Source of the DNA: an uncultured cyanobacterium
Lineage (GTDB): Bacteria; Cyanobacteriota; Cyanobacteriia; PCC-6307; Cyanobiaceae
Direction of reading: 5' to 3'
Assembly (NCBI GenBank): GCA_903935205.1
Contig: CAIZQU010000015.1
Coordinates: 1-50,802 of the forward strand
Length of the DNA: 50,802 nt
A program made the translations under genes and the position numbers. Every line of letters begins with the position of its first letter. The stretch's first letter is position 1. The notes below the pieces were generated by a model. It had not been told where the DNA came from. It worked only from the letters and a program-made list of their open reading frames with translations, and searched no databases. This document shows positions 1 through 50,802 of the stretch, in pieces.

Positions 1-127
1 TATTTGGGTGCTTTCTGCTTCTTGTTCAACAGGCGCTTTAAGATGGCGGCAATGACGGAACGGATCGCCAATGCAGTCTGCATGTGTAGGCCTTGCCCGG
101 AGAGGGTCCTGAGGTCTGCGGAGCTTT

Positions 128-1939
128 ATGCGTAATCAAGTCCTGGAAACGGTCTACGGCGTCGATCCGGCCCAGATCGCGGTGATCCCCCACGGCATTC
201 CCGATCTGCCTTTCGTGGATCCCAATTTCCACAAGGATCAGTTCGGTGTGGCCGGCCGGCCGGTCATGCTCACCTTTGGTCTGATCTCGCCCGGAAAGGG
301 GATCGAGATGGGCATCGAAGCCCTGCCCCTGATCGTCGAGCGCCATCCGGACTTTGTCTCCATGGTTGTTGGTGCCACCCACCCGAATCTGGTCAAGGCC
401 GAGGGCGAAACCTACCGGCTTTCACTGGAGCGGCGGGCCAAGGCGCTTGGGGTTGAACAGAACCTGATCTTTCTCAATCAATACGTTGACGACCAGCAGC
501 TTAGCGAAGTGATTGGTGCCGCCGATCTCTACCTCACTCCCTACCTCAACGTCTCCCAGATCACATCCGGTACCCTGGCCTATTGCTATGGCTCCGGCAA
601 GGCGGTCATCTCGACTCCCTATTGGCACGCCGAGGAACTGTTGCGCGATGGCCATGGCCTGCTGGTTCCCTTCCGCGACGCCCCGGCCATCGCCGATGCG
701 GTCAACACGCTGCTCGACCAACCCACCCTGCGCCATGCGATGCGCAAGCAGGCCTATCTGGCCGGCCGGCAGATGGTCTGGCCTCAGGTGGGTGAGGCCT
801 ATGCCGATCTGTTCGACCGCCTGCTCCTGAACACCGACCACCACCGCCGTCGGGTCGTGCGCATCCCGGCCACCCTGGCCGTGGAGCCCGCCCAGCTGCC
901 CCCCTGGCGCTTCCAGCATCTGTTGGCGATGGCGGATGCCACGGGAGTTCTGCAGCACGCGGTGCATGCGGTGCCCGATTTCAGCCATGGCTACTGCACC
1001 GACGACAACGCCCGTGCCCTGTTGTTAAGCGTGCAGCTGGAGGGCAGCGACGACGAGGGTTTTGAATCGCTGCGCTCCCTCCAGACCGCCAGCGCCGCCT
1101 TCCTCAACTACGCCTTCACCCCTCAGACCGGTCGCTTTCGCAACTTCATGGCCTTCGACCGCCGCTGGCTCGAGGTCCAGGGCTCTGAGGACAGCCACGC
1201 CCGGGCCCTCTGGAGCCTGGGAGCTGTGGTGGGCCGCACCCACCAGCTCAATCTGCGCAACTGGGCCGCCAGGCTGTTCGAGCGGGCCCTGCCGGCCCTG
1301 GAGACCTTCACCTCCCCGCGGGCCTGGGCCTTCGCCGTGCTCGGACTGCACGACTACCTCCGCATCCTCGATGGCGATCGCCTGGCCCTGCGCTGGCGCC
1401 TGGAGCTGGCCGAGCGACTGCTGGCGGCCTTCAACGCCAATGCCAGCCCCGACTGGCCCTGGCTGGAGAACGTGGTGGCCTACGACAACGCCCGCCTCCC
1501 CCAGGCCCTGATCATCAGCGGCCGCTGGCTCGGGCGCTTCGACATGCTCGAGACCGGCCTCAACGCCCTGGCCTGGCTGCAGCGGGTCCAGACGGCACCC
1601 GCCGGCCACTTCAGGCCGATCGGTTCGGATGGCTTCTGGCAGCGCGGTGCAGCGCCGGCCCTCTACGACCAGCAACCCCTTGAGGCCGCTGCCGCCGTGG
1701 CCGCTTGCCTGGAGGCCTTTCACGCCAGCGGTGACGAGCACTGGTTGCGGGAGGCCCAGCGGAGCTTCGATTGCTATCTCGGTGGCAATGACCTGCAGCA
1801 GCCTCTGTATGACGGCACTAACGGAGGCTGCTACGACGGCCTGCAGCCGGCAGGATTGAACCGAAACCAGGGAGCCGAGTCGACACTGGCCTTTCTGATG
1901 GCTCTGGCCGACATGCGGGCCATCCCCGGGCCCGCCTGA
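128..1939 (+). CDS. glycosyltransferase family 4-like protein with C-terminal helical domain, 5'-truncated
   Basis: Sugar transferase of the GT-B fold lacking its N-terminal Rossmann half. Residues 1-240 are the C-terminal nucleotide-sugar-binding half: PHGIPD at 21-26, the strand-turn ISPGKG at 53-58 and the donor-site segment SGKAVISTP with EE at 169-170. Residues 250-603 form an all-helical domain rich in W and aromatic repeats, like the alpha/alpha-toroid domain that follows this GT in many bacteria. The reading frame is blocked upstream by stops at 53-55 and 110-112, and family members normally have about 150-180 more N-terminal residues, so the ATG at 128 is only the first codon of what remains. 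It lies 40 bp upstream of a GH130 gene, a common pairing for beta-mannoside or other oligosaccharide metabolism. It may be a pseudogene or carry a sequence error. The family is fairly certain; the substrate is unknown. Confidence 0.75.
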   Translation: MRNQVLETVYGVDPAQIAVIPHGIPDLPFVDPNFHKDQFGVAGRPVMLTFGLISPGKGIEMGIEALPLIVERHPDFVSMVVGATHPNLVKAEGETYRLSLERRAKALGVEQNLIFLNQYVDDQQLSEVIGAADLYLTPYLNVSQITSGTLAYCYGSGKAVISTPYWHAEELLRDGHGLLVPFRDAPAIADAVNTLLDQPTLRHAMRKQAYLAGRQMVWPQVGEAYADLFDRLLLNTDHHRRRVVRIPATLAVEPAQLPPWRFQHLLAMADATGVLQHAVHAVPDFSHGYCTDDNARALLLSVQLEGSDDEGFESLRSLQTASAAFLNYAFTPQTGRFRNFMAFDRRWLEVQGSEDSHARALWSLGAVVGRTHQLNLRNWAARLFERALPALETFTSPRAWAFAVLGLHDYLRILDGDRLALRWRLELAERLLAAFNANASPDWPWLENVVAYDNARLPQALIISGRWLGRFDMLETGLNALAWLQRVQTAPAGHFRPIGSDGFWQRGAAPALYDQQPLEAAAAVAACLEAFHASGDEHWLREAQRSFDCYLGGNDLQQPLYDGTNGGCYDGLQPAGLNRNQGAESTLAFLMALADMRAIPGPA

Positions 1940-1979
1940 TCGCTCCCACCGCCCTCCCTCCTCGTCTTCTGCTGCGGCC

Positions 1980-3286
1980 ATGAGCCTGGCCCGACGCCTT
2001 GAGCTGCGGCTCGATCCCGATCCCTCCCGGGTTCTGCTGCGCGCCTTCCTGCCCTCGCTGGTGGTCAAGCCGACCGGGGCCGAGTCCGCTTCCCAGCCTC
2101 GGCTCGACGAGCTGGTCCAGCGGGTGGCCAGCCTTGAGCAGGCCACCGTGGAGGAGCTGCTGGAGCAGGTGCGCAGCCGCTTCGCCTCCCGCCATCGCGA
2201 CCAGGCCGCCCGGGTCGCCCTGCACGCCGGCGCTCTCCCGGCCAGGGGCCCGGCCGCCCAGGCCGCCGACCGACTCGATCCGGCCCGTCGCGCCCTGCTC
2301 GGTTGCTACCTGACCAGCGAATACGCCCTGGAGGCCGCCGCCCTGTTCAACCCCAGCGTGGTGCCCCATCCCGATCAACAGGGGTTGGCCGAGGGTGAGC
2401 TGCGCTTCCTGCTCAGCCTGCGGGCCACGGGGGAGGGCCACATCTCCGCGATCACCTTCCGCAGCGGTGTCATCGCCGCCGATGGCCAGGTCCGCCTGGA
2501 GCCCGTCTCCCCGTTCGTTCAGGAGGGGGTGATCACCCCGGCGGCCAGGACCGGCGACTACACGGTGACCTACGGACCTGACACCGGCATCTCCGAACGC
2601 CTTCTGTTCCCGGTGACCGGCCCCGAAAGCAATGGCCTCGAGGATGCCCGCTTCGTGGCTTTCGACGACGACGGTCAGCGCCGCTGGTACGCCACCGCCA
2701 CCGCCTACGACGGCCATGGGGTGAGCAGCCGTCTGATCAGCACGGACGATTTCCGTCGCTTCCAGGTGGGCAGCCTGCGGGGCGGGCGGTGCTCAACAAG
2801 GGTCTGGCGCTGTTCCCGCGGCGGCTTGGGGGGCGCTACTGGATGCTCGGCCGCCAGGACGGGCGCAGCCTCTCCCTGATGGGCTCCGATCGGATCGATC
2901 ACTGGGACGAGGCGACGCCGTTGCTGGAGCCTTGCTTCCCCTGGGAGTTCATTCAGGTCGGCAACTGCGGCTCTCCCCTGGAGACCGAGGCCGGCTGGCT
3001 GGTGCTCACCCATGGGGTTGGACCGATGCGCCAATACGCCATCGGTGCGGCCCTTCTCGATCGCCATGATCCCCAGCGCCTGCTCGGCCGGCTGCGCCAG
3101 CCGTTGCTGGTGCCCACCGAGGAGGAGCGCGATGGGTATGTGCCGAATGTGGTCTACAGCTGTGGCGCCCTGATCCATCGCAACCTGCTGTTGCTGCCCT
3201 ACGCCGTCAGCGATCGCGCCAGCCGCTTCGCCCTGGTGCCCCTGGCGCGGCTGCTCGACGAGCTGCTGGCCTCGCCGCCCCCCTGA
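1980..3286 (+). pseudogene. GH130 glycosidase/phosphorylase family protein, frameshifted
   Basis: Two consecutive frames together give one GH130 protein of about 435 residues. The first frame (from ATG 1980) carries residues 1-266, including NGLEDARFV, the GH130 EDxR-type segment. The second frame (from about 2778 to stop at 3286) carries LNKGLALFPRR, GRYWMLGRQDG and GNCGSPLETEAGWLVLTHGV, all classic GH130 blocks. The break lies at 2772-2791: inserting one base, for example T between 2777 and 2778, would read SLSGRAVLNKG, as expected for the family. So one base appears to be missing, by real mutation or by sequencing error. GH130 enzymes cleave or phosphorolyse beta-mannosides. The gene follows the truncated glycosyltransferase at 40 bp and would act with it. 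Confidence 0.85.
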
Positions 3287-3404
3287 GCTTCCGGGGGGCG
3301 AGGACGGGATCCGCCGCCACCTGCGGGCGGCCCTGGCGGTGATCGACAGGTAGAACTGGACAGCGGGTCGCCCCTCCGACGGCCCCTTCCTTGGCCCGCC
3401 TCGC

Positions 3405-4562
3405 GTGCTCGCCTCCCCGTCCGCCGCTGCCTCGCCTGGCTCCCGGGCCGCGGCTGTGGCGCCCCCCGCCGATCCCGAGATGGCCCTGGCCCAGGGCCGC
3501 TGGGTGAAGTGGATCGGCGGCGCCAGCAACCAGGACCAGGCCGCCATCGAGGATCTCGCCGGGCTCTACAGCCTGGTGGGTGTGCACTGCCTCGATCTGG
3601 CGGCGGACTCCGCCGTCGTGGCGGCGGCGCGGCGGGGCATCGCCTGGGCCATGGAGCGCGGTGCTCCCCCTCCCTGGGTGATGGTCAGCCTCAGCGACGG
3701 CGCCGATCCGCATTTCCGCAAGGCCTGGTTCGATCCCCGATGCTGTCCCCCCGGCTGTTCGCGCCCCTGCGAGCGGCTGTGCCCGGCCCTGGCGATCCCG
3801 CCGCCGGGCGCACCCCAGGGGGTGCTGGAGGACCGCTGCTACGGCTGCGGTCGCTGCCTGCCGGCCTGCCCCCACGGGCTGATCGAAGAGCGCGACCAGC
3901 TGCTGCCCGCTGCGGCCGTGCCCCCCCTGCTGGCCGCCCTGCGTCCCGATGCGATCGAGCTCCACACCCGAATCGGCAGGGCCGTGCCCTTTGCCTGGCG
4001 GTTGGCCCAGGTCCGGGCGGCTGGGATTCCCCTGCGCCGCCTCGCCGTGAGCTGTGGCCTGGAGGTGGAGGGGCGGGGCTCAGGGGGTGTCGCCCGGGAT
4101 CAGGCCCCGACAGGCGATTCGCCAGGGGGGCCCCTGGCGACCCCCCTGGCGAATCGCCTGGTGGCCGAGCTGTGGGATCGCTTCGCCCAGGTGCGTGGGG
4201 TTGGTTTCGCGCCGCTCTGGCAGCTGGATGGCCGCCCGATGAGCGGCGATGTGGGGGACGGCACCGCCCGCGCCGCCGTGCAGCTGCTGCGGCGGCTTGC
4301 CCCCGCTCTGCCCCCCGGCCCCCTCCAGCTGGCCGGAGGCACCAATGGCCGCACCCTGGCGCTGGTTCAGGATCTGAACGGGGGGCGGGCCCGGCAGGTG
4401 GCCGGGGTCGCCTTCGGCAGCGTCGCCCGCGTCCAGCTCCAGGACCTGCTGGGGCAGGCCCATGGCCGCGGAGGACGGCTGCTGGACCAGGAGGATCTGC
4501 TGCCCCGGGCCATCGCCCTGGCCTCGGCCCTGGTGACCCCCTGGCTGAACCGCTCCCGCTGA
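3405..4562 (+). CDS. ldpA: LdpA, iron-sulfur circadian clock input protein
   Basis: Light-dependent period protein, a redox-sensing Fe-S protein that feeds light and redox state into the Kai clock. Residues 26-50 (MALAQGRWVKWIGGASNQ) match the family start. Two cysteine clusters follow: CCPPGCSRPCERLC near 112-125 and a ferredoxin-type CYGCGRCLPACP near 145-156, enough for two [4Fe-4S] centres. The start is GTG 3405. The internal ATG at 3480 is an equally good or better start because homology begins there. At 3' the protein ends in LVTPWLNRSR before a 166-bp spacer to the R3H ATPase. Oddity: residues around 236-252 (TGDSPGGPLATPLANRL) are encoded by a perfect 20-bp inverted repeat, which looks inserted into a loop. 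Confidence 0.85.
   Translation: MLASPSAAASPGSRAAAVAPPADPEMALAQGRWVKWIGGASNQDQAAIEDLAGLYSLVGVHCLDLAADSAVVAAARRGIAWAMERGAPPPWVMVSLSDGADPHFRKAWFDPRCCPPGCSRPCERLCPALAIPPPGAPQGVLEDRCYGCGRCLPACPHGLIEERDQLLPAAAVPPLLAALRPDAIELHTRIGRAVPFAWRLAQVRAAGIPLRRLAVSCGLEVEGRGSGGVARDQAPTGDSPGGPLATPLANRLVAELWDRFAQVRGVGFAPLWQLDGRPMSGDVGDGTARAAVQLLRRLAPALPPGPLQLAGGTNGRTLALVQDLNGGRARQVAGVAFGSVARVQLQDLLGQAHGRGGRLLDQEDLLPRAIALASALVTPWLNRSR
4111..4160. repeat. perfect 20-bp inverted repeat with 10-nt spacer inside ldpA
   Basis: Arm CAGGCGATTCGCCAGGGGGG at 4111-4130 is exactly reverse-complemented at 4141-4160. The 10-nt spacer CCCCTGGCGA itself can pair with part of either arm, so two alternative hairpins are possible. 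The whole segment stays in frame with ldpA. Confidence 0.9.
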
Positions 4563-4728
4563 GGGGCTCAGGCGCCGCCTCGCCCGGTCGGCAGACCTGC
4601 GCCATGGGATCCAGGCCGATCGCGGCCAACCGCTCCCGCAGCGGTCCATCCCGACTCACGGGCCGCTGACGCTAGAACCGGACCACGGCGCCGGCGCCCT
4701 CCGCCGCGGGTGCCGCCGCCGCAACCCC

Positions 4729-6387
4729 TTGGCCGCGCCCCCGCTTTCCATTCCCCAACGCATCACCGACGATCTCGATCGGCTCCTGGCCCTGCTGCCG
4801 CCAGCGGTGCAGGCAGCCCTCGCTGAGCCCTCCGCCCGCGACCAGCTGCTGGAGGTGGTGCTCGATCTGGGCCGGGTGCCCGAGGCCCGCTATCCAGGGC
4901 GGGTGGTGAGCCTGGGGACCGAGGCGGTTCAGCGCGCCGATCTGGCCCAGGTGTTGGAGCGGCTGGGCCCCTTCGGTGGTGACAACCGCGCCGGGATCGA
5001 GCGCACCCTGCATCGCATCAGCGCCATCCGCAACCGCGCCGGCGAGGTGGTGGGGCTCACCTGCCGGGTTGGTCGCGCCGTGTTCGGCACGGTGGCGATG
5101 GTGCGGGATCTGCTCGATTCCGGGCTGTCGCTGCTGTTGATGGGGCGCCCCGGCGTGGGCAAGACCACGGCCCTGCGCGAGATCGCCCGGGTGCTGGCCG
5201 ATGACCTGGGCAAACGGGTGGTGGTGATCGACACCAGCAACGAGATTGCCGGGGATGGCGACATCCCGCACCCGGCCATCGGCCGGGCGCGGCGGATGCA
5301 GGTGGCGCGGCCGGAGTTGCAGCACGAAGTGATGATCGAGGCGGTGGAGAATCACATGCCTGAGGTGATCGTGATCGATGAGATCGGCACTGAGCGTGAG
5401 GCGCAGGCGGCCCGAACCATCGCCGAGCGGGGCGTGATGCTGGTGGCCACCGCCCATGGCAACGCACTCACCAACCTGATCAAGAACCCCACCCTCAGCG
5501 ATCTGGTCGGCGGCATCCAGTCGGTGACCCTGGGGGATGAGGAGGCCCGCCGCCGCCGCACCCAGAAGACGGTGCTGGAGCGGGCCGCCGAACCCACTTT
5601 CCCGCTGGCGGTGGAGATGCACAGCCGCGAGCGCTGGCTCGTCCATCGGGATGTGGCGGGCACGGTGGATCGGCTGCTGCGGGGCCAGACCCCCCGGCCC
5701 CAGATCCGCGAGCTCGCTGAGGATGGGGCGGTCAGGCTCCAGGAGACCCCCGGGCCCGGGCCGACGACCCCACCCCTGGCGGCAGCCCGTGGCGGGCCTC
5801 AGCCCCCTGCGCAGGCCCCCTCAGCCCGTGCTCCCCTCGCACCGGTGCCCTTGCCCGATCCGGAGGCTCCCTCCCCTCGCAGCAGCGCAGCCTTGCCTGC
5901 CGGCACAGCCCCGCTGCGGGTTCTGGGGGTGGGTCTGTCGCGGCCCCTGCTGGAGGAGGCCGCCCGCAGCCTCGACGCCACGGTGACCGTGGTCGAGGAC
6001 CCCGACCAGGCCGATGTGCTGCTCAGTCTGCGGGGCCAGTTGGGCCGCGAACCCCAGACCCGGCGGCTGGCCCGTGAGCGGGGGCTGCCGATTCTGGTGA
6101 TCAAGTCCGACTCCCTGCACCAGGTGCAACGGGCCCTGCAGCGCCTCGGCGATCGCCCCAGCGGCGCCCCGCCGGCCGCCGCCGATCCCGAGGACGCCCA
6201 TGGGGCCCTGGAGGAATGCCGCCTGGCGGTGGAGCAGGTGGTGCTGCCCCAGGGACGGCCCGTGGAGCTGCTGCCCCGCTGCGAGCGCGTGCTGCAGATG
6301 CAGGCGGAGCTGGTCGGCCGCTACCGCCTGCGCAGCGCCGTCTTCGGCCGTGGTGTGCAGCAGCGGCTGCGGGTGTTCCCGGCCTGA
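4729..6387 (+). CDS. R3H domain-containing AAA ATPase (Ycf45/SpoIIIAA-like)
   Basis: Single-strand nucleic-acid-binding ATPase conserved in cyanobacteria and some plastids (Ycf45 family). Residues 1-125 are the family-specific N-terminal region. A P-loop ATPase follows, with Walker A GRPGVGKTT at 139-147, the DTSNEIAGDGDIPH stretch and Walker B VIVIDEIGTEREA near 218, as in SpoIIIAA/PilT-like ATPases. A Pro/Ala-rich linker (about 325-390) leads to a second globular region and a C-terminal R3H-like segment (last 60 residues, with LQMQAELVGRYRLRS). No ATG lies near the start; TTG 4729 is the most upstream start that keeps the conserved IPQRITDDLDRLL. It follows ldpA by 166 bp on the same strand. 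The exact cellular role is not established. Confidence 0.8.
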   Translation: MAAPPLSIPQRITDDLDRLLALLPPAVQAALAEPSARDQLLEVVLDLGRVPEARYPGRVVSLGTEAVQRADLAQVLERLGPFGGDNRAGIERTLHRISAIRNRAGEVVGLTCRVGRAVFGTVAMVRDLLDSGLSLLLMGRPGVGKTTALREIARVLADDLGKRVVVIDTSNEIAGDGDIPHPAIGRARRMQVARPELQHEVMIEAVENHMPEVIVIDEIGTEREAQAARTIAERGVMLVATAHGNALTNLIKNPTLSDLVGGIQSVTLGDEEARRRRTQKTVLERAAEPTFPLAVEMHSRERWLVHRDVAGTVDRLLRGQTPRPQIRELAEDGAVRLQETPGPGPTTPPLAAARGGPQPPAQAPSARAPLAPVPLPDPEAPSPRSSAALPAGTAPLRVLGVGLSRPLLEEAARSLDATVTVVEDPDQADVLLSLRGQLGREPQTRRLARERGLPILVIKSDSLHQVQRALQRLGDRPSGAPPAAADPEDAHGALEECRLAVEQVVLPQGRPVELLPRCERVLQMQAELVGRYRLRSAVFGRGVQQRLRVFPA

Positions 6388-6584
6388 ACCCCCCCGCCCT
6401 GCCTCCGCAGGGCCCTGGCTGGGGGCGCTGTCCGAGCGTTGGCGCTCCGTTGCCGCGGACCGGTTGTGACTGTTCGGGGAGGAGGCTGAGCTGCCGGGTT
6501 GTCGCTGGTGAGTTGACGAAGGACCGGCCGCTGTGGGTAACTGTGAAGGCGCCGGCGGCTTGCCGACCGGAGCACTCAGCCCAA

Positions 6585-6656
6585 TGGGCCGTCGCCAAGC
6601 GGTAAGGCAGCGGGTTTTGGTCCCGCCATTCCTAGGTTCGAATCCTAGCGGCCCAG
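6585..6656 (+). tRNA. tRNA-Gln(TTG)
   Basis: A 72-nt cloverleaf: acceptor TGGGCCG pairs with CGGCCCA, discriminator G. The anticodon loop TTTTGGT gives anticodon TTG. The T arm is CTAGG-TTCGAAT-CCTAG. The 3' CCA is not encoded, as usual in cyanobacteria. It sits between the R3H ATPase and the HAD gene. Confidence 0.95.
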
Positions 6657-6704
6657 TTTGCTTCTTCATCCCCTCAATCCCTGCCACCGACTGGAGTCTG
6701 ACCG

Positions 6705-7457
6705 GTGAGCACCGCCCCTCTGCTCGTCTTCGATTTCGATGGCGTGCTCGTCGATGGCATGCCTGAGTACTGGTGGTCGGCCCGGCGGGCGGCCCTGGCC
6801 CTCCACCCTGATCTCCAGCTGCCGGAGCAGGCACCGGCCGCCTTTGCCCAGCTCCGTCCCGCCATCCACAAGGGCTGGGAGATGGTGCTGATCGCCGCCG
6901 AGCTTGGCCGACCCGGTTTTGATCCGGCCGCCGCCCTGGCCGACTATCCGGCCACCCTGGGTCGTGCCCTGGCGCGCAGCGGCCATGGCGCCGCCGAGCT
7001 TCAGGAGTCCCTGGAGCGGGTGCGGCGGCAGGCCCTGGAGCGCGATCCCGAGGGCTGGCTGGCCCTGCACCGCTTCTACCCGGGGGTGGTGGAGCGATTG
7101 GCCGCTCTGGCGGCCGAGGCTGCCGACTGGAGCGTGCTCACCACCAAGGGTGGGGCCTTCGCCGCCCGTCTGCTCGAGGCCGCCGGCCTCAGCCCGCTGG
7201 CGGTGGACGGCCATGAGCAGGGCAGCAAGCCCGATGTGTTGCTGCGGCTGCTGCAGCGGGGACGGCCGCTGTGGTTCGTCGAGGATCGCCGCCCCACCCT
7301 GGAGCTGGTGCGTGCCACGCCCGGCCTGGAGGAGGTGCGCTGCTTCCTGGCCCTCTGGGGCTACCTGGCCCCCGGCGACGCCGAGGGCCTGGATCCCTTC
7401 GGCATCCACCCCCTGACCGCGGAGGGGTTCGGCTCTCCCCTGGCGCGCTGGCCCTGA
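6705..7457 (+). CDS. HAD-superfamily hydrolase
   Basis: Haloacid-dehalogenase-like phosphohydrolase, 250 aa, start GTG 6705. HAD motif I is FDFDGVLVDG at residues 9-18 with both catalytic aspartates. Motif II is SVLTTKG near 140-146, motif III the lysine in GSKPD near 170-174, and motif IV is the region LWFVEDRRPTLEL with the acidic pair E-D. The long helical cap (about 20-125) suggests a C1-cap phosphatase of the phosphoglycolate phosphatase type, but the substrate cannot be read from the sequence. It stands alone between tRNA-Gln and recA, both on the same strand. Confidence 0.85.
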   Translation: MSTAPLLVFDFDGVLVDGMPEYWWSARRAALALHPDLQLPEQAPAAFAQLRPAIHKGWEMVLIAAELGRPGFDPAAALADYPATLGRALARSGHGAAELQESLERVRRQALERDPEGWLALHRFYPGVVERLAALAAEAADWSVLTTKGGAFAARLLEAAGLSPLAVDGHEQGSKPDVLLRLLQRGRPLWFVEDRRPTLELVRATPGLEEVRCFLALWGYLAPGDAEGLDPFGIHPLTAEGFGSPLARWP

Positions 7458-7465
7458 GGGGCTAG

Positions 7466-7479
7466 AGTACTCCCGTACT
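7466..7479. promoter_or_regulatory. putative LexA-type operator upstream of recA
   Basis: AGTAC-TCCC-GTACT is a palindrome with perfect 5-bp arms, 152 bp before the recA ATG. It is close to the cyanobacterial LexA box RGTACNNNDGTWCB (one mismatch at the D position). SOS control of recA is inferred. Confidence 0.5.
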
Positions 7480-7630
7480 AAAACGCCTGATACGCCGGCG
7501 CCACCCGGTGGTACTTGCATTTCAGAGGTCGCAGGATGGCGCTCGGAGACCGGCTCTGGCCGCGCTTCCGCGCCGCTCCCTGACCGGATCGGCGCCAGCC
7601 GTCGCGGCCTGTCCCATCGCTCCACCCGCC

Positions 7631-8791
7631 ATGCCTGCCGATTCCAAGGCCGCCCCCTCCCCATCCGCCGCCCCCGCCTCGGCCGCCGAGCGCGACAAGG
7701 CCCTCGGCCTGGTGCTCAACCAGATCGAACGCAACTTCGGCAAGGGGTCGATCATGCGTCTTGGGGATGCCTCCCGCATGCGGGTTGAAACGATCAACAC
7801 CGGTGCCCTCACCCTCGATCTGGCCCTCGGTGGCGGCTATCCGAAGGGTCGGGTGGTGGAGGTCTACGGCCCGGAGAGCTCCGGTAAGACCACCCTCACC
7901 CTGCACGCCATTGCCGAGGTCCAGAAGCGTGGCGGCGTCGCCGCCTTCGTGGACGCCGAGCACGCCCTCGATCCGGTCTATGCCGCCGCCCTTGGGGTGG
8001 ATATCGAGAATCTGCTCGTTTCCCAGCCCGATACCGGTGAGATGGCCCTGGAGATCGTCGACCAACTGGTCCGTTCCGCCGCCGTCGACATCGTGGTGGT
8101 CGACTCGGTGGCCGCCCTCACGCCGCGGGCCGAGATCGAGGGGGAGATGGGCGATCTGGCGGTCGGCAGCCAGGCCCGGCTGATGAGCCAGGCGATGCGC
8201 AAGATCACCGGAAACATCGGCAAGTCGGGTTGCACGGTGATCTTCCTCAACCAGCTGCGCCAGAAGATCGGGGTCACCTACGGCAATCCCGAAACGACCA
8301 CCGGTGGTAACGCCCTGAAGTTCTATGCCTCGGTGCGCCTCGACATCCGCCGCATCCAGACCCTGAAGCGGGGAACGGAGGAATATGGCATCCGGGCCAA
8401 GGTCAAGGTGGCCAAGAACAAGGTTGCCCCGCCGTTCCGGATCGCCGAGTTCGATATTCTCTTCGGCCGTGGCATCAGCACGCTCGGCTGCCTGCTCGAT
8501 CTGGCCGAGGAGACCGGTGTGGTGACCCGCAAGGGGGCCTGGTACAGCTATGAGGGCGACAACATTGGTCAGGGACGGGACAATACGATCAGCTGGCTGG
8601 AGCAGAACCCCGATCAGGTGGTGACGATCGAGCAGCTCACCCGTCGGCGCCTGACCGAGGGTTCCGAGGTCACGGCCAACTCGATGAAGCCCCTGGCGGC
8701 GGCCGCCAAGCTTGCCGCTGCCCGCCCGGACTCCCAGGATCCCGCCGAGGCCGATGAGGGCCGCCTTGAGGACGGCCTTCCGGTCGCCTGA
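7631..8791 (+). CDS. recA: recombinase RecA
   Basis: DNA strand-exchange recombinase and SOS co-protease, 386 aa. Walker [10 protein letters not shown] at 80-88, Walker [10 protein letters not shown], the L1/L2 DNA-binding region with [16 protein letters not shown], and the terminal acidic tail are all present. The frame is open further upstream, but ATG 7631 is chosen because recognisable RecA begins soon after it ([22 protein letters not shown]). The N-terminal 20 residues are an Ala/Ser/Pro-rich extension seen in picocyanobacteria. The C-terminal tail ([21 protein letters not shown]) is likewise poorly conserved. A LexA-like palindrome lies upstream. No clear terminator follows; downstream is a repeat-rich gene desert. 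Confidence 0.97.
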
Positions 8792-8885
8792 TCGGCCGGT
8801 CCAGAAGACCCCTCCCAGGAGCACCCCGTCCCAGCGTGGTGGCTGAGGCCCTTGCGGCGTCGCCCATCGCACTGGGGCGAATTCC

Positions 8886-8945
8886 CTGAAGGCGCCGTCC
8901 TTGGTGGCGAAGTTCCTCAGGGCGGAGTCCTTCCAGGCCATCTCG
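8886..8945. repeat. degenerate 15-bp periodic repeat, block 1
   Basis: Three to four 15-bp units, for example GAAGTTCCTCAGGGC and GGAGTCCTTCCAGGC, share the GTCCTTCcAGG core of the better-preserved array at 9327-9445. The two blocks lie on either side of MITE copy 1. Confidence 0.5.
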
Positions 8946-9049
8946 AAGAATCGCACGTTCTCTGGCCAATGGGTCTGCGTTGCTGCGGCCAGGCCATGGG
9001 TGCTCCTCACCACAACCGGCAGGAATCAGAAGTTTTCGAGGTCCCCTCT

Positions 9050-9316
9050 AGGCGCCTGTTGCGCGTAGCCGCATTGGCTCCAAATCCCTGGGGAGATCCC
9101 GCGACACAACGGAACAGGATCTCCCATGGATCTCATCCGCATTGGGATTGCGGCGCCGTGCCAAAGGGCAGATGGATGGCACGGCAGCAGATCTTGCGAC
9201 GACGCTGCAGAGATGTCCTGGATGCCCTTTGTCTCAGGATGAGGCCGCGATAGGCGCCGCTTCGGGTCAGGCATTGTTCAGGGCCTGGCCTGTCGACCTA
9301 CGCGCAACAGGCTCCT
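9050..9316 (+). mobile_element. MITE-like element, copy 1
   Basis: A ~267-bp element bounded by inverted termini: left AGGCGCCTGTTGCGCGTAG (9050-9068), right CTACGCGCAACAGGCTCCT (9298-9316). It is about 96% identical by eye, over its full length, to the copy at 41113-41379 and related to a diverged copy at 21856-22119. It contains an internal hairpin GGGAGATCC/GGATCTCCC. No frame encodes a transposase, so movement would need a transposase in trans. Confidence 0.8.
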
Positions 9317-9326
9317 GGGCGAAGTC

Positions 9327-9445
9327 AGTGCTTCAAGGACAAGTGCTTCAAGGAGAAGTCCTTCAAGGAGTAGGCCTTCAAGGAGCAGGCCTTCAAGGAG
9401 AAGTGATTCCAGGAAAAGGAGTAGTCCTTCAAGAAGAAGTTCGTT
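9327..9445. repeat. 15-bp tandem repeat array, block 2
   Basis: At least six units of consensus NAGTCCTTCAAGGAG, starting 11 bp after MITE copy 1 and decaying toward 9445. A 15-bp period preserves a five-residue period in any frame; one frame reads LLLEG repeats on the minus strand and VLQGE repeats on the plus strand. Another reads pentapeptide-like SFKEK/AFKEQ with in-frame stops. It looks like a decayed pentapeptide-type coding repeat or a simple expansion. Confidence 0.75.
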
Positions 9446-9560
9446 CTTCAGGGCGAAGGTCTCCAGGGAGAGCTCCCGGGAGACCGGGGCTGTGCAGCGG
9501 CGGGCCCGGCGGGGAGGGAAAGGCCAGCCGTCTGCAGAGGGTCTACCCGAGGAAGGGCAG

Positions 9561-9598
9561 CCAAGGGCACCAGGGGTACCCAAGGGCACCAGGGGCAA
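9561..9598. repeat. 19-bp tandem duplication
   Basis: CCAAGGGCACCAGGGG followed by three variable bases occurs twice head to tail (9561-9579 and 9580-9598). Confidence 0.8.
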
Positions 9599-9762
9599 AC
9601 GCCGCGAGGGAGGCTGGCTTCAGACGTGGATCGGGCAGGGGAGACGCCATGGGCAGCCCTGGGAATCAGGGGCTGTGCCTTCTCAGCACAGGGCCACGGA
9701 GGCCCTCTGAGCCGCGCTCCACCGAGCCTGGGCCGGGCCTCAGCCAGCGACCCAGCCAGCCC

Positions 9763-10122
9763 TCAGCTGGGACTGTTGGTCAGGGCCGTTTCCGCCGATG
9801 GACGCGATGGGGAGGCCGTCTGCTGGAGCACGATGGCCACCCGGTTCAGTTCCTGGATGGCATCCGCCCCTTCGAGTTTCACCAACTCATGGCCATCGCG
9901 GGATTCCACCCAGCTGATCCCGAAGTTCGACACCAGAAAACGCACCACGTGGGTGTCGCCAAGATCGGCCACGAACGAGGCCCCGTGGGGATCGTGCTCA
10001 TCCCCGCAGACGTAGCAGGTGGCGGCATGGCCCTGCTGGCGCAGGCAGTGGGCCAGGGCCTGGAGGCTGAGCACCAGGTCATTCACCAGGCCTCGGTATT
10101 GGTCGGCAAGGCGCAGGAACAC
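9763..10122 (-). CDS. DUF1815 family protein
   Basis: Cyanobacteria-restricted protein of unknown function, 119 aa from a GTG start at 10122. It begins VFLRLADQYRGLVNDLV and contains a CYVCGDEHDPHG cysteine pair, then HVVRFLVSNFGISWVESRDG and LVKLEGADAIQELN, which I recognise as the DUF1815 signature. The upstream frame stays open for another 190 codons but that part is low-complexity and antisense to neighbouring DNA, so the GTG start is preferred. The last 20 residues (QQTASPSRPS...) are variable. It is the first of a minus-strand run with the DUF2839 and helicase-like genes. The Cys pair may bind metal; no function can be given. Confidence 0.75.
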   Translation of the reverse strand: MFLRLADQYRGLVNDLVLSLQALAHCLRQQGHAATCYVCGDEHDPHGASFVADLGDTHVVRFLVSNFGISWVESRDGHELVKLEGADAIQELNRVAIVLQQTASPSRPSAETALTNSPS

Positions 10123-10265
10123 AGGACTGCCTGGCGGTTTCGTCAAGCATCCTAAGGTTTTCTTCTGAATTGCGCGATCGCTGGCGGGGCGCCGGCGGTG
10201 GTCGGCTCCCAGCCTCAGCACAGGGGCTCTGCCCTGTTTCTCAGTCCGAGCCCCCATCCGAGTCC

Positions 10266-10511
10266 TCAGCCGTCCGCCAGCGTCCACCACCCGGCTGCCG
10301 GACCAACGAACCGCACGATCACCCAGAACAGCACCAGGGAACCGATGCCGATCCAGGCTCCTCGGGTGGTGAGGGCCACGAAGCGGTCGGCCTGGTTGCG
10401 GGTCAGGGGCAACCAGTTCACCAGTCGGGGGGAGGTGTCCGCCGGTTTCGGGTTTCGGGGCTGGGCTCGGGGTGGCAGGCCCTGGGCGGCTCGGCGCTTG
10501 GCTTCTCCCAT
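10266..10511 (-). CDS. DUF2839 family membrane protein
   Basis: Small cyanobacterial protein, 81 aa. The ATG at 10511 is chosen because the family opens with the basic MGEAKRR motif. A Pro-rich stretch follows, then LPLTRNQADRFVALTTRGAW, then one strong transmembrane segment (IGIGSLVLFWVIVRFVGPAA) ending in GWW. The charge pattern suggests a cytosolic or stromal-side N-terminus. Function is unknown. It lies 75 bp downstream of the helicase-like gene and 143 bp upstream of the DUF1815 gene on the same strand. Confidence 0.75.
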   Translation of the reverse strand: MGEAKRRAAQGLPPRAQPRNPKPADTSPRLVNWLPLTRNQADRFVALTTRGAWIGIGSLVLFWVIVRFVGPAAGWWTLADG

Positions 10512-10586
10512 GGCTGGGCTGGGCGGACGGCCGGCTGAGGCTAGGAGCTCCGCCGCCGCTGGCAACGGCCTGGTTCGCTCCGGCGT

Positions 10587-12092
10587 TCAGTCGGGGAGCA
10601 GGCGGGTCAGGGGGACCCAGGGTTCCAGGGCCGACAGGGCCGCCTGGCCCCAGGATCGCCCCCGCAGCCGACCATCGAGCACCGCCAGTCGGCTGCCACA
10701 ACGCTGGCGCAGGGGGGCGATCCCCCGCTGCAGGCGATTGATCGCCTCCGGCAGCAGCAGGTTGCGGAACCAGTCACCACCCTCCCGTCGCAGGGCCTCC
10801 ACCCGTGCCGCCGTCAGCGGATCCTCCAGGCTGGCGATCGGCAGCAGCGCCACCACCACCTGGGCCGGTTGGGGCAGCCGGGCCTGCTGCTCCAGCCACC
10901 AGGCCCAGTCGGCACAGACGACGCCATTGGCTTCCGGCGTGGTGCAGGCGTGGTTCACCCGGCTGCCGAATTCCGCCGCCAGGGCGCTGGTCAGGGAGAG
11001 CCGCAGGGCTGGGTCATCGATCAGCACCAGGGTGAGACCGCGTTGGCCCAGGATCAGACGGCGGCAGTGATCCAACAGGTGTTCGCCGAAGTGGGGGCTG
11101 TTGGGCAGTGGCTGGCCGGAGGGGCAGTAAAGGGGCAAGGGATCCAGGACGGCGGGTTCCCCCAGATCGACCACCACCGAAGGTTTGAAGCTCAGGGTTC
11201 CCAGGGCGCAGGCCTCCAGGCCCCCCGGGGCGCCAGGGCCGCCATGGCCCCGCTCAACCGCCTGGCTACCGCTTCGGGGCCGCGGCAGCTCGCCCACCAG
11301 CACCGCCCCCCTGGCGCTCAGCAGTCCCCCCAGCTGGGCCAGGGGCGCCAGCGGTTGGCGATGGAGCTGCCACTGCAGCAGGCCCGGATCCACCTCCGCC
11401 CAGCTGGTCCAGTCCGCCGCTCCAGCCTCGAGCCAGCGATCCCAGGGTTCCGGCAGGGGCGTGAGCAGGCTCAGGAGTTGGCGCAAGGGGGCCTCATCCT
11501 CCTGGGCCAGCGCCACCAGCCGGTTGGGGTGGCGGGGATGGGAGAGAACCCGCCGGCTGAGCCGTTCATGGAGCTCCAGCAGACTGGGTTCGGCGGCGGG
11601 GCGCGCCCGACGCAGACCGTCCCAGTCGCCGGGCTGGAGGCGCACCGCCAGGGACTGGCGCAGCAGGGGTTCGAGCCGTTCGGCCTGGGGGATCACCACC
11701 TGGCGATCCCCCAGGCTTCCCTGCCTCCAGGCCTCCAGCAACTGCTGGTGGTCGAGCAACCAGAGATGGCTGCGGGGGGGTGGCGTCGGGCCCTCCCAGA
11801 GCGGCAGGTGCAAGGCCACGGAGCGCAGCCTGGGCCACTCCACCTGCAGCAGGCGCTGGCGCAGCTGGCCATCGGCCACCAGGACCAGGGGCGTATCGGC
11901 CAGGGCCAGGGGCACCAGCAGGCCGATCAGCCAGCTGGGGTCGGTGCCCGGCGCCAGGCGGATCAGGGTCTGGTCGCCCCGACGCAGGCTCCTGCCCACC
12001 AGCCTGCAGAGGGTGAGGTGATGGGGCCAGTCGCCGCGACCCTCCTGGCGCAGCAGGGCCTTGAGCTGGAGGTGGGCGCTGGCTTCCAACAT
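10587..12092 (-). CDS. DinG-like helicase-related protein, motor motifs partly lost
   Basis: A 501-aa protein of the cyanobacterial DinG-related group. Its C-terminal 80 residues (RNLLLPEAINRLQRGIAPLRQ, then AVLDGRL) follow the order of DinG/XPD helicase motifs V-VI. The N-terminal part (WPHHLTLCRLVGRSLRRGDQ, then LIRLAPGTDPSWLIGLLVPL) occupies the motif I position but has no GxGKT/S, and no DEAH box is visible. The gene may therefore encode a non-hydrolysing relative. Start at ATG 12092, the first codon of recognisable family sequence (MLEASAHLQLKALLRQEG). It is divergent from tyrA with about 160 bp between the starts. Confidence 0.65.
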   Translation of the reverse strand: MLEASAHLQLKALLRQEGRGDWPHHLTLCRLVGRSLRRGDQTLIRLAPGTDPSWLIGLLVPLALADTPLVLVADGQLRQRLLQVEWPRLRSVALHLPLWEGPTPPPRSHLWLLDHQQLLEAWRQGSLGDRQVVIPQAERLEPLLRQSLAVRLQPGDWDGLRRARPAAEPSLLELHERLSRRVLSHPRHPNRLVALAQEDEAPLRQLLSLLTPLPEPWDRWLEAGAADWTSWAEVDPGLLQWQLHRQPLAPLAQLGGLLSARGAVLVGELPRPRSGSQAVERGHGGPGAPGGLEACALGTLSFKPSVVVDLGEPAVLDPLPLYCPSGQPLPNSPHFGEHLLDHCRRLILGQRGLTLVLIDDPALRLSLTSALAAEFGSRVNHACTTPEANGVVCADWAWWLEQQARLPQPAQVVVALLPIASLEDPLTAARVEALRREGGDWFRNLLLPEAINRLQRGIAPLRQRCGSRLAVLDGRLRGRSWGQAALSALEPWVPLTRLLPD

Positions 12093-12250
12093 CGCAGGAT
12101 CGTAAGGAGGCCCAGGACAGCCAGTGGCTGCCGATGCGACAGCGCTCCGGCTCCCAGGGTTCGGCTGCAGAACCCTGCCTAGAGTGCTTGGCAGCAGGGT
12201 TGGTCCTCCCGCGCCCGTCCCTGGCCATCGGCCCCACGGAGCCCTGTTGC

Positions 12251-13198
12251 ATGCCTGCCCTCAGCGACGGCCAGCCGGTGGGCATCGTGGGGCTGGGGCT
12301 GATCGGCGGTTCCCTGGGCCTGGATCTGCAGGCGGCCGGGATCGAGGTGCGAGCCCTTGTGCACCGGGAGTCCACGGCCCTGCGAGCCCGGGAGCGGGGT
12401 CTGGCCTCCAGCATCGGCACCGATCCCGCCCTGTTGCAGGGCTGTGGGCTGGTGGTCCTGGCCCTGCCGCTGGATCGCCTGCTCGCCCCCGATCCTGCCC
12501 TGTTGGACGCCCTGCCGTCGTCGGCCGTGCTGACCGACGTGGGCTCGGTGAAGCGACCGGTGCTGGCGCACTGGAGGGCGTTGCTCCTGGGCCTGGGCCG
12601 CCGGGAGCAGCTGGGGCGGTTCGTGGCTGGCCACCCCATGGCCGGCACCGCCAACTCCGGGGTCGAGGCCGGCCAGCCCGGCCTGTTCCGTGGGAGGCCC
12701 TGGGTGGCCACCCCCGAGGGCGACACCGATCCCACGGCCCTGGCCCTGGTGAGGGAGCTGGCGGAACGGGTGGGGTCCCGCTGGTTCACCTGCCCCGCCG
12801 CCGACCACGACCGCGCCGTGGCCTTGATCTCCCACCTGCCGGTGCTGGTGGGAGCCGCCCTGCTGGCCGCGGCGGACCGGGCCGGAACCGCCGCCGGGGT
12901 TGGGGACCTGGCCCGCTTCCTGGCGTCCAGCGGCTTTGCCGACACCAGCAGGGTCGGGGGCGGCAACCCCGAGCTGGGTACCCTGATGGCCCGCACCAAC
13001 CGGGAGGCGCTGCTGCAGGCGCTGGCGGCCTACCGCCGGGAGCTCGATGGTCTCGAGTCCCTCGTGCAAGCAGAGCGTTGGTCGGAGCTGGCCGGGCGGC
13101 TGAGCGAGGCCCAGTCCCTACGCCCGGCCTACCTCGGCGGCGATCCCCCTCCCCTGCTGGGGCTGGCGGCCGATGACAGGCCCGCAGCTGCGCCCTAA
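12251..13198 (+). CDS. tyrA: arogenate/prephenate dehydrogenase TyrA
   Basis: Oxidative decarboxylation of arogenate (or prephenate) in tyrosine biosynthesis; 315 aa. The NADP-binding motif VGIVGLGLIGGSLGLDL is at residues 10-26. VLTDVGSVK, GHPMAGTANSGVEA with the catalytic histidine, and the C-terminal helical domain with HDRAVALISHLP are all present. ATG 12251 is chosen over the open upstream frame because the Rossmann fold starts directly after it. Cyanobacterial members are usually arogenate-specific and NADP-dependent. It stands alone, followed at 26 bp by the LssY-C lipoprotein gene in the same direction. Confidence 0.93.
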   Translation: MPALSDGQPVGIVGLGLIGGSLGLDLQAAGIEVRALVHRESTALRARERGLASSIGTDPALLQGCGLVVLALPLDRLLAPDPALLDALPSSAVLTDVGSVKRPVLAHWRALLLGLGRREQLGRFVAGHPMAGTANSGVEAGQPGLFRGRPWVATPEGDTDPTALALVRELAERVGSRWFTCPAADHDRAVALISHLPVLVGAALLAAADRAGTAAGVGDLARFLASSGFADTSRVGGGNPELGTLMARTNREALLQALAAYRRELDGLESLVQAERWSELAGRLSEAQSLRPAYLGGDPPPLLGLAADDRPAAAP

Positions 13199-13224
13199 GG
13201 TGCGCCGGCGCGCGGGGTCCGGGT

Positions 13225-14568
13225 GTGGGAGGGCGTTGGATGGGGCGGCAGGGCAGGCATGGGTTGACCCTGCTGCTGCTGCTTCCGATCCTGGCGGCAT
13301 GCGGGGTGCGTGAGCCTCGACCCGTCGATGAGGCATCCCTGCTGCGGCGCGGCCAGAGTCGTATCGATGGCGGTGTCAATGTCACGCTCACCGCTCTGAC
13401 CGATCGCGAATCCCGGGACCTGCTGGGGTTCGATGTGGCTTCCGCCGGCATTCAGCCGGTGTGGGTGAAGGTGGTGAACAGCGAGCCGGTGCGCTGGTTT
13501 CTGCCGCCCATCACGATCGACAGCGACTATTACTCGCCTCTGGAGGTGGCCTGGCGGGGCCACCGTCCCCTGGCGGCTGAAGCCAATCGGCGTGTGGATG
13601 CCCGGCTGGAGCGGCTGGGGCTGCCGGAGTATGTGGAACCCCGCGGCGTGGCTTCGGGTTTTGTGTTCACCAACCTCGATGAGGGGATCAAGTTCGCCAG
13701 CCTGGTGCTGGTGGGTTCCGGGGCCCAGGCGCCGGTGCGGCGCTTCACGTTCCTCACCGAGATTCCAGGTCACGCCACCGATTTCCAGCGGGTGCCCTGG
13801 GATCGGCTCTACCCCTCCAGCAAGGTGCGGGACCTCGATGAGGCGGGTTTCCGGGAGTGGATCGAGTCCGATGTCCCCTGCTGCACCCTCGGCGGTGATC
13901 GACGCACCCCAGCCGATCCCCTCAATGTGGTGATCGTCGGCGGCCGGGATGTGGTCTTCCCGGTGCTCGCCCGCCGCGGTTGGCATGTCACCCAGACCCT
14001 ATCGGTCAGCTCGATCTGGCGCACGATCCGCTCCTCCCTGCTGGGCGGCCAGTACCGCTACGCGCCCGTCTCGCCCCTCTATCTGTTCGGCCGCCCCCAG
14101 GACATGGCCCTGCAGAAGGGGCGCAGCGACGTCAACCAGCGCAACCATATGCGCCTCTGGCTGGCGCCGGTGACGCTTCAGGGCAAGCCGGTATGGGTGG
14201 GTCAGATCAGCCGCGACATCGGCGTGCGCCTGACCCGCCGGACAATCACCACCCACAAGATCGATCCGGAGGTCGACGAGACCCGCTGGTACCTGCTGCA
14301 GGACCTGTTCTTCTCCGATGGCCTCAGCCGCTACGGCTTTGTCCGGGGGGTGGGGGCCTCCAGTCCCGATCAGCCCCGCACCAACTTCACCGGCGATCCC
14401 TACTTCACCGATGGTCGTCGCGCCGTTTTCTGGTTGGGGCTACCGCCGGAGACCCCCCGTCGCCAGCTGGCCCGTTGGATTCCCCTGCGGCAGCAGGGGG
14501 CTCCGCCCCCCGATCCGGCAGCGGCAGGGAGATCCCCCGTCGTGCCAGCAGCTGGCGGCAGGCCGTGA
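13225..14568 (+). CDS. LssY C-terminal domain lipoprotein
   Basis: Predicted secreted lipoprotein, about 447 aa. From GTG 13225 a basic start is followed by the hydrophobic TLLLLLPI and a lipobox LAAC with Cys at residue 26. ATG 13240 would also give a good signal peptide. The body matches the LssY_C domain: [15 protein letters not shown], then [18 protein letters not shown], then [10 protein letters not shown]. Function of the domain is unclear. The conserved part ends near [20 protein letters not shown] (about 14490); the last 25 residues are Pro/Ala-rich. The 3' end overlaps the convergent crtD by 164 bp, so the tail of at least one protein is a product of overprinting. Confidence 0.75.
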
Positions 14569-16033
14569 GGGCCGAAAGGCTCACTCCGGCGGTGCCCTCG
14601 CCGGGATGGAGGGAGTCGCCGCAGAGCCAGAGGCCAGGCAGAGGAGCACGACTGGCCAGGCCGAAGGGACCGAAGCGACGCGGATGTTGCCCCAGACCCC
14701 CCACGTAACCAAAGGGGCGGCCGGTCCAGCGGGACCAGCCCCGCGGAGTGGCCAGTTCCCGATGGCGCCAGTCATCCGGGTTGATCCCCAGCAGCGTCTC
14801 CAGACCCCGGGCGATGCCCTGGCCGGCGTCCGCCTTGCGTTGCTGATAGGCGGCCTCAGGGCCGGTGCACCACGGGCGGGCCGGTGTGAAGACACTGGCG
14901 ATCACGGTGGCATCACCGATCGGGGCGCGGCCATCGCCGTCGCGACTCACCGACACGAACAGGGAACCGGGATTGTTCCAGGCCAGTTGGCGGTGGCCCA
15001 CCTCGGGACCCCGCAGCCGCTGGCGTTCGACGGCGCCGTAGAAGACCAGCGCCCCGGAGGGTTCGGGCAGGGCTGCCAGCCGTTGCCGGTAGCCAGCCGG
15101 GAGGGCGTCGCCCAGCAGGGCTGGCAGGGTCTGGGGGGGGAGGGTGAACACCACCTCCCGGGCCGCCACCTGGAAGGGCGCCCCGCCCGGGCCGCTGCCT
15201 TCCAGGATCCAGGGGGCCTGGCGATCCAGGGGCGGCCGCAGCCGTTCAAGGCGATGGCGCAACCGCAGCTGGCCGCCGTCCCGGGCCAGGGCCCGCTCCA
15301 GGGGCCGAGCCAGTTCCTGCATCGATCCCTCCAGATGCCAGAGGCCCAGCGGCCGCTGCACCATGGCCAGGACCGTGGCGCCATAGAGGGCGGCGGTGCG
15401 ATCGGCGGGCTCCTGGGAGTAGAGCCGCAACTGCAGATCGAGGAACTGCCGCAGCCGCCGCCCTGCGGGGCCGCCGTCGCAGCCGCTGAGCCTCTGGAGG
15501 TCGGCCACGGTGGCGCCGGTCAGCAGGCCGCTGGCCAGGGTGGCGGGCCCCAGGGCGCCGATCAGCTGGCTCAGATCCCACCAGGAGCGCGGCACCACCA
15601 CCGGATCGCGGCCGGCGAAGGCCCAATTGGCCCGGTGGATCGCTGCGCAGAGGTTCCAGAAGGCCTCGCTGCCCGGGAACTGGCGCAGCCTTTCGGCGTG
15701 CCAGGCCTCGGGATCCCGGTGGATCCACACCGGTGTGTCGTCGCCAAGATCGACGACGCAGCCTGGATCGAGCGGGGTGGCCGCCGGGGGGGCCACCCCC
15801 AGGGTGGCGAACAGACGGGCATGGATGCCTTCCGCCTCCAGCCCGGCCACCTGGGTGGCCCCGACGTCAAAGATCCAGGGGCCCCGCCGGAAGGTACCGG
15901 CGCAGCCGCCACTCTGGTGGTGCGCTTCCAGCAGGAGGACCGCCAGCCCCTCCCGGGCGAGCAGGGCCGCGGCGGTGAGTCCGGCGATGCCGGCCCCCAC
16001 CACCACCACATCGCTGTCATCGGGAGACGCCAT
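14405..16033 (-). CDS. crtD: carotenoid desaturase CrtD (C-3',4' desaturase type)
   Basis: FAD-dependent desaturase of the phytoene-desaturase superfamily, 542 aa. The dinucleotide-binding motif [20 protein letters not shown] is at residues 9-28, then [10 protein letters not shown]. The C-terminal FAD motif is [19 protein letters not shown]. Segments [20 protein letters not shown] and [13 protein letters not shown] resemble Synechocystis CrtD (myxol pathway) rather than CrtH. The product acts at the membrane in carotenoid synthesis. About 45 residues after LLARRG are low-complexity and lie in the 164-bp overlap with the convergent lipoprotein gene. Assignment as CrtD is from recalled family similarity; a CrtH-like isomerase is the main alternative. 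Confidence 0.8.
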
Positions 16034-16128
16034 CGGCGCATGCTGGCAGCAGCGCTCCCGCCGCTGTGGGGGCTGTGGGCCTGGAGGTCGCTGCCGCGTC
16101 AGGCTGGGCTCAGTCGCCAGCGGATCCG

Positions 16129-17127
16129 ATGGGAACGGCCGGGGGGGTGCCCGCCGACTGGTTGGTCGAACGGTTGGGGGTCAGGCTGCTCAGCCAGAGC
16201 CCCGTGGGCGGCGGCAGCATCCATAGCGCCTGGTGCCTGCAGCTGGAGGGCGCAGGGTCGAGGCGGCTGTTTGCCAAGACCAATGGGGCCTCGGCCCTGC
16301 CCCAGCTGGAGGCGGAGGCCGATGGCCTGGCGGCCCTGGCTGTGGCCGCCGCCGCCACGGGGCTGAGCGTGCCGGCACCCCTCGCCCTGGGGCTGGCCGG
16401 TGATCGGGCCGTGCTGGTGCTGCCCTGGCTGGAGCGGTCCAGGCCCGACGAGGAGCACTGGGGACGGCTGGGGGCCGGCCTGGCCCGGCTCCATCGCGCC
16501 AGCCTCGGCCGCAGCTGCGCCTCCGAGGATCGCAGCGACGCCTTCGGTTGGCAGCGGGATAACTGGATCGGTTCCGGACCCCAGATCAATGGCTGGGAGA
16601 GCGATTGGGGTCGCTTCTTCTGCGAGCGGCGGCTCGCTCCGCAGGCGGCACTGCTGGCCCGCCGCGGCTTGGCGCTGCCGGGACTGGAACGGTTGTTGGC
16701 CTGGGTGCCGGACTGGTTGGCGACCCATCGGCCCGAGCCCTGTCTGGTGCACGGCGACCTCTGGAGCGGCAATGCCATGGCCCGCCTGGGCGGGGTGACA
16801 CAGGCTGGTGCCGACCCGTCTGCGGCAGCGCCGGCGGAGGGGGGCGCGGCTGGGCCCGCGAAGGATGGCGCTGCGATCTTCGATCCGGCGGTCTATCGGG
16901 GGGATCGTGAGGTGGATCTGGCGATGGCCCGCTTGTTCGGGGGCTTCCCGGCGGCCTTCTTCGCCGGTTATGCAGCGGTGTGGCCGCTGGCCGCCGATCA
17001 CCGTCGCCGGATCGGCCTCTACAACCTCTATCACCTGCTCAATCACGCCAATCTGTTCGGTGGCGGCTATGTGGACCAGGCCCGTCAGCAGATCGTCAGC
17101 TGCCACGCTGCGATGGAGCAGGACTGA
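16129..17127 (+). CDS. fructosamine kinase family protein
   Basis: Phosphotransferase of the fructosamine/ketosamine-3-kinase family, 332 aa, expected to phosphorylate sugar-amine adducts on proteins (deglycation) in the cytosol. Seen: [15 protein letters not shown] near the start, LFAKTNG with the ATP-binding lysine, [12 protein letters not shown], the catalytic loop [13 protein letters not shown], and the Mg-binding [19 protein letters not shown] 30-residue Ala/Gly-rich insertion separates the catalytic loop from the DP motif; this is unusual and likely a surface loop. Start ATG 16129 fits homology; an in-frame GTG at 16066 would add 21 residues. It is divergent from crtD with about 95 bp between starts. 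Confidence 0.88.
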
Positions 17128-17163
17128 CGCCCAGCCGGCTCAACCCATCCGGTCGTCACCGAT

Positions 17164-17191
17164 AAAAAAAGCTCCGATCAACGATCGGAGC
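17164..17191 (-). terminator. rho-independent terminator of the CAAD gene
   Basis: On the minus strand, GCTCCGATCGTTGATCGGAGC forms a 9-bp stem with a 3-nt loop followed by seven T. It lies 38 bp after the CAAD stop. Confidence 0.8.
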
Positions 17192-17228
17192 CCTTGAATC
17201 AGCCCTGCAGCGCTGGAGCTTTGGCTGA

Positions 17229-17603
17229 TCAGCCGAGGTATTCCTTGCGCAGGTTCTGGATCTGGTCCAGCACAGCATTGCGCTTCTCACTGGTGGTGAG
17301 ATTGTTCCAACTCCAGTTGCCAACGACAATCAGGCCCAGGAGTTCCAGCAACCCTGGAACAACGGGAAGGAGATTGATGGTGTCAAGAACGCCCTTGATC
17401 AGGATCTGAGCCACAATCACGGCCAGGAAAATGCCGGCAACCTTGCCGGCCTTGCCGATCTGGCTCCAATCAACTTTGTCGAGAGTATCGTTGACTTTCC
17501 CGATCACTTCGCCATAGCGGGCGGTGAAGTCGAACGACGGGCCGTTGTCGTTGGCGCCAGTCTCCACAACATCCTCCTTCGCTTCGGTGCTCAGATCGCT
17601 CAT
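17229..17603 (-). CDS. CAAD domain membrane protein
   Basis: Cyanobacterial aminoacyl-tRNA synthetase appended domain (CAAD) as a stand-alone thylakoid protein, 124 aa; a relative of plant CURT1. From ATG 17603 (MSDLSTEAKEDVVE) an acidic N-terminus leads to an amphipathic helix (YGEVIGKVNDTLDKVDW). Two transmembrane segments follow (VAGIFLAVIVAQILIKGVL and LPVVPGLLELLGLIVVGNW), then TSEKRNAVLDQIQNLRKEYLG. CURT1-like proteins bend thylakoid membranes, so a structural role is a reasonable inference. A strong terminator follows. It is divergent from the JAMM gene with 38 bp between starts, so promoters must overlap. Confidence 0.85.
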   Translation of the reverse strand: MSDLSTEAKEDVVETGANDNGPSFDFTARYGEVIGKVNDTLDKVDWSQIGKAGKVAGIFLAVIVAQILIKGVLDTINLLPVVPGLLELLGLIVVGNWSWNNLTTSEKRNAVLDQIQNLRKEYLG

Positions 17604-17641
17604 GGAGTGCGTCAAGAATAAAGCCAACCCAAAGTACAGGC

Positions 17642-18211
17642 ATGCCCCCGCCGCCGCCATCGCTGCTGCTGTTCGGTGCTCAGGCGCTGACGCTTCTGCA
17701 CCGGCTGCTCGATGCGGCGGCGCCCCAGGAGGGCTGCGGGCTGGTGCTCGGCCGGCGGCCTCCGCCGGGGCCGGGTTCCGGGGCTGGCCGCGAGGGGGAG
17801 GCCTGGTTGTTGCGGCAGATCTGGCCCTGCTGCAATGTCTGGGAGCCCGCCGTCGAGCGCCGGCGCCGCTTCGCGATCGACCCCCGCGAGCAGCTCCATG
17901 CGATCCGCTGGGGGCGCTCCCGGGGGCTGGATGTGCTGGGTTCGGTTCACAGCCATCCCAGCAGTGCGCCGGTGCCCTCGGCCACCGATCGCGCCCTGGC
18001 CGTCTGGCCGACGCTGATGCTGATTCGCGGCGCCAGCCTCGACCCGACCGACCCGACCGACCCGACCGACCCGACCGACCCGACCGACCCGACCGATCCA
18101 ATCGACCCGACCCACCCGACCGGCGTGGCCAGCACGGGCCAGGAGCTGCGCTGCTGGTGGCTGGAGCCAGAGGCCCCACCCCTGCTGCTGCCGTGGAGAA
18201 TGGAGGATTGA
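17642..18211 (+). CDS. JAMM/MPN-domain (Mov34/M67) metalloprotease
   Basis: Zinc isopeptidase-type protein, 189 aa. All JAMM residues are present: E30 in QEGCG, then H103-x-H105-x7-S113-x2-D116 in HSHPSSAPVPSATD, so it should be active. Bacterial relatives (Mec+/CysO type) trim the C-terminus of ubiquitin-like sulfur carriers. It ends 44 bp before an E1-rhodanese gene in the same direction, which supports a role with a sulfur-carrier protein. Oddity: residues 134-160 are an in-frame DPT repeat encoded by a 9-bp tandem array. The repeat sits between the catalytic core and the final strand. ATG 17642 is the first codon before conserved sequence. Confidence 0.85.
   Translation: MPPPPPSLLLFGAQALTLLHRLLDAAAPQEGCGLVLGRRPPPGPGSGAGREGEAWLLRQIWPCCNVWEPAVERRRRFAIDPREQLHAIRWGRSRGLDVLGSVHSHPSSAPVPSATDRALAVWPTLMLIRGASLDPTDPTDPTDPTDPTDPTDPIDPTHPTGVASTGQELRCWWLEPEAPPLLLPWRMED
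18041..18121 (+). repeat. 9-bp in-frame tandem repeat (DPT)n in the JAMM gene
   Basis: Nine 9-bp units of GACCCGACC, six perfect and three with changes (DPI, DPT, HPT). Because the unit is three codons, length changes keep the frame; likely variable between strains. Confidence 0.9.
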
Positions 18212-18255
18212 GGCGATCGCTTCGGCGAGCGCCTCACGTCCCGATCTTCCCGTCC

Positions 18256-19428
18256 ATGCTTCCTCCCGACACCAGCGGCGTTCAGTTGAGCCCCGATGAG
18301 GTGGCCCGCTTCGGCCGACACCTGATCCTGCCGGAGGTGGGAATGGAGGGGCAGAAGCGCCTCAAGGCCTCCTCGGTGCTCTGCGTCGGCACAGGCGGCC
18401 TGGGATCACCCCTGCTCCTGTACCTGGCCGCTGCTGGGGTGGGGCGCCTGGGAATCGTTGATTTTGATGTGGTTGATGCCAGCAATCTGCAGCGGCAGGT
18501 CATCCATGGCACCAGCTGGGTGGGCAAGCCCAAGATCGAGTCGGCCAAGGCCCGCATCGCCGAGATCAATCCCCACTGCCAGGTCGATCTCTATCCCACG
18601 GCCCTCAGCAGTGAGAACGCCCTGGAGATTATTCGTCCCTACGACATCGTCTGTGACGGCACTGACAACTTCCCCACCCGTTATCTGGTGAACGACGCCT
18701 GCGTGCTGCTGGGCAAGCCGAATGTCTACGGCTCGATCTTCCGGTTTGAGGGCCAGGCCACCGTTTTCAACCTCGATGCGGAAAGCCCCAATTACCGTGA
18801 TCTCTTCCCCGAACCGCCGCCACCAGGCATGGTTCCCTCCTGTGCGGAGGGGGGAGTGATCGGTGTATTGCCTGGCATTATTGGCATGATTCAGGCGGCA
18901 GAAACGGTCAAGATCATTGCTGGAATCGGCACCTCCTTGAGCGGTCGCCTGTTGCTTTTCGACGCCCTCAAGATGAGCTTCCGTGAATTGAAGCTTCGCC
19001 CCAGCCCCGAGCGGCCTGTGATCGATCGCCTGATTGATTATCAGCAATTCTGTGGTGTCGGCGGCAGCGCCCCCGGCCAGGAGGAAGCCGGTGCCGTCGC
19101 CAGCATCAGCGTTCGCGAGCTGAAGGCCCTGTTGGATGGCAACAGCGATGATCTGTTGCTGCTTGACGTGCGCAATCCACCCGAGGCCGAGATCGCCACG
19201 ATTCCTGGCTCCACCCTAATTCCCCTCGATCAGATCGAGAGCGGCAGCGCCGTCGAGCGCGTGCGGCAGCTGGCAGCAGGCCGTCGCCTTTATGTGCACT
19301 GCAAGTTGGGTGGCCGCAGTGCCAAGGCCCTGATCGCCCTGAAGCGCCATGGCATCGAGGGGATCAACGTGGCCGGCGGCATCGACGCCTGGAGCCAGGA
19401 GGTGGATCCCAGCGTCCCCCGCTACTGA
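18256..19428 (+). CDS. moeB: MoeB/ThiF-type E1 adenylyltransferase with rhodanese domain
   Basis: Activates the C-terminus of a ubiquitin-like sulfur carrier (MoaD/ThiS type) by adenylation; 390 aa, similar in architecture to MOCS3/Uba4. The ATP site GTGGLGS is at 45-51, then FDVVDASNLQRQVIH with the Mg-binding Asp, and CDGTDNFPTRYLVND. The segment VPSCAEGGVIGVLPG carries the conserved Cys of this family. The rhodanese domain (about 280-390) has DVRNPPE and the persulfide Cys349 in VHCKLGGRS. No complete pair of CxxC zinc motifs is obvious. ATG 18256 is used because homology begins at LSPDEVARFGRHLILPEVG. Substrate could be molybdopterin, thiamine or another sulfur carrier. Confidence 0.88.
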   Translation: MLPPDTSGVQLSPDEVARFGRHLILPEVGMEGQKRLKASSVLCVGTGGLGSPLLLYLAAAGVGRLGIVDFDVVDASNLQRQVIHGTSWVGKPKIESAKARIAEINPHCQVDLYPTALSSENALEIIRPYDIVCDGTDNFPTRYLVNDACVLLGKPNVYGSIFRFEGQATVFNLDAESPNYRDLFPEPPPPGMVPSCAEGGVIGVLPGIIGMIQAAETVKIIAGIGTSLSGRLLLFDALKMSFRELKLRPSPERPVIDRLIDYQQFCGVGGSAPGQEEAGAVASISVRELKALLDGNSDDLLLLDVRNPPEAEIATIPGSTLIPLDQIESGSAVERVRQLAAGRRLYVHCKLGGRSAKALIALKRHGIEGINVAGGIDAWSQEVDPSVPRY

Positions 19429-19672
19429 GGCCGATGACCAGGACCCTGCCCCGGGGGGATTCCCACCGCCCAGAAACCTCGGGCTGACGGCATCCCCTGT
19501 GCTGCGACCTCGGCGGCCCTGCCGAACGGAGCGTCGTCTGCCCCGTGCCCACCCCGGCGAGGGCTCCGCCCAACCGGGGGCTCAGCAGACCCTGACCACC
19601 GGCGCGCTGCTCAGGGTCCCCGCAACGGCGCCGCCACCGCCCTGGTATCCCATGGGCTCAGGGCAGGGTGGC

Positions 19673-20884
19673 TCAGTAGTCGACACCGCGCTTGAGGTCG
19701 ACGCCGCGCTCGGCGTAGTGCTTGTGGCAGACCATTTCGGAGTGGACGCTGGCCAGGTCGAAATAGGCGGGTCGGCTCTTGCAGCGGCCGGTGATGATCA
19801 CCTCGGTTTCCGCGGGTTTGCGCAGCAGGGTCTGCACGATCGGCTCCACCGGCAGCAGCTCCAGATCGACCGTGGGATTGAGCTCATCGAGGATCACCGT
19901 CTTGTAGAGGCCGCTGGAAATGGCGGCGCGGGCGATTTCCCAGGCCCGTTCAGCCTCGACGTAGTCGATCGGTTGCTGCTGCCCGCGCCAGACGATGGCG
20001 TCCCGGCCTGAGCGGAGGTGATCGACGAGGTGGGGATAGCTCTCGCGCAGGGCGGCAATCGCCGCATCCTCGGTGTAGCCGCTCCCTCCCTTGAGCCATT
20101 GCAGGATCAGCACCCTGTGGCTCTTGTCCTGGCTGATGCCTCTGCCGATCGCCTGCAGCGCCTTGCCCAGGGCGCTGGTCGACTTGCCCTTGCCTTCACC
20201 GGTGTAGATCTCGATGCCATCCAGGCCCCGCTCCTGCACCCCCCCGTCGGGATCGCCGCCATCGTCCCGCTGGGCGGGGCTGCGGCGCCGGTGGGCCCGC
20301 ATCTCGGAGTGCAGATCAGCCAGCTGCACCAGCTGGGGCGGGGCGCCGCGACCGGTGCAGATCACCTCCATCCCCTCCGGTTTGGCGGCCAGGGTTCGCA
20401 CCACCTCGGCCGTATCGAGCAGGCCGAGATCGAGCACCGGGTTGAGCTCATCGAGCACCACCACCGAATAGAGGGCACTGGCGATGGCCCCCTTGGCGAT
20501 GTCCCAGCCCCGCTGCGCCTCCTGCCGGTCGAAGCGACTGGCCTGCTCGGCGCTGAAATAGTCACCCCGCCCGGTGCGCACCTGGTCGATCAGGTGGGGG
20601 AAGCCCTGCTGCAGGGCTTCGATCGCCGCGTCCTCGTCATAGGAGCGGCCTGGCCCTTTGAGGAAGCGCAGCAGCAGCACGCGGGTGCGTCGCCGTTCGC
20701 AGATCCCCAGGCCGATCGTGCGCAACACCACCCCGAGGGCAGCCTGGCTCTTGCCTTTGCCGTCGCCGTCGTAGACGTGCAGTTGGCCGTGGACCCGCTC
20801 GTCGCTGCCAGCGGCTGTGCGGATGCCGATGCCGCGGCCGGTTCCCCGCTGCGGTGATGGGGTGCGGCTGGAGGAGGACGCCAT
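19673..20884 (-). CDS. double-domain cob(I)yrinic acid a,c-diamide adenosyltransferase (CobO/BtuR-type)
   Basis: Corrinoid adenosyltransferase-like protein, 403 aa, made of two tandem BtuR/CobO domains. Each has its own P-loop (GDGKGKS at 40-46 and GEGKGKS at 230-236). Each also has the linker FLKGPG/WLKGGSG, the DEDAAI/TEDAAI block, the Walker B-like LDELNPVLDL/LDELNPTVDL, and a terminal LHSEM/VHSEM. They differ enough to be an old duplication. The family transfers the 5'-deoxyadenosyl group from ATP to cobalt(I) corrinoids. ATG 20884 fits the conserved start; divergent from larE with 82 bp between starts. Whether both domains are catalytic is unknown. No cobalamin riboswitch was recognised upstream. 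Confidence 0.82.
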   Translation of the reverse strand: MASSSSRTPSPQRGTGRGIGIRTAAGSDERVHGQLHVYDGDGKGKSQAALGVVLRTIGLGICERRRTRVLLLRFLKGPGRSYDEDAAIEALQQGFPHLIDQVRTGRGDYFSAEQASRFDRQEAQRGWDIAKGAIASALYSVVVLDELNPVLDLGLLDTAEVVRTLAAKPEGMEVICTGRGAPPQLVQLADLHSEMRAHRRRSPAQRDDGGDPDGGVQERGLDGIEIYTGEGKGKSTSALGKALQAIGRGISQDKSHRVLILQWLKGGSGYTEDAAIAALRESYPHLVDHLRSGRDAIVWRGQQQPIDYVEAERAWEIARAAISSGLYKTVILDELNPTVDLELLPVEPIVQTLLRKPAETEVIITGRCKSRPAYFDLASVHSEMVCHKHYAERGVDLKRGVDY

Positions 20885-20966
20885 GGCGAAACGCACTGGC
20901 CGGATGCTACCCAGGGCACTCCCCCCAGGGGCCCCAGTTCCCCTTTCGTCTTGCCAGGATCGGGTC

Positions 20967-21854
20967 ATGACCGCCGAACCGCCGCAGCGCCCTCCCCTCA
21001 CCCTGCTCGAATCCCTCCCCCAGCCCCTGGCGGAGGCCTACGGGCGGGTCTGCCGGCGACTGGATCAGCTCGGTGCCGTGGTGGTGGCCTATTCCGGCGG
21101 TGTCGATAGCGCCCTGGTGGCGGCCCTGGCCCATGGACAGCTGGGTTCAAAGGCCCTGGCGGTCACGGGGGTATCCCCTGCCCTGGCCCCCCATCTGCTG
21201 GCCGAGGCCCGGGCCCAGGCCCGCTGGCTGGGGGTGGCCCACCGGGAACTGGCGACCGCCGAGCTGGACGATCCCGCCTACACCGCCAATCCCAGCGACC
21301 GCTGCTATGCCTGCAAACGCCAGCTGCACGGACTGTTGGCCGCTCTGGCCGCCAGCCTTCCCGACACGGTGGTGGTCGATGGGGTGAACCACGACGATCT
21401 TTCGGACCACCGCCCCGGGCTGCGGGCTGCGGGGGAGCGGGGGGTGATCTCGCCCCTGGCGGAAGCCGGCATCGACAAGCAGGGGGTCAGGCATCTGTCG
21501 AGAGCCCTGGGTTTGCCTTGGTGGGACAAGCCAGCCCAGCCCTGCCTCGCCTCCCGCTTTCCCTACGGCGAACCGATCACCGCAGCCCGGTTGGAGCGGG
21601 TGGCCGCCGCCGAGGCCTGGCTGTTGCAGGCCGGCTTCCGGGAACTGCGGGTGCGCAGCCAGGGAGAGACCGCCCGCATCGAGCTGGCAGCCGGCGAGTT
21701 GGTGTGGGCCCTTGAGCTGTTGGCCCAAGGGGGCCTGCGGGAGCGACTGGTGGCCCAGTTCCGGGAATTGGGCTTTTCCGCCGTGGCCCTGGACCTGGAG
21801 GGACTGGTGAGCGGCAAGCTGAACCGCGACCTGGTGCGTTCGCCTGCGGATTAG
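20967..21854 (+). CDS. larE: LarE-type ATP-dependent sacrificial sulfur transferase
   Basis: ATP pyrophosphatase that adds sulfur to the pyridinium precursor of the nickel-pincer cofactor; 295 aa. The PP-loop SGGVDS is at 43-48. Three cysteines stand out: C113 and C116 in RCYACKRQL, and C193 in QPCLASRFPYG, the position of the sacrificial Cys of LarE. The three-Cys pattern is that of LarE proteins that hold a [4Fe-4S] cluster and so may act catalytically. No larB, larC or larA lies in the window, so the role may be another tRNA- or cofactor-thiolation reaction. ATG 20967 starts the protein. The stop at 21854 borders a repeat element directly. Confidence 0.85.
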   Translation: MTAEPPQRPPLTLLESLPQPLAEAYGRVCRRLDQLGAVVVAYSGGVDSALVAALAHGQLGSKALAVTGVSPALAPHLLAEARAQARWLGVAHRELATAELDDPAYTANPSDRCYACKRQLHGLLAALAASLPDTVVVDGVNHDDLSDHRPGLRAAGERGVISPLAEAGIDKQGVRHLSRALGLPWWDKPAQPCLASRFPYGEPITAARLERVAAAEAWLLQAGFRELRVRSQGETARIELAAGELVWALELLAQGGLRERLVAQFRELGFSAVALDLEGLVSGKLNRDLVRSPAD

Positions 21855-21855
21855 G

Positions 21856-21875
21856 GCGAGTGTGGCGGAAGGTCG
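21856..21875 (+). repeat. 20-bp direct repeat flanking MITE copy 3, left
   Basis: GCGAGTGTGGCGGAAGGTCG matches 22120-22139 at 18 of 20 positions. Either an unusually long target duplication or the terminus of a truncated tandem copy. Confidence 0.75.
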
Positions 21876-22119
21876 ACAGGCCAGGCTGCGAACCAAGACA
21901 GACCCGATCGGGCGCCTATCGCGGCCTCAACCAGCGCCATAGGGCATCAACAACACCTCAGGGCCTGCATCGCAGGACCCACTGCAGCGCAGTCATTCTG
22001 CCCACCGGATCGCGGCGATCTCGATGCGGATGAGATCCCCGTGAGACCCTGTTCCATTCCATGGTGGAATCTCCCCATTGATCTGGAGCCGCTACCGCGA
22101 CGGGCAACAGGCTTCTGGG
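21856..22119 (-). mobile_element. MITE-like element, diverged copy 3 (reverse orientation)
   Basis: Read on the minus strand, this segment follows copies 1 and 2 over most of its length. Shared blocks: AGCCTGTTGC at the start, GGCTCCAGATC, TGGGGAGAT, GGAACAGG, GGATCTCATCCGCAT, TGAGGCCGCGATAGGCGCC and GCCTGGCCTGTCGACC. One terminus is intact (GCAACAGGCTTCTGG, 22104-22118). The other has been replaced by CGACCTTCCGCCACACTCGC. It starts 2 bp after the larE stop codon. Confidence 0.65.
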
Positions 22120-22139
22120 GCGAGTGTGGTGGGAGGTCG
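22120..22139 (+). repeat. 20-bp direct repeat flanking MITE copy 3, right
   Basis: GCGAGTGTGGTGGGAGGTCG, second member of the pair beginning at 21856. It starts where the intact terminus of copy 3 ends. Confidence 0.75.
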
Positions 22140-22192
22140 GGGAACGGTTGCCCTGACCTCCCCAGCCGCAGATAGGGGCCGGCCTGGAGCGA

Positions 22193-22669
22193 TCAGCAGG
22201 CGGCGAGCAGCGGTTCCCGTTCACTGCCGGCGATCGAACCCGGCGTTTCGCGGCGGAAGCTGGTGAGCTTGTGATCGGCAGCTGCCAGACCCTCGACCAG
22301 CACCTGACAGGCCAGCTCAGGCATGGTGTGATCACCGCACGTGAACACGTCCACAGCGGCGTAGCCCGATTCCGGCCACGTATGGATCGAGATATGGGAT
22401 TCGGCCAACAGGGCGAGCCCCGTGACACCCTGAGGTTCGAAGCGGTGGGTGATCAGGTTGAGCAGGGTGGCACCAGCACGTTTCGCTGCAGTGGTGATGG
22501 TCTCCCTGAGAAAAGCTTCGTCATCGAGCCGCGACGGATCGCAGTTATAGAGCTCGAGGATGCAATGTTTCCCTACCGCGTCGGTGATGGCGGATGTCGG
22601 ATTGGGCTTGGGAGCGTCGTCAGCACTCCATCCGGGGTTGGGGTGCAGGCTGGCCAGGCGCTGGTTCAT
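22193..22669 (-). CDS. speD: S-adenosylmethionine decarboxylase proenzyme
   Basis: Pyruvoyl enzyme that makes decarboxylated SAM for spermidine-type polyamine synthesis; 158 aa, the small class (SpeH/SpeD1) size. The self-cleavage Ser91 in [14 protein letters not shown] generates the pyruvoyl group. H96 and C111 (VFTCGDH) are the processing and proton-donor residues. The 30-residue N-terminal extension before [14 protein letters not shown] is typical for picocyanobacteria, as is the C-terminal tail after FRRETPG. ATG 22669. It lies 108 bp downstream of recF on the same strand and runs toward MITE copy 3. Confidence 0.93.
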
Positions 22670-22777
22670 CGAATCCAGGCAATGAGCTCACCACCTTAAT
22701 GGCTGGGGGGGGCGCTGCACCGGTTCGGTCGGAGGCGGTTGGCTCCTGTGGTGCATTGCCCACAGAGGGCGCCAGGC

Positions 22778-23932
22778 TCAGCCCGGCCGCAGGTTGCCCT
22801 GCTCCATCCGCACCAGCTGGGCCCGGGCCCGCCAGCCCCCGCTGAAGCCTTCGAGATGGGTTGCGCTCACCAGGCACTGGTGCCCTTCACCCACGGCCTC
22901 CAGCAAGAGCTGCTGGCGGCGCGGATCGAGCTCGGCCAGCACGTCGTCCAGCAGGAGCAGGGGGGGCTCGCCGACCACCTGCTCCACCAGATCCAGCTCG
23001 GCCAGCTTCAGGGCCAGCACCAGCGTGCGCTGCTGACCTGCGGAGCCATAACGGCGGGCAGGGCTGCCCCCCAGCAGCAGGCCGATTTCATCGCGCTGGG
23101 GACCGATCTGGCAATGGCCGAGCCGCTCTTCCTCCTGCCGTTGCTGGTGCAACCCGAGGATCAGCGCCCGCTGCCAGGCCTCCTCCTCTTCACCGGGGTC
23201 CGGCGGCGCCGCCAGGGGCGTGCCGCTGCAGTACACCAGCTCGAGGGGTTCGGTGCCTCCGCCCAGACGGCCTTGCCATGTCTGGGCCAGGGGATTGAGA
23301 CGGGCCAGGGCCCGCTGGCGCCGCCGGTGCAGCCGGGTTCCCACCACGGCCATCTGGGTGTCGAACGCATCGAGCAGGGCCTGCCGCTCACCTGGTGCCA
23401 GGCCCCGGCGCAGCAGTTGGCTGCGCTGACGCAGCAGCCGTCCGTAGCGGCTCAACAGGGCGCTGTAGACGGGTTCGAGTTGCAGGACCACCCGGTCGAG
23501 CCATTGGCGCCGCTGGGCCGGTTCGCCGCGCACCAGCTCCAGATCGAGGCTGCTGAAACCCACACAGCGCAGTGGACCGATCAGGTCGAGCTGGCGCTCG
23601 AGGGTGTGGCCGTTGCGGCGGGCCTGCCGTCCCCCCTGGCGGCGTAGCTCCAGCTCCAGCAGATCGCCTTCATCGGTGCAGGCCCGCAACCGGCTGATCG
23701 GTGCGCCGTGACGGATCAGATCCCGGTCGTTGCCGCAGCGGTGGGAGCGGAGGCTGGTGAGCAGTTCGACCGCTTCGAGCAGGTTGGATTTCCCCTCGCC
23801 GTTGGCTCCGATCACCAGCAGGCGAGGGGCCTCCAGCTCCAGCTGCAGACCGCTGATGTTGCGGAAGTCCTGCAGCTCGAGGCGACGCAGCCGGATGGTT
23901 CTGGGGCGGCTGGAGCTCAAGGTACCTGCCAC
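22778..23932 (-). CDS. recF: DNA replication and repair protein RecF
   Basis: SMC-like ATPase that loads RecA at ssDNA gaps with RecO and RecR; 384 aa. The family start [18 protein letters not shown] leads to Walker [10 protein letters not shown] near 43-51. The signature QIGPQRDEI and the ABC-type [17 protein letters not shown] follow. Walker [17 protein letters not shown] and the VSATH switch close the domain. All ATPase motifs look intact. ATG 23932 gives a 20-residue leader before homology. Its 5' end faces tRNA-Arg about 170 bp away. Confidence 0.95.
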
Positions 23933-24104
23933 CCACCAGCCGAGGCGGTGGCTGATTCCGGCTGGTGCTGGGAGGCCGGTGGAACCGCGTGTAAGCTCAC
24001 GTCAGTGCCGATCGGCCGACCTTCAGGCCGGTGCCGACGGTACCGCCGGTGCCGCCAGCCTCCCGTTGGCAGCCCATCGCTCCTCCCTGGTGCCCGGCAC
24101 GGGT

Positions 24105-24178
24105 GGGCATGTAGCTCAGTTGGATAGAGCATCAGATTCCGGTTCTGAGTGTCGGGGGTTCGAGTCCCTCCATGCTCG
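24105..24178 (+). tRNA. tRNA-Arg(CCG)
   Basis: A 74-nt cloverleaf: acceptor GGGCATG pairs with CATGCTC (one G-T pair), discriminator G. Anticodon stem TCAGA/TCTGA with loop TTCCGGT gives anticodon CCG. T arm GGGGG-TTCGAGT-CCCTC. CCA is not encoded. Confidence 0.95.
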
Positions 24179-24202
24179 TTCTGGCCCAGGGATCCCACAG
24201 GC

Positions 24203-24232
24203 CAGCCCCCGCAGCGCCGGGGGCTTTTTATT
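24203..24232 (+). terminator. rho-independent terminator after tRNA-Arg
   Basis: AGCCCCCGCAGCGCCGGGGGCTTTTTA: a GC stem with a 5-7 nt loop followed by five T, 25 bp after the tRNA. Confidence 0.85.
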
Positions 24233-24382
24233 GCGTGGCTCCAAGGCCATGGCCTGGGGCGCTGGAGCGCGCCCCATCGCCTTCTGGCCCTCGCCCGGGG
24301 GCCGATGGGGCCTGTTCGATCTGGCCGACCACCCTCCACTCCCAGCTCCCAGCGCGAGGTGCGGGTCTGGTAGGCGGGTGGA

Positions 24383-24880
24383 TCAGGGGCGACGCAGGGG
24401 CAATCCCATGGCGCGGATGCCGCCGGGATCGAGCAGGAAACCAGCGGCGCTCAGGGCCGCAACGGCCTCCGGCGGGGCCGAGAGGGAGATGCTGCACCCC
24501 CCCAGCTCCCGGCGCAGTCGACCCAGGGCGGTGCGCACCAGGGCGGTGAGCACCGCATCGCGGCCTGGGTCGGCGGGGTCGGTGAGCAGATCCCAGAGGT
24601 TGGCATTGAGGGCCTGGTCGCTGGTGGTGCGCAGGAAGCCCACGGTCTTGCCCTGGGGATCGCAGATCCGCAGGTACCAGGCGCTGCGCTCCAGGGTGGC
24701 CCGCCAGCGTTCCGGGCTGCGGGGCAGGTCACCGCAGGCGAGCAGCAGCTGGTTGAGCTCGTCGCTGATGCGCTCCGCCAGGCCCCCAGGGCCCGATGGC
24801 CCGAACCCATCAGGCTCCTGGTGGAGGGTATACCCCTCCGGCAGGCGGGCTGGGGCGATGGCGGGGCGGAAGGGAATCAA
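24383..24880 (-). CDS. GNAT-like N-acetyltransferase-related protein
   Basis: A 165-aa protein with the outline of a GNAT fold. It opens with PARLPEGYTLHQEPDG, then AERISDELNQLLLACGD and RWRATLERSAWYLRICDPQGKTVGFLRTTSD (first strands). Next come VRTALGRLRRELGGCSISLSAPP and a closing strand ALSAAGFLLDP. The acetyl-CoA pyrophosphate loop (Q/RxxGxG/A) is not clear, so the enzymatic class is a fold-level guess. It is 27 bp downstream of ppc on the same strand and is the last gene of the long minus-strand block. Confidence 0.6.
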   Translation of the reverse strand: MIPFRPAIAPARLPEGYTLHQEPDGFGPSGPGGLAERISDELNQLLLACGDLPRSPERWRATLERSAWYLRICDPQGKTVGFLRTTSDQALNANLWDLLTDPADPGRDAVLTALVRTALGRLRRELGGCSISLSAPPEAVAALSAAGFLLDPGGIRAMGLPLRRP

Positions 24881-24907
24881 GGGTATGGGGGCGATCCGGT
24901 GCTCAAC

Positions 24908-27900
24908 TCAACCGGTGTTGCGCATGCCGGCGGCGATGCCGTTGATGGTCAGCAGCGCTCCGCGCAGCAGTTCGCTGCGGCTGTAGGTGCGCTCGTCAGC
25001 ACCGCTGGATTGCTGGCTGGGCCCCTCGCTCATCGGCGGTTGGCGGTTCTGTTCGCGCAGGCGTCGCAGCAGGGCCACCTGCAGGAAGCCCAGGGGGATG
25101 ATGGTGCGGTTGCGCAGATCCACCGACAGCTGCAGGGCTGGATCGGCGTCGAGCAAACGACTGTGGTTGCTGATCCGCAGCACCAGGTCGTGGGTCAGGG
25201 TGAATTCCTGGGCGATCGTGGCGAAGATGGCTTCGAAGGCCTCGCGGTTCTCGGCCCGGCCCAGGGCGCGCACATAGTGCTGGGCGAGCTCCAGATCAAC
25301 CTTGGAGAGGGTCATCTCCACCTTGGAGATCAGCATGCGGAAGAAGGGCCAGCGCTGATAGAGCAGCTGCAGGAGCTCCATCTGGCCGGGATCATCCTCC
25401 AGCTCCTTCTGCAGGGCCGCACCGACCCCATACCAGCTGGGCAGCAGGAAGCGGCTCTGGGTCCAGCCAAACACCCAGGGAATGGCCCGCAGGCTGGAGA
25501 GATCCTTGGCGCCGCTCTTGCGCCGGGCCGGACGGCTGGAGATCTGCAGCTTGCTGATCTCCTCGATCGGAGTGACCTGCTGGAAGAAGGCCACCAGATC
25601 GGGGTTGTCGTGCACCAGGGCCCGGTAGTGGTCTCGCGAACGGGCCGCCAGGCGCTCCATCAGCACATTCCAGCTGGGGGTGTCGTCGATCGGGGCCGAC
25701 ACCATGCTGTTCTGAAGCACGGCGGTGGTGACCGTTTCGAGGTTGTAGAGGGCCAGCTCGGGCAGGGCGTATTTGGACGCCAGCACCTCTCCCTGCTCGG
25801 TGATCTTGATGCGCCCCCGCAGGGTGCCGCTGGGCTGGGCCAGGATCGCCTGGTAGGCAGGACCCCCGCCGCGGCCCACCGACCCGCCACGGCCGTGGAA
25901 GATGCGCAGGGCCACGCCATGGGTGCTGGCCAGCTCCTGGAGGGCGATCTGGGCCCGGTGGATCTCCCAGTTACTGGAGAGAAAACCGGAGTCCTTGTTG
26001 CTGTCCGAGTAGCCGAGCATCACCTCCTGCAGGGGGTCGGCGCCGCGGCGGTCGCTGCCGAGCAGATCGCGGTAGAAGGGGTCGGCGAACAGGCGTCCCA
26101 TCACCGCCGGAGCACCCTGCAGATCCTCCACCGTTTCGAACAGAGGAATCACCAGCAGGCGCGAGTGGCGGGTCATCGGATCCACCAGCCCGGCCTCCTT
26201 GGCCAGCAGCAGCACCTCCAGCAGGTCGGACACCGTGTGACTCATCGAGATCACATAGGTGTTGCAGATCCGTGCACCGAACTCCTGCTGCAACCTCTGC
26301 AGCATCCGAAACACGGCGATCGTCTCGGCGGTGGCGGCGCTCCAGCGGGCCAGCGGCGGCAGCAGCGGGCGACGGGTCTGCAGTTCGCCCAGCAGCCAGT
26401 TGATGCGGCTCTCCTCGTCCATCTCCCCGTAGGGAACGGGGAGCTGCAGATAGCGACTCAGTTCGTCGATGGCGTCGCTGTGGCGTGTGCTCTCCTGGCG
26501 GATATCAAGGCTGGCCAGGCAGAAGGAGAAAATGTGCACCTGGCAGAGCAGATCGCCCAGGGCCTCGCAGGTGAGGCCGGTGGCCACGAGGCTGTCGCGC
26601 ACCAGTTCGAGATCGCTGCGGAACTCATCGGCGCTGCTGTAGTGGAGATCTCCGCCCTGGCCAGCGCTGCTGAAGCCATCACCCCCCAGCGGTGAGGCCA
26701 GATCCCCGGGGACTTCCCATCCCGCATCGGAGAGCAGCTGGTTGCGCTCCAGGGTGAGGCGCAACCGCTCCAGCACATAGCTCAGCTTGAGCCGATACGG
26801 CTCCAGTCGGTAGCGGGCCGCCCGTTCGTCGTAGATCTCCGGGAACCGCAGCCGGTCCATCTCCAGCGATTCCAGCAGGGCCGGTCCCACCTGGCTCCAT
26901 TGCATGGAGATGCTGAGCTGGTCGCGCAGCTGCTCCACCGATCGGATGTAGCGCTGCAGCATCAGCTTGCGTTGATAGCAGGCCGTGCGCCAGGTGATCT
27001 CGGCGGTGACCGAGGGGTTGCCATCACGGTCGGAACCGACCCAGGAGCCGAAGGTGCAGAAGGCTTCCCGGGGCAGGGCGACGTCGGGGTAGCTGGCCCG
27101 TAGGGCTGTGCGGATGCGCTGTTGCAGCTGGGGCATCGCCTCGAACAGCACCTCCTGGAAATAGTGGAGGGCGTAATCCACCTCATCCAGCACCGAGGGC
27201 TTGAACTGGTGCAACTCATCGGTGCGCCACCAGAGGCGAATCTCCTCCTCCAGCAACTGGCGGCAACGCTGCTGCTCCTCCCGGCTCAGGCCGCCATCCT
27301 CCTGGAGGCGCTGGATCAGGCTGGCCACTCGCCGCTGTTTGTGCCGCACCGTATGGCGCACGATCTCGGTGGGGTGGGCGGTGAACACCAGGCGGATGTC
27401 GAGCTCCCGCAGCACGTTTTCGATCTGGGCCGGCGGTACGCCGAGGCGACGCAGGCGTTCGAACAGCTGGCGGAAGGTGGCGGGGTCGCTCTGGCTGGCC
27501 AGCGGTGGCAGGAAGGGGTCGTAGGCGACGGGGCCGCTTGCGGTCTGGATGCTCTCGAGGTAGGTGTCCTCCTCAATGTGCTGCTCCAGGATGTTGACCA
27601 GCTGGAAATAAAGGGAGAAGGCCCGTGCAGCGGCGATGCCATCGGCCAGATCCATCTCCCGGATCACCGCCACGATCGCCTCGCTGTCACCGCTGCGGAA
27701 GCCGGCCTGTTCGTCGCTGGCGCTGATCTCCGGCGGATTCAAAGGGCCGCTCAGCTCCTTCAGCCGGATCAGTCGCTCCAGTTGGGGCTGGGGGCATTCG
27801 CTCCTCAGCACCGTGAGCCAGAGGTCTTCCACCAACTCCAGCCGCTCGCCCAGCAGGCGACCGACGACGGCTGGGACCTCCAGATTGGCGGTGGGCAACA

Positions 27901-28027
27901 CCTGGACACCTGGGTGGAGTGATTGCGTCGCGTCGGAGCCAGCGGCGCCATGATCGGGACCCACGGCTGGCGCTGAAGATGGCGGCCGCATGGGCGAGCG
28001 GATCGGGGTGATGGGATCCATGATCAT
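24908..28027 (-). CDS. ppc: phosphoenolpyruvate carboxylase
   Basis: Anaplerotic enzyme that carboxylates PEP with bicarbonate to oxaloacetate; 1039 aa, within the cyanobacterial size range. Seen: [18 protein letters not shown] with catalytic His218, [25 protein letters not shown], and the glycine loop [16 protein letters not shown]. The protein ends at the conserved MRNTG. ATG 28027 overlaps the gshA stop as ATGA, implying translational coupling; an ATG at 28021 is also possible. An insertion near [22 protein letters not shown] is Gly/Ser-rich. Confidence 0.97.
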
Positions 28028-29181
28028 CCCAAAGCGTGGGATGGGTCTGTTGCAAGGCTTGCTCTGAGGCTTTCTTCCCGCCTCTGCAACTCGATCGCGG
28101 CGGTGGCGATGATCTCTTCCACCGGTTGTCCGGCCCGGTGCAGGGCCAGCCAGCGCATCGCCGTGTTGCCACGGCCCAGCACCTCGGCCAGGGGGGCGAG
28201 CCTGGGGCCCAGACCCAGCTGGGCGGCCATCGGGCCGAGGGACTTCAGCTCGCGATCGATCCAGTCGCGGGCCCTGATCTCGCTCCCGTCGCGCCAGTGG
28301 CGCAGCACGGCATCGAGGCTGTCGCGGGCCGCGGCGCGGTCGTTGGCGTCGGCGAGCCGAGCCAGTTCGCTCGGGCTGAGGCTGCTGGCCTCCAGGGGAT
28401 CACAACCCTGGGGATCGAGCAGCAGTTGCAGCAGCCGCAGCTCGATGAAGGCCGTCACCGCCAACAGGTCGATGGGATCGGCCAGCAGGTCGCAGATGCG
28501 CACCTCGATGCGGTTGAGATCGTGGGGCCGGTCCTCGCCGTTGGGCCGGACCGAGGTCCAGAGATGGCGCACGTTGGTCATCGCGCCGTTGGTCAGCTGC
28601 TGGTTGACCCAGCTCACGTAGTGGGCATGGCTGAGGAACAGCGGCACCTCTGGCGGGGTGAGGGGGAACTGAAGCCAGCGTTGGGAGTGGGCACCGGTGG
28701 GTTGCCCATCCAGGAATGGGGAGCAGGCGCTGAGGGCCAGCAGCAGGGCTGCCTCGCAGCGGATCAGCCGCAGGCCGGCGAAAAGCGGCTCCATCGCCGT
28801 CAGGCCGAGGTTGATGTGCACGCTGGCGGTCACCACCCGGGTGCCGTAGGTGTGCTCGATGTAGGTGTGGTACGGGTTGGCAGGGTCGGAGCGCTCGAAG
28901 CGACCGCTGTCTCCGGTGGCCAGGGTGCTGCCTGGCAGCAGGGTGAGCCCACGGGGCTCCAGCCAACGCCTCAGCCGCTGGCGGGGTTCGAGCAGCAGGG
29001 CCAGCTGGCGCTCGTAGCTTGCTTCCGGGGGCGTGGTGTATTCGAGGTTGCGCTGATCCGGTTCGGTCACGAAGCCCACCAGCTCCCTGGCCGCCTCTGC
29101 GGCGCAGCCCACCACCGTGCCGTCGGGGCGGCCGGTGTACATCTCCACTTCGAAGCCCTTGGTCAGCAGGGGTGTGCTCAT
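28024..29181 (-). CDS. gshA: glutamate-cysteine ligase, cyanobacterial type
   Basis: First step of glutathione synthesis (gamma-glutamylcysteine formation), cytosolic, 385 aa. The start [17 protein letters not shown], the segment [20 protein letters not shown] and [20 protein letters not shown] fit the cyanobacterial GshA family. HINLGL, and [19 protein letters not shown] near residue 235, also fit. These differ from the enterobacterial enzyme. It is 3 bp from the trpE stop and overlaps ppc by 4 bp, so trpE-gshA-ppc are likely one transcript. Confidence 0.92.
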
Positions 29182-29183
29182 GG

Positions 29184-30779
29184 TCAGGGGCGGCGGGGGG
29201 GAGAGGGGGCAGGCGGGGCTGGCGGCAGCAGGCAGGCGAGGGCCTTGAGCATGCCGCGAGCTTTGTTGAGGGTTTCGTCGTATTCCTTGGCCGGCACCGA
29301 GTCGGCCACGATCCCGGCGCCGGCCTGCACCCGCACCCGCCAGGCCGGATCGGGATCGCCCGCCGCCGGTGCGAGCACCACCATCGTGCGGATCGTGATC
29401 GCCGTGTTCAGGGCGCCGCCGAGATCGACGGCGCCGTAGACGCCGGAGTAGGGGCCGCGGGCATCCGGCTCAAGCTCATGGATGCGCTGCATGGCGCGGA
29501 TCTTGGGTGCCCCGCTGACGGTGCCGGCGGGGAAGCAGGCCATCAGCAGGTCCCAGACATCGTGGCGATCCTCCAGATCCCCCTCCACCTGGCTGACGAT
29601 GTGCATGACATGGGAATAGCGCTCGATCACCATCAGGTCCTGCACCCGCACGCTGCCAGGGCGACAGACGCGGCCCAGGTCGTTTCGGCCCAGGTCGACC
29701 AGCATCACGTGTTCGGCCCGCTCCTTGGGGTCGTCCAGGAGCTCGGCCGCCAGGGCTCCATCCTCCTCCTCGTCGGCGCCTCGGGGGCGGGTGCCGGCGA
29801 TCGGCCGCAGGGAAGCCCGCACCCCCCCACCGGGTTTCGGCTCGGCCTTGACCATCACCTCGGGACTGGAGCCGATCAGGTACCAGTCGCCGAAGTTGAA
29901 GAAGGCCATGTAAGGGGATGGGTTGACCATCCGCAAACTGCGGTAGAGCTCAAACGGATCGCGCTGGATGCGGGTTTCCAGCCGTTGGCTGAGCACGAGC
30001 TGGAAGACATCGCCGGCGGCGATGGACTCCCGCCCCTCGGCCACGGCGGCTTCGAAGTCCTCGCGGCTGCGGTTGGTGCTGGTCTCGAGGGTGCTGGCGG
30101 GTTCGTCGTGCCATTCGATCGGAGCGATGCCCGCCGGCAGGGGCGCATGCATGCGGGCCTCGAGTTCGGCGATCCGCTCCGAGGCGCGCTGCCAGGCCTG
30201 GTCGGGCTCAAGACCGCCGCTGAGATCGGCGTAGGCCACCGCCGTGATCTGCCGCTTCAGCTGGTCGAAGACCAGCAGGCTGTCGGCGAGCATCCAGCAG
30301 CCGTCGGGCGGGTCGCCGGGACCGGGGGCATGCACGGGCACGCTGGGTTCGATCCAGCGGATCAGTTCATAGCCCCAGGCACCGAACAGCTGGCCCAGGG
30401 GGGGAAGGCCGGGCACCGGGGCGGGTTGAATCGGGGCCAGGCACTGGCGCAGCAGGCTGAAGGGGTTGCCGCGGAGAGCTTCTCGGCGTCCATCGCGCCA
30501 GTGGCGCTCGCTGGTCTCTCCGCGGCAGGTGAGGGTCCAGAGGGGCCGGGTCACCACCACACTCCAGCGGCCGATCCGCTCGCCGCCCTCCACCGACTCC
30601 AGCAGCACCCCATGGCCTTCGCCGGCCCCCACCTTCAACCAGGTGGTGAGAGGGGTTTCCAGATCGGCGGGCCAGCGCTTCCAGAGGGGCACAAAGCTAT
30701 GCCCGCCGAACGCCTCTGGCCCTCGGGCAGCCTCCTCCAGGAAGGCGGTTCGGTCGGGGGCGCGATCGGGACCCGGCAT
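29184..30779 (-). CDS. trpE: anthranilate synthase component I
   Basis: Converts chorismate (with ammonia from TrpG) to anthranilate in tryptophan synthesis; 531 aa. The N-terminal regulatory domain begins with FVPLWKRWPADLETPLT and LLESVEGGERIGRWS, where the LLES motif binds feedback tryptophan. The chorismate-binding domain has VFQLVLSQRLET, PSPYMAFFNFGDWYLIGSSPE, IAGTRPRG, EHVMLVDLGRNDLG, SGAPKIRAMQ, GPYSGVYGA and VQAGAGIVADSVP. ATG 30779 agrees with the family. No trpG is adjacent. Between it and psaD is a strong terminator, so trpE probably has its own promoter near 30780-30796 or relies on read-through. Confidence 0.95.
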   Translation of the reverse strand: MPGPDRAPDRTAFLEEAARGPEAFGGHSFVPLWKRWPADLETPLTTWLKVGAGEGHGVLLESVEGGERIGRWSVVVTRPLWTLTCRGETSERHWRDGRREALRGNPFSLLRQCLAPIQPAPVPGLPPLGQLFGAWGYELIRWIEPSVPVHAPGPGDPPDGCWMLADSLLVFDQLKRQITAVAYADLSGGLEPDQAWQRASERIAELEARMHAPLPAGIAPIEWHDEPASTLETSTNRSREDFEAAVAEGRESIAAGDVFQLVLSQRLETRIQRDPFELYRSLRMVNPSPYMAFFNFGDWYLIGSSPEVMVKAEPKPGGGVRASLRPIAGTRPRGADEEEDGALAAELLDDPKERAEHVMLVDLGRNDLGRVCRPGSVRVQDLMVIERYSHVMHIVSQVEGDLEDRHDVWDLLMACFPAGTVSGAPKIRAMQRIHELEPDARGPYSGVYGAVDLGGALNTAITIRTMVVLAPAAGDPDPAWRVRVQAGAGIVADSVPAKEYDETLNKARGMLKALACLLPPAPPAPSPPRRP

Positions 30780-30796
30780 CGGAACGACAGGCAGGC

Positions 30797-30823
30797 AAAA
30801 AAAACGGGGCTTGCCAGCCCCGC
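30797..30823 (-). terminator. rho-independent terminator downstream of psaD
   Basis: On the minus strand, CGGGGCTGGCAAGCCCCG is a 7-bp GC stem followed by eight T. It lies 28 bp after the psaD stop and should insulate the highly expressed psaD from trpE. Confidence 0.88.
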
Positions 30824-30850
30824 CTTTATAGATGCGCGAGGGTACGCGGC

Positions 30851-31282
30851 TCAGACTTCGTAGGGCGCCTTGCCGCTGAACTTGAGGCTTGCGGGGTTGG
30901 GGTTGGCGCCGATGCGGCGAGCATTGTGGCCCACTTTGACGCGGCCTTCGTTGACTTTCTCGGGGAAAACACCATCTTTGGGATGGAGGAATTCAGTGTC
31001 ACCGCCGGGGAAGATCCTGTAGATCTTGAAGTCTTCAATCCGAGGCTTGAACTTGGTGCGCAGCTGGGTGCCCAGGGCAAGGCACTGCTCTTTGCGGGCG
31101 AAATACATCAGATTTTCGCCGGCGTGCATCTCGGCGGCGCCCCCGGTGGGGAGCTCGAAGGCCTGGGCAGCGGTGCTGGTCCAGGTGATGGCGTATTTCT
31201 CCTCGGTTTCGGCGGCATTGAGCAGACCGCCCGTGCTGCCGATGAACTTCGGAAGTTGACCTGTCAGGGCCGTCGCTGGCAT
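30851..31282 (-). CDS. psaD: photosystem I subunit II PsaD
   Basis: Stromal extrinsic subunit of photosystem I that docks ferredoxin and stabilises PsaC; 143 aa, normal length. The start [19 protein letters not shown], then [39 protein letters not shown] and [20 protein letters not shown] are diagnostic. The C-terminus [17 protein letters not shown] is also typical. Basic residues in the RRIGANPNP region bind ferredoxin. It is the fourth gene after mrp, rodA and the kinase-like gene, and has its own terminator. Codon use is notably less GC-extreme at third positions in parts, as expected for an abundant protein. Confidence 0.98.
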
Positions 31283-31361
31283 GGCTCAAAGACCGTTACA
31301 GGCGGAAGCTAGCACCGTGTTTCGACCCTCCCAGCCCGGGCGCACGCACTCTTCACACCCG

Positions 31362-32873
31362 TCAACAATGGCTGGACGCTGGCCTCGCCTCATGGCCTTC
31401 GGCCAGCGGGAAAAAGACGGTGAGGCTTGATCCACCCCGCTCCGTCAGTCGGCCCCCGAGGCGGTGGAACAGCTGGCGCGTGGCCTGATGACTGAGCTGC
31501 AGGCTGCCGGTGGATGGATTCCAGCTCAGCACCGGTCCCACCATGTCGCTGCCACTGCCACTGCCACTGCCACTGCCGCTGCTGCCCCGGGAGCCGCCAG
31601 CGGCGCCGTCGCTGCGGCCGGCGTGGTCGCTGCTGCTCAGCTGCAGCTTCAGGCGCGGACCGGCCGGCTGCAGGCTGAGGCGCACCTCGCTGCCGGCCCT
31701 GAGGCTGCGTCCGAAGCGATCGATCAGACCGCCGAGCATGGTCTCGAGGCGGCTCGGATCGCTCAGCACCGGCGGCAGATCCGCTGCGATCGTCAGCACC
31801 AGGCTCAGGTCGCGGCGGGCGAGCTGTCGCCGCCAGATCTCCTCGAGATCGCTGAGCAGGCGACTGAGATCGGTGCGGGCCAGTTCGCTGGCGCTCAGGG
31901 GCTGGCTGTTGCCGGGTTGGCGCTGCAGTTCCGCCGCCAGGAAGATCAGGCCGAAGCGGTCGATCTGTTCGCTGCATTCGCCATCGATCTGCTCCAGTCG
32001 CTGCCGGACCAGGGGCGGCAGCTCGCCGCGCCGCAGCAGGGAGCGGATCAGGGTGCGGATCGTGGCCAGGGGGGTGCGCACCTCATGGGTGAGGGCCTCG
32101 AGAAGGGCCAGTTCGGCGCTGGCACCGCCAGCACCCTCGGGGGCGGCGCCGATGCCGCTGGCGCCGGCTCCCCCCTCGCCGCTGCCAGCAGGGGCCGATC
32201 CGGGGGGAGCCGGCCGCCCGAGGGGCTGAAGGGTAACACTCGGCGCCATGCCCGCCAGACGCTCCGCCAGCAGGGGCCAGAACCGGATCGCCTGGCCGGG
32301 ATCGTTGTCCAGGGGACCCAGCCGCTCCAGGCAGCGCCGCAGCCGGGACGCTTCAGCGGGATCCTCCGCCTGGAGGCGCCGGTTCAGCAGCTGCAGGCTG
32401 GTGGAGAGCACCGCTGCATCAAAACGGGCCAGCAGGCGCCGCCGGCCCGGGGCTCCCTCCAGGGCCAGCCCCACCTGCAGCGTCGGGGTGATCAGCAGCA
32501 GCACCGGATCGGTCCCATCGCTGTCGCGCAGAGGAAGCCGCTGGAAGCGGAAGGGATGGGGCCCCTGCCCCTGCTCCGCCTCCCGGCGGCCCGGCAACAG
32601 CGGGGCCCGCGGCAGAAGCGTGCCGATCTGCTCCGGTGCCCAGACCCAGCCCTGCAGGTTCTGGAGCAGCGTCGGTTCGTAGAGGGCCGGTAGCGGTGCC
32701 GCCAGCCAGAGGCCGCGGGGAGGGGCGGCATCACCGCGCAGCAGGGTGTCCTGGAGGGTGGCCAGCGCGGCCCACCACTGGCGCCGGGCGCTGTCGTCAT
32801 CGCTGCCGCTGCTGGGCACATCGCGGGCCAGCTCGCGGCGCAGATCGGCGAGGGTGGGGATGGGCTCAGCCAT
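31362..32873 (-). CDS. histidine-kinase-like sensor with degenerate ATPase domain
   Basis: A 503-aa soluble sensor-type protein. Residues 1-215 form an N-terminal input region without transmembrane segments. A Gly/Ala-rich linker (220-255) leads to a good H-box, LTHEVRTPLATIRTLIR, with His263. The ATP-binding part is degraded: where an N-box (NALK) is expected the sequence is LGGLIDRFGRSLR, and no DxGxG is visible. A Ser-Gly repeat (encoded by 6-bp units near 31546-31586) interrupts it. The last block FHRLGGRLTERGGSSLTVFFPL resembles the G2 end. It may be a phospho-acceptor or pseudokinase. ATG 32873 is chosen; an upstream start would add 14 Pro-rich residues. It sits between rodA and psaD. 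Confidence 0.75.
   Translation of the reverse strand: MAEPIPTLADLRRELARDVPSSGSDDDSARRQWWAALATLQDTLLRGDAAPPRGLWLAAPLPALYEPTLLQNLQGWVWAPEQIGTLLPRAPLLPGRREAEQGQGPHPFRFQRLPLRDSDGTDPVLLLITPTLQVGLALEGAPGRRRLLARFDAAVLSTSLQLLNRRLQAEDPAEASRLRRCLERLGPLDNDPGQAIRFWPLLAERLAGMAPSVTLQPLGRPAPPGSAPAGSGEGGAGASGIGAAPEGAGGASAELALLEALTHEVRTPLATIRTLIRSLLRRGELPPLVRQRLEQIDGECSEQIDRFGLIFLAAELQRQPGNSQPLSASELARTDLSRLLSDLEEIWRRQLARRDLSLVLTIAADLPPVLSDPSRLETMLGGLIDRFGRSLRAGSEVRLSLQPAGPRLKLQLSSSDHAGRSDGAAGGSRGSSGSGSGSGSGSDMVGPVLSWNPSTGSLQLSHQATRQLFHRLGGRLTERGGSSLTVFFPLAEGHEARPASSHC
31546..31586. repeat. 6-bp tandem repeat coding Ser-Gly in the kinase-like gene
   Basis: Five to six units of CCACTG (minus strand CAGTGG, Ser-Gly) in a row. 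In-frame, likely length-variable. Confidence 0.8.
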
Positions 32874-32972
32874 GGCTGTGGGCTCCGGGGGCGCGGGCTG
32901 GGGCGGTGACGCCACCCTGGACCGATGGGGCGGCGCATGCGCTGGGGAGAAGCCGCAGCATGGCCGGCTGCC

Positions 32973-34247
32973 TCACCAGCGTCGTGGCACCCGGCTGCGG
33001 CGCACCACGGCGGCACAGAGGCCCAGCGAGACGTAATTGACGAGCATTGCTGACCGCCCGTAGCTCACCCAGGGCAGGGGGATACCGGTCACCGGACCGA
33101 GGCCGATCGTCATGCAGATGTTGACCACCACCTGGAACATCAGCATGGCGCCGATCCCTACCACCACCAACGATTCGACATCTGTGCGGGCCTGGTTGGC
33201 GATCTGGATCAGGCGCCAGCAGAGCAGCGCATAGGCAAGAACCACCAGGGATGAGCCGATGAAGCCGGTCTCCTCGCCCAGGGCGCTGAAGATGAAGTCG
33301 GTGTGCTGCTCGGGGATGAAGCGCAGCAGGGTGAGGTGGCCATGCATCAGACCCGTGCCCAACAGGCCGCCGGAGCCGATGCCCACCTTGCTCTGCAGCA
33401 GGTGATAGCCGCCGCCGAGCGGGTCTTTGGACGGGTCGAGGAAGAGCACCAGCCGGTCGCGCTGGTACTCCTTCAGTCCATGCATCCAGAGGTATGGGGT
33501 GATCAGGGCGAACAGGCCCTGGACCGCCAGCACCACCGCCAGGGCGATGCGTTTCCAGGGCAGGGAGCGCCAGGCCAGCCAGCCCATCAGCGGGATCCAG
33601 AGGATCAGCAGCAGCGGCTGCACCCCGGCCACGATCGCCGCCACCAGGGGGGAGAGCAGCAGCACCAGCCAGGGGAGGGGCAGGCCGGCCCAGAACAGCA
33701 TCACCAGCAGCACGGCCCCAAAAACCAGGGAGGTGCCGAGGTCGGGCTGGATGAACACCAGTGCCCAGGGAAGGGCAATCAGCCCGATGGGCCGAACCAG
33801 ATCCACCGGCCGTTCCACAGGGAAGCGCGACAGCACTCCCGCCAGCAGCAGAATCGCCGCCAGCTTGGCGAACTCCGACGGCTGCACATGAAAGCCGCCG
33901 ATGCTGATCCAGCGCTGGGCGCCGAGGGCGGAGGTGCCCACAAAGCGCACCGCCACCAGGCTGAGGATCGTGGCGCCGTAGAGGGGCCATTGCACCTGGT
34001 TGAGCCGCTCCAGGGGAAGCCGGGCCACCACCAGGGCGATGACGATGCCCACCCCCGCCGTGAGCCAGTGCTGATACCAATCGGCGTAATCGGCCTGGCG
34101 CTGGGTGCTGGCGATCAGGATGCCGGCCAGCAGGGTGAGCACCAGGGGGATGCCCCAGAGCAGCAGATCGGTCTCGCCGAACAGGGGGCGACTGCGTCGG
34201 CCTCCCCGCACACTCGATCCCCGTCGGGCACTCAGGCCGGAAGCCAT
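32973..34247 (-). CDS. rodA: rod-shape-determining protein RodA (SEDS glycosyltransferase)
   Basis: Integral membrane peptidoglycan polymerase for lateral wall growth, partner of PBP2; 424 aa with about ten hydrophobic segments. SEDS landmarks: GAQRWISIGGFHVQPSEFAK near 105-125, FIQPDLGTSLVF, LLQSKVGIGSGGLLGTGLM, and FIPEQHTDFIFSALGEETGF with the periplasmic E/D region. The end has GLGPVTGIPLPWVSYGRSAML, the catalytic-loop signature. The spacing (7 bp after mrp) and the order mrp-rodA-kinase-psaD suggest a shared transcript. The C-terminus ends in basic RRSRVPRRW. Confidence 0.95.
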   Translation of the reverse strand: MASGLSARRGSSVRGGRRSRPLFGETDLLLWGIPLVLTLLAGILIASTQRQADYADWYQHWLTAGVGIVIALVVARLPLERLNQVQWPLYGATILSLVAVRFVGTSALGAQRWISIGGFHVQPSEFAKLAAILLLAGVLSRFPVERPVDLVRPIGLIALPWALVFIQPDLGTSLVFGAVLLVMLFWAGLPLPWLVLLLSPLVAAIVAGVQPLLLILWIPLMGWLAWRSLPWKRIALAVVLAVQGLFALITPYLWMHGLKEYQRDRLVLFLDPSKDPLGGGYHLLQSKVGIGSGGLLGTGLMHGHLTLLRFIPEQHTDFIFSALGEETGFIGSSLVVLAYALLCWRLIQIANQARTDVESLVVVGIGAMLMFQVVVNICMTIGLGPVTGIPLPWVSYGRSAMLVNYVSLGLCAAVVRRSRVPRRW

Positions 34248-34253
34248 GGTCGC

Positions 34254-35420
34254 TTAAGCCACGGCCGATCGGAGCCCGCAGCGGGCCGCCAGCTCGGCGG
34301 CCAGGGCGAGGAAGGCACGGCCGCTGGCTGAGTTCGGTGTCGCCAGCACCGCCGGCAGGCCCCGGTCGCCTCCTTCCTGCACCGCCATCTCCAGGGGGAG
34401 TTCGGCCAGCAGGGGCACTTCGGCCTCATCGGCCAGCTGGCGCCCACCACCGCTGCCGAAGATCGGGTAGCGGCGATCCGGCAGATCCGGGGGGATGAAG
34501 CCGCTCATGTTCTCCACCACCCCCAGCACCCGCACGCCCATCTGCAGGAACATGGCCAGACCTCGTCGGGCATCCTGCAGGGACACCCGCTGCGGCGTGG
34601 TGACGATCACCACGCCGGCCATCGGCACCGCCTGGGCCACGGTCAGCTGGGCGTCGCCGGTGCCTGGGGGCAGGTCGACGACCAGCACATCCCGCTCCCC
34701 CCAGGCCACCTGATACAGGAACTGGCGGATGATGCCGTTGAGCATCGGGCCCCGCCAGATCACCGGCTGGTTTTCTTCGATCAGCAGGCCCATCGACACC
34801 ATGGCGATGCCGCAGGTCTCGATCGGCTGCAGGATCTGCTCGCCCGCTGCATTGGTGCTCACTTCCGGCGAGCGGTCGGCGACCCCCAGCATCGTGGGGG
34901 CGTTGGGTCCGTAGATGTCGGCATCGAGGAGGCCGACCCGAAGGCCCTGGGCGGCCAGGGCGCAGGCCAGGTTGACCGCCACGGTGCTCTTGCCGACCCC
35001 ACCCTTGCCGCTGCTGACCGCAATCACCTGGCGCACGCCGGGCACGGGCTGGCGGGGAGGGGGGCCGCCGGGGCCGCCTGGCCCGTGGCCGGCGCCGCCG
35101 ATCGGCGCGCCGGAGCCGGAGGCGGATGGCTGGGGCTGGGCCAGTTCGATCTGAACCTCACCGATGCCGGCAACGGCCAGGAGGGCCTGGCGGGCCTCGC
35201 CGGCGATGCGGTCCCGCTGGCTGGTGGCGAAGGCGGGGAGGGCCAGGCGAAGGATGGCCCGATCCCCCTGGCGACGGATCTGACCGATCCAGCCGAGCTC
35301 GAGCAGGCTGCGGCCGCTGCCGGCGTCGCGGAGGGGTTCAAGGGCCTGATGCAGTGCGTCCGACCCTGGGTCGATGCCGGTGGCGGCTGGGGAGCCGGCA
35401 GCCTGGTCGGGGATGGCCAT
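34254..35420 (-). CDS. mrp: Mrp/ApbC-type P-loop Fe-S cluster carrier protein
   Basis: Iron-sulfur cluster carrier ATPase (Mrp/Ind1/HCF101 group), 388 aa. The N-terminal MIP18-like (DUF59) domain spans about 20-100 (LHQALEPLRDAGSGRSL...). A Gly/Pro-rich linker follows, then the deviant Walker A SSGKGGVGKSTVAVNLA near 135, ADIYGPNAPTMLG, WRGPMLNGIIRQFL, and VDLPPGTGDAQLT. The C-terminal CxxC of some Mrp proteins is absent: the segment reads NMSGFIPPDLPDRRYPIFG, as in other cyanobacteria. ATG 35420 begins the conserved protein. The gene starts the minus-strand block and is divergent from hemF (about 190 bp). Confidence 0.92.
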   Translation of the reverse strand: MAIPDQAAGSPAATGIDPGSDALHQALEPLRDAGSGRSLLELGWIGQIRRQGDRAILRLALPAFATSQRDRIAGEARQALLAVAGIGEVQIELAQPQPSASGSGAPIGGAGHGPGGPGGPPPRQPVPGVRQVIAVSSGKGGVGKSTVAVNLACALAAQGLRVGLLDADIYGPNAPTMLGVADRSPEVSTNAAGEQILQPIETCGIAMVSMGLLIEENQPVIWRGPMLNGIIRQFLYQVAWGERDVLVVDLPPGTGDAQLTVAQAVPMAGVVIVTTPQRVSLQDARRGLAMFLQMGVRVLGVVENMSGFIPPDLPDRRYPIFGSGGGRQLADEAEVPLLAELPLEMAVQEGGDRGLPAVLATPNSASGRAFLALAAELAARCGLRSAVA

Positions 35421-35607
35421 CCGCTGCTCGTACGCCGCGACAGGCCTGGATCCTAGTGGCGTGGTCGGGGTGATCCGCCCGTGACAGACCCTCTCGGGGG
35501 CTTGTCTGCGGCCCTGGCGTCCTGAAAAGGTAGTCCGGTTCCGGCCTCGGCAGGGACGCCCCCGGATGGGGCCCGCCCCTCGCCGCCACGCCGCCGCTCG
35601 CCCCTCC

Positions 35608-36657
35608 ATGGCCCCAATCCTTCCTCCCCCACCCGCCGATTCCCGCAGCCGCGCCCGGGAGTTGCTGATGGGGCTGCAGGATTCGATCTGCGCCGGCCTG
35701 GAGGCGCTGGACGGGGAGGGGCACTTCCTGGAGGAGAGCTGGGAGCGCCCCGAGGGGGGCGGCGGCCGCTCACGGGTGATCAAGGAGGGCCGGGTGTTCG
35801 AGCAGGGGGGGGTGAACTTCTCGGAGGTGGAGGGGGACCGGCTGCCGCCCTCGATCCTGAGCCAGCGCCCCGAGGCGGAGGGCCAGCGGTGGTTCGCCAC
35901 CGGCACTTCGATGGTGCTGCACCCCCGCAACCCCTACGTGCCGACGGTGCATCTCAACTACCGCTATTTCGAGGCCGGGCCGGTGTGGTGGTTCGGCGGT
36001 GGTGCCGACCTCACTCCCTACTACCCCTTCCTTGAGGACGCTCAGCATTTCCATCGCACCCTCAAGGCCGCCTGTGATGGGGTGGATCCGGCCTATTACC
36101 CGGTGTTCAAGCGCTGGTGCGATGAATACTTTTTCCTTCGCCACCGCGGTGAGACCCGCGGGGTGGGGGGCATCTTCTACGACTACCAGGATCCCGCCGG
36201 GGTGCTCTACAAAGGTTCAGACCCCAGCGGCCCCGCCGCTGCGGCGTCCGCTGCCACGGCCTCCGGGGCCGGCGCGATCAGCCAGGACTGGGAGCAGCTG
36301 TTCCGGCTCGCCACGGCATGCGGCAACGCCTTCCTGCCGAGCTACGTGCCGATCGTCGAACGGCGTGATCCCCTGGCCTGGGGGGAGCGGGAGCGCCAGT
36401 TTCAGTTGTATCGCCGCGGCCGCTACGTGGAGTTCAATCTTGTCTTCGATCGCGGCACGATCTTCGGCCTCCAGACCAATGGCCGCACCGAATCGATTCT
36501 GATGTCGCTGCCGCCGCTGGTTCGCTGGGAGTATGCCTACAGTCCCGAGCCAGGCAGTCGCGAGGCCCTGCTCACCGATGTCTTCACCCGCCCCCAGGAC
36601 TGGCTGGAGGATGGGGGCCTGGTGGAGCGTTGCCGTCCCCACCAGGCCGTGGGCTGA
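35608..36657 (+). CDS. hemF: oxygen-dependent coproporphyrinogen III oxidase
   Basis: Oxidative decarboxylation of coproporphyrinogen III in heme and chlorophyll synthesis; 349 aa. Signature segments: EGGVNFS-type [43 protein letters not shown] with the substrate-binding [25 protein letters not shown], and [19 protein letters not shown]. An Ala-rich insertion ([14 protein letters not shown], around 205-220) is not seen in most homologs. ATG 35608 is used because homology begins shortly after. It is divergent from mrp. An anaerobic HemN counterpart is not in the window. Confidence 0.96.
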
Positions 36658-36835
36658 GTCCAAGGCCTGGAGCTGGCGGCTGGACCCGTCCTGTTGCAGC
36701 GGCTGCGGTTCGGGCTCCGGCAGCGGCGATGGCCCAGGGCCAGTCGCTTGACGTGGACCCTGGCCCAGTCCCAACTCTGGACGGGGTCAGGTGCTCGGCC
36801 AAGGGTCCGGTTCGCTGATGGTGCAGCGGCGGTGC

Positions 36836-37729
36836 CTACTGGGTATCCGTGGCCAGAGGCGGGCCGCCCCGGCGCGTCGCCGGCCGGCCGCGGCCGGCGG
36901 TGTTCCTGGGGGCAGGGGCAGCGGCCATGCCCCGCTCGATCGCATAGACGATCCGCTCGGCCAGGTAGCGGATGGTGCGATCACGGCTGCGGGGATCGCG
37001 CAGGGAGGCCTCCAGGCGACCCTCCAGCTTGCCCACCTCCAGCAGGGCGATGCCGCGTTTGGGGCCACCGAGGCGGTCGCGGAAGTTCATCGGATAGGCG
37101 CCGAACTCCCGGGCCAGGCTTTCATCGATGCTGCTGAACGGTTGGTGCAAAGGGGGGATCAGGCCGGAACCGACCCCGCTGCTGCCGTAGGCATCGAAGT
37201 GGATCTCCAGGGCGTAGCCCCCGGCGGCGGCATGGTCGCGGCCCACCGCCCAGTTGCTGCCGGCATCGTCGCCGTTGATCATCGTGCGCACCGGCGGCAC
37301 GTGGAAGTCGAAGCGCAGGCCTCGCTCCCGACCCCGCACCGCCACGGCGTGGGCGACCTGCAGGCACCAGTAGTGCTCATCGCTGATGCCGGGTCGCATC
37401 GGCGCTGCCCCATAGAGGCCGACGGCCTCACCGCTGGTTCCCGAGCCGCCGATCCCCTGGGCGTCGGCGTGGCCGGCCAGCACCAGAATCGGCGTGTTGC
37501 GCCCGACGATCCGGGCACCGACCCAGTCCTTGGCCAGGGGGCTGCGGACACCAAGCAGGGGATCGCTGAGCGGTGGCGGTGTGCCGGTGGCGTTCGCCGA
37601 GGTTTGGGCCAGGGCCGGTCGGGCTGATCCAAGGACTCCCCATCCCGTCAGGGCCGCCATCGCCGCCAGCAGGGCCGCCAGCGGCCTGGGGGCTCGATGC
37701 GGCGGGGCGGACGGCAGCGACCGAAGCAT
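36836..37729 (-). CDS. N-acetylmuramoyl-L-alanine amidase-like exported protein
   Basis: Exported protein of 297 aa with an N-terminal signal peptide: basic LRSLPSAPPHRAPRP, hydrophobic LAALLAAMAALTGWGVL, and cleavage near ARPALAQ (about residue 42). The mature part resembles amidase_3-type zinc hydrolases: LVLAGHADAQG with a first His, an ALEIHFDAYGSSG segment with Glu and His, and GIALLEVGKLEG with the catalytic Glu candidate. Peptidoglycan cleavage in the periplasm is inferred. The last 25 residues are Arg/Pro/Gly-rich. It is 11 bp downstream of the CCB2/CCB4-like gene on the same strand and convergent with hemF. Confidence 0.7.
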   Translation of the reverse strand: MLRSLPSAPPHRAPRPLAALLAAMAALTGWGVLGSARPALAQTSANATGTPPPLSDPLLGVRSPLAKDWVGARIVGRNTPILVLAGHADAQGIGGSGTSGEAVGLYGAAPMRPGISDEHYWCLQVAHAVAVRGRERGLRFDFHVPPVRTMINGDDAGSNWAVGRDHAAAGGYALEIHFDAYGSSGVGSGLIPPLHQPFSSIDESLAREFGAYPMNFRDRLGGPKRGIALLEVGKLEGRLEASLRDPRSRDRTIRYLAERIVYAIERGMAAAPAPRNTAGRGRPATRRGGPPLATDTQ

Positions 37730-37740
37730 GGCGGTTGATA

Positions 37741-38292
37741 TCAGATCGGGGAGGAGAGCAGGCGGCCGTCGCTGGCGAGCTGCAGGGTCTGGCCGAGCTC
37801 GGTCTCGATGGCGATCAGTTCGTCGCGGTGGGCCCGCAGCCGCAGGGTGCTGCCGGGGCGCTGTGGATCTTCGATCAGGCGGAGTTCGAGAATCTCGGCC
37901 CGCTCGGCGCGGCGGCGGTAGAGCAGGCCGGCGCCTGGACCCAGCAGGGCCAGCAGCAGGGGCCACCAGCCCAGGCCAGGCCAGAGCTGACGGAGCACCA
38001 GACCCAGGCAGGCGGCGCCGACGGCCCCCAGCAGGGAGAGCAGCAGGGCCAGGGGGGCACTGGCGCTCACCTGGCCGCGAAAACGCAGCAGCCGCCGGTC
38101 GGCGTCACCGCCCTCCCGCTGCCAGCCCCGCTGGCCGAGCCAGCCGCAGAGCCCATCGAGAACCTCGAGGGCTGGCCGCGGCGAGTGCACATCCACAACC
38201 GTGGTGCGGTCCTTGCTGGCCGCCCGCAGAAAAAAGACCAGGCCCACCGCCAGCAGCAGGGTGAGCAGCAGGGTGGAAGCCAGCGTGGGCAT
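37741..38292 (-). CDS. CCB2/CCB4-like cofactor assembly of complex C protein
   Basis: Thylakoid membrane protein (DUF2930 type), 183 aa, related to chloroplast CCB2/CCB4 that help attach heme c_i to cytochrome b6. One N-terminal transmembrane helix (TLLLTLLLAVGLVFFLRAASK) is followed by a soluble stretch. Two closely spaced hydrophobic segments then follow (LALLLSLLGAVGAACLGLVL and GWWPLLLALLGPGAGLLYR), and then a C-terminal domain with LRLRAHRDELIAIETELG. ATG 38292 opens with MPTLAST. Divergent from RNase D with 125 bp between starts. The assignment is by recalled family pattern. Confidence 0.72.
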   Translation of the reverse strand: MPTLASTLLLTLLLAVGLVFFLRAASKDRTTVVDVHSPRPALEVLDGLCGWLGQRGWQREGGDADRRLLRFRGQVSASAPLALLLSLLGAVGAACLGLVLRQLWPGLGWWPLLLALLGPGAGLLYRRRAERAEILELRLIEDPQRPGSTLRLRAHRDELIAIETELGQTLQLASDGRLLSSPI

Positions 38293-38417
38293 CGGAAGCC
38301 TGCCGCGATCAGGTGGTGCATTCTCCCCCATCCCCGCCGCAGCTGGGGCCGGGGAGTGCGGCGCCTCAGGCACAGTTGATCCCGAATCCCTCCGCCGGCC
38401 TCCTCTCCGCTGCTGCC

Positions 38418-39089
38418 ATGACCCAGGCCCGCCCAGCCGCCAGCCCGCCCACGCCTTCGATACCACCGGCTCGCTTCGCGGTCTTTGATGGCGATCTGGA
38501 TGCCAGCTGGCAGGAGCTCTATGGGCAGGCCCCGGCCCTGGCGATCGATACCGAGGCCATGGGCTTGCAGCACGGCCGCGATCGACTCTGCCTGGTGCAG
38601 ATCTGCGACAGCCACGACAACGTCTGCTGCATCCGCCTGGCCAGGGGCCAGCGGCAGGCGCCTCGCCTGGCCAACCTGCTGGAGAGCCCAGCGATCGAAA
38701 AGGTGTTTCACTTCGCCCGCTTCGATGTGGCGGCCCTGGCCGAAAACCTGGGGATCCGGGTGGATCCGATCTTCTGCACCAAGATCGCCAGCCGCCTGGC
38801 CCGCACCTATGCGCCGCGCCATGGCCTCAAGGAGGTGGTCAATGAGCTGGTGGGGGTGGAGCTCGACAAGCAGGCCCAGAGCTCCGATTGGGGGCGGGTC
38901 GAGGAGCTGAGCGATGCGCAGCTGGCCTATGCCGCCGGCGATGTGCGCTGGCTGCTGGCGGCCCGGGATCGGCTGGAGGTGATGCTGCGCCGCGAGGATC
39001 GCTGGGAACTGGCCTGCCGCTGCTTCGCCTGCATCCCCGTGTTCGCCGACCTCGATCGGCAGCGGTTCGGCTCGGTGTTCGAGCACTGA
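38418..39089 (+). CDS. ribonuclease D-like 3'-5' exonuclease
   Basis: DEDDy exonuclease, 223 aa, expected to trim 3' ends of tRNA and other RNAs. All catalytic residues are visible: D44 and E46 in AIDTEAMGL, D103 in FHFARFDVAAL, Y171 and D175 in YAAGDVRWLL. The HRDC domains of E. coli RNase D are absent, as in other short cyanobacterial versions. ATG 38418 is used. Its neighbours are the divergent CCB-like gene and a convergent small hypothetical gene 27 bp away. Confidence 0.9.
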   Translation: MTQARPAASPPTPSIPPARFAVFDGDLDASWQELYGQAPALAIDTEAMGLQHGRDRLCLVQICDSHDNVCCIRLARGQRQAPRLANLLESPAIEKVFHFARFDVAALAENLGIRVDPIFCTKIASRLARTYAPRHGLKEVVNELVGVELDKQAQSSDWGRVEELSDAQLAYAAGDVRWLLAARDRLEVMLRREDRWELACRCFACIPVFADLDRQRFGSVFEH

Positions 39090-39116
39090 GATCCCGGCCC
39101 GGCAGGCGGGGGGCGA

Positions 39117-39374
39117 TCAGTCCTCCAGCATGAAGTTGACATCGTTGCCCACCGCCCCGAGCTGGTCGCTGAACAGGGTGCCGTGGTCGGTGCCGGCGGC
39201 GATGGCCTCCTCGAGCATGCGCTGGGCCAGGGCCTCTCGGGAGGCGGAATCGCGGCTGCCCTCCTGGGCGGCGCGAATCTCCACCTTGCGCCGGGCAGCG
39301 GCCTGGCTGATGCCTAGGTGGCTGGCGAGCCGGCCGCAGGCGGCGTTGTAATTGCGGTCGGGAATGCCGGCCAT
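39117..39374 (-). CDS. small conserved cyanobacterial protein of unknown function
   Basis: An 85-aa soluble protein. The ATG at 39374 begins MAGIPDRNYNAACGRLASHL, a start I recall from picocyanobacterial homologs; a further in-frame ATG at 39401 would add 9 residues. A helical, HTH-like centre (LGISQAAARRKVEIRAA) is followed by RDSASREALAQRMLEEA and a terminal DHGTLFSDQLGAVGNDVNFMLED. The helix-turn-helix-like part could bind nucleic acid, but this is not established. It is 84 bp downstream of the lipid-A-disaccharide-synthase-related gene on the same strand. Confidence 0.65.
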   Translation of the reverse strand: MAGIPDRNYNAACGRLASHLGISQAAARRKVEIRAAQEGSRDSASREALAQRMLEEAIAAGTDHGTLFSDQLGAVGNDVNFMLED

Positions 39375-39458
39375 GGGCAGCTGTGGAGATCCTTCCATCA
39401 TCCCGCCGGGGGGCTCCTAGGCCCGGCGGTCGGCCGCACGGTCGGCGGGGGGCTGCCT

Positions 39459-40712
39459 TCAGTGGTCTTCGGCTCGGTTGAGCAGGGTGGTGGCGATCGC
39501 CTCCGCCAGCCGGGCGCTGCCCCCCGCCGGCCCCATCCGCATCTGGCCGATCCACCCGAGGCGCCGCCGCTCCGCCGGGTCGTTGAGCAGCGCCGCCAGT
39601 CGGTTGCCCAGTTCAGCGCCGCTGTGGCACGGCTGCACCGCCCCGCCCAGCAGCCGGCTCTGGCGCCGTGCGAACCCGGCCTTGAACTGGGGCCCGGGGC
39701 CCGGCAGCGACAGGGCTGGGACGCCCAGGCCCACCAGCTGCTCGGTGGCGGTGCCCGCCGTGGCCAGGCCCACCTCCCCCCAGCCGGCCCAGTCAGCGAA
39801 GCGACCCGGCCCCAGCAGCAGCCGCAGCTGGCGTCGCCGCCAGGCCGCGGCGGCGCCACTGCCGATCGGAATCGGTGCTGCCGCGAAGCCATGGCGCTGC
39901 AGCAGCCCCGCCAGGCTGGCGGGGCTGGGGGCGCTGCCGGTGGCCAGCAGCACGGTGGTGGGCGGGCCGAGGGCTGGAAGGGCGGCCAGGAGCCGCTCCA
40001 GGTTGCCCAGGGCCTCCGGCAGCCGGCTGCCCGGCAGCAGCAGCAGCCGCCGCTGACCCACCAGCCAGGCCGGCAGTGGCGCGTTGGCGAGGCCATCCAT
40101 CATCGGGTTGCCGGGGGCGCTGGCGGCTACGCCATGGCGCCGCAGCCCGGCGGCGGTGAGCTCATCCCGTGCGGCCACCAGCCGGCAGCGGCCGCTGCCC
40201 ATCAGGGCCCACTCCCAGGGATCCCATTCGCTGCCCTTGAGTCGGTGGTAGGCGTCGGCCAGGGCGGTGCTGCCCCAGCCCGGTGGGGGCGGCGTGGCCC
40301 AGGTGTGATCGCTCTTGGGGGTGCCGATGAAGCCGAAGCGGCCGCCCCCCGCCCAGGCGAACAGCAGCGGCAGCAGATCGCCCACGGCCAGGATCGGTGC
40401 ACCGCCCTGGCCCCAGCGGCGCACCAGGCGCCACTGCTTCCAGCTCAGCAGGGGCAACCCGGCGGCCAGATCGCCCAGCAGCCCCCGCAGGCTCTGGTTG
40501 CTGAAGCCACCGCTGGGCAGGGCCTGGCGGGGGCCGCAGCGCTGCAGGACGCCGGCGGCTTCGGCACCGGCAAACACCCGGCCCTCCCCCACCAGGGGCA
40601 GCACCACCAGCTCCAGGCCCGGCCGCCGTTCGGCCAGGGCTTCCAGCACCCGCAGGGCGATCAGATCCTCCCCATGGCCGTTGCTCAGAACCAGCAGACG
40701 GGGGGGAGGCAT
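39459..40712 (-). CDS. lipid-A-disaccharide synthase-related protein
   Basis: A 417-aa GT-B-fold protein found throughout cyanobacteria, distinct from true LpxB. It begins RLLVLSNGHGEDLIALRVLEAL, where the NGHGED motif marks this family. FGFIGTPKSDHTW and a central RRLLLLPGSRLPEALGNL follow (the start of the second Rossmann domain). The donor-site region is VGLATAGTATEQLVGLGVPALSLPGPGPQF. The substrate is unknown; a cell-envelope glycolipid role is often assumed. ATG 40712 begins the conserved protein. It is divergent from tRNA-Cys with about 45 bp between. Confidence 0.85.
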   Translation of the reverse strand: MPPPRLLVLSNGHGEDLIALRVLEALAERRPGLELVVLPLVGEGRVFAGAEAAGVLQRCGPRQALPSGGFSNQSLRGLLGDLAAGLPLLSWKQWRLVRRWGQGGAPILAVGDLLPLLFAWAGGGRFGFIGTPKSDHTWATPPPPGWGSTALADAYHRLKGSEWDPWEWALMGSGRCRLVAARDELTAAGLRRHGVAASAPGNPMMDGLANAPLPAWLVGQRRLLLLPGSRLPEALGNLERLLAALPALGPPTTVLLATGSAPSPASLAGLLQRHGFAAAPIPIGSGAAAAWRRRQLRLLLGPGRFADWAGWGEVGLATAGTATEQLVGLGVPALSLPGPGPQFKAGFARRQSRLLGGAVQPCHSGAELGNRLAALLNDPAERRRLGWIGQMRMGPAGGSARLAEAIATTLLNRAEDH

Positions 40713-40756
40713 GCCATGGCTGATACGATCCGTGCAAGGGAGTTTGCTCCCCGGCC

Positions 40757-40827
40757 GGCGGCATGGCCAAGTGGTAAGGCAGAGGATTGCAAATCCTTTA
40801 CCCCCAGTTCGAATCTGGGTGCCGCCT
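40757..40827 (+). tRNA. tRNA-Cys(GCA)
   Basis: A 71-nt cloverleaf: acceptor GGCGGCA pairs with TGCCGCC, discriminator T. The anticodon loop TTGCAAA gives anticodon GCA. T arm CCCAG-TTCGAAT-CTGGG. CCA is not encoded. The DNA downstream is a repeat island. Confidence 0.95.
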
Positions 40828-41112
40828 CTTTTCACTCATCCGAAAAAGCGATCGCTGGCAAGACCTCAGGGTCGATGGCCAGCTCTGGCTATGGGCGCCA
40901 TCCCGGCGGATTCCTGCTGGTCGGATCTTTAAGGCCATGCGATATCTTCTGCCGCAGGATCTGCCGTTGAGGTTGTCCAACCGGGCAATAGATCGGCAAC
41001 GGCGACGAGGCGGTGGTTCGGAACCCACGCCACGCTGGCTGAGCGACCTGTCCACGCAACCTGGACAACCCAACCCAGCGAGCGATTCGGCCTGGCAGCT
41101 TCTCAAGCGTCT
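40828..41112. other. non-coding stretch between tRNA-Cys and MITE copy 2
   Basis: About 285 bp with no recognised gene. It includes a HIP1 octamer (40848-40855). A short frame from 40946 reads MRYLLPQDLPLRLSNRAIDRQ without recognised similarity and runs into the MITE. No duplicated tRNA 3' end was seen. Confidence 0.5.
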
Positions 41113-41379
41113 AGGAGCCTGTTGCGCGTAGCCGCATTGGCTCCAGATCCCTGGGGAGATCCCGCGACACAACGGAACAGGATCTCCCATGGATCTCATC
41201 CGCATTGGGATTGCGGCTCCGTGTCAAAGGGCAGATGGATGGCACGGCAGCAGATCTTGCGACGACGCTGCAGAGATGTGCTTGATGCCCTTTGTCTCAG
41301 GATGAGGCCGCGATCGGCGCCGCTTCGGGTTCGTCATTGTTCAGGGCCTGGCCTGTCGACCTACGCGCAACAGGCTCCT
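41113..41379 (+). mobile_element. MITE-like element, copy 2
   Basis: Same orientation and length as copy 1, with about ten substitutions. Left terminus AGGAGCCTGTTGCGCGTAG (41113-41131) and right terminus CTACGCGCAACAGGCTCCT (41361-41379) are perfect inverted repeats of each other. The internal hairpin GGGAGATCC/GGATCTCCC is conserved. Both copies are followed by TGGxCGAAG and preceded by CT, so the true edges may reach a few bases further. It abuts an IS630-type transposase remnant. Confidence 0.82.
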
Positions 41380-41385
41380 GGCCGA

Positions 41386-41537
41386 AGGCTTCTGCGAAGC
41401 AGCAGGAACCGATCGCCAAAATCGAGCCATTCATCGCCAACGACAACAAGGGCGCAGCTCCTTTCAGCTGGACGGCAACCGCCGATTCAATCCTGGCGAA
41501 GCTCCAGCACCTTTGCTCGCCAATTCCTGGGAGGTGA
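41386..41537 (+). pseudogene. IS630-family transposase remnant (C-terminal tail)
   Basis: The plus frame ending at TGA 41537 encodes AKIEPFIANDNK and PFSWTATADSILAKLQHLC. This is the characteristic end of IS630-type transposases (an I..FI..N....PF.WT..AD.ILAKI.RLC pattern). About 50 codons remain; the DDE catalytic core is absent. The upstream boundary is the right terminus of MITE copy 2, so the element either inserted into or recombined with the transposase gene. The tail is out of context with neighbouring genes and surely non-functional. Confidence 0.65.
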
Positions 41538-41587
41538 TGCCAGGGGAGCCTCGTCCCGCTGATGGGTCTCGGGTGGATGGCCCTGGC

Positions 41588-41872
41588 TCAGCTCCCCTCC
41601 CCGTGCTCCACCACCCCAGCGTGCTGCAGCGGCTCCGCTGATGCCGCCGCGGAGGATCGACGACCGCTGCCGCGTTGGCGCCAGACCGACTGGGCGGTGG
41701 CGTAGAGCGACGACTGCATCTCGCCGAGGAAGCGCTCGAGGCGATGGCGCGTCTCCTCCCCCTGGACGAGCTCGTCGGAGAAGGCGCCGGCGTGGCACAG
41801 ATCGATCAACAGGGCCACCTCTTCGGAAGAGAGGCAGATCAGATGCTGATCGTTGTGATGGGTGACCTTCAT
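41588..41872 (-). CDS. small conserved hypothetical protein
   Basis: A 94-aa protein from ATG 41872. The first 70 residues (MKVTHHNDQHLICLSSEEVA, then LLIDLCHAGAFSDELVQ, then RHRLERFLGEMQSSLYATAQ) are regular helices with good codon bias, and I recall similar picocyanobacterial proteins. The last 25 residues are Ser/Ala-rich and variable. The frame remains open upstream to 42163, but that extension has no recognisable features. No function is known. It borders the IS630 remnant downstream. Confidence 0.6.
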   Translation of the reverse strand: MKVTHHNDQHLICLSSEEVALLIDLCHAGAFSDELVQGEETRHRLERFLGEMQSSLYATAQSVWRQRGSGRRSSAAASAEPLQHAGVVEHGEGS

Positions 41873-42196
41873 GGCTCCTGCCCTGGCCGAGGCCTGGACG
41901 CCGACACGACGCCGTTGTTCTACGCCGACCAGCTGCTCAGGGAGGGAGTGAAAACCGAAGCCAGCCCGGTTGGCGATCAGCTCCAGGGGAGCAGACGGGT
42001 GAACAGTTCGACCACAGCAAAACCGATCAGGGCTGTCATGGCGAGCAAAGAACTGGGACGGGCCATGGCGGAGGAGCATTGGATTTGCCCCAAACCTAAA
42101 GGCATCCTTAAGGAGCCGGCTGTTCGCCTGCGACATCTGTGCCGAGCCTCCACATCCCGACACAACCCGACATGTTGCGCCGATGGATCCATGCCG

Positions 42197-42304
42197 TCAG
42201 TAACCGGAATCGGCCACGCAGGCTCCGATGCAGGTGAGACCGTTGCTGGCCGTGCGACCGCAATGGTCGCAGAGCACCGCTTCGGCGGGCGTGTTTTCTT
42301 CCAT
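42197..42304 (-). CDS. 35-residue cysteine-rich mini-protein
   Basis: ATG 42304 gives MEENTPAEAVLCDHCGRTAS and then NGLTCIGACVADSGY. The spacing CxxC...CxxxC resembles a tiny zinc ribbon, and the CxxCGRTxxNGxxCxGxCVADxxY pattern is one I recall from other picocyanobacteria. An open frame extends upstream to 42451 but is low-complexity (Ser/Ala/Gly). Because short frames are easily spurious, existence rests on the motif alone. Function unknown; metal binding is inferred. Confidence 0.5.
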   Translation of the reverse strand: MEENTPAEAVLCDHCGRTASNGLTCIGACVADSGY

Positions 42305-42511
42305 CACGTCAGCCTGACCTTCCACCGTGCCACTGGAGCCCACCCCAGGTATCCCAGCGGCGCTTGCCCCGATCTGTGCCACCGGGCCTTTCACCGGGCT
42401 GACGGCCGGGGACACGGTGGCCGCTGGGCCTGAGCTGGCGGAGGAGATCACGGGGGGTTAAGCGCTGCCGCAAGGGACCGATCATGGCGCCCATGCCCCG
42501 CCGCCGCGCCC

Positions 42512-43486
42512 ATGCCCACCACCCCGTCGCCTCCCACCATCGGCGTGGGTACCTGGGCCTGGGGAAACAGTTTTCTCTGGGGCTATGAGCCGGGCCAGGA
42601 CGCCGCCCTCGAGCAGGGCTTCCGCTGCTGCGTCGATCTGGGCCTCCATGTTTTCGACAGCGCCGACTCCTACGGCACCGGCCGCTTCAACGGCCGCAGC
42701 GAAATCCTGCTGGGCCGCTTCATCGCCGCCTTGCCGCCCGAGCAACGCGCCTCCCTCACCGTGGCCACCAAGCTCGCTCCCTTCCCCTGGCGTCTGGGTC
42801 GCCGCGGCTTCGATCGGGCGCTGGAGGCCTCCCGCCTGCGCCTGCAAGGGAAGCTGGATCGGGTGCAGCTGCACTGGAGCACGGCCCGCTATGCCCCCTG
42901 GCAGGAGGGACCGCTGCTGGAGGGCCTGGCAGATGCCGTCCTGGCGGGCAGGGTGCCCCAGCTTGGGGTGTCGAACATGGGCCCGCGGCGGCTGCGGCGG
43001 GTGCAGCTCCATCTGGCGGAGCGGGGGGTGCCCCTGCGAAGCCTGCAGGTGCAGGCTTCGCTTCTGGCGCCCGAACCCTTCCGTCCCGGTGGCATCGCCG
43101 AGGTCTGCGCAGAGCTGGGTGTGGAGCTGATCGCCTACAGCCCCCTGGCTCTGGGCCTTCTGGCCCGCCCGCCGGGCCCCCTGCCGCCCCTGCCCCGGGG
43201 CCCCCGGGGCCTGCTGTTCCGACGACTCTGGCCCGGCTTGCAGCCGCTCCTGGAAACCCTGCAGGCGATCGCTGCCGAACGACGGGCCAGTCAGGTGGCG
43301 GTGGCGCTCAATTGGTGTCGGGCCCACGGCGCCCTGCCGATTCCCGGCATCCGCAGCGCTGACCAGGCCAAGGGGGCCGCAGCAGCCCTGGACTGGACCC
43401 TCAGCACTGCGGAGCGTGAGACCCTCGACACCCTGGCCCTGGCCGGCCGGGCACGGATGCCCGCCAACCCGTTCAGCAGCGACTAG
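42512..43486 (+). CDS. aldo/keto reductase
   Basis: NADPH-dependent oxidoreductase of the AKR superfamily, 324 aa, (beta/alpha)8 barrel. The catalytic tetrad is complete: D49 and Y54 in FDSADSYGTG, K87 in VATKLAP, H121 in VQLHWST. The cofactor region near the end reads IPGIRSADQAKGAAAALDWTLS, with the Arg that binds the 2'-phosphate. QVAVALNWC precedes it. Substrate cannot be read from sequence. ATG 42512. The stop overlaps the convergent hypothetical gene by 4 bp. Confidence 0.92.
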   Translation: MPTTPSPPTIGVGTWAWGNSFLWGYEPGQDAALEQGFRCCVDLGLHVFDSADSYGTGRFNGRSEILLGRFIAALPPEQRASLTVATKLAPFPWRLGRRGFDRALEASRLRLQGKLDRVQLHWSTARYAPWQEGPLLEGLADAVLAGRVPQLGVSNMGPRRLRRVQLHLAERGVPLRSLQVQASLLAPEPFRPGGIAEVCAELGVELIAYSPLALGLLARPPGPLPPLPRGPRGLLFRRLWPGLQPLLETLQAIAAERRASQVAVALNWCRAHGALPIPGIRSADQAKGAAAALDWTLSTAERETLDTLALAGRARMPANPFSSD

Positions 43487-44133
43487 CTGCCGCTGGCCCG
43501 GGGCGGATCGGGCGTCAGCACCACCGGCAGGGCCTCGGGCTTGGGCAGGCGGTTGTCGCCGCCCTGGAGCAGCCTCAGCACCTGGGGGTCCTGGCTGGTG
43601 GGGGAGAGCCCGTCGGGATCGGAGGGACTGCAGGCGGCGAGCGCCTCCTGGAGCAGGGAGTCGAAGGTGCTGCCGGGCAGGCGATGGCGGGCCAGCTCCA
43701 GGAAGGCGCGGGCCAGGGATTCACCGGCGGCGCTGCGCAGGGCCGGGTTGCTGCGACGAAGCTCCTGCTCCTGGGCGATCGAGGCGAGGAAGCGTTCTGT
43801 GACATCCCGCTTAGTGGTGGCCCGGATGCGGGTGTCCTGATCGGTGGGGGTCAGGCTCAGCTGGTTGTGGAGTTCGTCGAGGCGGCGGTTGAGGCTGTCG
43901 AGCACCTCCCGGGCTTCCCGCTCGATCTGGCTGAGCTGCCCGTCGGAGAGTCTGGGCAGATCGGCCACGTACACCTTGCCGTGGTCGCGCAGGGTCAGGA
44001 AGGTGGGGCGCTGGCCTCCCTCCCGTGGGCTGGTGGTCTCACGCAGGCGTGGCCTGGGCTGCTGGGGGCGCTGGGGGGGTATGGGGCCGGCGGAGGAGCG
44101 GCGGCGGGTGATTCGGGACGAGGTATCGAACAT
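43483..44133 (-). CDS. conserved cyanobacterial hypothetical protein
   Basis: A 216-aa soluble protein of unknown function. The first 40 residues are basic and Pro-rich (RITRRRSSAGPIPPQRPQQP). Then comes a conserved-looking core, RPTFLTLRDHGKVYVADLP, followed by long helices with coiled-coil character (LSQIEREAREVLDSLNRRLD...). Next are TTKRDVTERFLASIAQEQEL and LARAFLELARHRLPGSTFDS. ATG 44133. It lies 96 bp downstream of purM on the same strand. I recall similar proteins in Synechococcus but no named domain. Confidence 0.65.
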   Translation of the reverse strand: MFDTSSRITRRRSSAGPIPPQRPQQPRPRLRETTSPREGGQRPTFLTLRDHGKVYVADLPRLSDGQLSQIEREAREVLDSLNRRLDELHNQLSLTPTDQDTRIRATTKRDVTERFLASIAQEQELRRSNPALRSAAGESLARAFLELARHRLPGSTFDSLLQEALAACSPSDPDGLSPTSQDPQVLRLLQGGDNRLPKPEALPVVLTPDPPRASGS

Positions 44134-44229
44134 GCGAGCACAACAAGAACTTCGAACTGGAAACGATCTGCTACCGCGATCGTTCCCTGGGCACCCTACG
44201 GGGGGGCGTACCGGGGCGTCAGTGTGCCC

Positions 44230-45276
44230 TCAGTACGGCAATCCGGCCAGGGGCTGGCCGCCGCCGCTGCCGGCACCGGCCGCCACCTGACCCAACTCCC
44301 AGGCCTGATGGCCAGCGGCTGCACAGGCGGCCAGAACCCCAGCTGCCGCCTCCTGGGGCACCACCATGCAGAAGCCCACCCCAAGGTTGAAGGTCTCCCA
44401 GAGGTCCGCCTCGGGTACCCCGCCCCGCTCCTGCAGCCAACGGAACAGGGCTGGACGGCTCCAGCTGCTCGGATCGACCACCCCATGCACCCCGTCCGGC
44501 AGGCAGCGGGGCAGGTTCTCGGGAAGGCCGCCGCCGGTGATGTGGGCCATGCCGTGGATGGGCGCCCCCTGTTGCAGGAGTTGTCGCACCAGCGCGGCGT
44601 ACAGGGTGGTGGGGGTGAGCAGGCTGGCGATCAGGGGCGGGCCATCGCTGCCCAGGCGGGTATCGGCATCGGCGCCCTCGGCTTCCAGGATGCGGCGCAC
44701 CAGGCTGAAGCCGTTGCTGTGCACGCCGCTGCTGGCCACCGCCAGGATCCTGTGGCCGGCCTCGATCCGTCGGCCGTCGATCAGCTCCTCCTCTTCGACC
44801 ACCGCCAGGCAGAAGCCGGCCAGGTCGTAACGGTCGGCGCCGTAGAAGCCGGGCATCTCCGCGGTCTCCCCACCCAGCAGCGCGCAGCCGCTGCTGCGGC
44901 AGCCGGCCGCGATGCCCTCCACCACCTCCGCCAGGGTGGCGGGGCTGAGCTTGCCGGTGGCGATGTAATCCAGGAAGAGCAGCGGTTCGGCGCCGCTGGT
45001 GATCACGTCGTTGACGCACATCGCCACCAGGTCGATGCCGACGCCGTGGTGGCCACCATGGGCCTGGGCCAGGTCGAGCTTGGTGCCGACCCCATCGGTG
45101 CCCGCCACCAGCAGGGGGCGGCGCAGTCCAGCCGGTAGCCGGCAGAGGCCGCCGAAGCCCCCCAGGGCGCCGATCACCTCCGGCCGTCGCGTGGCGTCGA
45201 CGCTGGCGCGGATGCGATCGACGAAGGCCCGGCCAGCGGCCACGTCGACGCCGGCGCTGCGGTAGTCCATGGTCAT
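44230..45276 (-). CDS. purM: phosphoribosylformylglycinamidine cyclo-ligase
   Basis: Fifth step of purine synthesis: ATP-dependent closure of the imidazole ring to AIR; 348 aa. Landmarks: [95 protein letters not shown], and [19 protein letters not shown] 45276 (MTMDYR) or ATG 45270 are both possible. The frame is open further upstream but without homology. The C-terminus after GQVAAGAG is variable. Divergent from rlpA across a 420-bp intergenic region. Confidence 0.95.
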
Positions 45277-45695
45277 CGCTCTGCAGGCGGTTCCGATCCT
45301 CCGATGGCGCCGGGTTCGGGTTGGCGGCCGACGCCCCAAAACCCTCCAGGCCGTGTGCGGTCCTGGGATTGACACATGAAAGGATCGCTTCGGCTTATCC
45401 AAGAGATCAGATGTCCTGATGGATCGGGGGGTTGCCAGCGCCTGCTGGGGCCAGTGCTGCTGGGAATCTGACGGAAGTATGAAAAAAACTGATCAGTCCC
45501 GGCGCTGGGAAAAGTGGCTGGTTGCCCTCTTTTTTTGCCACTACGTTGGCGCCGTCGTTATTCATTGCCAGGAACTCACCAGGCCACTGCTCTGCTGAAT
45601 CCCGCTCCCTGCAGGCCCCTCAGTTGCAGTTCGATCCCATGGTTCTCCGGTTGTCCGGCGATGCCTCAGATCTCCGCCCGTGTGTTCCGACTGCC
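45277..45695. other. intergenic region between purM and rlpA
   Basis: About 419 bp, unusually A/T-rich in places. A TTGACA hexamer at 45369-45374 with CTTATC 19 bp on could be a sigma-70-type plus-strand promoter for rlpA. A 39-codon frame (45479-45598, [20 protein letters not shown]) has a plausible hydrophobic core but no good ribosome site, so it is only a candidate micro-ORF. Confidence 0.4.
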
Positions 45696-46181
45696 ATGCG
45701 TGCACCTCAACTTCTGGGCGCCGCCGCCCTCCTGATGCTCCCCTTCGGCAGCCCCGCCCTGGCGGCCGCCACCTCCTCCCAGACCAGCCCAGCCGCTGAC
45801 GCTGTGATCCGGGAAGCAGCTCCCTCCCCCTGGGAGGAGCGGTTCATCAGGCAGATGCCCTCGGCTCCCAAAAGCCCTCTGCAGCTCGCTTACACCACGA
45901 CCGGTCAGGCCAGCTGGTATGGTCCTGGCTTCTACGGCGGCCGCACCGCCAACGGTGAGGTCTTCCGTCCAGGCACCATGACCGCTGCCCACCGCAGCCT
46001 TCCCTTCGGCACCCGCGTGCTGGTGACGAACCTCAACAACGGCCGCAGTGCCGTCGTTCGTATCAATGATCGCGGTCCTTTCCACGGCGGCCGGATCATC
46101 GATCTCGCCCATGGCGCCGCCAGCGAGCTGGGGGTCACCTCCAGCGGGGTCGCCTCGGTCAAGCTCGAGGTCCTGCCCTGA
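45696..46181 (+). CDS. rlpA: RlpA-like double-psi beta-barrel protein
   Basis: Septal ring lytic transglycosylase family, exported, 161 aa. ATG 45696 is chosen because it begins a signal peptide (MRAPQLLGAAALLMLPFGSP, cleavage near ALAAA). The RlpA double-psi barrel follows: TTTGQASWYGPGFYGGRTAN, then LPFGTRVLVTNLNNGRS, then VRINDRGPFHGGRIIDLAHG, with the catalytic-type Asp and His of the family. There is no C-terminal SPOR domain. It likely cleaves or binds peptidoglycan in the periplasm. A terminator follows at 46208-46243. Confidence 0.88.
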   Translation: MRAPQLLGAAALLMLPFGSPALAAATSSQTSPAADAVIREAAPSPWEERFIRQMPSAPKSPLQLAYTTTGQASWYGPGFYGGRTANGEVFRPGTMTAAHRSLPFGTRVLVTNLNNGRSAVVRINDRGPFHGGRIIDLAHGAASELGVTSSGVASVKLEVLP

Positions 46182-46207
46182 GCCCTGGCGGATCACGCCT
46201 GCCCAGC

Positions 46208-46243
46208 CATGGCCCACTCCCAGGATGGGGGTGGGCCTTTGTC
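46208..46243 (+). terminator. terminator-like hairpin after rlpA, overlapping the first panC start
   Basis: GGCCCACTCCC-AGGAT-GGGGGTGGGCC followed by TTTGT: a long GC stem with a short T run. It begins 27 bp after the rlpA stop. Confidence 0.65.
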
Positions 46244-46253
46244 ATGTTGCAGC

Positions 46254-47825
46254 GTGCGCCTGCTCACATCCACTGCCGACCTGGTCGCCTGGCGCCGCCA
46301 TGAACCGGAGCGGCCCCTCCATTTCGTGCCGACGATGGGCTGTCTGCATCGCGGCCACGCCAGCCTGCTGAAACGGGCCGCCGAGCCGCGCTCCGGCGGT
46401 CCGTCGCCGCGGGTGCTGCTCAGCGTCTTCGTCAATCCCCTGCAGTTCGGCCCCGACGAGGATTACGAGCGCTATCCCCGCGATCTTGAGGCCGACCGGG
46501 CCCTGGCCACCGCCGTCGGCGCCGATGCCCTGTTTGCCCCCTCGCCCGCAGCCCTCTACCCAGGAGGTGAGTCCCAGCTCAGCCGCGTGCTGGCGCCCCC
46601 CGCCCTGGCCACGGTGTTGTGCGGCCGGTTCCGGCCTGGCCATTTCGATGGGGTGGCCACCGTGGTCTGCCGGCTGCTGGCCCTGGTGCGCCCGCAGCGG
46701 CTGCTGCTCGGTGAAAAAGACTGGCAACAACTGCAGGTGTTGCGTCGGGTGATCCGCGACCTGGGCCTTGAGGTGGCGGTGGAGGGCTGCCCCACCGTGC
46801 GGGAGGCCGATGGGCTGGCCTGCAGCTCCCGTCTTCGCTACCTGGGCGCCGCCGAGCGGGGCCGGGCGGCGGCGGTGGCCCGGGCGCTGGCGGCGGCAGC
46901 GGATCTGCACCGGGCCGGGGAGCGGCAGGGGGCCGCCCTGATCGCCGCGGCCCGCGAATGGCTCAGGGCCGCCGCTCTGGAGGAGGACTACGTGGAGCTG
47001 GTGCATCCCTTGAGCCTCGCTCCCCTGGTCGAGGCCCGCGGCTGCTCCATGCTCGCTGTGGCGGCCCGCTGCGGCGACTGCCGCCTGATTGATCATCTGG
47101 TTCTGATGTCCCGTCCTCCGATCGTCGCCATCGACGGCCCTGCCGGTGCCGGCAAGAGCACCGTGACCCGTGCCCTGGCCAGGCGCCTTGGCTTGCTCTA
47201 TCTCGACACCGGCGCCATGTACCGCGCCCTCACCTGGTGGGTGCGGGAGCAGGGGGTGGATCCGGGCGATGCCGCGGCGGTTGCCCCCCTGCTGGCGGAT
47301 CTCGATCTGCGCCTGCTCGACGGGACGGATGGGGAGCAGCAGGTGCTGCTCAACGGCCACGACGTGACCGCGGCGATCCGCAGCCCGGAGATCACGGCCC
47401 TGGTCTCCACCGTGGCCGCCCATCCCTGCGTGCGCGACGCCCTCACCGCCCAGCAGCGGGCGATGGGCAGCCGCGGGGGCCTGGTGGCCGAGGGGCGCGA
47501 CATCGGCACCGCCGTGTTTCCCGATGCCGAGTGCAAGATCTTCCTCACCGCCAGCGTGGCGGAACGGGCCCGGCGCCGCGCCCTCGATCTGGCGGAGCGG
47601 GGCTTTCCGGTCCCCCCCCAGGCGGAGTTGGCGGAGAGCATCGCCGAGCGGGACCGTCTCGATTCCTCCCGTGCCGTGGCGCCCTTATGCCAGGCGGAGG
47701 ACGCGGTGGAGGTTCTCACCGATGGCCTGACGATCGAGGCGGTGCTCACCGCCCTGGAGGACCTGTTCCGTGAGCGGGTGCCGGCGGATGCCTGGCCGGG
47801 GCCGGCAGATCTGGCCAGCCCCTGA
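46254..47825 (+). CDS. panC-cmk: bifunctional pantothenate synthetase / cytidylate kinase
   Basis: Fused protein of about 523 aa, a cyanobacterial hallmark. The N-terminal PanC part (1-280) joins pantoate and beta-alanine: FVPTMGCLHRGHASL has the HIGH-like ATP site, followed by VFVNPLQFGPDEDYERYPRD and LLLGEKDWQQLQ. The C-terminal Cmk part (from about 287) phosphorylates CMP: IVAIDGPAGAGKSTVTRALA, DTGAMYRALT, VAEGRDIGTAVFPDA and RDRLDSSRAVAPL. An ATG at 46209 is in frame, but its first codons lie in the terminator hairpin. GTG 46254 gives VRLLTSTADL, which matches the start of homologs, so it is preferred. Confidence 0.94.
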   Translation: MRLLTSTADLVAWRRHEPERPLHFVPTMGCLHRGHASLLKRAAEPRSGGPSPRVLLSVFVNPLQFGPDEDYERYPRDLEADRALATAVGADALFAPSPAALYPGGESQLSRVLAPPALATVLCGRFRPGHFDGVATVVCRLLALVRPQRLLLGEKDWQQLQVLRRVIRDLGLEVAVEGCPTVREADGLACSSRLRYLGAAERGRAAAVARALAAAADLHRAGERQGAALIAAAREWLRAAALEEDYVELVHPLSLAPLVEARGCSMLAVAARCGDCRLIDHLVLMSRPPIVAIDGPAGAGKSTVTRALARRLGLLYLDTGAMYRALTWWVREQGVDPGDAAAVAPLLADLDLRLLDGTDGEQQVLLNGHDVTAAIRSPEITALVSTVAAHPCVRDALTAQQRAMGSRGGLVAEGRDIGTAVFPDAECKIFLTASVAERARRRALDLAERGFPVPPQAELAESIAERDRLDSSRAVAPLCQAEDAVEVLTDGLTIEAVLTALEDLFRERVPADAWPGPADLASP

Positions 47826-48072
47826 GGGGATCGGCAGGCAGGGGTGGGCCATGGTTCGACAGACGGGCCTGCAGCGGAACCAGCACAGGCCGCTGCCGCC
47901 GCTGCAGGGTTGCTGTGATGGCTGTCTGGGTTGTCCGCTTGGTGAAGGATCGACCTTCCGGCTGACCGCAGGATCTCCGGCGTCCATCGGCTCCTGGTTT
48001 GATCCGTGATCACCCGTCCAGGGCTGCCAGGGGCTGGTCCGATCCACTCCCTGGGCCGAACCCCGGTCGCCG
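47826..48072. other. convergent intergenic region, nothing recognised
   Basis: 247 bp between the panC-cmk stop and the phosphatase stop. Some GC-rich dyads, but no U-run terminator, RNA gene or coding signal was recognised. Confidence 0.5.
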
Positions 48073-48660
48073 TCAGGTCGGAGCTGAGTCAAGCCTGGCC
48101 GCCGCCTCGCCTCGCTCGCTGAGCAGATCCTCCAGCAGGCCGGCGCAGGCGTCTTCGAGCAGATCCAGCACGCGCTCGAAGCCCTCCGGACCTCCGTAAT
48201 AGGGATCGGGCACCTCCTCGGCGTGGCTGCGCCGGCAGTGTTGCACCAGGGGGCGGATCCGTGCCCCCCCATCGACCTGGCGCTCCAGCCTCCGCAGGGC
48301 GGCGAGGTTGTCGGCATCCATCGCCAGGATGTGATCGAAGCGCTGCAGATCGGCCACCTCGATCTGCCGGGCCCGACTCGGCAGGGCGATGCCGCGCCGG
48401 CCTGCCGCCTCGCGCATGCGTCGATCGGCCGGTTGGCCCTGATGCCAGCCGCCGGTCCCGGCCGAATCCACCAGAAAGGCTTCGCTCAGCCCGGCCGTGG
48501 CGAGCAGCTCCAGAAACACGCCCTCCGCCGCCGGCGAGCGGCAGATGTTGCCCAGGCAGACGAACAGCACCCGGGTGGGTGGCGCCGGGGCAGCGCTGGA
48601 GTCGGCCCGCGGCGATGGCGATTGCAGCGGTGGGGTGGGGTTGGAGGGAGCGGGATCCAT
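48073..48660 (-). CDS. low-molecular-weight protein-tyrosine phosphatase
   Basis: LMW-PTP family, 195 aa. The P-loop VCLGNICRS contains catalytic Cys35 and Arg41. The general acid Asp lies in VPDPYYGGPEGFERVLDLL near residue 150. A 28-residue Pro/Ser-rich leader precedes RVLFVCLGN; the true start could be internal, but no better ATG is near. Relatives (often called ptpA) border the phycobilisome region in marine Synechococcus, and here too the gene lies next to the phycocyanin lyase genes. Its substrates are not known. Convergent with panC-cmk. Confidence 0.9.
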   Translation of the reverse strand: MDPAPSNPTPPLQSPSPRADSSAAPAPPTRVLFVCLGNICRSPAAEGVFLELLATAGLSEAFLVDSAGTGGWHQGQPADRRMREAAGRRGIALPSRARQIEVADLQRFDHILAMDADNLAALRRLERQVDGGARIRPLVQHCRRSHAEEVPDPYYGGPEGFERVLDLLEDACAGLLEDLLSERGEAAARLDSAPT

Positions 48661-48804
48661 CAGTGAGCCGTTCGGATAGGCGGGGTGGGGCGCAGGGACT
48701 CAAGGTTGTCGGTTTTGCTCAGTGCCGGCAGCCACTGTTTTCACCGCCGGTTGCGCCTGGGGCAGCGTGTTGCGCCTGCAACGATCCCGTCAGGCGAGGC
48801 ATGG

Positions 48805-48996
48805 GTGTCGGCGCCGCTTCAGTGCGCCTGGACGCACACGCTGAGATTGCAGACTCAGGTTTCCGATCGAGAGTTGCTTGAACTCGCCCGCGAGATCAGG
48901 GTTTTGAGCCAATGGTGCCGTCGCACTGCCCCCGCCGATGTGCAGATGGCCAACGGATTGAGCGCCATTGGTCAGCCAGGCGTTGCTGATCATTGA
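48805..48996 (+). CDS. possible 63-residue protein next to the phycocyanin operon
   Basis: Weakly supported small gene. GTG 48805 is preceded by AGGCGAGG at suitable distance. The protein VSAPLQCAWTHTLRLQTQVS then DRELLELAREIRVLSQWCRR has good helical character, and third-position GC is about 70%, lower than neighbours but not random. The stop overlaps the cpcF stop tail to tail. A competing minus-strand frame exists at 48790-48993. No family is recognised. The stretch 48661-48804 holds nothing recognised. Confidence 0.35.
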   Translation: MSAPLQCAWTHTLRLQTQVSDRELLELAREIRVLSQWCRRTAPADVQMANGLSAIGQPGVADH

Positions 48997-49730
48997 GGCT
49001 CCATCGCCTCCCGGGTCGCGATCGCGTTCAGCCGGCCCAGGGCCTGGCGGGCCCGCAGGCGCACCACCGGCACGGTGTCGTCACCGTCCTGGTGGCGGTT
49101 CAGGGCCTGACGCACGCGGGCCAGCAGGGCGGTCTCCGGCGCCATGGCGCCAAGCTGCGGATCGGCAAGGTCCAGGCCCAGCCCCTCCAGCCCTACCACC
49201 ACCGCGTAGCGCACCACCCACTCGCCGTCCTCGCCGCCAGCCTCCAGGGCCTCCAGGGCCCGGCCCCGGACCCGCAGGCGCCCGTCCTGGGGGAGGGCGC
49301 CACAGCGCAGCTGTCCGAGGCCACGGGCCGCCGCCCGCCGCACACTGGGGCCGATGTCACTGGCGAGGGCCTGCTCGAGCAGCTCCAGCCCACGCACGTC
49401 GCCGATCCCCGCCAGGGCTCGCACCGCCCAGGCACGGGCGCCGTAGTTGTGGGCGTCGAGATTGGCCAGCAGCGGTTCCACCGCCGCCTCGCCGCAGGCG
49501 ATCAATCCGTCGACAGCGGCCACCGCCGCCCCGGGATTGTTGAAGCCCAGCACCTGCACCAGGCTGGTGATCGCCGCCGGTGCCGGCACCTGGCTCCCGG
49601 CCAGATGGCGGGCCAATGCGGCGCTGGCGGTGAGCAGGCCGGCTGCACTGTCTGCTCCCTCCACCGCCGCAATCAGGCGATCGGTCTCAGGGCTGGGTTG
49701 GGGGGTCGCGATCGTCATGCCGATGGTCAC
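48990..49730 (-). CDS. cpcF: phycocyanobilin:phycocyanin lyase subunit CpcF
   Basis: Beta subunit of the E/F-type lyase that attaches the bilin to Cys84 of the phycocyanin alpha chain; 246 aa. HEAT-like helical repeats run through the protein (AVAAVDGLIACGEAAVEPLL, YGARAWAVRALAGIGDVRGL, VRRAAARGLGQLR, WVVRYAVVVGLEGLG). GTG 49730 overlaps the cpcE stop as GTGA, implying coupled translation; ATG 49718 is an alternative. In strains with R-phycocyanin the equivalent pair is rpcE/rpcF, and the bilin cannot be told from this end. Confidence 0.9.
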   Translation of the reverse strand: MTIGMTIATPQPSPETDRLIAAVEGADSAAGLLTASAALARHLAGSQVPAPAAITSLVQVLGFNNPGAAVAAVDGLIACGEAAVEPLLANLDAHNYGARAWAVRALAGIGDVRGLELLEQALASDIGPSVRRAAARGLGQLRCGALPQDGRLRVRGRALEALEAGGEDGEWVVRYAVVVGLEGLGLDLADPQLGAMAPETALLARVRQALNRHQDGDDTVPVVRLRARQALGRLNAIATREAMEPQ

Positions 49731-50554
49731 AGCAGCTCGTCCATGGCCTGGAGCAGGGCCTCTTCGCCTGGGTCGCCTTGGCCGTCCTCGACCAGGCCGC
49801 GCAGGGCGATCAGCTTGAGGCTGTTTTCCGCCAGGGTGGCGCGGATCGGCTTGAGGGCCGGCCGCCAGCCCACCGCACCGAGGTCCATCAGGGCGGCACG
49901 GCGCACCTGGAGCTGGGGATGCTCCAGCAACTCCAGGAGCCTCTCCCCCCAGCGGCGCTCGGCGGTGAGTTGCAGCAGGGCCCTGGCGGCAGCGCTGCGA
50001 ATCAGGGGACGGTCGTGGTCCAGGAACGGGTGGATCACGGCCAGCACCTCGGGGCTGGCGATGCCGATGTCGCCGAGGGCTTCGATCAGGGCCTCACAGG
50101 GTTCCTGGAGGCGGGGGCTCCGGGCCTGGGGCGCGCCTGCCCCGGCCGGGCCGCTGCGCAGCCGGGCGGTGAGGGGCGCCACCGCCTGCTCGGCCCTGAG
50201 TTCGCCGAGGGCGCGGGCGGCAGCCTCCCGCAGACCGTCGTCCTCATCCTCAAGTGCGGCCAGCAAATCCGGCACCACCGCCGGATCGCCGAGCTTGCCC
50301 AGGGCCCTGGCGGCGTTGCGGGCCACGGCGTTGTGCTCGACACCGGCACCGGGATCCCGGGGTTGGCGTTGGCGCAGGGCGGCGCAGAGCAGGGGAACGG
50401 CCTCGGGATGGCGGCTGCGCATGCGCCCGAGCCACCAGGCGGCGTAGTACTGCAAAGACTGATCAGCGGTCTGGCGCAGGCGATCCAGGGCTTCGGCCTC
50501 GCTGATCGGCTGGCCCCCACCCGGGGGGCTGCTGCCGCTGTCGTCGACGGCCAT
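49727..50554 (-). CDS. cpcE: phycocyanobilin:phycocyanin lyase subunit CpcE
   Basis: Alpha subunit of the heterodimeric lyase for phycocyanin alpha, 275 aa. It begins MAVDDSGSS (ATG 50554), then SLQYYAAWWLGRMRSRHPEA, a family hallmark, then HEAT/armadillo-type repeats: AVARNAARALGKLGDPAVVP, DDGLREAAARALGEL, RPLIRSAAARALLQLTAE and LQVRRAALMDLGAVGW. The end ENSLKLIALRGLVEDGQGDP matches the CpcE C-terminus. It follows cpcA by about 155 bp with a terminator between, so lyase transcript levels should be lower than cpcBA. Confidence 0.92.
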   Translation of the reverse strand: MAVDDSGSSPPGGGQPISEAEALDRLRQTADQSLQYYAAWWLGRMRSRHPEAVPLLCAALRQRQPRDPGAGVEHNAVARNAARALGKLGDPAVVPDLLAALEDEDDGLREAAARALGELRAEQAVAPLTARLRSGPAGAGAPQARSPRLQEPCEALIEALGDIGIASPEVLAVIHPFLDHDRPLIRSAAARALLQLTAERRWGERLLELLEHPQLQVRRAALMDLGAVGWRPALKPIRATLAENSLKLIALRGLVEDGQGDPGEEALLQAMDELL

Positions 50555-50661
50555 GGTGCGTGGAAGGCGCCCTTCTGGCCACGATGCTGCCACCGCGTCA
50601 GCGGCAGGCGGCCAGGGGTGTCAGGGTGCTTAACCAATGGCCATGAAAAACAAAGGCCATG

Positions 50662-50687
50662 AAAAAAGCCCCCCTGTGGAGGGGGGC
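50662..50687 (-). terminator. rho-independent terminator downstream of cpcA
   Basis: On the minus strand, GCCCCCC-TCCACA-GGGGGGC followed by six T, 24 bp after the cpcA stop. Probably a partial terminator that sets the cpcBA to cpcEF ratio. Confidence 0.88.
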
Positions 50688-50710
50688 AGAGGAACGACAA
50701 AAGCGCAGGC

Positions 50711-50802
50711 TCAGACGAGAGCGTTGATGGCGTAGTCGATGTAGTTGTTGGCAATCACGCCGGCGTCGCCGGAGATGCCGTGGTTGGCCTTGATGTAGTT
50801 GA
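50711..50802 (-). CDS. cpcA: phycocyanin alpha chain, C-terminal part only
   Basis: The gene runs off the right edge; only the last 30 codons are in the window. They read NYIKANHGISGDAGVIANNY then IDYAINALV, the standard C-terminus of the phycocyanin alpha subunit, a rod protein of the phycobilisome. The bilin-binding Cys lies outside. The order cpcA-cpcE-cpcF on one strand is the classic cpc operon. R-phycocyanin alpha (rpcA) is an alternative name if the strain makes that pigment. Confidence 0.9.
   Translation of the reverse strand, partial: NYIKANHGISGDAGVIANNYIDYAINALV

Follow-up and report, generated by a model that had tools for sequence, protein, structure and literature searches.

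A JAMM protease gene beside an E1-rhodanese gene in picocyanobacteria and a proposed role in maturation of the sulfur carrier ThiS

The JAMM and E1-rhodanese gene pair

The window analyzed here (the whole stretch of 50,802 nucleotides, which is contig C15 of a genome of 3.82 Mb in 169 contigs) carries two neighboring genes on the same (+) strand, separated by a gap of 44 bp. The first, at 17642-18211, encodes a JAMM/Prok-JAB metalloprotease of 189 amino acids (PF14464, E 1.3e-18), and the second, at 18256-19428, encodes an E1-like adenylyltransferase of the MoeZR type with a C-terminal rhodanese domain (390 amino acids; ThiF, E 1.5e-79; Rhodanese, E 3.3e-11). An earlier note on this DNA had described the two genes as adjacent, with a complete JAMM motif in one product and an intact ATP site and rhodanese Cys in the other, and these observations were borne out.

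The JAMM protein contains the catalytic motif E...HSHP-x6-S-x2-D, which comprises the catalytic Glu and the H-x-H-P-x6-S-x2-D signature of JAMM/Prok-JAB peptidases (M67). Its five key residues (E30, H103, H105, S113, and D116) were invariant in ten aligned rows, i.e., the window protein and nine homologues. The start codon is uncertain (the open frame spans 227 amino acids). The top named match of the protein was the NCBIfam desampylase model, at a score of 57.9 bits that is far below the cut-off of 130, and a single-sequence AF2 model gave a pLDDT of 33.8. No second JAMM copy was found in the genome in a search with a single-protein query, the remaining two matches having E values of 0.13 and 0.21. 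The JAMM motif is followed, ahead of the C-terminal part, by an Asp-Pro-Thr run, which is encoded by a 9-bp tandem repeat of 9.2 copies inside the gene (18040-18122, + strand). An Asp-Gln run is located at the same place in another locus (L040), which suggests that this loop may be repeat-prone. A further tandem repeat of the window, of 15/30 bp, is found at 9327-9418.

The E1 protein combines a ThiF domain carrying the ATP-site sequence GTGGLGSP with a rhodanese domain whose loop, CKLGGRS, includes the active-site Cys. It was reported that MoeZR proteins carry NYRD where the first CXXC motif would stand and lack the second one (PMC3227635); the window protein has SPNYRD at this site, and no CXXC was seen by eye. 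With regard to the NCBIfam models, it passed the cut-off of PRK07411 "MoeB" (690.6 bits; cut-off, 633) and fell below that of the MoeZ model (497.9 bits; cut-off, 647). It is the sole ThiF-family match above cut-off in the genome. Further along the window, a single open reading frame at 19673-21001 contains two CobA/CobO adenosyltransferase domains, a form for which the NCBIfam model is PRK07413.

The JAMM gene was located directly upstream of the E1 gene in all 65 loci examined, which represent 57 distinct genomes, and this shared arrangement argues that the pairing is not due to chance. In another genome (G005), outside these 65 loci, the E1 copy adjoining JAMM is interrupted by two stops, and a different contig carries an intact E1 (contigs C9 and C20). 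The pair itself has been known in cyanobacteria since 2006, when Iyer et al. tabulated "E1 fused to a Rhodanese domain and JAB" as an uncharacterized operon (row 4b of Table 1) with seven cyanobacterial species codes, Ana, Avar, Gvio, Npun, Pmar, Syn, and Telo (PMC1779556). The window pair consists of the same two genes in the same phylum.

Sulfur carriers in the genome

Three carriers (L001, L002, and L003) were found in the genome by a search for the ThiS/MoaD family. MoaD (L003) ends in ISGG, and its gene precedes a separate moaE gene. The CysO-like carrier (L001, 91 amino acids) ends in PAVAGG and matches CysO of Mycobacterium tuberculosis (3dwg_C) over the full length, with an E value of 7.9e-21. 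Its gene is located 3′ of the gene for threonine synthase, which was identified among the six PLP fold-II genes of the genome. The same neighborhood was observed in 30 of 30 loci (L055-L084), in which a threonine-synthase motif lies 5′ of, and in the same orientation as, the gene for the CysO-like carrier; this carrier always ends in AGG.

The third carrier, ThiS (L002, 70 amino acids), ends in VGGGS and is encoded by a gene that follows the thiamine phosphate synthase gene. Residues 6-69 of this protein cover the ThiS equivalog model TIGR01683 over its full length (1-64 of 64), and Ser70 falls outside. The GGG-Ser end thus extends one residue beyond the family model, so ThiS should need trimming. 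Thiocarboxylation is described as acting on the carboxylate of the C-terminal Gly (PMC1779556, PMC3227635), and E. coli MoaD mutants with deletions, insertions, or substitutions at the GG end have been cited as showing that both Gly residues are essential (PMC4326299).

The carrier genes are unlinked to the JAMM gene in this genome, with ThiS on contig C57 and JAMM on C15, in agreement with the earlier note, which had seen no carrier gene next to the pair. That note had read the two genes, without naming a client, as a sulfur-carrier processing pair and suggested a genome search for carriers with residues past Gly-Gly. ThiS, with its VGGGS end, is such a carrier, whereas GG is the end of both MoaD and the CysO-like protein. 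Processing of a sulfur carrier is kept as the best reading of the pair.

Co-distribution of JAMM, ThiS tails, and CysO-like carriers

Within an order sample of 150 genomes, JAMM was found in 108, a CysO-like carrier in 51, ThiS in 147, and E1 in 149; 20 of the 42 genomes without JAMM were listed directly and the other 22 were obtained by subtraction from the 108 listed as having it. The 3′ end of thiS was read in all 147 genomes with ThiS. A ThiS tail was present in 107 of the 108 JAMM-containing genomes versus none of the 39 genomes that have ThiS without JAMM, all of which end in GGG. When JAMM is present, ThiS ends in GGG-S (92 genomes), in other tails (15 genomes), or in GGG (one genome, G086). 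The other tails are A (two genomes), SYS (six), and C, F, T, DSP, SLY, SYSELN, and a 14-residue extension (one each). The tails thus differ in residues yet persist wherever JAMM is present, except in G086.

The CysO-like carrier, whose distribution was counted across the order sample, adds a second component to this pattern. JAMM was present in all 50 genomes with both a tailed ThiS and a CysO-like carrier, in all 57 with a tailed ThiS and no CysO-like match, and in the single genome with a CysO-like carrier and no tail (G086), and it was found in none of the 39 with neither. In other words, the presence of JAMM equals "tailed ThiS or CysO-like carrier" in 147 of 147 genomes. It is not confined to CysO-bearing genomes, as 57 of the 108 JAMM-containing genomes have no CysO-like match; CysO may be below detection in those 57.

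All 42 genomes of the order sample without JAMM belong to a single genus (g2), which has genomes of 1.5-1.7 Mb and a G+C content of about 31% in the four blocks read; a JAMM profile likewise found no JAMM in the 18 of them that were drawn into the class sample. This genus also accounts for all three genomes in which ThiS was not matched. In the four blocks, the gene order (amine-oxidase-family gene, fructosamine kinase, small protein, E1, cobO, larE, and speD) is kept, and 286-294 bp stand at the place where JAMM is expected. E1 was found in 41 of the 42 genomes (the exception being G129 of g2), and both the ThiF and the rhodanese domain are kept in the one g2 E1 that was scanned. A special divergence of E1 accompanying the loss of JAMM was considered and rejected, the identity of E1 being within the range of neighboring genes.

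In a ThiE tree built from 55 genomes, which include 8 of g2 but not G086, g2 forms one nested clade, and both the tail and JAMM change once each, on the same stem. This stem represents 1.71 of a total tree length of 14.09 (outgroup branch included), or about 12%. Two unrelated losses would thus fall together on this stem in about 12% of cases, and the large genome counts are not independent. The tree also bears warnings at g2, namely the meeting of long branches and an odd residue make-up, and a coincidence of tail loss and JAMM loss on this long stem is possible.

At the nucleotide level, most of the 108 JAMM-containing genomes share the motif GGT TCC TAG A(T/G)T at the end of thiS, and the Ser codon of the tail lies within this motif (GGTTCCTAGAnT), which spans the stop. 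The form GGTTCCTAGA(T/G)T across the stop was found in L085-L114, L135-L154, L256-L303, and others, and near 1690-1702 of L002 in the genome studied here. The last Gly codon has T as its wobble base in 94% of cases, whereas at the wobble positions of the two Gly codons before it the most frequent base reaches 31% and 47%; the bases after the stop are A (87%) and T (97%). The conservation comprises the wobble, the stop, and the bases that follow it, and no reading frame accounts for it. The SYS-tailed genes that were inspected keep the motif as GGTTCCTACAGT. No such motif was seen in g2 (39 genes), in G086, or in any of the 60 genes from outside the family. The frame past the thiS stop is not consistently common to the next gene, and stop-codon readthrough or frameshifting at the thiS end was rejected, as the long open frame downstream lies in differing frames relative to thiS across genomes. 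Since the motif spans the stop, the tail may simply follow from a constraint on the nucleotides and not be selected as protein; such a tail would still yield a pro-ThiS in need of trimming.

Proposed role of JAMM and alternative readings

On balance, trimming of ThiS is a probable role of the window JAMM. We likewise lean toward the wider reading that JAMM is the protease that matures ThiS, the sulfur carrier for thiamine, working for the shared E1-rhodanese encoded beside it. This reading starts from the observed gene content, tails, synteny, and co-distribution, and its catalytic steps are ones that we infer. Briefly, ThiS would be made as pro-ThiS ending in Gly-Gly-Gly-Ser and would be cut by JAMM after the last Gly, which removes Ser and exposes the carboxylate. 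The E1-rhodanese (no other E1 was detected in the genome) would then adenylate this carboxylate and give the thiocarboxylate for thiazole synthesis, as predicted from the MoeB, MoeZR, and ThiF families. Mec hydrolyzes amino-acid adducts of CysO, and JAMM probably hydrolyzes those of the CysO-like carrier in a similar manner, as a second client, where this carrier exists. The same E1 probably serves MoaD and the CysO-like carrier too. For 2-thiosugar synthesis, a single MoeZ was reported to work with sulfur carriers of primary metabolism (PMC5321127). In its fullest form, the proposal is that picocyanobacterial ThiS is a pro-protein requiring a cut by the JAMM encoded beside a universal E1-rhodanese, with two carrier clients (pro-ThiS and the CysO-like carrier), and that JAMM was lost only in the lineage without the tail and the second client; we regard the chances of this full form as evenly balanced.

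If true, the proposal would assign a function to two genes that have been listed as a cyanobacterial pair since 2006, and proteolytic maturation, a feature of ubiquitin-like proteins, would join the thiamine synthesis of abundant marine phototrophs. The JAMM-less clade and its JAMM-bearing relatives would also constitute a natural experiment on one residue. ThiS as a client of JAMM was not found in our literature search, a weak search in that "ThiS" is indistinguishable from "this"; within the literature searched, ThiS as a client of the pair is new.

Several known systems are similar in part. In the QbsE/QbsD and HcyS/HcyD systems, whose genes are clustered and serve siderophore or methionine synthesis, the carrier is trimmed by JAMM before activation. 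The present case resembles them in having a JAMM, an E1, and a carrier that continues beyond its Gly end, but here the ThiS gene lies outside the JAMM cluster and serves thiamine, and the removal of the tail by JAMM is suggested by co-distribution. In the 2006 survey, the thiamine and MoCo gene clusters are given without a JAB gene (PMC1779556), whereas the client proposed here is the thiamine carrier, with its gene unlinked. DRJAMM of Deinococcus cuts a MoaD-MoaE fusion and leaves a C-terminal Gly (PMC8832034), and MoaX of M. tuberculosis is reported to be cut at Gly-Ser by a protease left unnamed (PMC4326299). In both cases the C-terminal Gly of a carrier is exposed by a protease, as proposed for ThiS, but the substrate there is a MoaD-MoaE fusion and here a short ThiS tail, with moaD and moaE being separate. 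The profiles of the JAMM and ThiS families also match two chains of one crystal (5lda), JAMM1 (E 1.3e-7) and SAMP2 (E 0.0031), which shows only that proteins of such kinds can pair. A different peptidase could also trim the ThiS tail.

A rather unlikely alternative is that the CysO-like carrier is the sole client of JAMM, which would act as a hydrolase of the Mec type: a PLP enzyme would combine an activated amino acid with the CysO thiocarboxylate, JAMM would then release cysteine or another thiol amino acid, and the ThiS tail would be trimmed otherwise or be harmless. Freeing an amino acid from a carrier adduct is compatible with carriers that all end in Gly-Gly, and the present case resembles the CysO/MoeZR/Mec system of M. 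tuberculosis in that a single genome encodes a CysO-like carrier together with a JAMM and a MoeZR-like E1. The match of the carrier to CysO over the whole length, the constant threonine-synthase motif 5′ of its gene, and the reported sulfuration of both CysO and MoaD by MoeZR (PMC3227635) are consistent with this reading. However, the carrier gene sits with thrC and not with JAMM or cysM, and the 57 JAMM-containing genomes without a CysO-like match imply that this is not the role of JAMM there.

It is quite improbable that JAMM acts on MoaD or strips carriers from conjugated proteins in a desampylase-like manner, which would make the link to the ThiS tail coincidental. The desampylase model was the best named match, yet well short of its cut-off; MoaD ends in GG and is encoded separately from MoaE, and the agreement of JAMM with "tail or CysO" in every genome, though based on one independent loss, also stands against this possibility. 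The idea that JAMM serves a protein thiocarboxylate-dependent synthesis of homocysteine (HcyS/HcyD-like, possibly with threonine synthase and O-phosphohomoserine) appears very improbable: no PF01053 (Cys_Met_Meta_PP) enzyme of the MetY/MetB/CGS kind scored above cut-off in the genome and the CysO-like gene adjoins thrC, but the carrier lacks a tail, JAMM is also found in genomes without this carrier, and a DUF39/HcyBio gene (E 2.1e-50) is present, by which homocysteine is probably made in this genome through the other route described for Desulfovibrio (PMC5764234).

Returning to pro-ThiS as the preferred client, a ThiS tail was found in cyanobacteria outside the family in 7 of 46 JAMM-containing genomes versus 0 of 14 without a JAMM match. 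The JAMM profile is near its limit there, and scoring was generally confined to 11 candidates or fewer in each genome, which makes the absences of JAMM weak. The 60 ThiS genes concerned were read from best-scoring coordinates rather than at random, with one of two ThiS matches read in G344. ThiS is untailed in the remaining 39 of the 46 genomes with JAMM, and as these are the majority, JAMM has another role, probably the older one, for which the CysO-like carrier is a candidate client outside the family.
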